DNA of 41,385 bases from positions 1 to 41,385 of IMG/VR virus record IMGVR_UViG_3300006224_000018; one strand, 5' to 3'. The notes beneath the pieces are model-generated. The model saw nothing but the letters and a program-made list of their open reading frames with translations, was not told the DNA's origin and searched no databases. Positions 1 to 41,385 of this stretch are shown here, piece after piece. Source of the stretch: a virus. Within the stretch, counting starts at the first letter, position 1. Each line of letters opens with the position of its first letter. A program made the position numbers and the translations under genes.

Positions 1-881
1 ACCTCCTCGCGCGTCATGCGCATGAGGCCCTCGAAGCCCATATCCTTGTGCGCGCCCTCGATCGCCTGCCACTTGAGCCCACGGTCGAGAATCAGCGTGC
101 CGAAGGCGTTCTCGGTCCCCGTCCAGTTGTCGGCCACGTCCTGCTCAAGGCGCTGGAACTCGTTCTCGTTGATCGTCTGATCGGTTGTGAGGATGCCGCC
201 CGGTGCTGCGCCGCGATCGAAAAACCGCGAGTTCCACGTCATGGCCGCGATCATCGACTGCGCAGCGACGCGCACCGGAGCGAGCGGAGAGAGGCGGCCC
301 CCGATCGGTTCCCGTGGAGAGAAGTAGGTGATCGGGATCACCATCTCGGGGGCCAGCGCAACCGTCTCCTCATAGCTCCGGTACTCCCAGCCCTTCAATT
401 CCCCGTTGGCCAGGATCACCGGCTGCACGCGATCGGGGCGAAGCGGCCAGAGGCGCGGTTTCGGGAGGCCGATCCCGTTCAGGAGGTACGCGCCTCCGGC
501 CAGCTCAAGGTAGGTGACAATGCACTCCATCAGCTCGTCACCCGACATGCACCAGTTGGGATCATTGAGGATAGCGAGAGCGGGGTGATCCTCGATCTCA
601 TCATCACGGGGATCTGGACCACGGCGAACGACTCGCGGTAGGCCGGCAATGTCCATGGCCACGCGAGACACCGCGCCGTAGATCCAGCCGAGCCGCTCGT
701 AGAGAGAGATCGCGCCAAGGGTCTCGCTCGCGCCCTCGACGGAAAACAGCGTACCGCCCGAAGGTGGCGTGATCCTGAGCTTGACGGAGCGTGGACGCGG
801 AGCCCTAGTGATCTCGGGCTCGGCTGCCGCAAAGGAGAAGGCTACTTGCTCGCTGATCGGTCTCCCCGCCCCGGTTGCCAC
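1..881 (-). CDS. Phage portal protein (HK97 type), C-terminus cut by window edge
   Basis: The minus-strand frame is open from 881 to the left edge with no stop, so about 293 residues are visible and the C-terminus is missing. Seen: a region around residue 50 reading ERLGWIYGAVSRVAMDIAGL, then a stretch LEDHP-like to NDPNW and MSGDELMECIVTYLELAGGAYLL. This is the usual N-terminal pattern of HK97-family portals (the dodecameric vertex ring through which DNA is packaged). It lies directly downstream of terminase large, the normal order. The start is doubtful: the frame is closed by a TGA near 925 and the first start codon after it is GTG at 881, which has no visible Shine-Dalgarno. The role is from family knowledge; the edge truncation is seen. 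Confidence 0.9.
   Translation of the reverse strand, partial: MATGAGRPISEQVAFSFAAAEPEITRAPRPRSVKLRITPPSGGTLFSVEGASETLGAISLYERLGWIYGAVSRVAMDIAGLPRVVRRGPDPRDDEIEDHPALAILNDPNWCMSGDELMECIVTYLELAGGAYLLNGIGLPKPRLWPLRPDRVQPVILANGELKGWEYRSYEETVALAPEMVIPITYFSPREPIGGRLSPLAPVRVAAQSMIAAMTWNSRFFDRGAAPGGILTTDQTINENEFQRLEQDVADNWTGTENAFGTLILDRGLKWQAIEGAHKDMGFEGLMRMTREE
871..879 (-). promoter_or_regulatory. GGCAACCGG motif at portal start
   Basis: Copy of the 9-mer (GTGGCAACCGG) overlapping the presumed GTG start of portal. If the motif is a leader element here too, the portal start may be further downstream than 881. Confidence 0.25.
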
Positions 882-903
882 CGATGGCGTTGCGAGACGT
901 AAA

Positions 904-939
904 TCACAAGTCCGTGCGCTTTGTCAATAACACAAACAT
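904..939 (-). other. Possible 11-codon leader ORF before portal
   Basis: ATG at 939 opens an 11-codon ORF (MFVLLTKRTDL, then TGA). It has a good Shine-Dalgarno (AGGAG, complement at 950-954) ten bases upstream, much better than anything in front of the portal GTG 23 bases further on. The ATG sits in a perfect 10-bp palindrome, AAACATGTTT (933-942). It may be a leader peptide that couples translation to the portal, or chance. It is in a different frame from the portal. Confidence 0.25.
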
Positions 940-961
940 GTTTGCTATTCTCCTGTATGCA

Positions 962-2335
962 TCAAAAGCGACTCACGCCGCCTCGCATGGGTTGCACCGG
1001 GCGCAGTACCGGGCGGGATAGCCGTCGCACCGTAGGAGCCCGGTCGCCGCCTACAACTTGGGCGGCATAGGCCAGCACGTCGACCTGATCGTCGTGGTAT
1101 TCCGCGTCGGGGCGCCTTCCGTCCTCAAGGGCGCCGGGTCGGGTGGTCCCGTCGGGCTCTCCCGTGAACGAGAGCAGCTCAGCCTCGAGGTTGGGAACCC
1201 ACGGCGCCCCTTCGCGGAAATAGACCGTCCCGGCAGCCATCCGCGCCTGGAGCGGGAGCGAGCGGCTGAACTTGTCCCGATCGGCGATCAGTTCCCGCAC
1301 CGGGAGCCCATCAGCCACCGCAGCCTGGACGAGCGCGAGCTGGTAGCCGGTGCGCTCGATCCAGACGGTGCCGAGGCGGTTCGAGGTCACCGCCCGCCGG
1401 ATCGCCGGCACCTGATCGGGACCGCTCAGCCGCCGCCGGTCCAGGTCGAGGAGGAGCAAGTCCCGGTCGGGCGATGCGTGGCAGGAGCCGATGACCGTGT
1501 AATCCGCGGTGACCTTGAGCGACGCCGCGAGGTCCACCGTCCCGAACCGGAACCCCTGATCGACGCCGACCGTCTTCCCGCCGTCCAGGTCGAAGGCGAA
1601 CCCGCCCTCCATCTCCCGGTAGTACCGGAACCAATCGGCCTTGAAGATCGCGCCCTCGGTGTCAATAAACTCGGCAAGGTACTCCTGCCGGAAGAGGAGC
1701 GGCGCTATCGTCTGGCGGGCCTCCTCGATCTCATCCGGGTAGATGATCGGGTTAGCCGAGGTCGGGTAGCGCCAGGACTCCCAGCCGGGGCGGGACTGAG
1801 CGTCGAGGAAAAGCCGCTTGAACCACTTGCCGTTCCGCTTGTAGGACGGGGTTGAGATGAAGATCGCCCAGCCGCGGCGGTCGGATAGGGCGGGACGGAG
1901 CACCTGCCACACTTCCTCCGATTGGTGCGCCGCCTCGTCGATCACCAAGCCGTCAAGTCCTGGACCGCGGAGCGAGTCGGGCTCATCCCCCGACCGGACG
2001 GAGATCTCCCCGCCGCCCTGGAACATGAGCTGGCGCAGATTCTCGACCTTGTGCGTCCATGCCCCGTTGAGGGTCGCCTTGAGCCACGGCCAGATGATCA
2101 GGTTCGCGAGTTCAGCCGTGCGGGTCACCCACCAGATGCGCTTCCCCCGAAGGCCGCCAGGGAACATGGGGAGCCCGTTGGCGAGGATCGGGCCGTGGCC
2201 AAAGGTGACCGCCCATCCGCCGATGCCTTCCGTCTTCCCGAACCGCCGGCCGCAGCAGGCGACCTTGAACCGTGCGTCCGAGTTGAGGATCGGTACGTGC
2301 GGCGGGAGGGGCTCCCGAAGGTCAATCGACGGCAT
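962..2335 (-). CDS. terL: Terminase large subunit
   Basis: 457 residues. ATP-powered DNA-packaging motor and headful/cos nuclease. Seen: Walker A CGRRFGKT at residues 28-35, Walker B region GLVIDEAAH with D133 and E134, coupling motif FISTP at 159-163, then a C-terminal RNase H-like nuclease with D259 (GVDQGF), E327 (WIERTG) and the D415/D416/D419 cluster (YHDDQVDVLAYA). Length and order fit the Terminase_6 N/C families. I take ATG 2335, which overlaps the end of the preceding gene. A longer reading from 2632 would add 99 Arg/Ser/Pro-rich residues that are only the out-of-frame image of that gene. Portal follows. Confidence 0.95.
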   Translation of the reverse strand: MPSIDLREPLPPHVPILNSDARFKVACCGRRFGKTEGIGGWAVTFGHGPILANGLPMFPGGLRGKRIWWVTRTAELANLIIWPWLKATLNGAWTHKVENLRQLMFQGGGEISVRSGDEPDSLRGPGLDGLVIDEAAHQSEEVWQVLRPALSDRRGWAIFISTPSYKRNGKWFKRLFLDAQSRPGWESWRYPTSANPIIYPDEIEEARQTIAPLLFRQEYLAEFIDTEGAIFKADWFRYYREMEGGFAFDLDGGKTVGVDQGFRFGTVDLAASLKVTADYTVIGSCHASPDRDLLLLDLDRRRLSGPDQVPAIRRAVTSNRLGTVWIERTGYQLALVQAAVADGLPVRELIADRDKFSRSLPLQARMAAGTVYFREGAPWVPNLEAELLSFTGEPDGTTRPGALEDGRRPDAEYHDDQVDVLAYAAQVVGGDRAPTVRRLSRPVLRPVQPMRGGVSRF

Positions 2336-2651
2336 CCATCCTCGGGGGCGGGGCACCGACCGAGGAGTCGCGTCGGAGGTCGTCCACGGTCGGGAGCTGG
2401 CGGTTACAGCGGCGATCGTACGCGGCGATGATCCCGGCGCGATCCCATGAGGCCCGCCAGGAGAGCGGGGCGATCCCAAGCCGGGCTCGGGCCGCCTCTC
2501 GAGTGCGGCGGTGGATCCCGATGGCCAGGCGGGCGCGGTTGAGCCGCCGCTTGGCGAACCGCGGCAGCGGATCCCACTGGCGCACCATCTCGGCCAGGAC
2601 GAGGAGGAACAGGGGGATGAGGGCCACAGCAAGGACGGCGAGCGGGGTCAT
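2322..2651 (-). CDS. Small cationic membrane-anchored protein, unknown
   Basis: 109 residues. Seen: a hydrophobic N-terminal segment (residues 2-22, LAVLAVALIPLFLLVLAEM), then an Arg-rich cytosolic-type region containing two predicted helices, and a short tail. One membrane pass is likely. Its ATG overlaps the stop of the LexA-like gene (ATGA) and its own stop overlaps the start of terminase large, so translation is probably coupled through the packaging cassette. I do not recognise the family. The frame is preferred over the overlapping Pro/Ser/Arg-rich frame because of the clean membrane segment and the junctions. Confidence 0.7.
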   Translation of the reverse strand: MTPLAVLAVALIPLFLLVLAEMVRQWDPLPRFAKRRLNRARLAIGIHRRTREAARARLGIAPLSWRASWDRAGIIAAYDRRCNRQLPTVDDLRRDSSVGAPPPRMDAVD

Positions 2652-2875
2652 GGCAGGAGAACCCGGATGGTGCGCGCCGCCCGGCGCTGGCGGGTGATCG
2701 CGCCCTTCCGCTCAAGCGCATCGAGGTGCCCCATGGCTACGCGCGTCGAGTGCCAGCCGAAGGCTCGCACGATCTCTCGGAGCGTGGGCGAGTAGCCGTG
2801 CTCGGCAACGTAACCCGAGATCATGGACAGGACTTCCCGCTGCCTACTCGTGATCTCCTTCACTGATATTCTCAT
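2648..2875 (-). CDS. LexA-type winged-helix DNA-binding protein (no protease domain)
   Basis: 75 residues that match only the N-terminal DNA-binding domain of LexA: TSRQREVLSMISGYVAEHGY, SPTLREIVRAFGW (recognition helix region) and ALERKGAI. The S24 autoprotease half of LexA, which allows RecA-stimulated cleavage, is absent. It would be a small sequence-specific regulator or dimer-less DNA binder. Start chosen at ATG 2875, which has AAAGGGG six bases upstream; a 30-residue N-terminal extension in frame has no such site. The first 32 bp overlap the end of the terminase small-like gene. Confidence 0.8.
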   Translation of the reverse strand: MRISVKEITSRQREVLSMISGYVAEHGYSPTLREIVRAFGWHSTRVAMGHLDALERKGAITRQRRAARTIRVLLP

Positions 2876-3365
2876 CGGTTCCCCTTTGGCCGTTTCCATT
2901 CCCGCCAGCCGGGAGCACCTCGGCTGGCACCTCGATCGCCCGCTTTGCCATCCAGTCGGTTGCACCTATGACGTTGATGGTCAACACGTTAACCGATGGA
3001 GCATTGCCCGCGAGATCGCCGCGGAACTCCCCGATAGCGCGCGCGTAGGGAAGCGCCTGGTTGATCGCCTTCAGGGCGAGGTGCTTCGCCTCGCGGTCGT
3101 GGGTCAACTCGGCCTCGCGCGCCATCCGCTTGAGCATGCCGTAGAACTCCCGAAGGTCGGCGATGAGGTCGGAGTTGGGCGACTCAAGCTCTCGGCGGTA
3201 GGCGGCGGCAAGCTCGGCGGGCATCCGCTCGACGTATCGCCTGACCGATTCCCGCCCGACGCCGAACTGGCACGCTATAGCACGGAAGGGAACACGCGCC
3301 AGGATGGCCTCCTCGATCTCCCGGCGCCGCGGGTGGTGCTCTACTAGCCCAGGACGACCCGCCAT
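2844..3365 (-). CDS. Terminase small subunit-like protein (HTH)
   Basis: 173 residues. Seen: an N-terminal helix-turn-helix (residues about 15-47, EIEEAILARVPFRAIACQFG and ESVRRYVERMP) followed by a long helical region (residues 75-115) and an unstructured Gly/Asn tail. This architecture and the position two genes ahead of terminase large fit a small terminase that recognises the packaging site, but sequence alone does not prove it; it could be another regulator. ATG 3365 is preceded by GGGGGAG at good distance. Upstream in-frame codons (to 3545) are low-complexity Arg/Ser/Pro and are not used. Confidence 0.65.
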   Translation of the reverse strand: MAGRPGLVEHHPRRREIEEAILARVPFRAIACQFGVGRESVRRYVERMPAELAAAYRRELESPNSDLIADLREFYGMLKRMAREAELTHDREAKHLALKAINQALPYARAIGEFRGDLAGNAPSVNVLTINVIGATDWMAKRAIEVPAEVLPAGGNGNGQRGTDENISEGDHE

Positions 3366-3367
3366 GC

Positions 3368-3649
3368 CTACTCCCCCAGAGAATCGTGTCCTGTGGCCCC
3401 TGGCGCATTCCTCGACGCCAGGGGTCGGACAAGTCGAACACCACGATATCGGTAGACGCACGAGAGACCGCGAGCGTCGTAGCCGAGCCAGTAGACATGA
3501 ACCGGGACTCGGGTTGTGGTCGTGCCCGGCAGGGAAAGGCCACAAGGGGAGACGTGGACGATGCGCGGCATGGTGGCGGGATCGAGATCGTAGGCGCTGC
3601 CATCCTCGGGTCCACCTAAGAACTGTACGCGCACCCGCTTGGCAACCAT
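3368..3649 (-). CDS. Hypothetical phage protein
   Basis: 93 residues, beginning MVAKRVRVQFLGGPEDGSAYD. The N-terminal FLGGPxDG pattern followed by alternating beta-type segments recurs in small phage proteins of unknown role. No membrane segment or cysteine motif. Start taken at ATG 3649 because the residues from there resemble a folded protein. The stop is two bases before the next start, so it belongs to the packaging operon. Function unknown. Confidence 0.6.
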   Translation of the reverse strand: MVAKRVRVQFLGGPEDGSAYDLDPATMPRIVHVSPCGLSLPGTTTTRVPVHVYWLGYDARGLSCVYRYRGVRLVRPLASRNAPGATGHDSLGE

Positions 3650-3680
3650 GGCGACTTCGCTTTCTTCCGGTTGTAGCAAG

Positions 3681-3962
3681 CTATCGCACCTTGGGATGGG
3701 ATAAGTCAAGTCGCGCCCTCCGCGCGACTAGGGCGACCATGATGCGGGTCGAGAGGTCGAGGAGGGTACAGGCCATGGCGGGGTCTCCTCCCGTGGTGGC
3801 TGCCCAAGGGCGTGGAACCGCCCAAACTTGAGCCCGCTTGCGAGCCCATGAAGCCCAAGCGGCGAGGTCTCGCTGGTAGGTGTCCTCGTCGTCCCAGGTG
3901 ATGGCCTGGTTCCGATAGGCGATCTCCGAGATGGAGTCGGGAGTGGGGAGTGGGGAGGTCAT
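3681..3962 (-). CDS. Hypothetical protein
   Basis: 93 residues, mostly helical, with an acidic/aromatic middle (ITWDDEDTYQRDLAAWASWA) and a basic C-terminus ending in LDLSHPKVR. Start at ATG 3962 has GGGTGA seven bases upstream; an alternative in-frame start at 4055 would translate the repeat cluster and is rejected. It is the first gene after the GCAACAAGG array. Not recognised. Confidence 0.55.
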   Translation of the reverse strand: MTSPLPTPDSISEIAYRNQAITWDDEDTYQRDLAAWASWARKRAQVWAVPRPWAATTGGDPAMACTLLDLSTRIMVALVARRARLDLSHPKVR

Positions 3963-3973
3963 TGGGGGGTCAC

Positions 3974-4136
3974 CCTTGTTGCAAGGCTCCTTGGCCCCGA
4001 CCGCGTACCTTGTTGCATGTTGCACGCCCCCCCTATAGGGGGCGTGCTGCAACAAGGCTCAGCGGGGGGCCTTGTTGCGAGACAAGCAAGCGCAACAAGG
4101 CCGCAACATGGCTTGCAACAAGGCCGTGCAACAAGG
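3974..4136 (-). repeat. Iteron-like array, 7 perfect copies of GCAACAAGG
   Basis: Perfect 9-mers GCAACAAGG or its complement CCTTGTTGC at 3974-3982 (C), 4008-4016 (C), 4049-4057, 4070-4078 (C), 4092-4100, 4115-4123 and 4128-4136 (C marks complement orientation), plus one near-copy GCAACATGG at 4103-4111. The last four sites are direct and start 11, 12 and 13 bp apart, close to one helical turn. The array begins one base after the stop codon of the helicase gene. Such clusters are typical of initiator or partition protein binding sites; that role is inferred. Confidence 0.85.
4008..4057. other. Long interrupted hairpin inside the iteron array
   Basis: CCTTGTTGCA (4008-4017) pairs with TGCAACAAGG (4048-4057). 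Inside, after a 4-base bulge, GCACGCCCCC (4022-4031) pairs with GGGGGCGTGC (4038-4047) round a six-base CCTATA loop. Twenty base pairs in all. It could extrude as a cruciform, serve as an initiation structure, or act as a terminator after the helicase gene, although no T-run follows on either side. Confidence 0.75.
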
Positions 4137-5312
4137 CTATTCATCTCTGTGCTCCATCCCGGTGAACCAGAGATCAGAGACTTTCCCGTTGCGCGACATG
4201 CCTCCGGGCTCTGAGTGAACGCGTCCTTCTAGCCGTAACGCCTTGAGATGCCTAGACATCGTGGCCTTATCGTAGGGTTTCCCGGTTTTAGGGTTGAACG
4301 GCAGCAATTCTGAGAGCTGGGAAGCCGTAAGGCCGGGATTGGTCTTAATGATCTCGTCCAAGTCATCACGGACGAGATCCTTAGCTTCGGTTGGGGTAGG
4401 CGGCCGGTCGATGCGTTCAAAGGTACCTTCCGGGGTCTGCTTTAGGTAGATCGGGTCGATGGGGATGCCGAGGTTAAGCTTTTTGATCATGAGGCAGACG
4501 GTGCCACGGTCGGAGGTGAGGTTGAGGACGGTGTTGGGGTCGCTCAGGAGGCGGGATGAGCCGCGGGGATGCTGGGAGCCAAGCTCGGGGTTCGGGTGCC
4601 CCTCGTGATGGTTGAGGATTACCAGGGGGCCGCTGGCGGCGAGCTGTTCGGCGATAGAGAGGACTTGGCCCATTTCCTGGGCGGCGTTCTCGTTGACCGA
4701 GTGGGCGCGGGAGAGCGGGTCGAGGACTACTACCTGGATCTCGAGGTCTCGGATCCAGGCGAGGAGGGCGGGGAGGGTGAGTGGATGGAGGAGGTCGATT
4801 TGGCCTTTCAGGGTTGGGCGGCAGACGATGTGAATGCGGGAGAGGGCGGCGGGGTCGCTGCTGGACAGGGCGATGAAGCGATCCCCGATGTAGTACCGGG
4901 GGAGTTCCAGGGAGATGAAGCCGACGGTGCAGGGGCTGGGGATGGGGATGTCGAGCCAAGGGCGGCCGGCGGCGATGGCGTGGGCGAGCTGGAGGAGGAG
5001 CCAGGTCTTTCCGAGGCCGGGCTGGCCGTAGAAGACGGCGACGGTGCCGTGGACGAGGAGTCCGTCCCCGACGATGGATGGCGGTTTCTCGCCGAGGTTA
5101 GCGACGATCGAGGCGGCCGGTTCCGAGGCGCGGGCGATCCACTGCTCGAGTTCGCCGTGGCCGTTGCGTTCGAGGGCGGTCAGGGTAGAGCAGACGGTCG
5201 AGGCGAGTGAGGCGAAGCGTTCGGGGAGGAGATCCCCGGAGGTATAGAGTTGGGCGCCCAGGAGGAGGGTTTGGATCTGATCCGAGTAGAGTCGCTTGGC
5301 CTGGGCATCCAT
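4137..5312 (-). CDS. RepA/AAA_25-type replicative helicase with C-terminal winged helix
   Basis: 391 residues. Seen: Walker A FYGQPGLGKTWLLLQLA, Walker B VVVLDPLSRAH, and a sensor strand LVILNHHEG, the layout of hexameric RecA-like helicases of the RSF1010 RepA/AAA_25 group. A C-terminal winged helix (LTASQLSELLP to SRHLKALRLEGRV) could bind DNA. Start uncertain: ATG 5312 has GGAAG seven bases upstream. ATG 5492 would add 60 Pro-rich residues, and reading to 5747 would translate the pentamer array, which I reject. It is likely the phage replication helicase or helicase-loader; no polymerase is encoded here, so it would recruit host enzymes. Repeat arrays flank it on both sides. Confidence 0.8.
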   Translation of the reverse strand: MDAQAKRLYSDQIQTLLLGAQLYTSGDLLPERFASLASTVCSTLTALERNGHGELEQWIARASEPAASIVANLGEKPPSIVGDGLLVHGTVAVFYGQPGLGKTWLLLQLAHAIAAGRPWLDIPIPSPCTVGFISLELPRYYIGDRFIALSSSDPAALSRIHIVCRPTLKGQIDLLHPLTLPALLAWIRDLEIQVVVLDPLSRAHSVNENAAQEMGQVLSIAEQLAASGPLVILNHHEGHPNPELGSQHPRGSSRLLSDPNTVLNLTSDRGTVCLMIKKLNLGIPIDPIYLKQTPEGTFERIDRPPTPTEAKDLVRDDLDEIIKTNPGLTASQLSELLPFNPKTGKPYDKATMSRHLKALRLEGRVHSEPGGMSRNGKVSDLWFTGMEHRDE

Positions 5313-5487
5313 TCGGGGGCTTCCGTTTTCCTTTGGGGCACGGTCCATGTGCGAGCGAAGGATGAGAAGGGGGATGCGGGGGCGGTCGCCGCGTTGACCG
5401 TCGAGGGCCGCCCCCGCGGGCTCGGGATTGTCGGGTTGTGGGATCAGGTCATCGACCACCTCCTTTCGTGGGTTGAACGGTGCCCCA
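5313..5487 (-). other. Short spacer between helicase start and pentamer array
   Basis: 175 bp in frame with the helicase gene and possibly part of it if translation begins at ATG 5492. The translated product is Pro/Asp-rich without recognisable fold. I see no promoter or other gene here. Confidence 0.4.
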
Positions 5488-6089
5488 ACCATGACTGCCC
5501 GGACCGGCCGCGCCGCGCCCAACCATGCCTTGCCTCGCCCGGCCGTGACCTGCCTCGCCCTGACTGCCCCGCCCCACCTAGCACCGACACGCCCCACCGG
5601 GCCACGACGGGCCACGACGGGCCCTGCCCTGACTGCTCTGCCAAGCCGCGCCCGACACTGCCGAGCCGGGCCCCGTCCTGCCACGCCTTGACTGCCACGC
5701 CGGGCCCGGCCTAGCCCCGCCTTGCCCTGCCGTGCCGTGACTGCCAAGCCAAACCTGGCCGAGACCGGCCCGGCCGTGCCATGCCCTGACTGCCACGCCT
5801 GGCCATGACGTGCCTCGCCCCGCCCTGCCTAGCCCGGCCCGGCCGTGCTAGGCCACGCCGTGACTGCAGCGCTCCGCCACGCCGTGCCGCGCCTTGCTAG
5901 GCCATGACTGCCTCGCCGCGCCTTGCCTTGACACGCCACGCCAGTCACGGCCCCGCCCTGACTGCCCCGCCTCGCCTAGCCCGGACACGCCTTGCCCCGC
6001 TACGCCTAGCAACGACTGCCCCGCCATGCCTGACCCTGCCGGGCCTTGCCCTGCCGAGCCCGGCCATGACTGCCTCGACTCGCCTTGAT
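5488..6089. repeat. Gap-free pentanucleotide array: blocks of GACT + (GCCNN)n
   Basis: The plus strand parses into units of GACT followed by n pentamers GCCNN. GACT markers start at 5493, 5562, 5631, 5690, 5739, 5788, 5862, 5906, 5960, 6014 and 6068. They give n = 13, 13, 11, 9, 9, 14, 8, 10, 10 and 10. By my hand count 82 of the 107 pentamers are exact GCCNN; the others mostly differ by one base in GCC. No insertion or deletion breaks the phase over about 580 bp. Ten markers sit in TGACTGC, one in CGACTGC. The array starts near the helicase gene and ends at the stop codon of the upstream gene. A 5-bp period excludes ordinary protein coding. Function unknown; origin, partition site, structured RNA or architectural DNA are possible. 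Confidence 0.9.
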
Positions 6090-6692
6090 TTATTCGGGGG
6101 TTTCGACAATGAATCCAGATGTACTGGAAGGTCGCCAGGGTCCAATGCCGGTGCGGCCATCATCCTTCGGCGGGCGCGCACCCTTCTTCTTTCCCCGCCG
6201 ATTCGACTTGTGGTAGGACTCGCGCGCCTTCCTTCCCGCCTCGATCAGCATCTCCACTTCCGTAGCAAAGCTGGCGATACGTTCGTAACGCTCCTCCCAC
6301 GCTTCGTGTTCTTTCAAGGCATTCGTGACGACCTGCTCTCGCAAGTCTTGGTCAACCATGATGTCTTTGGTCGCGCGGTAGGCTCGCTCCTGATGTTTCA
6401 CCACGGGGAAGTAGGCACGGAACGATCGCTTCGTTCCCTTCGTGGTGACGATGATTTCCACGATGCTGCGCATGAGATAGCGGGCAGTGGAAATGCGATC
6501 ACGCTGCGCCGCTAGAGTGTCGTTCCACTCGAACTCCCCGTGGTGGGGAGCCCGCGTATCGCGGGCATCCTCCACCACGGCCTCCGGGTCGAGCTTCCCT
6601 CCGTTCCTCTTGCGCAGCTCTGCGAACCGCTTGCCGACGGCGGTCGCATCGGACTTGATCCTGGCGCCGTCAGCCCATTGATAGGACTCCAA
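6090..6692 (-). CDS. Conserved phage protein of unknown function, TTG start
   Basis: 200 residues. Seen: central pattern VVEDARDTRAPHHGEFEW followed by DTLAAQRDRISTARYLMRSI, which I recognise as recurrent in phage proteins of unknown role, then a beta segment, a helical middle and a Lys/Arg-rich C-terminus (KSNRRGKKKGARPP). The start is decided by the ribosome site: AAGGAGG lies seven bases before TTG 6692 and there is no better ATG. The gene's TAA ends exactly where the pentamer array begins, so the array is its 3' untranslated region if transcription continues. The basic tail suggests nucleic-acid contact (inference). Confidence 0.75.
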   Translation of the reverse strand: MESYQWADGARIKSDATAVGKRFAELRKRNGGKLDPEAVVEDARDTRAPHHGEFEWNDTLAAQRDRISTARYLMRSIVEIIVTTKGTKRSFRAYFPVVKHQERAYRATKDIMVDQDLREQVVTNALKEHEAWEERYERIASFATEVEMLIEAGRKARESYHKSNRRGKKKGARPPKDDGRTGIGPWRPSSTSGFIVETPE

Positions 6693-6694
6693 GG

Positions 6695-7372
6695 CTAGCC
6701 CTCCTTAACGGCAAACATGCCATGCGTGCCGTTCTTCTGTGGACGCCAGTCTCCGACACCGATGCAGAACCCCGCATAGTTCAGGAGGTTGGCGATCTGC
6801 TCGATGGACATGACGCGCGGGTTGTAGAGGATGCGGAGCTTGCATTCCCAATTCTCATCGTGTTCGCCACGGTAGCGGATATCGGGCTTGCGCTGACCGA
6901 TTCGGACGATGTCCTCACGGATATGCGGCTTCACCTTCTCAACGGGGATCAAGTCACCCAGGACGTAGAAGGCGCCCCGCGCGACAACCTTGGTGATCCC
7001 CGGCAGGAAAGAGCACGCATCGACAGCGGCCAGCTTGAAGGCCGATGCCGGGATGCAACTGCGCCCAGCCGAGTCGAGGTAGAGGCTATCCCGGTAGTCC
7101 TGTTCGGGATCTTTCGCTTCGCGAGGCTCATCGGCCTGCTGCATGTGCTTCTGCAGCATGATCCGCTTGTTCTTGACCGACCACTTGTGTGGGATGTGAG
7201 AAGTTCTCCCGCTCACAGTGAGGGTCGTCTCCTTGAGTTCGATCTTCGGAATGGAGACGATCTGCTCTCCCTTGGGGCCCTTCTTTGCTTTCTGCTCGAG
7301 GATAGCGGTGGCGACTTGCTTGGCGCCGTTTCCGGCATCCCTGGCGAGCCGATTGATGGTTGCCGCTTTCAT
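6695..7372 (-). CDS. Conserved phage protein, unknown function
   Basis: 225 residues. Seen: an N-terminal IPKIELKETTLTVSG strand region with IPHKWS, a middle with CIPASAFKLAAVDACSFLPG, then VARGAFYVLGDLIPVE, and a C-terminal half KLRILYNPRVMS to FCIGVGDWRPQKNG. The last two blocks recur in a phage family of unknown function; the alternation of strands and a Gly-rich loop vaguely recalls a RAMP/ferredoxin fold, but I cannot support more. ATG 7372 overlaps the stop of the nuclease gene (ATGA) and has GGAGGGAAAGGA just before it, so it is preferred to an ATG five codons upstream. Probably part of early DNA metabolism. Confidence 0.75.
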   Translation of the reverse strand: MKAATINRLARDAGNGAKQVATAILEQKAKKGPKGEQIVSIPKIELKETTLTVSGRTSHIPHKWSVKNKRIMLQKHMQQADEPREAKDPEQDYRDSLYLDSAGRSCIPASAFKLAAVDACSFLPGITKVVARGAFYVLGDLIPVEKVKPHIREDIVRIGQRKPDIRYRGEHDENWECKLRILYNPRVMSIEQIANLLNYAGFCIGVGDWRPQKNGTHGMFAVKEG

Positions 7373-7659
7373 TCCTTTCCCTCCCATCCGATGACGGCCA
7401 GGGCCTCGTCGAGCGTGGACACGATCGCGTAGGCGCCGGGCCAGGTTTCAGCGAGTCGTTTCTGTGATGGCTGGATGCGTGACGGTGAGCGGCGGTCGGG
7501 CCGTTTCACTTCCAGCAAAATCGTCTTTCCGCGGTAGCCGACGGCGAGGTCGGCCTCGGCGTTGAGGACGAGCACACCGATCTCGAGGGCGCGGAGGCCC
7601 GCGACGATGGCGGCCTGGTTCGCGTCGGCCTTCCGCGCGCGCCGGGGCTGGACGGTCAT
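7369..7659 (-). CDS. VRR-NUC-like small PD-(D/E)XK nuclease
   Basis: 96 residues. Seen: ADANQAAIVAGLRALEIGV at 11-29, D38 in ADLAVGYRG, the catalytic LLEVKRP with E50-x-K52, then SPSRIQPSQKRLAETWPGAY and a final STLDEALAVIGW. This is the standard compact phage VRR-NUC/Holliday-junction-resolvase-like layout. Likely a structure-specific endonuclease for recombination or replication. ATG 7659 has GGAGG ten bases upstream; a GTG six codons earlier is possible. Four-base overlaps join it to both neighbours. Confidence 0.8.
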   Translation of the reverse strand: MTVQPRRARKADANQAAIVAGLRALEIGVLVLNAEADLAVGYRGKTILLEVKRPDRRSPSRIQPSQKRLAETWPGAYAIVSTLDEALAVIGWEGKE

Positions 7660-8009
7660 GATTGGGCGCGCCTCCACGCGGCACGGCGGGCGCGGTTGTT
7701 GCGGCGGCGGCGCTTGGACGGCGATCTATGCAGGCGGGTACGGCCGAGCGGCCATTGCTTGTCACCGACCATCTCAACGTAGGCGTCGGTCGGCATGATG
7801 ACGCCAACTTGAGACGGTGGAATGCGAAAAAACTCGACTTGCAGAGCCCGATACTCGGCCATGAACCTCCTGAACGACTCCGCGTTGAACGACTCGACCG
7901 GCACGACGTAATGCCGCATGCGCTCCGGAACCATTGCAGCCAGCGTTTCGAGCGCCTTCCCGGCGAAGGGCAGGGCGCACAGGGCGGCAAAGAAGCGGCG
8001 GCGGTCCAT
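7656..8009 (-). CDS. Hypothetical protein, hydrophobic start and basic tail
   Basis: 117 residues. The N-terminus MDRRRFFAALCALPFAGKALE resembles a signal or twin-arginine-like leader (RRRFF), but the body is soluble and the C-terminus is strongly basic (SPSKRRRRNNRARRAAWRR), which argues against export. The middle contains VGVIMPTDAYVEMVGD. Start shares one base with the upstream stop (TGATG). Not recognised. Confidence 0.6.
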   Translation of the reverse strand: MDRRRFFAALCALPFAGKALETLAAMVPERMRHYVVPVESFNAESFRRFMAEYRALQVEFFRIPPSQVGVIMPTDAYVEMVGDKQWPLGRTRLHRSPSKRRRRNNRARRAAWRRAQS

Positions 8010-8257
8010 CACGACCGCCTCAGCACGTCGATGGAGAGCGGGCCGATGCAGGCGTGGAAGGGCCAGGGGCCGGAGACACGGTAGGCGTGGAAACCCGGCT
8101 CGAGGCAACGCGGGTAATGCCGCCCGATCCGCACGCGCCACGGCCCGCGCTTCCACCGCTTCCATGCCCACGCGGCGGCGAAGGCGGCGGCGAGGATCGC
8201 GGCGGCACGGAGCGCGTCGGGCGCGATCAGGTAGTACCACCAGGGCTCGGGGATCAT
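8009..8257 (-). CDS. Small membrane protein, one predicted segment
   Basis: 82 residues. Seen: an Ala-rich hydrophobic segment (residues 12-29, LRAAAILAAAFAAAWAWK) followed by a basic stretch and a cysteine/histidine/proline-containing tail. One membrane pass is likely. ATG 8257 overlaps the preceding stop as TGATG. Function unknown. Confidence 0.6.
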   Translation of the reverse strand: MIPEPWWYYLIAPDALRAAAILAAAFAAAWAWKRWKRGPWRVRIGRHYPRCLEPGFHAYRVSGPWPFHACIGPLSIDVLRRS

Positions 8258-8496
8258 CACTTTTCCCCAAGCAGGCGGCGCGCGGTTCCGGTCATGTAGA
8301 GATGAGCCGCTTGCGACACACCGTAGAGCGTCCGCATCTCGGATGATTGGTCGTCCGGCTGTATGCACTCCATGCGGATCCTGAAGTCAATGCCGCGCAC
8401 GATCACCCATACCGGCGAGTTTGCCCATCCCGGCCCCGACGCGCTCTCTGCAAAGGCGGTGATGATCGTCTCGCCTTCGGCAATAGACTCGATCAT
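8257..8496 (-). CDS. Hypothetical small protein
   Basis: 79 residues, beginning MIESIAEGETIITAFAESA. Beta-rich first half (VWVIVRGIDFRIRMEC) and a helical C-terminus (LYGVSQAAHLYMTGTARRLL). ATG 8496 overlaps the upstream stop as TGATG. Not recognised. Confidence 0.55.
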   Translation of the reverse strand: MIESIAEGETIITAFAESASGPGWANSPVWVIVRGIDFRIRMECIQPDDQSSEMRTLYGVSQAAHLYMTGTARRLLGEK

Positions 8497-8750
8497 CACT
8501 CCCCCACTATCCGCGCCAGCGCGGCGTCGTCCATAGCCTGCACTTCGCTGACCAACTGGCACATGTGCATGTGCGCGTCGTCCCCTACGCGACGACGCGG
8601 CTGCGTGACGTGCGCCACGATACGGTCGCGCACCTTCCGCGCGGCGTCGAGGCGGGCGGCGGCGATGCGCTCCTTGAACTGCCTCTCCATCGCGGCCATT
8701 TCCTCGGCCACGGGATCGTGGTCGGGTTCAAACGGATTGGGTGTGTCCAT
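8496..8750 (-). CDS. Hypothetical helical protein
   Basis: 84 residues. After a short acidic N-terminus it is one long charged helix region (AEEMAAMERQFKERIAAARL to KVRDRIVAHV), likely coiled coil, with a His/Met-rich HMHMCQ element. ATG 8750 shares a base with the preceding stop (TGATG), the same junction as its neighbours; the ATG one codon earlier is also possible. Not recognised. Confidence 0.55.
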   Translation of the reverse strand: MDTPNPFEPDHDPVAEEMAAMERQFKERIAAARLDAARKVRDRIVAHVTQPRRRVGDDAHMHMCQLVSEVQAMDDAALARIVGE

Positions 8751-8956
8751 CATTCCTCGTCCTCCATCGCTGCGGCCCAGGGGATCGGCTTGTCTCGCCA
8801 CGACGCGAAGTCTGCCCGTTCCGCCCGCACGGCGCGCTCGATGCACTCGGCGGCGAGTTCAGCGGCGTGCGCCCAAGGACTTGTCCCCATCATCTGCGCG
8901 TTGTGCATCGCCGTCTCTATCCACTCCACGAATCGGGCGCGGTCGGGGTCGGTCAT
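8750..8956 (-). CDS. Hypothetical small protein
   Basis: 68 residues, beginning MTDPDRARFVEWIETAMHNAQ, helical, with a conserved-looking SPWAHAAELAAECIERAVR segment. ATG 8956 overlaps the upstream stop (ATGA). Not recognised. A longer in-frame reading upstream is Arg/Gly-rich and rejected. Confidence 0.55.
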   Translation of the reverse strand: MTDPDRARFVEWIETAMHNAQMMGTSPWAHAAELAAECIERAVRAERADFASWRDKPIPWAAAMEDEE

Positions 8957-9786
8957 GGCTGTTCCTCCCGCGCGGAGGCCTCGATGGCCCGTATCGTTTC
9001 CGTTCGATCTATCCAGTCTCGTTGGTGGACGTAAGTAGAAGGGGCGGCCCGCGCGATGGCCGCCGCCTTGGCGTAGGCTTCGGCCTTGCCCGCGGCGTAA
9101 TGCACCGACTGCTCGATGCTCTGGCTGATCTCCGCTGCCGTCCTGAGGATCTTGCCCTCTGGCCCCAGCAGCACCCGGCGCGCCGCCTCGGGGACCAGGG
9201 CGAGGCACTCGTCGTCGCTGACTTCCCACCATCTGCCGACATGCAGGCCCCTGGCAATTCCAGCGCGCACGGCGGCGATCATCGCCGCGCGGGGAGTGAG
9301 GGGATGGGGAGACGCTGCGGTACTCTCCGCAACTCCACCGGCCGAAGCAACTCGGGAGTCAGCCGATAGAAGGTTGGACCCCGTCTCCCCAATCGAAAGC
9401 GGGGGCTCGGCCAGCATCTCCCGCTCGCACCGCTCAGCCCATCCGGTAATGCGAGGTAGCGGGGGCTCGGTCTGCTGCGCCCCAAGGACCGATGGTTGGG
9501 TAGGCCCGGACACCCCCGCAGTCACATTGGCGCGGGGTCCGCTGTCCCCGGCACCGGAGTCGCGTACACGGGCATCACCTCCCGTCGTCACCTTCTCGAT
9601 GGTTGTATGCACGACGCGGACCTTTCCAAGCTGGCGATCCACTTTCTCTAGAACCCACGCCACGTTGTCCTCTGCAAGCGCCCACTCCTTAAGTTCAGGA
9701 GTACCATCTCGCGCTTCCTCGTAGGCGTAGTGGTATGCCCACGCGGCTGCGAAGCGGGCGATGGCGAGGTCGCGCTCGGCGCTCAT
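8953..9786 (-). CDS. Hypothetical protein, 277 residues, low-complexity centre
   Basis: Residues 1-65 are helical (MSAERDLAIARFAAAWAYHY to VDRQLGKVRVVHTT). A Gly/Ser/Pro-rich linker follows (about 70-180). The C-terminal third is again helical (LTPRAAMIAAVRAGIARGL to AAAIARAAPSTYV). Two folded ends on a flexible linker is the main visible feature. Joined to both neighbours by ATGA overlaps. Not recognised. Confidence 0.6.
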   Translation of the reverse strand: MSAERDLAIARFAAAWAYHYAYEEARDGTPELKEWALAEDNVAWVLEKVDRQLGKVRVVHTTIEKVTTGGDARVRDSGAGDSGPRANVTAGVSGPTQPSVLGAQQTEPPLPRITGWAERCEREMLAEPPLSIGETGSNLLSADSRVASAGGVAESTAASPHPLTPRAAMIAAVRAGIARGLHVGRWWEVSDDECLALVPEAARRVLLGPEGKILRTAAEISQSIEQSVHYAAGKAEAYAKAAAIARAAPSTYVHQRDWIDRTETIRAIEASAREEQP

Positions 9787-9971
9787 GGCTTGGCCTTCTT
9801 CCATAGTTCGGCCAGCACAGCCTGGCATGCATCAAACTCAATCTCTGCCTTGTGTAGCCTGTCCTTGAATCCAGGAGGCAACTCAACGACTTTGCCGGCG
9901 GTGTATCCTTCAATGTGATCGACAATCCAATAGACCGGCCACCATTCGTCCTGGTCCACGCGCGCTTTCAT
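9783..9971 (-). CDS. Hypothetical small protein
   Basis: 62 residues: an aromatic N-terminal beta region (DEWWPVYWIVDHIEGY), then a helix (RLHKAEIEFDACQAVLAELWKK). ATG 9971 and its stop both lie in ATGA overlaps, so it is a link in the coupled chain. Not recognised. Confidence 0.6.
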   Translation of the reverse strand: MKARVDQDEWWPVYWIVDHIEGYTAGKVVELPPGFKDRLHKAEIEFDACQAVLAELWKKAKP

Positions 9972-10225
9972 CGTGCCACCTCGTAAGTAGGGCGGCGGGG
10001 CGAGGACGGGTATCCCGCGCCGTCGAGCCGGTTAGATGGCGACTCTCTCGGCGTGCCCCGCCGCAACTCGTACTTGGCCGCGCGCAGCAACTCGAGCCCG
10101 CTCCGCGCCTCCAGGGTCAGCCCGATCCACGCGTGCTGGTGGCGCAGCCGCTCGGCTTCCCGCTCGCAGATCAAGTCAAGGATCGCCGCCGCCTGCTCGT
10201 AGGTCAGCGAGATGCGTCCGGTCAT
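9968..10225 (-). CDS. Hypothetical small helical protein
   Basis: 85 residues. Seen: ISLTYEQAAAILDLICEREAERLRHQ, two helices, then a basic Pro-rich tail. ATG 10225 has GGAACG upstream and overlaps the stop of the IbrA-like gene (ATGA), so it is the first gene translated after the IbrB/IbrA pair. Not recognised. Confidence 0.6.
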   Translation of the reverse strand: MTGRISLTYEQAAAILDLICEREAERLRHQHAWIGLTLEARSGLELLRAAKYELRRGTPRESPSNRLDGAGYPSSPRRPTYEVAR

Positions 10226-11430
10226 TGGCTCGTTCCTCTTCTGGCATGGCGGCGCGCCCTGAATTGTTCCCACGCATCGCTCTTTGGTTGCGCCATGCCT
10301 AGTCCCTTGCACCACCAATCGTTTCTGAGTAGCACCTTGCACATGCGCCGCCATGACGGCGACCAGCACTTTGCTTCAAGTTCAGGCGGCGCCTCGTCTG
10401 GAATATCTTGATAACCACGTCTACGCCATCCCACGATGAACTTTTTGAATCTGATGGTGTAGTGATCGCGTGTCTTCTTTGGCATCGTCTGCAGTAGTAG
10501 ATTGCAGAAACTGCGCCATGTGTGATGAGGCGGCTTGGTAATCTTCCCGTAGCCGGCGACATTGCCCTTCTCTTCAACGTACATCGCCCCGGAGTTGGCA
10601 CCGTTCACTCGCGCCACTAGCTTGAACCAGGTGGCAGGCTCCAGGATGTGATAGAGCCACAAGCCGCGCCGTTGATCGTCACCGAATGGCTGGCACAGTC
10701 GTTGACTTGCAAGCGGGACGCCAGCTAGGTGCATTTTATCGTAGATGCGGTTGTGCGCTAGGTGCGGGTACTTCGCGTGGAAGCGCCAGATATCCTGAGT
10801 AGTCCAGTCGTAGATCGGATAGATGTTATAGGTATCGGCCACGATCTTCGTGGTCCATCGATGGCCGCGGAAAGTAAGGTTGCGCTTCTCCCATGTTGCC
10901 ACCGCGCAGTAGCGATGCAAGCTCTCCTGGGCTCGAATACCGATGAACCCGGCGGTGCGCTCGCCCTGTCCGTACCACTCCCCGAACAGCACGATGAACT
11001 CCTCGAACTCCATCCCCGGCACTGCGAATGGATAGTCGTGCTCCGTCTTAGCGCCCACCGGCTTCTCGCGCACCCAGATATCGCGTTTTTCTGGATCCCA
11101 GCACGTCCAGCGTGGTTCATAGTTCGTGACGGCATTCCGCAGGAGCATGGGCATCGCGATCCAGTGGGGATCGATGTAGTCCCGATAGCGTCGGAACATA
11201 TCCTCCACGTGCGCTATCGTGTCGGCGTACTGCGCCTCGAAGTCAATGAACATGACTCCGACCTTCCGCTGGCGCTCTTTGGCCGCTTCCATGACGAGAT
11301 GCAGGAGGACGCTGCTATCCTTCCCGCCCGAGAAGGCGACATATGCGCGCGGGAAGTTGTCCATGATGATCGCGATCCGCTCGCGCGCGGCTGCAAGTAC
11401 ATCCTTGTCCGAGAACTTCTTGATCGCCAT
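10222..11430 (-). CDS. IbrA-like PAPS-reductase-family protein (N-type ATP pyrophosphatase)
   Basis: 402 residues. Seen: the PP-loop AFSGGKDSSVLLHL at residues 32-45 (S34-S39), then VMFIDFEAQYADTI, and a C-terminal half with YPIYDWTTQDIWRFH and a conserved Trp/Tyr-rich region as in DUF3440/IbrA proteins. Relatives include PAPS reductase and DndC; the core activates a carboxyl, sulfate or base by adenylation. It is paired with an IbrB-like gene whose stop overlaps its ATG (TGATG). The Ibr pair is known from an E. coli prophage as a regulator of immunoglobulin-binding genes; its chemistry is not settled. DNA modification or sulfur-linked chemistry is an inference. Confidence 0.85.
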   Translation of the reverse strand: MAIKKFSDKDVLAAARERIAIIMDNFPRAYVAFSGGKDSSVLLHLVMEAAKERQRKVGVMFIDFEAQYADTIAHVEDMFRRYRDYIDPHWIAMPMLLRNAVTNYEPRWTCWDPEKRDIWVREKPVGAKTEHDYPFAVPGMEFEEFIVLFGEWYGQGERTAGFIGIRAQESLHRYCAVATWEKRNLTFRGHRWTTKIVADTYNIYPIYDWTTQDIWRFHAKYPHLAHNRIYDKMHLAGVPLASQRLCQPFGDDQRRGLWLYHILEPATWFKLVARVNGANSGAMYVEEKGNVAGYGKITKPPHHTWRSFCNLLLQTMPKKTRDHYTIRFKKFIVGWRRRGYQDIPDEAPPELEAKCWSPSWRRMCKVLLRNDWWCKGLGMAQPKSDAWEQFRARRHARRGTSQ

Positions 11431-12590
11431 CAGTAGATCTCCATCTGGCGATCGTAGGAGTATGCTTCTTCCATCGTGACCGGATCGCGGCCGTTGTCCT
11501 TGAGCCAAGTATTCAGCGCGGTGAGCGCCGTCTCATTGGCGAGCCGTTGCTCTTCTTCCGAGAGAAGGTAGAACCCGCTCCGATAGACCGCTGGAATCCC
11601 AAGCGCGTAGCACGCTGCCGCCTGACCTAGCCACGCGATCCGGTTCATAGCGCGGTTCGTCAAGTAGTGCTCGCATGAATGCTTCCACTCGTGGATCACA
11701 TGGTCGAGCGCATCGGCAAAGGCGGGAAGATCGGACAGGAACTTGCGGTATGCCTCCTCGCACTCCATGCGAGTCGTTCCCTCCTTGCTGCTCGCGTAGA
11801 ACCCGGCCTTGTAGCACTCCCACTTGTCGTAGGTATGGAAGATCCTGGTTTCATCATTCGTGTTCACCGTGCGGACCTGCACCTCGGCCTCAAGTTCCTC
11901 TAGGTCGTCGGTCAACTCCTCGAAATCGTTCTCCGTGATGGCGCCTTCGACGGTCCACGACTTCGAAAACTCCTGATCGGAGAAGACGTCGGCTAGTCCC
12001 GTTATCTGACAGAGACGAAGGATCTCGTCCTGATCCATGCCGAGTTCCCTGGCGATCCGCTCGTCCGTCCAGTTGCGCCGCTTGAGTTCAACTACGATAT
12101 CCGACATGGCTTCGACTTGGTGCTTGCCTCGGGCCCGATTGTGCCGGATCGTGGCCGCGATGCGATCTCCTCGGTCCTGTCGTTCTGCGTTGATGATCGA
12201 GAGCGGGATATAGCCCTTGATCCGAGAGCGAACAGCGGGAGACTCGCGGGCCACCCGGTTACGGTGGAACCCATCTACCACTTCGTAGTGGTCGCAGTTC
12301 TTCCAAGCAACGATCGGTTGCGTGTATCCATCTTCATGGATCGAGTGCTCAAGCAGGCGCATCTCTGGAGGAGCTACGCTGTTGGGGTTGTAGTCATTAG
12401 CCTTGACGCTCTCGAGCCTGATCCACTGAACACAATCTACCGGCTCAGTCGCGAACGGGCTTATCTTATGAAGCATGACGCGCAGCAGGTTGATCGTCTC
12501 GATTTTGGACTCAAGCGGCTGATTCTCGATCTCCGCGAAGAGTTGCTGCGCGCGCTCGATGATGCTCCCGCCGATCAGGTCGAGTTGCAT
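11430..12590 (-). CDS. IbrB-like ParB-domain protein
   Basis: 386 residues. Seen: a ParB/sulfiredoxin-like domain at about 52-140 (VQWIRLESVKANDYNPN, HSIHEDGYTQPIVAW, YEVVDGFHRNRVA, where DGFHR replaces the usual GERR motif), then a helix-turn-helix-like segment at about 165-200 (NWTDERIARELGMDQDEILRL), and a C-terminal half of unknown fold. ATG 12590 follows the 28-residue ORF stop directly; GGAG lies close upstream. Pairing with the PAPS-reductase-like protein is the defining feature of IbrB. ParB-like domains bind or hydrolyse nucleotides and can act on DNA. Confidence 0.85.
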   Translation of the reverse strand: MQLDLIGGSIIERAQQLFAEIENQPLESKIETINLLRVMLHKISPFATEPVDCVQWIRLESVKANDYNPNSVAPPEMRLLEHSIHEDGYTQPIVAWKNCDHYEVVDGFHRNRVARESPAVRSRIKGYIPLSIINAERQDRGDRIAATIRHNRARGKHQVEAMSDIVVELKRRNWTDERIARELGMDQDEILRLCQITGLADVFSDQEFSKSWTVEGAITENDFEELTDDLEELEAEVQVRTVNTNDETRIFHTYDKWECYKAGFYASSKEGTTRMECEEAYRKFLSDLPAFADALDHVIHEWKHSCEHYLTNRAMNRIAWLGQAAACYALGIPAVYRSGFYLLSEEEQRLANETALTALNTWLKDNGRDPVTMEEAYSYDRQMEIY

Positions 12591-12677
12591 TTACCGCTCC
12601 ACATGCTCGATCAGCGCCGCGAGCCCACAGCAGGCGAGGATGACAACCGAGACGACGGCGACTATCAGCGTGAACAT
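12591..12677 (-). CDS. 28-residue membrane micro-protein
   Basis: MFTLIVAVVSVVILACCGLA followed by ALIEHVER: one hydrophobic segment and a charged end. It has a very strong ribosome site (GGGAGGGATGGGAG directly before ATG) and its TAA abuts the ATG of the IbrB-like gene. Membrane insertion is likely; role unknown. Confidence 0.55.
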   Translation of the reverse strand: MFTLIVAVVSVVILACCGLAALIEHVER

Positions 12678-12696
12678 CTCCCATCCCTCCCTGGAT

Positions 12697-13623
12697 CTAT
12701 CCGCGCGCGCTCGGGCGGACACCCTCGTGCGGCTCGGCCGCCTCGATGCGCGCGAAGATGTCGTTGATCTCGTCATCCATGACGGGTGCTACCGGATCCC
12801 ACGTGGCAGGGCGGCAGCCGGCCGGTGCGGGCAAGAAATACCCAGGGCCGAAGGTCGAGTAGTAGACGTCGCGAGCCGCAAGGAAGGACTGCCAGAGATA
12901 CTTGTAGCCTTCCCGCGGCCAGATGTAGGAGTCGATCCGTCCCGGCTCGTTCCGGCTCACGACAACCGAGATCAGGAGGAGATCGGGGTCGTGCATGCGC
13001 TTCCCCATCGCGTAGGCGGCAAGCTGGACCCCGAACTCATCCCAATGGCGGATCGACTGTCCGGGCTTCGTTGCCTTCGTCTTCCAGTCAACGACGGCCT
13101 GAACGTAGCGATCGAGAACGAAGTCAGGCACGCGACAGACGAGGTCAACGCGCCCGCCGTAACCCTCCTCGACGTTGGCGAAGGAGGACTCGACGGAGCT
13201 TACGGTCCACCGCTGCGCCTTCCACCAAGTACGGAAGGGGTCCATGTGAGGGGCGAGGTCGGCGAGATCGGCGGGCAAGTCGTGCTCCCCGACGACTGAC
13301 TCGATTGCCTCATGGAGGCGTCCGCCGAACGCCGCCGCCTCGATCCCCTCACGCTTCGAGTCCTTGACAACGCGGCCGGCGAAGTCGTCATCGCTCTCCC
13401 CCGGCTTGCGCGGGAGCGTCAACGCCGAGAGCACGGCCTGGTTCTGCTTCCACGTCTCGAGTGCTGGCCGAGCCACGACCTTGAGGATGGAGGTCACGGA
13501 GGGCAGGAGTCCGAGGCGCCGCGCGTCGCGGAGGCCGACGGCTCGCCCGCCGATCTCATGGCAAGGCGAGCCGTCCTTCGCGTACCAGTGCGACCCCTCC
13601 TCGGGGGTGTAGAGCGAGGTCAT
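12697..13623 (-). CDS. RecB/Cas4-family PD-(D/E)XK exonuclease
   Basis: 308 residues. Seen in order: H104 in GGRLHEAIE, E145 region, D160 in GGRVDLVCR, D179-W-K181 in AVVDWKTK, and Q200 in GVQLAAY. This is the full motif set of the RecB-like/Cas4-like nuclease superfamily, so it is probably a phage recombination or end-processing exonuclease. It sits between the SSB-like gene and the Ibr pair. ATG 13623 chosen; the in-frame extension to 13950 is Arg/Ala-rich image sequence and rejected. The C-terminus (DPVAPVMDDEINDIFARIEA) is acidic. Confidence 0.85.
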   Translation of the reverse strand: MTSLYTPEEGSHWYAKDGSPCHEIGGRAVGLRDARRLGLLPSVTSILKVVARPALETWKQNQAVLSALTLPRKPGESDDDFAGRVVKDSKREGIEAAAFGGRLHEAIESVVGEHDLPADLADLAPHMDPFRTWWKAQRWTVSSVESSFANVEEGYGGRVDLVCRVPDFVLDRYVQAVVDWKTKATKPGQSIRHWDEFGVQLAAYAMGKRMHDPDLLLISVVVSRNEPGRIDSYIWPREGYKYLWQSFLAARDVYYSTFGPGYFLPAPAGCRPATWDPVAPVMDDEINDIFARIEAAEPHEGVRPSARG

Positions 13624-13625
13624 AG

Positions 13626-14210
13626 CTAGAACGGGATCTCGTCGTCGCCGTTCTGCCCGCCGGCGAGCGCTTCCTCGGGTAGCATTTGCGCGAGCCCGCG
13701 CTCGGCATCCACCTCCGCGGCGTAACGCTTCTTCCGGTCCTCCCAATGCGGGGAGCGCACGTAGTCGCTCACGTCGGGAAGTTCGCCCTTCATGGCCTTG
13801 GGGAGCGGGGTCGGGACGTGCGCGATCGCGTAGGTGCGCCCGCCCGCGCTCGTTTTGTGCTCGATCGTCATGAGGCACGGCGCCCCGGTGAGCTTGTGGA
13901 GCGGGACGCCCCTCTTCGCCTCTTCCTCGGTGTAGGACTTGCCGCGCCATCCTTCGAGGAACTTGCGCAGCGTGGCCTGCGCGTGCATCGAGTTGTTGAA
14001 CTCGGGCGTGATGACCGCGAGCGTCCCGTCCTCCCGGCGCTCGCCGGTGGCGAAGACGAGGACAACCGAAGGCTGGATCTTCTTATGGCCTTCCCACTCG
14101 CGGATGCGCTCGCCCATGTTGATCACGTCAACGCAGACGGCGGTGAACTGGCCCTCGGGATGCGGGGTGTACTGCGGGCCGTTGTTTTTGGCGTAGACCT
14201 CATCGGACAT
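13626..14210 (-). CDS. Phage SSB-like protein with DDEIPF tip
   Basis: 194 residues. Seen: YTPHPEGQFTAVCVDVINMG near the N-terminus, HAQATLRKFLEGWRGKSYTE in the middle, LTGAPCLMTIEHK and an extreme C-terminus GGQNGDDEIPF. The last six residues match the acidic tip of bacterial SSB (DDDIPF), the docking peptide for replication and repair partners. The body matches a phage family treated as single-stranded-DNA-binding. Start taken at ATG 14210, with AGGAGG nine bases upstream. An in-frame ATG at 14339, overlapping the upstream stop (ATGA), would add 43 residues and may also be used. Neighbour of the RecB-type nuclease. Confidence 0.85.
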   Translation of the reverse strand: MSDEVYAKNNGPQYTPHPEGQFTAVCVDVINMGERIREWEGHKKIQPSVVLVFATGERREDGTLAVITPEFNNSMHAQATLRKFLEGWRGKSYTEEEAKRGVPLHKLTGAPCLMTIEHKTSAGGRTYAIAHVPTPLPKAMKGELPDVSDYVRSPHWEDRKKRYAAEVDAERGLAQMLPEEALAGGQNGDDEIPF

Positions 14211-14335
14211 CTCTAGTTCCTCCTCTTTCTCTTCTGTCACGGGTTGCACGGGGTTTCCAGGTAACTGCACTTCGATCGTTCGGTGCCCCATCGGGGCGAG
14301 CCAATCGCGCGTGTGCAGAACGCGCCCCGGCTCGG

Positions 14336-14698
14336 TCATCCCTCGCCTCCGTAGTCGTAGTCGTAGGGGTCGTAGGAGTAGGAGTCGCGGCAGCGGCAGG
14401 GCTGGAGCTGCCCGCATTCGGGGCAGGGCTCGGGGCAGATGCAGTCGTACTCGCCGCACTGCGGACAGGGCGAGTCGCCGTCCTCGTCGGGGTCAGGAGA
14501 AGAAGAGGGGCGATCCGTCTCGGCGGTCGCGTAAAGGCGCACCGCGCCGCCCCCCATGACGGGATCGCCCCCGGAAGCGGTAGTGGCTAGACCTTGGCGG
14601 GATGGAGTAGTGAGGGTGGGTTCGCCTAAAGTCTCAGGCGATTCGGGCAAATCGTGCGCAGTGTATATCTTATGTAAAGTTGAGTGTGCAGTAGTCAT
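14336..14698 (-). CDS. Zinc-ribbon-like protein with Tyr/Asp tail
   Basis: 120 residues. The first 75 are Thr/Ser/Pro-rich and probably unfolded. Then CPQCGEYDCICPEPCPECG and CRC form up to four Cys pairs, a compact zinc-binding knot. It ends in a Tyr/Asp-rich tail (DSYSYDPYDYDYGG). ATG 14698 has GGAGG eight bases and AGGAG zero bases upstream. First gene downstream of the repressor. Role unknown; nucleic-acid or protein binding is possible. Confidence 0.7.
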   Translation of the reverse strand: MTTAHSTLHKIYTAHDLPESPETLGEPTLTTPSRQGLATTASGGDPVMGGGAVRLYATAETDRPSSSPDPDEDGDSPCPQCGEYDCICPEPCPECGQLQPCRCRDSYSYDPYDYDYGGEG

Positions 14699-14732
14699 CT
14701 CCTGTGCCCTCCGTCAGTTGGAGTCCCGACTA

Positions 14733-15032
14733 CTACTCTGCCCCGTTCTCGGCTAGCATCTCCGGCCACATCGTATGGTCGGGGAAAAGACGGCGCGGAT
14801 CGTAGCCTGTCCGCGTTACGAGCCTGGCTAAGAAGGACCAGCTCGGGTTGACGTCTTTCCCTGCCTCGTAACTCGCAATGGTGGCTGGAGATGCGCCAAG
14901 CCGCTTGGCTAGCTGTTGTTGAGTCAGCCCAAGTGTGGCCCGGATTTCACGTAGAGCCTTGGTCACGGGATGGGCGGGCTCGGCGCTGTCGGTTGCCATG
15001 CCCTCTACCTCGATGGGGAGTTCATCGCTCAT
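14733..15032 (-). CDS. XRE-family (HTH_3) repressor, leaderless
   Basis: 99 residues. Seen: classic helix-turn-helix at about 30-80, KALREIRATLGLTQQQLAKR, LGASPATIASYEAG and FLARLVTRTGYDP. Presumed phage repressor controlling the divergent promoters. ATG 15032 is chosen because the strong promoter at 15039-15067 places the transcription start at the A of that ATG: the mRNA would have no leader, as lambda cI made from PRM. There is no room for a ribosome site. The early operon continues downstream on the same strand, so the repressor may be cotranscribed with it. Confidence 0.85.
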   Translation of the reverse strand: MSDELPIEVEGMATDSAEPAHPVTKALREIRATLGLTQQQLAKRLGASPATIASYEAGKDVNPSWSFLARLVTRTGYDPRRLFPDHTMWPEMLAENGAE

Positions 15033-15038
15033 GTGGGC

Positions 15039-15067
15039 AGAATATCCCGGCAATTTCAGGCTGTCAA
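15039..15067 (-). promoter_or_regulatory. Promoter for the repressor (leaderless)
   Basis: On the minus strand TTGACA (complement 15062-15067, perfect -35), a 17-bp spacer, then TATTCT (complement 15039-15044, 4 of 6). Six bases later comes the A of the repressor ATG, the normal distance for a transcription start. Confidence 0.75.
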
Positions 15068-15090
15068 GCGGAAAATGAGAAATAATCGTA

Positions 15091-15119
15091 TTGATTCAGC
15101 GCTCATCACGTGGTAAATT
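15091..15119 (+). promoter_or_regulatory. Divergent plus-strand promoter
   Basis: TTGATT (15091-15096), 17-bp spacer, TAAATT (15114-15119). It faces away from the repressor promoter, with 23 bp between the two -35 boxes. CGCTCAT is found both at the repressor start (15026-15032) and in this spacer (15100-15106), and could mark an operator. Confidence 0.6.
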
Positions 15120-15158
15120 TTTATCCACTCGCCCATGCATCAAGGGGAAACATCAAAG

Positions 15159-15377
15159 ATGGGCCGCGAGGAATTTCGATCGCCGCTCGACCTGGGCGGG
15201 AGCGTTACGGCCTTCGTCTACCGGCAGGACTGGCAGTGGCTGTGGGCTGAGGCGAACAAGGCTAGCAGGCTCGCTAGCCGCCCCGGACGGACGGTAGAGG
15301 TTCACCCGGCGGACATTCTGCACGCTCTGGTGGCTGCGGCTGCTCTACAGGGGCACCTAGACCTTCCCGTGTCGTAG
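15159..15377 (+). CDS. Only plus-strand gene; possible ribbon-helix-helix protein
   Basis: 72 residues beginning MGREEFRSPLDLGGSVTAFVY. Seen: a predicted strand (SVTAFVY), a helix (RQDWQWLWAEANKASRL), a turn, and a second helix (HPADILHALVAAAALQ). That order is the Arc/MetJ ribbon-helix-helix pattern, so a small DNA-binding regulator opposed to the repressor is plausible, but this is inference from secondary structure. ATG 15159 has AAGGGGA upstream and a 33-base leader from the predicted start site. Its 3' end overlaps the converging glycosyltransferase gene by 21 bp. Confidence 0.65.
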   Translation: MGREEFRSPLDLGGSVTAFVYRQDWQWLWAEANKASRLASRPGRTVEVHPADILHALVAAAALQGHLDLPVS

Positions 15378-16094
15378 GTGGAAGGTCAGCGCCCGCCCGA
15401 TCCAGCGGAAGGTGCCGCCCGCGGCCATGAAGCGCCGAGCTAGATCCCAGTCGTGGGGATGCGGGCACCCCTCGTCGTAGCCCCCGAGCTGCCGCCAGTC
15501 GTCCCGGTGGAGAGCACCGAGGAACATATAAGGAGTCGGGCGCCCGGCCCCGCAGTAGACCTCGACGTCCACCGCTCCGATCCGCTGCCGGCGGTTGACG
15601 CTCGTCCCGTGGTCGAGGTCGAACCCCGGCACTCGGGAGTCGGCATCGGGCGGCAGGGCGGCCCCGGCGGCCACCTCCCGCTCGACCGCGGCTAGCTCCT
15701 CCACGCTCCCGTTGAGGACCGTGGCGAGGACCATCACCCCCGGCCGGCAGGCGGCGACGAGCGGGGTTACGCAGTCGGTCAGGTGGACGACCTCGGCCGA
15801 CTGCTCTAGGTGGACCTCCCCCGTCGCCTTGGCGTGCCCCACGTTCATGACCCGGCCGGGGCGGCGGCGGTAGTCGTGGTGGTTCTCCCCCATCCTGACC
15901 ACCTGGAGCCATGGATGGAGGGCGATCACCTCGGCCGTCTCGGGATCCCACGAGTCGTCATCCACGAGGATGCACTCGAGATCCCGGTAGCCGCGGGCGG
16001 CGATCGAGGCAAGACCACTACGAAGCTGTGGCCCCCTGTTCCGCGTGGTGATGATGAGGGACGCCGTCGCGGTCGAACTGCCGGACGAATTCAT
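15357..16094 (-). CDS. Family 2 glycosyltransferase
   Basis: 245 residues. Seen: ASLIITTRNRGPQL at 11-24, ECILVDDDSWD at 40-50 (the nucleotide-sugar binding Asp cluster), and a late GALHRDDWRQLGGYDE with HDWDLARRF, matching the acceptor/catalytic region of GT-A family 2 enzymes. Transfers a sugar from a nucleotide donor; target unknown (virion, DNA base or host surface). It overlaps the end of the epimerase gene by 77 bp, longer than usual, but no later start preserves the first strand. Likely works with the epimerase. Confidence 0.85.
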   Translation of the reverse strand: MNSSGSSTATASLIITTRNRGPQLRSGLASIAARGYRDLECILVDDDSWDPETAEVIALHPWLQVVRMGENHHDYRRRPGRVMNVGHAKATGEVHLEQSAEVVHLTDCVTPLVAACRPGVMVLATVLNGSVEELAAVEREVAAGAALPPDADSRVPGFDLDHGTSVNRRQRIGAVDVEVYCGAGRPTPYMFLGALHRDDWRQLGGYDEGCPHPHDWDLARRFMAAGGTFRWIGRALTFHLRHGKV

Positions 16095-16932
16095 AGGTCC
16101 GCTTCATCCCTTCTCGGATCGAGACGGTCGGCTCCCAGCCGAGCCCGCGGAGCTTGGCCATCGAGAGCCGCTTGACGAGGGTCTGATTGGCGGGTGCCTC
16201 CACCTCCTGAATGAGGCTCAGCGGTGCCCCGGCGATCTCGCACGCGATCTCGGCGATCCCCAGCATGGAGGTGAACTCGTCATCCCGCCCGACATTCCAG
16301 GCGCCCGGCTCCCCGCTCTCGATCACCATGCGGAAGCCGCGGACGGTATCCCCTACCCAGCACCAGGCGCGGACCCCGCCGCGGTGGACGGTGATCTGCT
16401 GCCGCGTCTCGGCCTGCCAGAGCATGTTACAGATGGCCGCCCGTCCTCGCCCCACCGGGAGCCCCGGCCCGTAGGGCATGGACGGGCGGATCACCTGGAG
16501 CCCCACGGGCGCGTAGAGGCGGGCGACCTCCTCACCCCACCTCTTCGTGAGCCCGTAGAGGTTGTGCGGGAGCACGGTCGGGCCGTCCTCCTCGCAGACA
16601 CGTTCCCCCTGATCGCCGTAGATCTCAGAGGTCGAGACGTAGACGAGGCGGGCACCCGCACGGGCGCAGGCACGGGCAACGTGCGCGGTAGCGAGCACGT
16701 TCGTCCTGATCGTGCGCTCGATGTCGTCCTCGCTGAGAACCCTTCCGACTGCCGCGGCGAGATGGACGACCACCTCGGGGCACCATGCCCCGATCAGGGA
16801 GTCGGCTACTCCCTGGATGGTCAAGTCCCCGGCATCGCGATCGATGCCATGAACGCCGTGCTTGGCCTGGAAGAGATCGGCGCAGAGATGCCGCCCGAGA
16901 AACCCGTCAGCACCGGTAACGAGGATGCGCAT
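16018..16932 (-). CDS. NAD-dependent sugar-nucleotide epimerase/dehydratase
   Basis: 304 residues, normal for extended short-chain dehydrogenases. Seen: VTGADGFLGRHL (Gly-rich NAD site, residues 5-16), S100-T-S in VYVSTSEIYG, and the catalytic Y126-x3-K130 in NLYGLTK. Would convert a nucleotide sugar such as UDP- or dTDP-hexose for the adjacent glycosyltransferase. ATG 16932 follows GTAGGG. The tail has a run HHHH in PHHHHAEQG. Confidence 0.9.
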   Translation of the reverse strand: MRILVTGADGFLGRHLCADLFQAKHGVHGIDRDAGDLTIQGVADSLIGAWCPEVVVHLAAAVGRVLSEDDIERTIRTNVLATAHVARACARAGARLVYVSTSEIYGDQGERVCEEDGPTVLPHNLYGLTKRWGEEVARLYAPVGLQVIRPSMPYGPGLPVGRGRAAICNMLWQAETRQQITVHRGGVRAWCWVGDTVRGFRMVIESGEPGAWNVGRDDEFTSMLGIAEIACEIAGAPLSLIQEVEAPANQTLVKRLSMAKLRGLGWEPTVSIREGMKRTYEFVRQFDRDGVPHHHHAEQGATAS

Positions 16933-16936
16933 GACC

Positions 16937-17200
16937 CTACTTCTTCTCCTCTACCGCCTTCTCCTCCACTACCGCTTCCGCCTTGTTGGCAGCCGTCCTT
17001 GCTGCCGATGCGGCGCTCTGAGTCACCTGGAGGATCTTCGCCTGCTTGTGGGCGATGCCGTATCCGGTCAGGATCGTGCCGATGAAGGTCAACGCTTCCC
17101 CGGCGATGTGCAGCGGCGGCGGCTGCGTTTCGAGTGCCTGCCCCACCGCGATCATCACCGTTCCCAATATCGTTTTGAAGCCCAATAGTCCCATGTTCAT
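16937..17200 (-). CDS. Holin-like membrane protein
   Basis: 87 residues. Seen: hydrophobic segments GLLGFKTILGTVMIAVGQAL (4-23) and AGEALTFIGTILTGYGIA (32-49), then an Ala/Glu/Lys-rich helical tail (AEAVVEEKAVEEKK). Two membrane passes and a charged tail in the lysis region suggest a holin or a related small membrane protein. ATG 17200 overlaps the upstream stop (ATGA) with GAAGGAG in front. Confidence 0.65.
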   Translation of the reverse strand: MNMGLLGFKTILGTVMIAVGQALETQPPPLHIAGEALTFIGTILTGYGIAHKQAKILQVTQSAASAARTAANKAEAVVEEKAVEEKK

Positions 17201-17427
17201 TTCTCCTTCGGGATAGCAAGGGCGGCCCGGTTGCCGCACCCGCAGATGACAGACGTGGAGCCGTCCTGCTCGGGTAGCATGTTTCCTTGCGCACCGCAGC
17301 CGAGGCAGAACCAGGCGCGGCCCTCCCCGATGAAGTCCCACTGCGTGCCCACGAGGCGGCGCGACTGCGATGGTCCTGGCCTTGTCTGCTGCCGAATGGA
17401 CTCGGCAGCGCGCTCGGCGTAGCCCAT
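17197..17427 (-). CDS. Zinc-ribbon protein
   Basis: 76 residues. Two cysteine pairs, CLGCG and CGCG, about 25 residues apart in the C-terminal half, form a zinc ribbon. The N-terminus is Arg/Gln-rich. It lies between two membrane proteins and is joined downstream by an ATGA overlap. Role unknown. Confidence 0.6.
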   Translation of the reverse strand: MGYAERAAESIRQQTRPGPSQSRRLVGTQWDFIGEGRAWFCLGCGAQGNMLPEQDGSTSVICGCGNRAALAIPKEK

Positions 17428-17433
17428 CGCCGC

Positions 17434-17616
17434 CTACTTCAACTGCGGGAATCCGTGCCCGCCGATAACGCCGAAAGTCTGTAAGAGCCAGATGCAGAGG
17501 ATCAGGACCATGAGCACGGTGATGACGGTCTTAATTGGTGCCGGGAGTGGGATGTAAGTCTGGACGAGCCAGATTACCACTCCAACGACGACTAGAGTAA
17601 CGAGGACTGAAATCAT
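17434..17616 (-). CDS. Two-pass small membrane protein (Thivi_2564-like)
   Basis: 60 residues: MISVLVTLVVVGVVIWLVQT, a YIPLPAPIKT loop, then VITVLMVLILCIWLLQTFGV. The WLVxTYIP...IKxxI...WLL pattern is that of the Thivi_2564 membrane family, found in many bacteria and phages. In this position it is a holin candidate. ATG 17616 overlaps the preceding stop (ATGA). Confidence 0.7.
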   Translation of the reverse strand: MISVLVTLVVVGVVIWLVQTYIPLPAPIKTVITVLMVLILCIWLLQTFGVIGGHGFPQLK

Positions 17617-18467
17617 AGCTTCCCCCATCGCACGTTGCGGAAGTAGAGGCGTGGCGTGCCCCCGAAGGTCGAGAGCCCGTCCACGTTCCCGAACACTAGC
17701 CGCCCGATGTTCTGCGAGTCGGATTGCACACGATATGTGTGCTCCCTCGACGTGCCGCTCACCGTGAACTTGATCCAGAACTCGGTGGCTGAGCGGCGCC
17801 GCCATTCCATCCGCATCGGAATCCAGCGCTTGGTGGCGCCGACCGGGATGCCCGTATTCCAGGCGTCGCTCACGATGTCGCTCGCCCCCGGCCATAGCCC
17901 GTTCATGTCGGTGTTGTACATGTGGACGCGCCAGAAGTCGGTGCGGATCGTGATGTCGGGGCGGAGCCATCCGCGCGGGTGTCCCGATGGAGGGCGCGAG
18001 TCGTAGGGCTGCGCGTAGCTCGTCGGCCCGCCGAGGTGCTTACCACCGCCCGTTCCCGGCACCGCGTCGGTAGCCATGTAGAGATCGAAGCTCATATACC
18101 CGGCGACCCATCGCTCGTCGGCATCCACGGCCACGCTGCGGAATCCTTGCGCGTTGGAGCGCATGATGCCGAAGCCCTCGACGGGATCGGTCAGGAAGTT
18201 CCCGAACTCGTCGCCGCACCATCCAGTCCAGAACCCGCCGAGAGACTTGAAGCCGTCGAGGCAGGAGCCCGGCGGTGGCGGTGGCGGGGGCGGTGGAGGC
18301 GGCGGGGGCGGGGGGATTTCCTCCGTTGGCAGTAAATCCAGGGAGTCGAGCACCGTGTAGACGCGCGCGTTGATCTGCGCGTCGATCGCCTGCTCGGTCG
18401 CCCCGGCAAAAACGGCGGTCGAGAAGAGAAGCGGCAGGAGAGCCGCGAATGCTAGAATCTTCTTCAT
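17613..18467 (-). CDS. Secreted protein: signal peptide, Pro15 linker, lectin-like domain
   Basis: 284 residues. Seen: a signal peptide (MKKILAFAALLPLLFSTAVFA with a cut site after AFA), a short helical stretch, an uninterrupted run of 15 prolines (encoded at about 18265-18312), then a domain of about 215 residues rich in Trp and strands (for example WRVHMYNTDMNGLW, MRMEWRRRSATEFWIKFTV and LYFRNVRWGKL) that resembles a concanavalin/LamG sandwich. Start ATG 18467 shares a base with the upstream stop. Exported sugar-binding protein, role inferred; a phage-made secreted lectin in a lysis cassette is unusual. Confidence 0.7.
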   Translation of the reverse strand: MKKILAFAALLPLLFSTAVFAGATEQAIDAQINARVYTVLDSLDLLPTEEIPPPPPPPPPPPPPPPGSCLDGFKSLGGFWTGWCGDEFGNFLTDPVEGFGIMRSNAQGFRSVAVDADERWVAGYMSFDLYMATDAVPGTGGGKHLGGPTSYAQPYDSRPPSGHPRGWLRPDITIRTDFWRVHMYNTDMNGLWPGASDIVSDAWNTGIPVGATKRWIPMRMEWRRRSATEFWIKFTVSGTSREHTYRVQSDSQNIGRLVFGNVDGLSTFGGTPRLYFRNVRWGKL

Positions 18468-18829
18468 CAAGTCACCACCTTTTTCCTTCTCGCCTCACTC
18501 AAGAGGCTATTGACGAGAACCTCGATGGAGCGCAAGCGAGACTCGACTTCAACGCGTGGCATCGTTTCCTCATGCTGTTGTTCAAACCATCTCTGCGTAT
18601 CAACGCGCAGAGCATTGATGACGAGGCAAAGCGATTCGAGCCGCTGGTCTATCTCGATACGCGGAACACCGTTCATCCCATGTGCATGTCTATCGAGCAA
18701 GTGAGCTTGGATCGACTCTTCAATTTTGCTTAATTTGCTGTTTCCCATATTAAGGAAGAACAAAACGGCAGCTTGGGCTATACCCAGAAACCCGAGCACC
18801 CAACCGATAATCGCAGAGTGATCATTCAT
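18467..18829 (-). CDS. Membrane-anchored coiled-coil protein (paralog A)
   Basis: 120 residues. N-terminal membrane segment (AIIGWVLGFLGIAQAAVLFF), then a long charged helix with HAHGMNGVPRIEIDQRLESL and a second similar MPRVEVESRLRSIE. Likely an i-spanin-like or structural membrane protein. Its first 8 bp overlap the end of its paralog. Similar residues (IGW, GIxQ, HAHG, MPR) show common descent. Confidence 0.65.
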   Translation of the reverse strand: MNDHSAIIGWVLGFLGIAQAAVLFFLNMGNSKLSKIEESIQAHLLDRHAHGMNGVPRIEIDQRLESLCLVINALRVDTQRWFEQQHEETMPRVEVESRLRSIEVLVNSLLSEARRKKVVT

Positions 18830-19190
18830 CGGATAACTTCTTCCTTGGCATCAATAGGTCAACGATGGCATCGAGGCGAGCGCAGATCGCCTTATGATCT
18901 TCGCGGTTCTCGCGCATCCAGTTGTCCGCATCCGTCTGGAAGTCAGACAAGTCCCGTTCTGCCGCCTGGAATCGCGCCAGAGACTCACTGCGTGGCATCC
19001 CATCACCATGCGCGTGCGTATCCTCGTGGTGCTCGCGTACGGATTCCCATATGGCCGCGACCTCTTCGCGAAGTTCCCTGGTAATCTCCCGCTGTCGGTT
19101 CCATACGAGGCCAAACATGAATAGAAGCAAGCCCTGCCCGATGCCGATCGCAACGAGCGCCCAACCGATCAGCTGCGCGTGCTCTTCCAA
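18822..19190 (-). CDS. Membrane-anchored coiled-coil protein (paralog B), TTG start
   Basis: 122 residues. N-terminal membrane segment (LIGWALVAIGIGQGLLLFMF) followed by a charged coiled coil with THAHGDGMPRSESLARFQ. Same plan as the next gene. The only suitable start is TTG 19190, directly after the amidase stop, with GGATGG seven bases before it. Position after the endolysin suggests a spanin-like role (inference). Confidence 0.6.
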   Translation of the reverse strand: MEEHAQLIGWALVAIGIGQGLLLFMFGLVWNRQREITRELREEVAAIWESVREHHEDTHAHGDGMPRSESLARFQAAERDLSDFQTDADNWMRENREDHKAICARLDAIVDLLMPRKKLSDE

Positions 19191-19733
19191 TCAGCACCAT
19201 CCATCTACGGCATTCGCCAGCGCCCGCCCGGCAGTGAGAGTGCCGCCGTGCGTGAGCCAATGCCGCTCGTTCGCGTTGGTAATGAAGGCCACCTCGACGA
19301 GCGCGGCCCAAGGTTTTGTCTGCCGGCACCAGGCGAGCCCGCCTTCGTGATGGCTCAACGTGTCGGACTTCGGGCCACGCGGGGAACGCCCGACCCTGAC
19401 GAGCCCGGCATGAAGCTCCGCGGCGAGACGCCGCCCGGTGTTACTCATCGGCGCGTGGTACACCTCGCAGCCGTGCGCATCAGGCGGGCCGGAGTTGAGA
19501 TGAATCTCGACCGCCACATCCCCCGGTCGTGCCCACTTGTTGACCCATGCGATGCGCTCTGGAAGCGTGGCCATCGGAACGAGGGCGGGCTCGCACAGAT
19601 CCATCGCGAACGCCATCTCGTCCGCGATGGCCCATGCCAGCTCGTCCTCGCGCCGCCCGTCGGCCACCGCGCCGGGATCGTCCTTCTCGGCTGATGGCCG
19701 CTCCTGATGACCCGCTGAAATGAAACAGCGCAT
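19191..19733 (-). CDS. Amidase_3 endolysin (N-acetylmuramoyl-L-alanine amidase)
   Basis: 180 residues. Seen: zinc ligand H9 in SAGHQ, the conserved Glu of RREDELA (29-31), H78 in AVEIHLNSG, and catalytic E147 in ALVEVAFITN. This is the complete Amidase_3 set, without a cell-wall-binding domain or signal peptide, so it needs a holin. It cuts the amide between MurNAc and the peptide stem at host lysis. GGACGGG directly precedes ATG 19733. Confidence 0.9.
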   Translation of the reverse strand: MRCFISAGHQERPSAEKDDPGAVADGRREDELAWAIADEMAFAMDLCEPALVPMATLPERIAWVNKWARPGDVAVEIHLNSGPPDAHGCEVYHAPMSNTGRRLAAELHAGLVRVGRSPRGPKSDTLSHHEGGLAWCRQTKPWAALVEVAFITNANERHWLTHGGTLTAGRALANAVDGWC

Positions 19734-19739
19734 CCCGTC

Positions 19740-19949
19740 CTATTCGTAGACGGCAGCCCAGTTGAAGCTATGCGTGAAATCGTAGCTGCCGTGTTCGCTC
19801 TCGGTCAGCGGGTCTCCGGCGACGAGGCCGCCACAGTACGGACACGCATCGACCGTCGTTTGATTCCCGTCTATCGGGCAATCCATCGCAGTATCAGCTG
19901 CGGGATCGGGAGCGCGGAACTTGCAGCACACTGAACACACCTTGGCCAT
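19740..19949 (-). CDS. Small zinc-binding protein
   Basis: 69 residues. Cys groups CSVCC, CPIDG and CPYCGG give a likely zinc-ribbon fold; the C-terminus is acidic and aromatic (HGSYDFTHSFNWAAVYE). AAAGGAG lies seven bases before ATG 19949. In-frame codons further upstream are inside the neighbouring gene and rejected. Role unknown. Confidence 0.7.
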   Translation of the reverse strand: MAKVCSVCCKFRAPDPAADTAMDCPIDGNQTTVDACPYCGGLVAGDPLTESEHGSYDFTHSFNWAAVYE

Positions 19950-19962
19950 GATTCGACTCCTT

Positions 19963-20919
19963 TCATGCGAGAACGTAGTACACGACTGCGTTGTAGTCCG
20001 ATGCGGACACAAAGAGCCCATCGTTGCAGAGCACCGGCCCTGGAAGGTATAGATCGGAGAACTCGCCGGTAACGCTCGTCCGCCGATAGATAACCTCGGA
20101 ACCGCTGGCCACGACTCCATCATAGGCAACGACGTCGGATCGAGGATCAGCGACTACACCACAGAAGAAGACGGGGCCACGCGCTACCAGCTCACCGCTG
20201 GGCGCGATATCTTTAGTTAGGTAGGCACTCGGCCACACCTCGAACGAGCGGACGAGGGTTAGCTCATTCAGAAACATGGTATTGGTCGTATCGGCCGGGC
20301 TCTCGTTCGTGTTGTCGAGCACCACGTGGAACAGACCCTCAGCGGAGAGCGGTATCTGCTTCCCGCGGGTAGTGAACTCGCCGACGAGGGTGTCATCGGC
20401 CAGGAACATGACGCGCGACTTCGTGGCCCTGATCTGGAGATTCATGTAGGACAGCGCGCTCGCCAGCGGAAGCGAGATCGTCACGTCGTTCGCGAACTCC
20501 TGCCCGTTCTCCCATACACGACAGCACCAAAGGTCATCCTCCAGCACAAACATCATGTAATTCGAGGCGTCAGCCCACAAGCCGAAGCGCCGCGTGTTCC
20601 CGATCTCCGACGCCGAACCCATGCGCAGTGTCGCGCTGAGAATCAATTCGCCGCCAGCAATCAGCGGGAAAGCGTCGATCGACGTGATGCTGGCCGCGTC
20701 ACTCGTATCTGGTGCCGTGAGCAGCATCTCCCCACCGCTGACCGTGACCGTGCCACTAGCGGTCTCGACCACCGTCCAGCGTGCCGTCTCGTCTACGGTG
20801 GTTCCGTAGCAGCTCTCGCCGAACAATGGAATCTGCCCGGCCACCGACTGCGCCCCGAGGAACGCCACGCGGCTCGGGACATTCGAGATCGGGTCTTTAG
20901 CCGATGTCCAGTTCGTCAC
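19963..20919 (-). CDS. Tail-tip/adhesin-like protein with lectin-type beta sandwich
   Basis: 318 residues. Residues about 30-225 alternate strands (SGTVTVSGGEMLLTAPD, GELILSATLRMG, YMNLQIRATKSRVMFLADD) in the manner of concanavalin-like jelly rolls; the C-terminal part is again beta-rich. Probably a surface or receptor-contact protein at the tail tip. The start is GTG 20919. An ATG four bases earlier (20923) is in another frame and stops after eight codons. GGCAACCGG is 15-23 bases upstream. Confidence 0.6.
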   Translation of the reverse strand: MTNWTSAKDPISNVPSRVAFLGAQSVAGQIPLFGESCYGTTVDETARWTVVETASGTVTVSGGEMLLTAPDTSDAASITSIDAFPLIAGGELILSATLRMGSASEIGNTRRFGLWADASNYMMFVLEDDLWCCRVWENGQEFANDVTISLPLASALSYMNLQIRATKSRVMFLADDTLVGEFTTRGKQIPLSAEGLFHVVLDNTNESPADTTNTMFLNELTLVRSFEVWPSAYLTKDIAPSGELVARGPVFFCGVVADPRSDVVAYDGVVASGSEVIYRRTSVTGEFSDLYLPGPVLCNDGLFVSASDYNAVVYYVLA

Positions 20920-20933
20920 TCATGACTTCTATC

Positions 20934-20942
20934 CCGGTTGCC
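20934..20942 (-). promoter_or_regulatory. GGCAACCGG leader motif before tail-tip gene
   Basis: Copy of a 9-mer that also precedes the tail tube, prohead protease and portal starts. Here it is followed by GATAGAAG, which could serve as ribosome site. Function unknown. Confidence 0.35.
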
Positions 20943-20950
20943 GTTTTGCC

Positions 20951-21928
20951 CTATCCTAGTTCCTGAAACTCGAAGCGCACGATCGAGCGGCCCATCGTAT
21001 CGTGCGCCGTCTCAACGCCACGCTGCATATCGATCATCCCGAATACGGGATGCGCGTAGTTGGTCCCGGTGCCCGTCCACTGCCAGGGCGGGACGATGAT
21101 GGTCGGCATATCGAGCCTCTGCCGCACGAGCTGGTTCTGTAATCCATCCATACGGTAGCCGTCACGATCACCGATGAGCCACTCGAAGTTCTCCCGGTAC
21201 GCCTCGTCGTTGAACTTGCAGGCGACCTCAAAACGCCGGAGCGGCTTCATGCGGCTCTCCATCTGCGTTGACCCGTAGGCGCGCCCGGCGAGCATCATGG
21301 AGCTAGTGATCCGCCGTGCCGCGGGAACCATCGAGAACCATCCCGGCCCCGACGTGTACGAGCCCACCGTGCCAGAGCCGGGCAGACCCATGATTCGGCC
21401 AAGGAGGACGTTCCCCACCTCCATTGCGTTTACTTGCGAGTTATCGTAGTGCGATAGGCGCAACGTAAACACGTTCGACGATTGATTTGTGAACCAGTAG
21501 AAGATATTGTTCCCCCAGCGCCGGTTGCTATCGGCAGACATGGTTACCACGGTGCCGATCTGGGTTCCGTAGGTGCCGCTCGTGCCGTAGAACAGCTCCA
21601 GCGCCACCGTCTTCTGGTATCCGTATTCGCCGCTAGCGATAGTGTCCAGCACGTTAGACTTGACATTGATAAGCGCCACCGCATTGCAGCTCAGCGATCG
21701 CGGGAGCGTATAGCGAATCACCTTCGCCGAACCCGCTCCGCCACCGCTTGAGTAACGCGCGTCGGCAGCCGTGGCGAAGCGCCCAGGGCGGGACGGGATC
21801 AAGTTCATGGTGTTCTCAAGCTCGTACCCATTCCCGAAGATCGGAGAACTGACCGTCCCGTCCACGGCGGCATCGGGCCGATGCAGGTGGTTCTGCATCA
21901 TGAGCACGCACTTGTCCTGCCAGGACAT
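20951..21928 (-). CDS. Tail protein, distal tail/tip region
   Basis: 325 residues, beta-rich with many Gly/Ser/Thr. It lies after the large tail protein and before the lectin-like protein. Seen: SWQDKCVLMMQNHLHRPD at the start and a C-terminal beta segment (MGRSIVRFEFQEL). No motif that gives a precise role. ATG 21928 overlaps the preceding TAA (TAATG) with AAAGG in front. Assigned to the tail from position and composition. Confidence 0.65.
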   Translation of the reverse strand: MSWQDKCVLMMQNHLHRPDAAVDGTVSSPIFGNGYELENTMNLIPSRPGRFATAADARYSSGGGAGSAKVIRYTLPRSLSCNAVALINVKSNVLDTIASGEYGYQKTVALELFYGTSGTYGTQIGTVVTMSADSNRRWGNNIFYWFTNQSSNVFTLRLSHYDNSQVNAMEVGNVLLGRIMGLPGSGTVGSYTSGPGWFSMVPAARRITSSMMLAGRAYGSTQMESRMKPLRRFEVACKFNDEAYRENFEWLIGDRDGYRMDGLQNQLVRQRLDMPTIIVPPWQWTGTGTNYAHPVFGMIDMQRGVETAHDTMGRSIVRFEFQELG

Positions 21929-24804
21929 TAGTAGAACACCTTTCCGTTGAAGATCGCTTGCACGAGTGCCTGCGATCCTTGCGCCCCGGTGCCCGGAAGG
22001 TACGTCACGCGCTCTGCCAGGAACGTCTTCCCGTTCCACGAGGAGGATGCAACGCCGGCATTGATGAGCGCATGAGACATCGGGAACCGGCAGCGCATGA
22101 AATCGTCGGACTCCCCGTCGAGCTGGAACACGTCACCGGGGAGAATGTCCATGACCGACAGCTTGACCATCAGGAAGAGACGAACGCGCGGCGTGCACCT
22201 CCACCGGAGAAGGTTGTTCCTGATGGCGAGCGCCTCGTGCGCCCGGTAGACGTAGGGCAACTCGAGCCGAAGATCGTGCCGCCCATGGCGAGCCTGGGAC
22301 TCGCCACAGATCATGTAGATTTCGCCAGTCGGGATCGAGCCAAGCAAATCTGCCGGGCGCGTCGATGTTCCCGAGGCGTGCGTGTTGACTGGCCACCCGT
22401 GATCGGCCATGACCGTCGCGTCCGTGTTAAACCATAGCTCGCGCGTGTACGTCCCCGTGGCCGCCGAGTAGCCATAGACGAGCTTGAGATCGTTAACGAT
22501 GTCGCCCGACGACGTGAACCGATACTCGACCGCCGTCGTGTCGTTCTTGAGCGACAGCAAGCGGCGGTAAGTGACCGGATCTCCGCATTGCGGAAAGACG
22601 CAGCCAATGCGCCCGCGCGGATAGGCATCAGCCGGTGTCTTGAACGGTATACGAAAGGTATGGAGCCCCGGCACGCTGGCCTCGATCGAGCGAACGATCG
22701 CCTTAACAGTGGCCTCTCTCCCCACAGTAACAGCGATGCGGAACTTCTGCGCCGCTCCCCACTCCATCCCCGTCGCTGCGGATGCGGCATCGTCGAGAGC
22801 CGTCTTAGCTGTATCGAAGTCTCGATGGTCGCCCGTCTGGTAGGCAAGCTCGCTGAGAGAGATCGCCCCGCCCGCGAACGGCTGGACGGTTGAATCCAGG
22901 GCACGCCCGCCATAGGTCCAGATGAGATGTCGGATGATCTCTGCCGGATTGGAAATCAGGCTCGGTAGCGACGGCGGATTGAGCGCCGAATTGACTTCAG
23001 GGTAGGTTCCAGGGAACCCCGTCTCGGCCACCTGACCGAATCCGACATAGAACCCAGGGCGCGAACTTGGCACCGATGCCGCCGTGACGTGACCCACAAT
23101 CACGCGGTCGACGCGTCCGATTATCTTCTGCTCCTCGTCGTAAAGAGGATAACTGTAACTGTGAGCCTCGTTCTTCTCGAACATGCGTGACGGGTTGAAC
23201 TTGATGAGCAGCCCGCATTGGATAATATCGATGATGGTTGTAGCAACGCTCTTCGTCCACGTTGCAGTAAAGCGCATCCCGCGGCCCTTAACCGCAGCAG
23301 CATCATCCTGGCGGAATTCCCACCGCTCAACCTGCGGAGCGTAGTTGCGAAGCGTATCCGTCAGGTCGGCACTTGTCACCGTTAGCCGATTGGTGAGCCC
23401 AGCAGCGATAGTGGTCACGAGAGACCCGCTGGAACACAGCGGATGCCCACCATCAATCACGCTCGCGTAGTCTATATAGAAGTTGAAGGTAACGGTGCCC
23501 GATCCGCTAATGAGACGCCAGACGCAGTACGGACGGATCTCAAGAATGGAGCCGAGATTGTCCTCCGGACTCAGCTCATAGGTAACCCGTCTCGTGACCG
23601 TGCCGTTCGTGCTCACGTCGTCGCGAAGATAGGACAGCACGTCACCATCGATGATCTTTGCCGACTCGCGTGCATGTACTGTTGAAAAGCTCGTAAGAGA
23701 AGTCGTCCCCTGCAGTGGAGCGGGCGCCGTCGAGTCGGCTTCGCGCACGGGAATGACGTTCGCCACGCACTTGTACATCGATCCGAGCTTGGCAATGCCC
23801 AGCTCTTTGAGATCGTGAAACGAAGCGTTGTCCGTAAACTCGACAGCCAAGTCGGCACCAATCTGCGCCGACTCAAAGTAGGAGCCATCGTAGGCCGCCG
23901 CTGGATTCACCAGCGCGTGGCTGCCGCCACGAGACAGAAAGAGCGCCTGCCAGCTGCCAGAGGAGTTCTGCGTCTGAACGCCGGCCCCTGGCGTGTTCGA
24001 TGCCGAGAACACGTGGTAAGAGTTCTTCGGACTGCCGCTCACCGCATCGGGTGCCTTCTTCACTTCGTGGGAGAATGCCCCATTCATGCACGCCGGGAAC
24101 CACGGCTTGGTGGCAACGAGCGGCCCGTAGGTGCTCGACTCCATCCCTACCATGGACCACAGGCCGAAGTTTCCATACATGATCGGGAGCGGCAACCCGA
24201 CGTTCTCCTTGGGCGGATGCAGGAACACCTTCTGCGTGATCGAGTAGGGCGGGCAGCGGCGGTTCCAGCGGAGATCCTCCATGAGCCGAATCATGACTTC
24301 CCGTCCATCGTTCACGACCTCGAAGTCATAGAGGAGCCCGCGGAAGATGTAATGCCGAATCGCCTCCGTCTCGTACGTCTGCGCCTGCGAGGAGATGGTG
24401 TAGAAGATCGATGCGAACGCCGGTTGCGATCCCCATCCGTTCATAACGTCCATCAGGTAATCGCCGAGCCGTCCGTTGCGGATGCCGGTTCCAGGGAGCC
24501 CCTCGGGATTCGACGGATAGTTGAGCACGTTCTCCAGCGGAACCTTGACGTTGAGCGCCGTGATCGTGGTCCCGGCAACGAAGTCCTCAGCCGATCCCCG
24601 AATGAAACCCCACGCGATGTCAGAGATGTTTGTGATGCAAGGAATGGCTGGCGCGGCCACCGTCCCGATGATTGAGTAGTTCGGGATGTTCGTGTCGGCG
24701 TGACTCACGAGATAGAGATCGTTGGCGAGCTGCAAGCGCACGACAAGCCGCGCGTCAACGACGCCAGTGTCATAGAGAACGGCTTGCGTTCCGGAGTAGG
24801 CCAT
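21928..24804 (-). CDS. Large tail protein (tail tip / hub candidate)
   Basis: 958 residues, second largest in the window, immediately after the tape measure, where siphoviruses encode distal-tail, hub and tip proteins. Seen: N-terminal AVLYDTGVVDARLVVRLQLA, central beta-rich stretches, and a C-terminal WRCTPRVRLFLMVKLSVMDI with LPGDVFQLDGES, similar to the closing strand domain of many hub proteins. ATG 24804 follows the tape-measure stop without a gap. Role inferred from position. Confidence 0.75.
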   Translation of the reverse strand: MAYSGTQAVLYDTGVVDARLVVRLQLANDLYLVSHADTNIPNYSIIGTVAAPAIPCITNISDIAWGFIRGSAEDFVAGTTITALNVKVPLENVLNYPSNPEGLPGTGIRNGRLGDYLMDVMNGWGSQPAFASIFYTISSQAQTYETEAIRHYIFRGLLYDFEVVNDGREVMIRLMEDLRWNRRCPPYSITQKVFLHPPKENVGLPLPIMYGNFGLWSMVGMESSTYGPLVATKPWFPACMNGAFSHEVKKAPDAVSGSPKNSYHVFSASNTPGAGVQTQNSSGSWQALFLSRGGSHALVNPAAAYDGSYFESAQIGADLAVEFTDNASFHDLKELGIAKLGSMYKCVANVIPVREADSTAPAPLQGTTSLTSFSTVHARESAKIIDGDVLSYLRDDVSTNGTVTRRVTYELSPEDNLGSILEIRPYCVWRLISGSGTVTFNFYIDYASVIDGGHPLCSSGSLVTTIAAGLTNRLTVTSADLTDTLRNYAPQVERWEFRQDDAAAVKGRGMRFTATWTKSVATTIIDIIQCGLLIKFNPSRMFEKNEAHSYSYPLYDEEQKIIGRVDRVIVGHVTAASVPSSRPGFYVGFGQVAETGFPGTYPEVNSALNPPSLPSLISNPAEIIRHLIWTYGGRALDSTVQPFAGGAISLSELAYQTGDHRDFDTAKTALDDAASAATGMEWGAAQKFRIAVTVGREATVKAIVRSIEASVPGLHTFRIPFKTPADAYPRGRIGCVFPQCGDPVTYRRLLSLKNDTTAVEYRFTSSGDIVNDLKLVYGYSAATGTYTRELWFNTDATVMADHGWPVNTHASGTSTRPADLLGSIPTGEIYMICGESQARHGRHDLRLELPYVYRAHEALAIRNNLLRWRCTPRVRLFLMVKLSVMDILPGDVFQLDGESDDFMRCRFPMSHALINAGVASSSWNGKTFLAERVTYLPGTGAQGSQALVQAIFNGKVFY

Positions 24805-27800
24805 CTAGTAGCCCCGCGTGGAGTGCGTGAACGCTTGCGCTCTGACTAGGGAATCGCGTGTGCGCTCGGACGTAAAGAAGTCGGACACTGAGCGCGAGTC
24901 GAGCGCATTGATATGAATGATAAGCCGCTCGGTGTTCCCGAAGCGGCGGATGTCTTCCGTACTCGCATTCGGCGAGAGCGTCATCGTCTGCCCGCCGCCC
25001 TGGGTCCGCCAGGTGAGCCCGCCCGTAGCTGCCGCCTCAAGCAGTGGGCCGCCCGACGATAGCTGCCGCTCGAACTCACTGAAAAACTCGCCGCGCTCCC
25101 GCGCTTGGCGTGCCCGCGAACCAGCAGTGATGGCACCAAGGATACCGACAACGGGTAGGAATACGCCCGCCACTTGCCCGACAGTTTGCGCAACCGTGCC
25201 GAGAGTGCCCCCGATACGGGAGAGCAGGGACGCGCCCTGCTGGACGGGCTCACCGAATACCGTTGTCTTACCGATCGCGTCCACCTGCTCCGGCAGCTTG
25301 TCGAACTCGCGCGATACCTTGGCCGTGCTCGACGCGAGCCGTTCGAGGCCGCCCACCGCATCAGCAGTAGACTCGATCGTGCCGCCCACCGCTGAGGCTG
25401 TCCCGCCAGCACCGCCGGCCGCCGCGGACAGACCGGAAAGGAGCTTCGGCAGCGAGCGCACGAAGTCAACCATGGCGAGGATCAGATCATCGATCGTGGT
25501 CCTCGTTGCATTGGCGATGTTGCCGAGGGCATCGATCGACTCGGCGAGCTGATCGACTTGTTTCCCCGCCTTCGCCTTCTTTTCTTCGTCGTCCTTGATC
25601 TCCTTCCCAGTGATGGCGCTGATTGCCGGCATACCCTGCGGCAACCCTTCCCTGATCCCCGCTGGCCCCTGGAGTCCAAGGTCCATCAGGTTGAGCCGGT
25701 CCATCTCCCACTGTGCGCGAAACCCGCGCGCCATGGCGGCTGCGGCCATCTCCCCAGCGATCTCCGCTTTCAGCTCGACGGGCTCCGTATCGATGTCGAG
25801 CTTCATCACGAGTTCAGGTAACCCGATCGACTCAATCAGCGCATCAACCTCGGACTTGACGTCAGCGATCTGATCCGTATTGAACGTGAGCGCCACTCGC
25901 GGCAGGTTGAGCAGCTGGCGCAGACTGGCGACCGCCTCCTTGGCATTCTCAATCTCCCCGGTTCCTTCCAGTTGCAGCCGCACAGGAGGCAGGTCAACAG
26001 CCGCCGCTACTGTGTCTAGCAATGCGCGCAGTTCTGTGAGCCGCTCCACGTCCTCTATCTGCACCTTGAGATCAGGGAGCGCGAACTCGTCGGATAGCTT
26101 CTCGACCGCAGAGCGGACCTCTTCGAGCTGCCCGGCACCCTGCAGCTTGAGTTCAATCTCGGGGATCTCAAGCATGCGGGTCAGATCATCGGCTGCGTTC
26201 CTGGCATCAGCCTGCAACCGATCCCACGGCTGCTGGCCATACTCTATGTGGAGTGGGATAGGTGGTAGCGCAAGCGAAGCCGCGCGCCGGTGAATCTCAT
26301 CCAGCACGTCAACCTGCTTGGCAAGGCCATCCGTAGTCTCGCCGGTGGCCTTCGCACGCTTCTCCTCGGCATCGATAAGATCAGCGAGCGTCTCGTTTTG
26401 CTTGGTGATGAGAAACGCCTGCGTGGCAAGGTCGCCGCTGTTGATGTCTGCAGCGGGGCGGCTTAGGACGCCGCCCTCGAAGGTGCGCCCGGCTTGGCGG
26501 GCAAGCTCTCGCGCTCGGTCAACGGGAAGCGCAGTAAGCCGCTCCTGTAGGCTCGTCTGCGTCAGCCGCGCATCGGCATCTGACATGATCCCCGCACGTT
26601 GACGCGTCCACTCGTTGAGCGACGTGGTTAGTCGATCAAGCAGCCTGTCCGACTTGCCAATGAGACCCTCGATCGACTCCGCAATCTCGGCCATCGCCGG
26701 AGCTAGCCCCGCCGCGAAGGCCGTGAACCCGCCCTTTAGACGATTGATCGAGTCTCCGAAGCGATCTGCGGCTGCGGAATTCTCATCCGAGACGGTGCCG
26801 ATCCGCTCGATCTCATCCGCCGCTGCTTCGATGTCCTTCCGCCCGCCCCGCATCATGGCGAGAAGGTTCGCGTTCCTGACATGCAGGACGTCGAGCGCGA
26901 CGGCGGTACGCGTGCTCGTGTTCTCGATCTTCGAGAGCCCGTCGGCCACCTGGAGAAACGCCTCGTCGAGAGGGACGCGCGCCAGCTCCTCGGCTGAGAG
27001 CTTGATCTCGCGGAAGCGATCCGCGGCGGTCGACTCGGGATCCGCGAGCGCGTCCTGCATGGACTGCGAGAGCCCGCGGAAGGCCATGATCAGGTCCGAC
27101 GACTCGGCCCCGAACTGGCGCGCTGCGTTCGTGAGCACGATCAGGCGCGAGGCTGACATGTCGAAGGCCGCCGCCATGTCGTAGGCTTTGTCCGCTTCCC
27201 CGATGGCCGAGAACAGCTTTTGAATGGTGAGGTAGCCGGTCGCTGCCGCGACGAGACCGCCCACGGCGCCGCCCATGAGCCCTACGCCAGCCGCTGCTGC
27301 TGCCGTGCCCGTCTCTGTCGCGGTGATAGTGGCGCCGAGCTTCCCTAGCCCACCGGACGCGACCACCGCGGCCGCCCCCAAGGAGCCGACCCCGCCCGCC
27401 GCCCCGGCAGCCGTCGCCCCCAAGGCGCCAAATCCAGCCGCCGCCGCAGACGCCGCCTCGGCCGAGAGCACGAGTTCGGGCGTGACCATCCCCACCGCGG
27501 CGCCGATCTGCCCGAGCCCGCCCGACGCCATGACCGCCGATGCGCCCAGCCGCTCCAGGGCGGTTCCTTCAACCGCCGTCACCGCCCCGAGCTGCCCCAG
27601 CCCGCCCGTCGAGGCCACCGCCGCCTTCACCAGCGCATCAACCCCGCCAGCCGCCGCTGCGCTCACTCCGCCCAATTCGGCCAGGTAGGCGGAAAGAGAC
27701 GCCGCCGCGGAGGACGCCGCACTTGTGCCGGCAGTCATCGTGCCGACCGCGGCACCCGTCGCCGTGAGCGCCGCGTCCGTCTTCGCCGCCGCCGCGGACA

Positions 27801-27888
27801 CGCCGACGAGCGACGCCTGGAGCTTCTCCAGCGTCCGCTCGGCGTCCTGCGCCGTTAGGTTGACCTTGATCTCTAGGGCTTCAGGCAT
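24805..27888 (-). CDS. Tail tape measure protein
   Basis: 1027 residues; sets tail length. Seen: a helical N-terminus, an Ala/Gly-rich region (about 60-215) with recurring GGLGQLGA, GGLGQIGA, GGVGSLGA and GGLGKLGA units, a charged helical region, five recurring units of about 40 residues (544-700, each ending in a LPxLKxQ-type strand), and a hydrophobic part near 830-930 with GTLGTVAQTVGQVAGVFLPV. By the usual 1.5 angstrom per residue rule the tail would be roughly 150 nm. It follows the chaperone pair, the expected place. Confidence 0.92.
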   Translation of the reverse strand: MPEALEIKVNLTAQDAERTLEKLQASLVGVSAAAAKTDAALTATGAAVGTMTAGTSAASSAAASLSAYLAELGGVSAAAAGGVDALVKAAVASTGGLGQLGAVTAVEGTALERLGASAVMASGGLGQIGAAVGMVTPELVLSAEAASAAAAGFGALGATAAGAAGGVGSLGAAAVVASGGLGKLGATITATETGTAAAAAGVGLMGGAVGGLVAAATGYLTIQKLFSAIGEADKAYDMAAAFDMSASRLIVLTNAARQFGAESSDLIMAFRGLSQSMQDALADPESTAADRFREIKLSAEELARVPLDEAFLQVADGLSKIENTSTRTAVALDVLHVRNANLLAMMRGGRKDIEAAADEIERIGTVSDENSAAADRFGDSINRLKGGFTAFAAGLAPAMAEIAESIEGLIGKSDRLLDRLTTSLNEWTRQRAGIMSDADARLTQTSLQERLTALPVDRARELARQAGRTFEGGVLSRPAADINSGDLATQAFLITKQNETLADLIDAEEKRAKATGETTDGLAKQVDVLDEIHRRAASLALPPIPLHIEYGQQPWDRLQADARNAADDLTRMLEIPEIELKLQGAGQLEEVRSAVEKLSDEFALPDLKVQIEDVERLTELRALLDTVAAAVDLPPVRLQLEGTGEIENAKEAVASLRQLLNLPRVALTFNTDQIADVKSEVDALIESIGLPELVMKLDIDTEPVELKAEIAGEMAAAAMARGFRAQWEMDRLNLMDLGLQGPAGIREGLPQGMPAISAITGKEIKDDEEKKAKAGKQVDQLAESIDALGNIANATRTTIDDLILAMVDFVRSLPKLLSGLSAAAGGAGGTASAVGGTIESTADAVGGLERLASSTAKVSREFDKLPEQVDAIGKTTVFGEPVQQGASLLSRIGGTLGTVAQTVGQVAGVFLPVVGILGAITAGSRARQARERGEFFSEFERQLSSGGPLLEAAATGGLTWRTQGGGQTMTLSPNASTEDIRRFGNTERLIIHINALDSRSVSDFFTSERTRDSLVRAQAFTHSTRGY

Positions 27889-28119
27889 CTACCGATCCGC
27901 GAGAAGGGCCAGAAGGATCTCTGCCATCCACGTCGCCTCGCTTGCCCGCTCATGGTCAGCGAGCCGGTCCTGTGCTTCCTCGAGCGCGAGCGCCCGAGCG
28001 CGCTCGACGATCACCATCTCGGCTGCGATCTCATCCGCCGGCCGGTTGAGAATGGCGAGCGGTGTCTGCCCGCTGACGCGCGCGAGGCCGAGAACGCGGC
28101 GTGCCATTTCCGGCGGCAA
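27889..28119 (-). CDS. Tail assembly chaperone, T frame (made by +1 frameshift)
   Basis: The frame is open from 28155 to 27889, and overlaps the end of the G-type gene. The residues from TTG 28119 give 76 aa, helical and charged (VIVERARALALEEAQDRL, ATWMAEILLALL). Siphoviruses make a G protein and a G-T fusion by ribosomal slippage just ahead of the tape measure. Here T lies in the +1 frame relative to G. TTG 28119 and ATG 28107 have no convincing ribosome site, so I favour synthesis as a fusion. Confidence 0.75.
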   Translation of the reverse strand: MPPEMARRVLGLARVSGQTPLAILNRPADEIAAEMVIVERARALALEEAQDRLADHERASEATWMAEILLALLADR

Positions 28120-28573
28120 CCGTCGTGCGAAAGGAATACCCGAGGGACTCTCGGATCATCTCGGTTGCCGCTTGCGCAATCAGCATGACGCGGTGCGGGC
28201 CGATGTCCCGAACATCCACCGGCGGCGGGATGATCGGCTGACCGCCAGCGTCGAGCATCGGCCGCACCTCGTCACCGTCCTTGAACGCGAGCACCACGTC
28301 GGGGATGAGTTCCCGCTCGACGTAATCGAGCACCCGGCGGGCGCGCTCCCCGGTGAGCGTCGTCACCGGCGGGGCGGGAGGAGGAGAGGCCACCGCATCC
28401 TCCTCCCGCCCCTTTTCTCGTGCCTCGTAAGCTGCGACACGCTTCTCCTCGCGGGTCCGCGTGTCCTCTTCGCCACCGAACATGAGCCGCTCGTACTCGC
28501 TCCACACGGCAAAGCGTGGCGTGCGGATGGTGACCGTGAGCCCGTTCCCAAGCTCCACGTCTTTCGTTCTCAT
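28031..28573 (-). CDS. Tail assembly chaperone, G frame
   Basis: 180 residues. Seen: beta-type N-terminus (DVELGNGLTVTIRTPRFAVW), an acidic/Arg helix, a Pro-rich linker (SPPPAPPV) and a helical C-terminus (HRVMLIAQAATEMIRESLGY). After about residue 148 the sequence becomes basic and low-complexity, as expected once the productive path shifts to the T frame. AAAGGGGCAACCG directly precedes ATG 28573. It binds the tape measure during tail assembly. Confidence 0.75.
   Translation of the reverse strand: MRTKDVELGNGLTVTIRTPRFAVWSEYERLMFGGEEDTRTREEKRVAAYEAREKGREEDAVASPPPAPPVTTLTGERARRVLDYVERELIPDVVLAFKDGDEVRPMLDAGGQPIIPPPVDVRDIGPHRVMLIAQAATEMIRESLGYSFRTTVAAGNGTPRSRPRARQRADTARHSQPAGG
28129..28135 (-). 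other. Candidate +1 frameshift site (TCC TTT C)
   Basis: In the G frame the codons TCC (complement 28133-28135) and TTT (complement 28130-28132, codon 148) are followed by C. A tRNA-Phe on TTT can re-pair on TTC one base forward. The T frame is first open after a TGA at 28156-28158, so any shift must lie between there and 28034. Confidence 0.4.
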
Positions 28574-28600
28574 CGGTTGCCCCTTTCGTTCATTCCCGGT

Positions 28601-29800
28601 CTAGACGTAGGTGTCGTACTTGGTGCCGCCAGGCGCCGTACCCGTGCCCTGCCGCAGATTCTTCATGACCATCTCGATCGGAGTTCCGATCGACCAGTTA
28701 GAAGATCCCGCCCGCGGCGCCTGCGCCCGCACGGTGAAAGTCATCGCCTGAAGATCAGCCCCGCGCGTACCACGCTGAATACGAGTCACCACGGCGTTGC
28801 TCAGATTGAAGCTGAGCGCGTAGTTCGTCGGATCGTCGGGCCGCAGGAAATCCCAATAGAGCGTTGCCGCCTTCGGCGTATCGTTCGCCGTGTATCCGGC
28901 CGCCTCGTTGAGCAGGTCATAGCAGTCCGACTCGGCATCCACGGTGAAGGTCGCCGTCACCTCGCGGGAGTCCGAGCGGTCAGGCTGCACCCCGGCGCGA
29001 ATCGCCGCCCCGCCGTAGGTGATGAACGAGTCACGCGAGAGCTTGTTGTCAATGTTGATCTCGAACGAGCGGACGCGCATGTTCCGCTTGCCGGTCGCTG
29101 ACCCTTGAACGTAGACGACCATCGCGCTTGATGCGGGGACGGCATCGTTCGCGCTCTTAAGGTGAGAAGAGCGAATAAGCTCCTCGGCTGGAGATTGTCC
29201 CGTGGTCGTACCATCGGGCGGTAGGTTCGCCGTATTCGTAACGGTCGTGAACCACTGATCCGTCGAAGCCAGGAACTGCTGCGAGCAGCGGAGCAGTCCA
29301 TCGTCAGCCGACATGCTGATCCGCGTCGTGTTGCACTTCGCGCCGGAGACCTGCACTTCGCTATAAGCGGTCGCCCCAGACGAGGGAACGATGAGCGCCG
29401 TGTGCGAAAGGAAGTAGTACGACGGGAGCGTGTTGATCGGCGTCGTCAACGTGTCATCGCGCATCGTGATCGTGTGAGTGTACGGGCTGGCGCCAGCCGT
29501 AACGAGATTCCCGAACGCGGCTCCCAGCAGTACCGCATGAACGCCCGAGTAGCGCATCGCGTAATCGAGCGTGAACCGCGGATCCTGCGGGTCCAGATCG
29601 AACGTATTCCGGTCCACGGAGGCCGCGGCCCCGGTGCACTCCTTGTAGTCGGTTTCCGTGTTCTCGTGATCGTTGTCCCAGTTCTCGAAGTACTGCTTCA
29701 AGCCAATGGTTGCCAGCGTGCCGAAGTTCGTCGGGTACGTCCCGTAGGACGCTTCCTTCATGAACCAGAGCCTCGCTGCTGATCCGCGTGGACGAGCCAT
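28601..29800 (-). CDS. Major tail (tube) protein
   Basis: 399 residues. Seen: N-terminal WFMKEASYGTYPT and LKQYFENWDNDHENTETDYK, beta-rich throughout, with VRSFEINIDNKLSRDSFITY and a C-terminal MTFTVRAQAPR. The pattern and the place just before the chaperones are those of siphovirus tube proteins, with an enlarged inserted or appended domain. GGAAGATAG ends directly at ATG 29800. Confidence 0.85.
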   Translation of the reverse strand: MARPRGSAARLWFMKEASYGTYPTNFGTLATIGLKQYFENWDNDHENTETDYKECTGAAASVDRNTFDLDPQDPRFTLDYAMRYSGVHAVLLGAAFGNLVTAGASPYTHTITMRDDTLTTPINTLPSYYFLSHTALIVPSSGATAYSEVQVSGAKCNTTRISMSADDGLLRCSQQFLASTDQWFTTVTNTANLPPDGTTTGQSPAEELIRSSHLKSANDAVPASSAMVVYVQGSATGKRNMRVRSFEINIDNKLSRDSFITYGGAAIRAGVQPDRSDSREVTATFTVDAESDCYDLLNEAAGYTANDTPKAATLYWDFLRPDDPTNYALSFNLSNAVVTRIQRGTRGADLQAMTFTVRAQAPRAGSSNWSIGTPIEMVMKNLRQGTGTAPGGTKYDTYV

Positions 29801-29809
29801 CTATCTTCC

Positions 29810-30646
29810 CTATCCGGTTGCCACTTCCGTCATGCCCGGCTCGTCCACTGAGACGAGCAACACGAACTCAAACATCCCCTTGTCGCGCGCCCATGACATG
29901 CCGAGGTCCGGTGCCGCGGCTAGCATCCGCCACGACGCCACGATCACGCCGTCATCCACGAGCCCCGCGAATGCTTCCGCATACGCGGCGTGGAACGCGC
30001 GCCTAATGTCATGCCCTATGAATCCCATGTCGGAGTCGAGCACGTCCGCACCGACGACCACGTTTCGGTCGTAGGCGACGCAGTGGATCTCGAGCGTCGT
30101 CAGCACTGTGCCGACCTGCGCCCCGCCGATCGTGTCGTCCTCGCTCCGGTAGCTGACCGCGGCCATGCCGACATACGGGAGGAGCTTCTCCGCGTCTTCC
30201 CATGTGCGAAGCCCGCGCTCGACACGCGCGAAGTTCGTGAAGTACCCGTTCGCGGTCGTGATCTTCGAGAGCGCCCGGAGCGCCCACAGGATCGCGCGGT
30301 CGGTCTTCTTCCCCTGGTCCACCTGCCAGACGGCTGTACCGATGGCCGCGCTCAGATTCGTGCCAGGAATGCGGATGTAGAGAACAGCCCCGGCCAGGGA
30401 CGGAGAAACAAGCCCGACGAGCAGCGGAATCCGCAGCGTACGATCGGTGACCGCGATCGAGGCCGTGCCCGAATAGTTGCCGTTGCCATTGGTCGCATCG
30501 CTCTGGACGGCGTATACCTTGACTGTCAGGTAGTCGGTGGCGGCCACGCGCTCGCAGCGCACGTACCACTTGCGCGTGCGCTCGTGGAGGTAGAGCGCCG
30601 CGACGGGCTCATAGAACGTGACGCCGCTGACCTTCGACCACTTCAT
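29810..30646 (-). CDS. Tail terminator/completion protein with extra N-terminal domain
   Basis: 278 residues. The C-terminal part from about 117 (AILWALRALSKITTANGYFT, FARVERGLRTW) matches the pattern of phage tail-terminator proteins, which stop tube growth and join the head. Residues 1-115 form a separate beta-rich domain (KWYVRCERVAATDYLTVKVY) not usual in that family. ATG 30646 shares a base with the upstream stop. Confidence 0.7.
   Translation of the reverse strand: MKWSKVSGVTFYEPVAALYLHERTRKWYVRCERVAATDYLTVKVYAVQSDATNGNGNYSGTASIAVTDRTLRIPLLVGLVSPSLAGAVLYIRIPGTNLSAAIGTAVWQVDQGKKTDRAILWALRALSKITTANGYFTNFARVERGLRTWEDAEKLLPYVGMAAVSYRSEDDTIGGAQVGTVLTTLEIHCVAYDRNVVVGADVLDSDMGFIGHDIRRAFHAAYAEAFAGLVDDGVIVASWRMLAAAPDLGMSWARDKGMFEFVLLVSVDEPGMTEVATG
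29814..29822 (-). promoter_or_regulatory. GGCAACCGG leader motif before tail tube gene
   Basis: Lies 14-22 bases before the tail-tube ATG, spacing nearly identical to the copy before the tail-tip gene (15-23). It also encodes the last residues of the upstream gene (VATG, stop). Function unknown. Confidence 0.35.
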
Positions 30647-31758
30647 CAGGACTCCCCGCCTGGGTTCGAGTAGGAGTACCCGGCACGGATGCGCGCAGCC
30701 TCCTGGTAAGCCCGCGTGCGATACGATACGCCCTGCTCTGAGTTGTCGTCCGTGAACCCGATCCATCCTCCCTTGTCGTAGAACTGCCACAGCGCATTAG
30801 GGAAGCCTTCGTTTTCGTAGGTTGCGTCAACTCCGTACCATCCGCAGAGGGACAGCACGTTGCGCTTGTCCTGAGCCCAATACGTTTTGGCTTGCGCCCA
30901 ACATGCCGGCTGAGTAGCACCGTCTATCGGGTAATTGAACCAGGCGTTCTCCAAATGCCACGGCATGGGAATAGTCTCGCCATTGACCGTTCGATGTTCT
31001 CCGTTGTGGAGAGCATATGGAGGCTCATGCCACTGCCGCGTCCCACGTGCAGCCATGGCGGTCTGCATTTTGTCGTAGAAGTCCATCATCGCAGCGGTCC
31101 AGTCGCTCCACGATCCGGTTGGAGTGCCGAATGTAGTATTCGCTGAGGACCAACTGAGAGGCCCCAGCCCCGGCTGCGATTCCTTCGTGTCGCCGTGCCC
31201 CGACGTTAGGCTAGTAGCGAACCACCACTCGTCGAGCTTCAGCCACGTCTGATCGAGATAGATACCAGCCTCGGAGAGCGCGGTCCCGCCAGGCGCCAAC
31301 GCAAGCTCAACCATTTCGTCAACGATCGACTGCCGCTCCGTACCCGTCATGGAGAGCCAGTTGATGACCTCTCGCCGTTGCGATCCCGACACGTACCACG
31401 GGAACAGCCCGACTAGGTCACCCACACGCAACCGGCGATGCGTCGCGCCGCCGGTTGTGAACTGGAGGTTGTCCCTGAACCAGTTGAACCACGTCGCATA
31501 GGGAGGGCTGCTGACCCCGCCGAAGTCCCACGCGGCGTAGGGATAGTCGCTCACGGTGTAGTACCTAAAGAAGCGCTTCCCGCGCGCAACGAGATCGGTT
31601 ACGGCCTCGATCTGTTCCGCCACGTCGTACTGAAGATTCAGATAGAACCCATCGAAGGGCGGCAGGGATTCCCAGCCGAGGATCTCGTTCCCCGTGAACG
31701 CACGATAGATGAAGTGGCGTCCCGTCGAATGCTGACTCGCCTTGAGCTTCCTGCTCAT
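30646..31758 (-). CDS. Putative glycoside-hydrolase-like (TIM-barrel) protein
   Basis: 370 residues. Seen: a recurring alternation of strands and helices, an acid at a strand end in EAGIYLDQTWLKLDEWWF (about 164-181, D169), and WHLENAWFNY (267-276, E270). Many Trp/Tyr residues suggest sugar binding. This looks like a hypothetical glycosyl-hydrolase barrel, but the catalytic pair is only guessed. It sits between the tail terminator and the HK97-gp10-like gene, an unusual place. ATG 31758 overlaps the upstream stop (ATGA). Confidence 0.55.
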   Translation of the reverse strand: MSRKLKASQHSTGRHFIYRAFTGNEILGWESLPPFDGFYLNLQYDVAEQIEAVTDLVARGKRFFRYYTVSDYPYAAWDFGGVSSPPYATWFNWFRDNLQFTTGGATHRRLRVGDLVGLFPWYVSGSQRREVINWLSMTGTERQSIVDEMVELALAPGGTALSEAGIYLDQTWLKLDEWWFATSLTSGHGDTKESQPGLGPLSWSSANTTFGTPTGSWSDWTAAMMDFYDKMQTAMAARGTRQWHEPPYALHNGEHRTVNGETIPMPWHLENAWFNYPIDGATQPACWAQAKTYWAQDKRNVLSLCGWYGVDATYENEGFPNALWQFYDKGGWIGFTDDNSEQGVSYRTRAYQEAARIRAGYSYSNPGGES

Positions 31759-32369
31759 ATCGCCGCCCACCTTTCCACGACGCGCCGCGGGATCAGCGCC
31801 AAGCGATCGCGCACCGGCCGCCGGGTGCGCAGCTCCGACACCTTCCAGATCGGACGCGGCGGGATCACCACTTGCTTGACAAGCACGAAGAGGAAATCGA
31901 GCCCGTACTTGCCGCGACTCCCCCGCGGGCGCACGTAGAAGAGCGGCCCCATTTTGTCGGGTCGCATGAAGAATCCGCCCAGGAACTGCCGCGGCCCCTT
32001 CGAGAATCCGCCCGCCGCGCTCTTTGTCCGCGCTGCCGCGAGCGGGATCGCCAGGAACTTGCCCGTCTTCGCACGGATCGTCTTACCGTACTCATGCACG
32101 CTCGCGTAGCCCGGAGCCTCGGGCGGCATGTAGACCCGCCCGCTGACCCGCAGTCCGTCCTCGCGCATCTCGATCTGTGGGCCGGGCTGCCCGCTCAACC
32201 GCCTGCTCCTGGCCGAGAGGGTTGCGACCCCTGGTGCCCCGGTGCCGGCGCGATAGCGCGCGTTGACTTCCTGGTTCACGATGGCCAGCGAGTCGCGCAC
32301 GCCACGCCGCGACTCGTCGAGGATCACCCCCGCGAGTGCTCGCATGTTCGGCACGCGAAACGCCGGCAT
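31755..32369 (-). CDS. HK97 gp10-like head-tail/tail-completion protein
   Basis: 204 residues. Seen: LSARSRRLSGQPGPQIEMRE, then ASVHEYGKTIRAKTGKFLAI with PLAAART, which is the characteristic block of the gp10/gpZ-like joining proteins. Basic overall. ATG 32369 is two bases after the connector stop with GGGGGAAGGGG ahead. An N-terminal extension to 32438 is image sequence. Confidence 0.75.
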   Translation of the reverse strand: MPAFRVPNMRALAGVILDESRRGVRDSLAIVNQEVNARYRAGTGAPGVATLSARSRRLSGQPGPQIEMREDGLRVSGRVYMPPEAPGYASVHEYGKTIRAKTGKFLAIPLAAARTKSAAGGFSKGPRQFLGGFFMRPDKMGPLFYVRPRGSRGKYGLDFLFVLVKQVVIPPRPIWKVSELRTRRPVRDRLALIPRRVVERWAAI

Positions 32370-32371
32370 GG

Positions 32372-33004
32372 CTATCCCCTTCCCCCGACGACCTGTGACA
32401 CCCGGAACCGCTTGTGCCGCGAAATCAGGGCCTTCCACTCGATCTCGGCACGCGGATCGATCGCCGGGAAGTACGTGATGGACTGCCCCATGTACGACTC
32501 CCCCGCCTTCCGGTCACGCCGCGTCTCATTGCCTATGAAGTTGAGAAACGACTTCTCAAGTACTCCGCTCCACACGTCGGCCAGGCAGTCCTCAACCGCC
32601 GCCTGGTTCGAGTAGCCGGCGGTGTAGGTAATCGTCACGTTCGGAACCATCGGGAACCGCGGGCGCGAGAACACCCGCCCATTCACGAAGTTGAGCACGC
32701 ATAGATCGCTCGTCGCCGTCGAGTAGCGGATGATCGCGCTATCCGTCACCGCCACCGCCGACTCGTCCTCGATCACGACGGAAGTCACCGCCGAGACCGG
32801 GTAGTAACGGAGCGTCAGATACGTGCGTCCGGTGCCCTTCCGCCGCTCCGTGTAGCTCTTAGTCAGAAGCTCCTGCCCGATCTCCGACTGGAACTCGGCC
32901 TCGGCTTGCGCGATTGCCTGATCAAGCTCCGCATCGCGCGAGCTATCGGTCGACTCGATCTTGGCCTTCGTTTTGAGCTGATCGCGCGTGACGATCGATC
33001 CCAT
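32372..33004 (-). CDS. Head-tail connector (gp6-like)
   Basis: 210 residues. Seen: TRDQLKTKAKIESTDSSRDA followed by ELDQAIAQAEAEFQSEIGQE, then LTLRYYPVSAVTSVVIEDES and ITYTAGYSN, the typical sequence of phage gp6-type adaptor proteins that form a ring beneath the portal. ATG 33004 after GAAGAGAGA. Usual place, downstream of the capsid gene. Confidence 0.85.
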   Translation of the reverse strand: MGSIVTRDQLKTKAKIESTDSSRDAELDQAIAQAEAEFQSEIGQELLTKSYTERRKGTGRTYLTLRYYPVSAVTSVVIEDESAVAVTDSAIIRYSTATSDLCVLNFVNGRVFSRPRFPMVPNVTITYTAGYSNQAAVEDCLADVWSGVLEKSFLNFIGNETRRDRKAGESYMGQSITYFPAIDPRAEIEWKALISRHKRFRVSQVVGGRG

Positions 33005-33010
33005 GGCGTG

Positions 33011-33376
33011 CTATCTCTCTTCGTCGCGAACCGGCGCTCGTTTCTTAGACCACTGACCGGTCTGCTGGGAGCGGTACTGAGGATGAGCAGTAACCTCTTC
33101 GGGCACCGCCGCTCGGTTCTCGACCACCGGCCGCTCCTCTTCTGGCGGTCCAGGCAACCCAACACGCCGCGCGCTCGCGATCCCCTTCTCCTCGAGCGTC
33201 AGCCCACGGTCACGCGTGCCGTAGGTCTTCCCGGTCTCCTCGTCGCCGACCGTGACAAAGTAGCGGCGGTAGCGACGCATCATCTTCGTCGCCTTGTCGG
33301 GGCTCACTTCTATGATCTCGCCCGGCTCGAGGAGCATCCCAAGCTGGACTCTGCGCATAACCTTCAACCGCGGCAT
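33011..33376 (-). CDS. Small head-region protein, unknown
   Basis: 121 residues, basic N-terminal half with LLEPGEIIEVSPDKATKMMR and a flexible Pro/Glu C-terminus. GAAAGGAG is seven bases before ATG 33376. First gene after the capsid hairpin; possibly a head-completion accessory. Not recognised. Confidence 0.65.
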   Translation of the reverse strand: MPRLKVMRRVQLGMLLEPGEIIEVSPDKATKMMRRYRRYFVTVGDEETGKTYGTRDRGLTLEEKGIASARRVGLPGPPEEERPVVENRAAVPEEVTAHPQYRSQQTGQWSKKRAPVRDEER

Positions 33377-33404
33377 CGCTTCTCCTTTCGACTGTGCGAG
33401 AGAT

Positions 33405-33462
33405 GAGGGGCCGGCGCCATCGAGGCGGGCAACCGGAGAAACCTCGCGCTTTCCGGCCCCTC
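33405..33462. other. Long hairpin after major capsid gene
   Basis: GAGGGGCCGG (33405-33414) pairs with CCGGCCCCTC (33453-33462). Inside, symmetric 6-base internal loops lead to a second stem CGAGG/CCTCG (33421-33425 with 33442-33446) and a 16-base loop. There is no T-run after it in the transcription direction, so it is not a standard intrinsic terminator. mRNA stabiliser or attenuator after the abundant capsid message is plausible. Confidence 0.65.
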
Positions 33463-33496
33463 AACCCGCCGCTTATCTACCTGTTCACCACCGCCA

Positions 33497-35023
33497 CTAG
33501 GTCGAGGCGATGTTGATGATCACGACTTCGGTCTTCTCGGTCGTGAGCCGCATCTTCTGGAGGTCCGCCGCATACCAGGCGTAGACCACGTCCTGGTTGT
33601 ACATGGCGAGCCGTTCCGTCTCGGTCGTGATCCCGCGCCAGTTGCCGATCCAATAGGACGGCCGATGGAAGCCGATGATCATGGTCGAGGCGTTCGTGGT
33701 CGTCGTGTGATAGCCGGTCGTGTGCACGTCCGAGCGCACGTACTCGCTCACGACCACCGGCGAACCGAGCACCGATCCGATCTGCCCCGTGACCACCGTC
33801 GCCCGCTCGCCGATCTTGTCGACGGTCACGAACTCGGGCAGGTCGAGGAGATCGAGGTAGGAAGCCGGCGAGCAGCACCAGAGCCAATCGCTCGGCTCGA
33901 GCGCGTAGCGCCCGCACTTCTTCTTCGCGGACACGAAGTCCACGAGATCGGTCGAGTGAGGCGAGCCCACATCCACCGTGTTTGTGTTCTGGAGCGCCTG
34001 CCAGCGAACACCGTTCCAGATGATGCGGTTGTCGCGCCCGCCGGCAACGCCAGCCGCATAGGAGATGTCCGAGTCAAGCCCCGGAGAGGTCTTATCACCG
34101 TTGAAGAACGTGTCCTCGGCCGCGCGCCGGATCGAATCCATGCACTCGGCGATCATCCACTCCATGAACGGGACAACCGACTCCTCGATGAACTCGCCCG
34201 ACGAGACGAGAACCGCACGGAAGCGGCCAACATCGAACGTGATGCGATTGAGAGGAGAAGCAGCACCCGGCTCGCCATAGACGCCGGCCGCCCCATAATC
34301 GGGGTAGGCCGCAGCACCGGTTGCGTTCTCAACGAACCCGTCCGCCTTGCCTGCCGCGACCGTGATCGGCACACGCCATAGAGCCGCGGGGAGCGCGAAC
34401 GAGCGGACGTTCGGCAGCACCGCCCCGCGCACTTCCAGGTAGCGCATGAGATCGGCCGACAGCACGTCAGGAGTCCACTCGTCCTGTGCCGTCGTGTCGA
34501 ACGCGCGCTGATAGAAGTCCTCAGGGAAGAATGCACGCTGTAGCGTCTGGTACTCGTGCCACATCTTTCGCGTGGCTAGGAGCTTGCCGGAAGCCGCGCG
34601 CCAGTTCCGCTTGCCCTTGACCCGCGCCGCCAACTGCAGGATGGCCAAGCGGCTTGAAAGCTCCTGAAACCGCTCAACGTCGCCATTATCCGAGTGCGTA
34701 GTCAGGAAGTCGTGATACAGCTCCATCGCGGCTTCGCGAGTCTTCGCCTCCTTGGCCATGCCGCGATAGAACGCATACTCACGCGTCGGCACGAGGTCCA
34801 CGCGGTTACGCGGATCGTCGTGCGAGAGCTTCACCATGTCGTCAACGAGCTTCTTGACCTCCTCGTTGACGCTCGACTTGAGCGAGTCCAGCCGCTCGGT
34901 CAGCTCGGCCTTCGTGATGCGATCGGCCAGCCCGCCGACGACTTCCTTCTTCTCTGCATCCCACCGCTCACCAATCTCGCGCTGGATGCGTTCGAGGGCG
35001 GCGGCGAATTCGGTTGAGTTCAC
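33497..35023 (-). CDS. HK97-fold major capsid protein
   Basis: 508 residues. Residues 1-150 are a helical delta/scaffold domain (RLDSLKSSVNEEVKKLVDDM) removed by the protease. The mature fold follows, with VLPNVRSFALPAALWRVPIT, VSSGEFIEESVVPF, RAAEDTFFNGDK and the C-terminal NQDVVYAWYAADLQKMRLT. The start is GTG 35023; the ATG four bases before it (35027) has the better-spaced GGAG but is in another frame and stops after 19 codons. Protease gene lies just upstream. Confidence 0.93.
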   Translation of the reverse strand: MNSTEFAAALERIQREIGERWDAEKKEVVGGLADRITKAELTERLDSLKSSVNEEVKKLVDDMVKLSHDDPRNRVDLVPTREYAFYRGMAKEAKTREAAMELYHDFLTTHSDNGDVERFQELSSRLAILQLAARVKGKRNWRAASGKLLATRKMWHEYQTLQRAFFPEDFYQRAFDTTAQDEWTPDVLSADLMRYLEVRGAVLPNVRSFALPAALWRVPITVAAGKADGFVENATGAAAYPDYGAAGVYGEPGAASPLNRITFDVGRFRAVLVSSGEFIEESVVPFMEWMIAECMDSIRRAAEDTFFNGDKTSPGLDSDISYAAGVAGGRDNRIIWNGVRWQALQNTNTVDVGSPHSTDLVDFVSAKKKCGRYALEPSDWLWCCSPASYLDLLDLPEFVTVDKIGERATVVTGQIGSVLGSPVVVSEYVRSDVHTTGYHTTTTNASTMIIGFHRPSYWIGNWRGITTETERLAMYNQDVVYAWYAADLQKMRLTTEKTEVVIINIAST

Positions 35024-35058
35024 GCATGGTCTTTTCTCCGGTCATGCCCCTTCGCAAA

Positions 35059-35703
35059 CTAGCCGCCGCTCCTGTTGCCGTTGAGCTTCGCCAGGAGCCA
35101 CGGTCCAGGGGATACCCAATGAACCGCCGCACCCGGCGAAAGGCTGGCTACGACACCCAAAGCCTTCGCAATACGAGTCACGTCCTGCGCCCGACTCCCC
35201 GGCTCACGCCGTGCTTCTGGAGTCGAGACCTCGCGCCGATAGTTCGGCGTACCCAAGTAGAGATTGTCGTGAGAGAGCGAATAACCGATCAGCGTCAGCG
35301 AGGCGCACCCGAGCCATCCCGCTAACCCAATCGCCATCGTTCCGGCCAGCGATCCGAAGTCGAACTCACTCTCCATGTGAAACCATCGGCCATGCTCGTC
35401 CTGCGGAATCTTCGCAAGCACGGTGCCCCGACGTTCATCAGATCGCAGCACGAGCCGCGTCTGGAGATAGACGCGCTTCGTCACCGCCTCTTCAATCATG
35501 GCCGTGTCAAACACGCAGAGGTAATCCGGCATCCGCACCGCGTCCCGGTAGTAGGCATTGCAGGCGATCACCGGGCCGGCCTGCCAGTCGGCGACCGGGA
35601 ATCCTGCCCGCCACGGCGAGTTCCCGACCACGAGCGCATGCCGCCCCTGTTCGGCGTTCCTGAGCCCCGCCATTCCGAGTTGCGGTTCGGCAGCAACGAC
35701 CAT
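35059..35703 (-). CDS. MptE/DUF115-like or glycosyltransferase-like protein
   Basis: 214 residues. Seen: HALVVGNSPWRAGF at 22-35, VIACNAYYRDAVRMPDYLCV at 45-64, and GLAGWLGCASLTLIGYSLSH in the second half. This Rossmann-type order resembles DUF115/MptE-like and sialyltransferase-like proteins, which act on nucleotide-linked substrates. Placed between protease and capsid genes, where a virion-modifying enzyme is conceivable. Role inferred. Confidence 0.5.
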   Translation of the reverse strand: MVVAAEPQLGMAGLRNAEQGRHALVVGNSPWRAGFPVADWQAGPVIACNAYYRDAVRMPDYLCVFDTAMIEEAVTKRVYLQTRLVLRSDERRGTVLAKIPQDEHGRWFHMESEFDFGSLAGTMAIGLAGWLGCASLTLIGYSLSHDNLYLGTPNYRREVSTPEARREPGSRAQDVTRIAKALGVVASLSPGAAVHWVSPGPWLLAKLNGNRSGG

Positions 35704-35705
35704 TG

Positions 35706-36800
35706 CTAGACTTGGCTCCCCGGGTAAAGCGTGCCGGGATGATCGGAGACCGTGCCGGCCACGTTCGCCGGGATCACCTGCCAGTTGGCGATCGCGTGCG
35801 CGTGCGCCTCGATCTGCTCGCCCTTCGCCGTCTCGGTCAGCCCGGTTCCATCGGGCCGGAGCGTGTCGATACGGTGCCGGTGCCCGTCGAGCGCGTCCTC
35901 AGTCGTGTACTCCGGCATCGCGACACCCGCCGGCGGGGCGGGAGACATGGGAACCGGGGTCGACGTGGGCGGCTGGAGCGAGAACGACCTGAGCGCGGAA
36001 GCCAACCGCTCCCGGTCGCTGCACGACTTGACGAGATCGGAGAGCTGCCCCACACGCTGCTCGATCGTCTCGGTGACCCAGATCGCAAGCGTCTCGCGGG
36101 CGCTCGTCATCGAGAGGTCGAGCTTCTTTTTGAACTCCTCGACCTGGCTGCTCACCTCATCATTCGCCCGCTTGATCACTTCCCCTGCCATCCTTTCCGC
36201 GCTCGCTGACCACTTGTCCCCGGCGAGAGTCACCATGCGCTGAACGAGCGCCTCCTCGTCGATGGCGCGATCGGTGACGTTCGCGTTGATGTTCGCCGGG
36301 ATCGTTACCAGCGAGACCTCGAGCAGTTGCATGCGCGAGAAGTGGAGCTTGTTGTCAACGTACTGCGGCTCCTCGACTGCGCGGAATCCCACCGAGAAGG
36401 AGTCGAGGAATCCCCGCTTGACCTTCCCGTAGAGCTTCTGCGCCAGCTCGTCTTCGGGATCGAACTCGGCCCGCCCCACAAGCCCACGCTCGTCAACCCT
36501 CGCCTCGATGATGTTCCCGATCGGGTACATCGGATCGTGCATCCAGAGGAAGCGAGGGTTCCGCCGCAGGAATACATCAAGCCCCGGCTCCCATCCGCGC
36601 GGGTTGATGACGAAATCGTCAATGTCGGCATCCCCGGTCGAGAAGTAGCCGGAGACGATGAGACGCGCACCATCTGCCTCGCTTGGTTCACGAGTCGTGA
36701 TCTCCGAGTTGACCGCGCGGAATACGTCATCCCCGAGATAGAGCAGCCGGCCGCGCCGCGACTGCGTTCCGGGTCGCCAATCTGCTATGGCATGTTCTGG
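35706..36800 (-). CDS. HK97-type prohead protease with C-terminal His-rich domain
   Basis: 364 residues from GTG 36800 (an ATG at 36839 in frame would give 377, without a ribosome site). Seen: the protease core with His in FLWMHDPMYPIGN, Ser in FLDSFSVGFRAVE, and LLEVSLVTIPANIN. This cleaves scaffold and capsid during maturation. A long coiled region follows, then a C-terminal module GHRHRIDTLRPDGTG and HAHAIANW with two HxH motifs that may bind metal. GTG is favoured because the region before it, CCGGAGACAAGG, resembles the leader of the capsid gene. Confidence 0.85.
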   Translation of the reverse strand, partial: PEHAIADWRPGTQSRRGRLLYLGDDVFRAVNSEITTREPSEADGARLIVSGYFSTGDADIDDFVINPRGWEPGLDVFLRRNPRFLWMHDPMYPIGNIIEARVDERGLVGRAEFDPEDELAQKLYGKVKRGFLDSFSVGFRAVEEPQYVDNKLHFSRMQLLEVSLVTIPANINANVTDRAIDEEALVQRMVTLAGDKWSASAERMAGEVIKRANDEVSSQVEEFKKKLDLSMTSARETLAIWVTETIEQRVGQLSDLVKSCSDRERLASALRSFSLQPPTSTPVPMSPAPPAGVAMPEYTTEDALDGHRHRIDTLRPDGTGLTETAKGEQIEAHAHAIANWQVIPANVAGTVSDHPGTLYPGSQV

Positions 36801-37522
36801 CACTCCATAGCCTTGTCTCCGGTTGCCACTCCATGCCATGCGTCGACGAGCCAGCGAGGCGCGGTCGAGCGTTCCTGCATCAAGTCACGCGGCCGCGGGC
36901 GCCCGTGAAAGCAGATGATCCGCGCATCTTCCGGTAACCTGCCGTCGGGTAGCGCCTTGCCCATCACGTTGTACTTGTACGAATAGATGCCGGGGAACAC
37001 TTCCTGCGCGATGGTCACCGGGACGCGCTCCGCTTCCACGTAAGCGCGAACCCATGCCCCGTCGCTCTTCCACTGCCGCCCGCTCTGATCAACCATCGCG
37101 GAGCCGTTGCGCGTGAATCCCGACACATGAGCAGCGAACTGCTGGTAGATGCCCGCCATCGAATCACGCCAGCCCACGATGCCCGTCTCGATCCACGTTG
37201 ACCCCGCCCCGAGATCGCGGAGCGCCAGGAGCCCTGGCACCTGATCGAGCGCGTCAATCAGCGGATCGATCGAGCCAACGAGCACGGTGTCCAGATCGAG
37301 AAACAGGACCGGCCCCTCGAGCCGGTAGGTTTCCATCTTCGCCCACCATGAGGGCCATTCATGCTCAAGCCGCACCGTCACAATGCCCGGCATGCTGCGC
37401 GGGGCGAGACACACGAAACGGACCTGCCGAGTCGTATGCCTCGCCACCTGCGCAGCAAGCTGATAGACGTACAGCGCATCGAAGTCCACGGACGGGTTGA
37501 GAACGCAGGCGATCGTTACCAT
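36785..37522 (-). CDS. GT-A glycosyltransferase-like protein (DxD)
   Basis: 245 residues. Seen: an N-terminal Rossmann strand (MVTIACVLNPSVDFDALYVY), WPSWWAKMETYRLEGPVLFL and the metal-binding D76-L-D78 in FLDLDTVLVGSIDP, as in family 8-type sugar transferases. A late CFHGRPRP is also usual for the group. It probably adds a sugar to a virion or host target. ATG 37522 overlaps the stop of the repeat protein by 7 bp. The next gene is the prohead protease. Confidence 0.75.
   Translation of the reverse strand: MVTIACVLNPSVDFDALYVYQLAAQVARHTTRQVRFVCLAPRSMPGIVTVRLEHEWPSWWAKMETYRLEGPVLFLDLDTVLVGSIDPLIDALDQVPGLLALRDLGAGSTWIETGIVGWRDSMAGIYQQFAAHVSGFTRNGSAMVDQSGRQWKSDGAWVRAYVEAERVPVTIAQEVFPGIYSYKYNVMGKALPDGRLPEDARIICFHGRPRPRDLMQERSTAPRWLVDAWHGVATGDKAMECQNMP
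36819..36827 (-). promoter_or_regulatory. GGCAACCGG leader motif before protease gene
   Basis: Copy of the 9-mer (within GTGGCAACCGG) 19-27 bases before GTG 36800. It lies inside the end of the glycosyltransferase gene. Function unknown. Confidence 0.3.
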
Positions 37523-38949
37523 ATCGCCCCCGATCCCTTCCGCCGACCACCGCCAGAGGAGCCGCCTGACTTCTGACCCTTGGCGGGATAACCGAGACGC
37601 GGCCGCGGGGCTCGCCGCCCCGAGAGCGGCCAGAACTGCACACCGGAGCGAAGGAGCGTCCCGACTACATCTCCATTCCTGATCGCAAGCCAACCCTCAC
37701 CCACCGGGATCAGCTCGTTAATCATCCAGATCGGGTTGACGCGATGGAGCTTCGTTACCACCAATTCGGCAAGCTCCACGTTCTCAGGGAGGAGCCGCGC
37801 CATAGAGCGGAGCATCAAGTAGGACTCGCTCGCCGCGATGGTCTCAGGCTTCGCGCGGATGAGCCCGCGGAGCGCGAGCACGTCATCGGTCAGACCGACC
37901 GCATCGGGAGCAAGCCGGGCAAGCGCCATGAGCCTGACGATGGCCTCGGTGATGTCCTCGTCCTCGGCCTTCAGTTCCTTGAGCGCGCCCGAGGTGAGCA
38001 CGATGTTGAGCACGTCCTCGGTGATCCCTACCGCCTCATCCATCACGCGCGCGAGCGCCCGCGTGACGATAGAGGACTCGGTGATCGAGACGGACTCGGC
38101 GACCACGCGCACGAGATCGCGAATGGCGAGCACCGCCTCGGTGATCCCGATCGCCTCCGGCTCCAGCTTCTTAAGCACGCCCATCGTCTCGATGAACCGA
38201 AGCGCGCTTTCCGTGATCCCGACCGCCTCGGCTTGGAGTCGCACGTAGGCCAGCAGCCGACTCGTGCTCTCGCTGATCCCGACCGCCTCGGCTTCCGAGC
38301 GCAATAGGTTCAGGAAGCGGAGCGATCCCTCGGTGATGCCCAGCGCCTCGGCCTTGATCCTGACCAACGAAAGGAGACGCAACGCGCTCTCGCTGATCCC
38401 GATGGATTCACCCTGGAGCGCCAGTTCAGCACGGAGCCGGAGCGTTGACTCGGTAAGCCCGATCGCTTCCGCGGTCACGCGATTGAGCACGCGCGCAACG
38501 ACTTCATCCTCGGTGATGCCAAGCGACTCGGCGATCACTTGCTTGAGGGTTGCGAGATGCAGCTGCGACTCGGTGATACCGAGCGCCTCGGCGATCGAGT
38601 GCGCCTGCGACTCAAGCCGCCCGGCGTTGTCCCACGCCTCGATCCCCTCGGCCTGGATGCGGATGCGCCCGCGGACATGAATCTCGACTTCAGTCGCACC
38701 GATCGCCTCGGCCTTGATCTGGATGCGTCCGCGGATCGTGACGTTCGCATCGGTGATCCCTAGCGAGTCGGGCGCGAACTTGACGAGGTTGAGCCCGCCG
38801 GTGCTGAGAACGTAGGCATAGCAGAACCCGACAAACTGCCGCTCGGCCTCGGTAAGATTCACCTCCTCCGTGGCGGGCGGCAGGATGCGCGGGACGGGGA
38901 GCCCGATCCCGATGCAGCTACCGCGCTTGAGTCGGGTGTTGATAGCCAC
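37516..38949 (-). CDS. 20-residue tandem-repeat structural protein
   Basis: 477 residues. From about residue 56 to 400 the sequence is built of some 17 repeats of almost exactly 20 residues with the consensus AEAxGITEsxLRLxxLxRxx. Only a few units are longer (24). Repeats of this ESxGITE kind occur in large surface proteins of uncultured phages and microbes. A regular rod or fibre is likely. The last 60 residues are Gly/Ser/Arg-rich. GTG 38949 follows the fibre stop without a gap. Probably a virion appendage (inference). Confidence 0.75.
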   Translation of the reverse strand: MAINTRLKRGSCIGIGLPVPRILPPATEEVNLTEAERQFVGFCYAYVLSTGGLNLVKFAPDSLGITDANVTIRGRIQIKAEAIGATEVEIHVRGRIRIQAEGIEAWDNAGRLESQAHSIAEALGITESQLHLATLKQVIAESLGITEDEVVARVLNRVTAEAIGLTESTLRLRAELALQGESIGISESALRLLSLVRIKAEALGITEGSLRFLNLLRSEAEAVGISESTSRLLAYVRLQAEAVGITESALRFIETMGVLKKLEPEAIGITEAVLAIRDLVRVVAESVSITESSIVTRALARVMDEAVGITEDVLNIVLTSGALKELKAEDEDITEAIVRLMALARLAPDAVGLTDDVLALRGLIRAKPETIAASESYLMLRSMARLLPENVELAELVVTKLHRVNPIWMINELIPVGEGWLAIRNGDVVGTLLRSGVQFWPLSGRRAPRPRLGYPAKGQKSGGSSGGGRRKGSGAIW

Positions 38950-40632
38950 CTAGACTCCCCACTCTCCGCGCACGAACGTCGTCGCATCGTCGGAGAGCGC
39001 AGCCGTCGATACGTCACCGGAGTTTGCGTCGTTGCGGAGCGTCTGCGTCGAGTCGGTCTGCGTGATCCTGTTCCGCGCCAGCATGAACAGCCACACGAGC
39101 TTGTCCTTGAGCGTGGAGGTCGCCGCGGGAACGGCGCCAAGCTCGGCGAAGGTGTCGGTGTCGATCGCGCCGAGCGAGCCCTTGAAGTCGGGAAGACTGC
39201 CGCCGATGGCCTCAACGCCGGCTCCGGAGATCGGCGCGACCGCCTTGATCCCGTCGCCGCTGGTTCCCCCGCCGGTTGCTAGGACACCGTGCCCCGTCGC
39301 CCCGCCCGTTGTGGCAACGCCCGACCCCGTACCGTTGCCCGCCACCGAGATACCGTCGCCGTTGCTGGCCGCCCCAGCCACTACGACCATGCCATGCCCG
39401 CCGGCAACACCGGGCGATCCTTCGGCCTTGATACCGGGATTGCCGCTGGCCCCGGTCGTACCTAAGCCGTGGAAACCGACCCCGCCCGATCCACCGCCTT
39501 CAGCCTTGAAGCCCGCCCCGGTGCCCGCGCCCTTGGCCTTGAAACCATCGGAGTTCGACCCTTGGGCTTCGGCTGCGAATCCGTAACCGCTGGTAGCTCC
39601 CCCCTTCAGGTTGCAACCGTGCCCCGTTGCTCCCCCGGTCGATTTCCATCCGGCCCCGGTTCCATTTCCTGTCGTATCTAGGCCGTGTCCAGAACCGCTA
39701 GTCCCGGCAGCGATCACCAATCCGCTACCGGTTGCCCCACCGGTGATCGTCATCCCGGCGCCCGCACCGTTCCCGAGCAACTTGACCGCTTCCGCCGAAG
39801 CACCCCCGGTGATCTGCACCGCTGCACCGCTGGCCCCGTTCGTAATCTCCAGCGCGCCCGCCGCCTCACCATTCCCGGCGATGGTTACCTTCGTGAACTT
39901 GACCGCCGCCCCCGTCGGGCTGTTTTTGAAAATGGCCTCGATGTTGTCCGCTGCCGTGGTGTCCGTCGAGATCGCGGTCACGTCCGCGCTCACGAGCCCG
40001 CCGGCCGTGATCGGCACCGCTGCACCCGTTGACGTGATATTCGTTGCTGCCGTGACCGTGCGTGCCGCCGTACTCCAAACCTTATCAGCCGCCGCCTGCG
40101 AGAACTCAGCCGATCCGATGGCATCAGTCGCGATCGCATCGGCAGTGATGGCACCCGACGCGAACGCCCCGACTCCGATGCCGCCGGTTGTCAGCGAGTA
40201 TCCTGTCTTGTCGTTATTCGTCCCGACCGTCACCGCGCCAGTCGCCACCGTGATCGTGCCGCCCGTGCTCGTGATGTTCGTCGCCGCCGAGAGCGTGCGC
40301 GTCGTCTCGCTCCACACCGACTGATCCACCGAGAACGTGTGCAGCATCGCCGTCGCGATCGAGTCCACCGTCGCGGTGATGCGGATGCAGTAGTCCTTCC
40401 CGTTCTCGTATCCGTTCGCAGTCGAGAGCGTGATCTGTTCGGAGTAGAAGCCGATCGTCCCGGCGTCATCAAGGAGCGCCATCGATCCCGTGGCAATCGC
40501 CGTTCCCGTCTCGTCTTCGTAGACGCCATAGCTCGGCGCGCTCGCGGCGTCGTACACCGTCCCGTCGGCCTTGAGCGACTGCACGTAGAAGGTGAGCGTG
40601 TCGTCGATCTTTCGGGAGCCGAGGTGAGCCAT
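38950..40632 (-). CDS. Tail-fibre/spike-like protein with Gly-rich repeats
   Basis: 560 residues. Residues 1-110 form a beta domain (IDDTLTFYVQSLKADGTVYD). Residues about 220-480 hold recurring TGGATGHG, GGGTSGDG and GAGTGAGF-type units about 10-13 residues long, suggesting a beta-helix or collagen-like shaft. The C-terminus KDKLVWLFMLARNRITQTDS with VSTAALSDDATTFVRGEWG is typical of fibre ends. Host contact is likely. AGGAGGG and TAG precede ATG 40632. Confidence 0.75.
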   Translation of the reverse strand: MAHLGSRKIDDTLTFYVQSLKADGTVYDAASAPSYGVYEDETGTAIATGSMALLDDAGTIGFYSEQITLSTANGYENGKDYCIRITATVDSIATAMLHTFSVDQSVWSETTRTLSAATNITSTGGTITVATGAVTVGTNNDKTGYSLTTGGIGVGAFASGAITADAIATDAIGSAEFSQAAADKVWSTAARTVTAATNITSTGAAVPITAGGLVSADVTAISTDTTAADNIEAIFKNSPTGAAVKFTKVTIAGNGEAAGALEITNGASGAAVQITGGASAEAVKLLGNGAGAGMTITGGATGSGLVIAAGTSGSGHGLDTTGNGTGAGWKSTGGATGHGCNLKGGATSGYGFAAEAQGSNSDGFKAKGAGTGAGFKAEGGGSGGVGFHGLGTTGASGNPGIKAEGSPGVAGGHGMVVVAGAASNGDGISVAGNGTGSGVATTGGATGHGVLATGGGTSGDGIKAVAPISGAGVEAIGGSLPDFKGSLGAIDTDTFAELGAVPAATSTLKDKLVWLFMLARNRITQTDSTQTLRNDANSGDVSTAALSDDATTFVRGEWGV

Positions 40633-41385
40633 CTACCCTCCTGCCAGCATCGGACGACCGCTCCCGCCGAGTTGTTCGAGACCGAGCGACACCTTGCCCG
40701 CGGGCGCGACGTAGGGCACATACTCGACCAATCCCCAGATTGCCGAGTACCACGTATCGGGAGCGGCATCGGGGCACTGCACGCCGATCTGAGCATCATC
40801 AATCGTGGCCTGCGTCCAGGCGACTGAACCGTTCGGATTGAGGTAAAACGGCTCCTGCAAGCGCGGCAAGCTCGTGCCGTTCGTCCGCCATACGGCATCC
40901 ACGCTGAGCGAGCGCGTGGCCGACGACAGCGCCTCCGTACCGCTTACGAGAACACCGAGCTTCGTGGTCGTCGGAAGGCTTATGCCGGTAGCAGGACAGT
41001 GACGACAAGCAATCGCGATCAGCTTGACAGTATCGCTAGACCCGATCCCGCATGCCGTAGCTTGGCAGTAGAACCGCTCGTTGTTCGATTCGAGCTTGTA
41101 ATAGTCCGTGGCATCGTTCGGCGGGTTGTCGTCCACCTGCCCCCAGTCGTACCCGGAGTCGGTGCCGCCCCGTGAGCCTTGCGCGTAGCTGCCCACATCG
41201 TTCGGCACGACCTGCACGATCTTCCCTGCTACATCCGGCCACGAGGTCTCATAGCTGCCGGCAGTATCGTTCACCGCTACATCATCAATCGTGAAGTTGA
41301 AGGGAACTGTCGTGGTAACGTTGGAGCCGGGACCGACATAGATACTGTCTGCATACGTCTGACTCGTGCCGCTACCGCTGGCGAA
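40633..41385 (-). CDS. Virion surface protein, lectin-like, N-terminus beyond window
   Basis: Open with no start needed to the right edge: 250 residues are visible, so the gene is 5'-truncated. A GTG at 41274 is probably internal, because the residues before it (YADSIYVGPGSNVTTTVPFN) continue the same fold, with IDDVAVNDTAGSYETSWPDV reading across it. That DDVAVND..GS pattern followed by beta-rich repeats is common in phage proteins with a concanavalin-like domain. Its stop overlaps the ribosome site of the fibre gene. Confidence 0.75.
   Translation of the reverse strand, partial: FASGSGTSQTYADSIYVGPGSNVTTTVPFNFTIDDVAVNDTAGSYETSWPDVAGKIVQVVPNDVGSYAQGSRGGTDSGYDWGQVDDNPPNDATDYYKLESNNERFYCQATACGIGSSDTVKLIAIACRHCPATGISLPTTTKLGVLVSGTEALSSATRSLSVDAVWRTNGTSLPRLQEPFYLNPNGSVAWTQATIDDAQIGVQCPDAAPDTWYSAIWGLVEYVPYVAPAGKVSLGLEQLGGSGRPMLAGG

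What the first reader, a model, noticed from the sequence alone, without database searches (positions are those of the whole stretch)
5488..6089. A 600-bp gap-free array of GACT markers and GCCNN pentamers
The sequence parses with no phase error into GACT + (GCCNN)n. The ten intervals between the eleven GACT markers (69, 69, 59, 49, 49, 74, 44, 54, 54, 54 bp) all equal 5n+4. In 107 pentamers, 82 are exact GCCNN by hand count and the rest are almost all single substitutions. So substitutions are tolerated but every length change has been a whole pentamer. That is neither coding nor a CRISPR, microsatellite or classical iteron. Five base pairs is about half a helical turn; the 4-base marker resets the register. 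The array lies between a replicative helicase and a conserved phage gene. I know no described system with this design.
Basis: seen in the sequence. Interest (0 to 1): 0.92.

Follow-up and report, generated by a model that had tools for sequence, protein, structure and literature searches.

The report
Phage RNA-guide array of VIPR type
The odd 600-base pattern is a string of about ten RNA guides that a phage appears to use, with a small CRISPR-like protein encoded next door, to recognise and silence rival phages; the system (VIPR) was first described in a 2026 preprint, and this is a new member whose guides are joined head to tail by a one-base shift.

Summary
The interpretation as phased DNA sites with no described counterpart is wrong. 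Read on the minus strand, the array is (GGY NN)n, directly downstream of two minus-strand genes in an apparent operon. The gene at 6695-7387 encodes a RAMP protein: its AlphaFold model matches Csm3/Cas7 in the top 50 PDB hits, and its family profile finds the Vipr of phage SUSP1 (E=1.2e-13). The gene at 6090-6692 encodes a partner present in 97 of 109 related loci. This is the anatomy of VIPR (PMC13142463, 2026): RNA guides whose NN pairs read DNA with one skipped base. 62 of 79 independently found relatives carry such arrays, always on the vipr strand. The GACT 'marker' is a one-nucleotide spacer (A) instead of two. It recurs every 9-13 triplets in 84 of 86 arrays (335 shifts of -1, 8 of +1) and probably delimits guides. 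Targets of the window's own guides were not found. Two relatives' guides match exactly under the one-base-skip rule, to a sibling phage's tape-measure gene and to a rival vipr gene; no shuffled guide did.

The parts
5493..6084 (-). vrRNA guide array: ten complete guide units (8-14 NN dinucleotides each, separated by GGC-like triplets) plus a partial first unit, joined by 4-nt AGTC junctions (GACT on the + strand) with no tails between units
6014..6067 (-). guide unit 1 in transcript order, NN = AT CG TC AG AA CC AG CA AT GG; the others are 5960-6013, 5906-5959, 5862-5905, 5788-5861, 5739-5787, 5690-5738, 5631-5689, 5562-5630, 5493-5561
   Evidence: parse
6068..6071 (-). one of eleven junctions (AGTC on the minus strand; starts at 5493, 5562, 5631, 5690, 5739, 5788, 5862, 5906, 5960, 6014, 6068): 1-nt A spacer plus a GTC triplet, a -1 register shift that probably delimits guides
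6695..7387 (-). vipr: RAMP-fold RNA-guide-binding protein, 230 aa, with G-loop motif GVGDWRPQKNGTHGMF; PHROG 4652 (unknown function)
6090..6692 (-). vap: conserved partner gene, 200 aa, PHROG 15946 (unknown function); homologues beside vipr in 97 of 109 loci; predicted alpha/beta fold, no significant PDB match
4137..5459 (-). neighbour, not part of the system: RecA/DnaB-like helicase (Pfam AAA_25) downstream of the array; the start codon is uncertain and the automatic ORF to 5747 runs falsely into the array

Best explanation
The stretch is the guide array of a phage-borne VIPR system. It is probably transcribed leftward in one operon, vipr (7387-6695), vap (6692-6090), array (6084-5493); co-transcription is inferred from spacing and strand. 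The RNA carries about ten guides. Each is a run of GGC triplets, held by successive Vipr (RAMP) subunits, with hypervariable NN pairs between them that base-pair with double-stranded DNA, skipping one target base per NN. Binding would repress transcription of a competitor's gene. The AGTC junctions (GACT on the other strand) shorten one spacer from two bases to one; this breaks the register and most likely marks where one guide ends and the next begins, taking the place of the 3' tails of SUSP1-type guides. Shown here: the array, the RAMP fold of the neighbour, homology to SUSP1 Vipr, the partner gene, and conserved association, strand and junction. Taken from the preprint: RNA guiding, the 1-nt skip and repression. 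Inferred: transcription in this phage, the role of the junction, and the targets.
For: Array and statistics. Two protein families accompany such arrays in unrelated phages. Family A model: the top 50 PDB hits are all type III/VII Csm3, Cas7 or gRAMP chains, probability 1.00, best E 7.6e-6; best viral matches include a 'Cas system-associated RAMP superfamily protein'. The family A profile finds the reference system in phage SUSP1, E=1.2e-13, in an open frame containing GVGDWRPRFGRF, and the same kind of parse finds SUSP1's separate GGY/NN guides with repeated tails. In 79 relatives found by protein alone, 62 have GGY/NN arrays, all on the vipr strand and none on the other. vap is next to vipr in 97 of 109. 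Nearest relative L044 (56% identity) has the same vipr-vap-array order and similar 3' flank, but four units with different NN. Isolated register shifts: 335 of -1, 8 of +1, 3 of -2, with clean -1 shifts in 84 of 86 arrays; GGC before the junction in 96% against 49% elsewhere, spacer A in 87%. Decoding: omitting the last NN, two of roughly 700 guides have exact 18/18 matches under skip 1, none under skips 0, 2 or 3, none in 12 shuffled sets; one is the Quico/Florinda guide to the Che8-type tape-measure gene with skipped bases at wobble positions, the other hits the conserved MGTADLRYR codons of a vipr gene. Published mechanism: PMC13142463.
Against: No target was found for the window's own guides: five 9-NN patterns had no exact match in IMG/VR, and none stood out in 3.2 Mb of local sequence. 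Leaving out the last NN was decided after seeing the two best hits; with full guides the excess of skip-1 matches over shuffles is small. About a quarter of the window's triplets deviate from GGC, so some guides may be decayed. No transcript data. The preprint's supplement, with the seven types and the 'staggered arrays', could not be opened, so the type is not assigned.
Confidence: 0.93

Rival explanations
1. The array is a DNA site, a replication origin or partition-like locus, bound by a protein with a half-turn footprint, possibly the neighbouring helicase or the 6090-6692 product.
For: It lies beside a helicase gene. The vap model has only insignificant matches, some of them to DNA-binding proteins such as AspA, RepE and RctB, E > 0.5. 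A ParB-like gene is elsewhere in the window.
Against: In relatives the array goes with vipr and vap, not with a helicase, and always lies on the vipr strand, which a DNA-binding site would not need. Mycobacteriophage and Gordonia copies lie in other gene neighbourhoods. The NN positions are freely variable.
Confidence: 0.03
2. A cis-acting RNA, such as a leader bound by a ring-shaped regulator in the manner of TRAP (triplets with 2-nt spacers, about 11 per ring), controls the downstream gene.
For: The format of triplets with 2-nt spacers in groups of about 11 resembles TRAP sites (recalled, not tested). The array precedes the helicase gene on the same strand.
Against: The neighbouring protein has a RAMP fold and is homologous to SUSP1 Vipr. 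In relatives the array can lie upstream of, between or downstream of vipr and vap. A regulator would not explain up to about 19 different units in one array (L051).
Confidence: 0.02
3. Decayed simple repeat or assembly artefact.
For: Low-complexity character; about a quarter of the triplets deviate.
Against: The NN are high in diversity while the triplets are conserved; the same format recurs in many independent assemblies, including finished isolate phages, next to the same gene pair.
Confidence: 0.01

Closest known systems
VIPR, Viral Interference Programmable Repeat (PMC13142463, bioRxiv 2026.04.26.720920 v2)
   Same: Phage-borne RAMP protein of about 20 kDa, partner gene, GGY/NN tandem pentamer guides of about 10 repeats with hypervariable NN.
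   Different: Guides are fused head to tail without 3' tails and are separated only by a -1 nt shift; the junction triplet is GTC in the window. [quoted passage not shown] S18, not readable here), which may be this format.
VIPR of Escherichia phage SUSP1 (type II)
   Same: The family profile matches its Vipr at E=1.2e-13 and both have the GVGDWRP G-loop; the array is on the vipr strand.
   Different: SUSP1 has separate guides of 11-15 triplets, each followed by a conserved tail; sequence relation of its Vap to the window's was not tested.
Class 1 CRISPR effectors (Csm3/Cas7 backbone, crRNA)
   Same: RAMP fold of the backbone protein.
   Different: No CRISPR repeats and no other cas gene recognised next to the array; the array format is a 5-nt period, not identical repeats and spacers.
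Cheoctovirus (cluster F1) mycobacteriophage loci gp51/gp52 of Saal and relatives
   Same: Homologous vipr and vap with GGC/NN arrays and A junctions; annotated only as hypothetical proteins.
   Different: The array precedes vipr, the host is Mycobacterium, and the triplets are nearly perfect.

Membership tests
VIPR | RAMP-fold Vipr protein with a glycine-rich loop next to the array | tested here: met
   G-rich C-terminal motif conserved in the family; PDB matches are Csm3/Cas7
VIPR | Sequence homology to a characterised Vipr (SUSP1) | tested here: met
   profile hit E=1.2e-13, 46.5 bits, over the C-terminal region (profile positions 151-209)
VIPR | Guide RNA of 9-16 YNNGG repeats, GGY conserved and NN hypervariable | tested here: met
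   units of 8-14 NN; 76% exact GGC among ordinary triplets; all 16 NN types occur
VIPR | Accessory vap gene beside vipr | tested here: met
   conserved partner in 97 of 109 loci; which of vap1-6 it corresponds to could not be checked
VIPR | Targets read by NN with a 1-nt skip | tested here: inconclusive
   No target for the window's guides; two exact skip-1 matches for relatives' guides and none in controls
VIPR | vrRNA transcribed and bound by Vipr; represses target transcription | not testable with these tools
   Needs RNA sequencing, pull-down and reporter assays
VIPR type II (SUSP1-like) | Each guide followed by a conserved 3' tail | tested here: not met
   Window units abut; SUSP1 guides show the tail. 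The window is therefore not filed as type II
CRISPR-Cas | Identical repeats with unique spacers, and cas genes | tested here: not met
   no such repeats in the tandem-repeat scan, no Rfam match, no cas gene recognised near the array apart from the RAMP fold of vipr
Iteron or replication origin | Conserved protein-binding repeats tied to a replication initiator | tested here: not met
   the association is with vipr and vap, strand-locked, not with the helicase

The most novel reading that the evidence does not exclude
The array is a distinct guide-array format within VIPR: a tail-less polycistronic string in which a single-nucleotide spacer deletion (GGC-A-GGY; AGTC here) is the only delimiter between guides, so that a register shift itself tells Vipr where to begin and end an oligomer or where the RNA is cut. 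The last NN before the junction may belong to the signal rather than to the guide.
Probability: 0.4. Interest if true: 0.75.

Novelty: new member of a known kind. Interest (0 to 1): 0.62.

Why it matters
VIPR is a newly described RNA-guided way to read DNA and a proposed ancestor of CRISPR effectors, described so far in one preprint. This finding was reached independently from raw sequence. It shows that the system is common in phages (528 relatives among capped IMG/VR candidates, plus cluster F1 mycobacteriophages, Gordonia phages, a cyanophage and bacterial genomes), identifies unannotated members in tractable laboratory phages, and points to a one-base punctuation rule for joined guides that can be tested directly. 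The F1 mycobacteriophages with complete genomes and a likely decoded target, the tape-measure gene of Che8-type siblings, make a phage-on-phage test possible in M. smegmatis.

Tried and rejected
Rfam and tRNA/tmRNA scans of the window: nothing. Pfam, NCBIfam and PADLOC do not recognise the two proteins; PHROGs gives only families of unknown function. TRAP-like ring binding was considered and dropped after the RAMP fold result. The first genome-contig search with alignment A1 failed for lack of a conserved stretch and was repeated with A2. Relatives in GTDB span Rhizobiales, Clostridia, Gemmatimonadetes and others, so the window's host stays unknown. Exact IMG/VR scans with five of the window's guides: no target. 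First local target scan of 1.5 Mb: no signal; skip-3 hits were probably unmasked arrays of AT-rich relatives. One shared F1 guide had no match in 22 phage genomes. Several mycobacteriophage accessions were not held. The vap fold search gave no significant match. The literature holds a single VIPR paper in the open library.

Full report
Observation. The array is real and as described. GACT occurs at 5493, 5562, 5631, 5690, 5739, 5788, 5862, 5906, 5960, 6014 and 6068, and 82 of the 107 pentamers between the first and last are exact GCCNN. A gap-free parse gives 95 in-phase elements against 13.8±2.2 (maximum 22 of 1000) in dinucleotide-preserving shuffles, and no other part of the window shows the pattern on either strand. 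Rfam and tRNA scans are empty.

Strand and format. On the minus strand the array reads GGC NN GGC NN ... GGC A GTC AN GGC. The 'marker' is a junction at which the 2-nt spacer is shortened to one base, A, followed in this window by a GTC triplet (all nine clean junctions, against 9% of other triplets). The window is a virus record of 41,385 bases of a tailed phage with terminase, tape-measure, head and replication genes. The array starts five bases after the stop codon of the minus-strand gene 6090-6692, which itself starts two bases after 6695-7387 ends; this suggests a single transcription unit (inferred from sequence, not shown).

Relatives of the array. A DNA pattern search of IMG/VR found many contigs with the same format. 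A blastn search found it in cluster F1 mycobacteriophages and others, beside genes annotated only as hypothetical. Clustering all flanking ORFs gave two protein families next to the arrays: A, the 6695-7387 family, in 16 loci, and B, the 6090-6692 family, in 14.

Identity of the proteins. Family A has a conserved G-rich C-terminal motif, GxGxxR....G..G. An AlphaFold model from 10 aligned sequences (mean pLDDT 78.8) matches solved type III Csm3, type VII Cas7 and gRAMP chains in all of the top 50 PDB hits, probability 1.00, best E 7.6e-6. TM-scores are modest, about 0.4-0.5, as expected for remote homologues. A literature search for pentanucleotide repeats and phages returned PMC13142463, which describes VIPR: a phage RAMP protein (Vipr), an accessory protein (Vap), and guides of 9-16 YNNGG repeats whose NN dinucleotides pair with DNA while one target base is skipped per repeat. 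As a direct test I searched the reference phage SUSP1 with the family A profile: one hit, E=1.2e-13, in a 201-codon open frame with the same GVGDWRP motif. A parse of the same kind also found three separate SUSP1 guides, with repeated tails. Family B gave a confident model (pLDDT 89.0) without any significant PDB match; weak hits include DNA-binding proteins but mean little.

Independence of the association. Relatives of family A were then collected by protein sequence alone: 528 of the candidates in IMG/VR, 80 kept, and 30 in GTDB genomes. Of 79 new viral loci, 62 carry GGY/NN arrays and none has one on the strand opposite vipr. The partner B is beside A in 97 of 109. The nearest relative, L044 (56% identity), has vipr, vap, a four-unit array and a similar 3' flank, but none of the window's NN strings. 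Conserved triplets with hypervariable NN and variable unit number are what guides should look like.

The junction. When the parser is allowed steps of 3, 4, 6 and 7 at equal cost, isolated register shifts in 86 arrays are 335 of -1, 8 of +1 and 3 of -2; 84 of the 86 arrays have at least one clean -1 shift. The spacer base is A in 87% and the preceding triplet is exact GGC in 96%, against 49% of triplets elsewhere. Units between junctions have a median of 10-11 triplets. This is a punctuation signal, not drift. [quoted passage not shown] S18), which I could not read, so I do not claim the format as new. SUSP1-type guides end in a conserved tail that this array lacks, so the window should not be filed as type II.

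Targets. Five window guides as 9-NN patterns have no exact skip-1 match in IMG/VR. For relatives I scanned about 700 unique guides against 3.2 Mb (arrays masked) with skips 0-3 and shuffled NN order. With full guides the excess at skip 1 is small. Two of the best hits share one feature: their only mismatches are in the last NN, 'AT'; in actinophage arrays that position is strongly biased to AT. Leaving out the last NN of every guide gives two exact 18/18 matches at skip 1, none at skips 0, 2 or 3, and none in 12 shuffled sets; this step was chosen after seeing the hits. Match 1: a guide of mycobacteriophages Quico and Florinda to Che8 gp14, a tape-measure gene by PHROGs, with the skipped base at the codon wobble position. 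The other F1 phages examined carry no close match, except two Che8-related contigs in IMG/VR. The same 9-NN pattern also occurs in 12 other IMG/VR contigs, mostly in frame with wobble at the skip, so in-frame alignment alone is weak evidence. Among 20 actinophage guides it is the only one with E below 0.01 (0.0001). Match 2: a guide of a Lachnospiraceae locus to the MGTADLRYR codons of a vipr gene, in line with the preprint's report that some guides aim at other VIPR systems.

Conclusion. The finding is a genuine and striking feature, correctly measured, whose kind was described in 2026. The window adds a member of unassigned type with a long, tail-less, one-base-punctuated array. The helical-phasing idea and the link to the helicase are not supported.

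Noticed in passing
L037-L039 and L153-L160; e.g. NC_023580.1 36613-37569, NC_028751.1, NC_028889.1: 27 GenBank records of cluster F1 mycobacteriophages carry vipr homologues, with arrays in all those examined; several annotated small 'hypothetical proteins' (for example Donkeykong gp48) overlap the array and are probably false gene calls.
   Followed up: partly
L043 / L183 (OQ594955.1, Pseudomonas phage LESphi2, about 4.4-5.9 kb of the record): A distant Vipr relative with three separate GGY/NN guide runs of 10-12 triplets in a P. aeruginosa LES prophage.
   Followed up: no
L040 (Cyanophage Cy-LDV1, BK059895.1) and L041, L042 (Gordonia phages UmaThurman and ODay): Vipr homologues with arrays (two arrays in the cyanophage), annotated as hypothetical proteins.
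   Followed up: partly
L053, L058, L066, L067, L072-L074, L077, L079-L081, L085, L094: AT-rich phages (G+C about 0.39) with Vipr relatives whose arrays use looser triplets (GTT, GGA, GGT) and are mostly missed by a strict GGY pattern.
   Followed up: no
L149 guide near 3074, and the vipr gene of L123 at 10442-10470: The guide spells the first two codon bases of MGTADLRYR, a motif conserved in Vipr itself: a possible guide against rival VIPR systems.
   Followed up: partly
window 10222-12590: A PAPS-reductase-like gene (10222-11508) overlapping a ParB-like gene (11430-12590), an auxiliary or epigenetic-looking pair in the phage.
   Followed up: no
window 4137-5747: The automatic helicase ORF runs 5' into the guide array; the true start is probably near 5459 or downstream.
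   Followed up: partly
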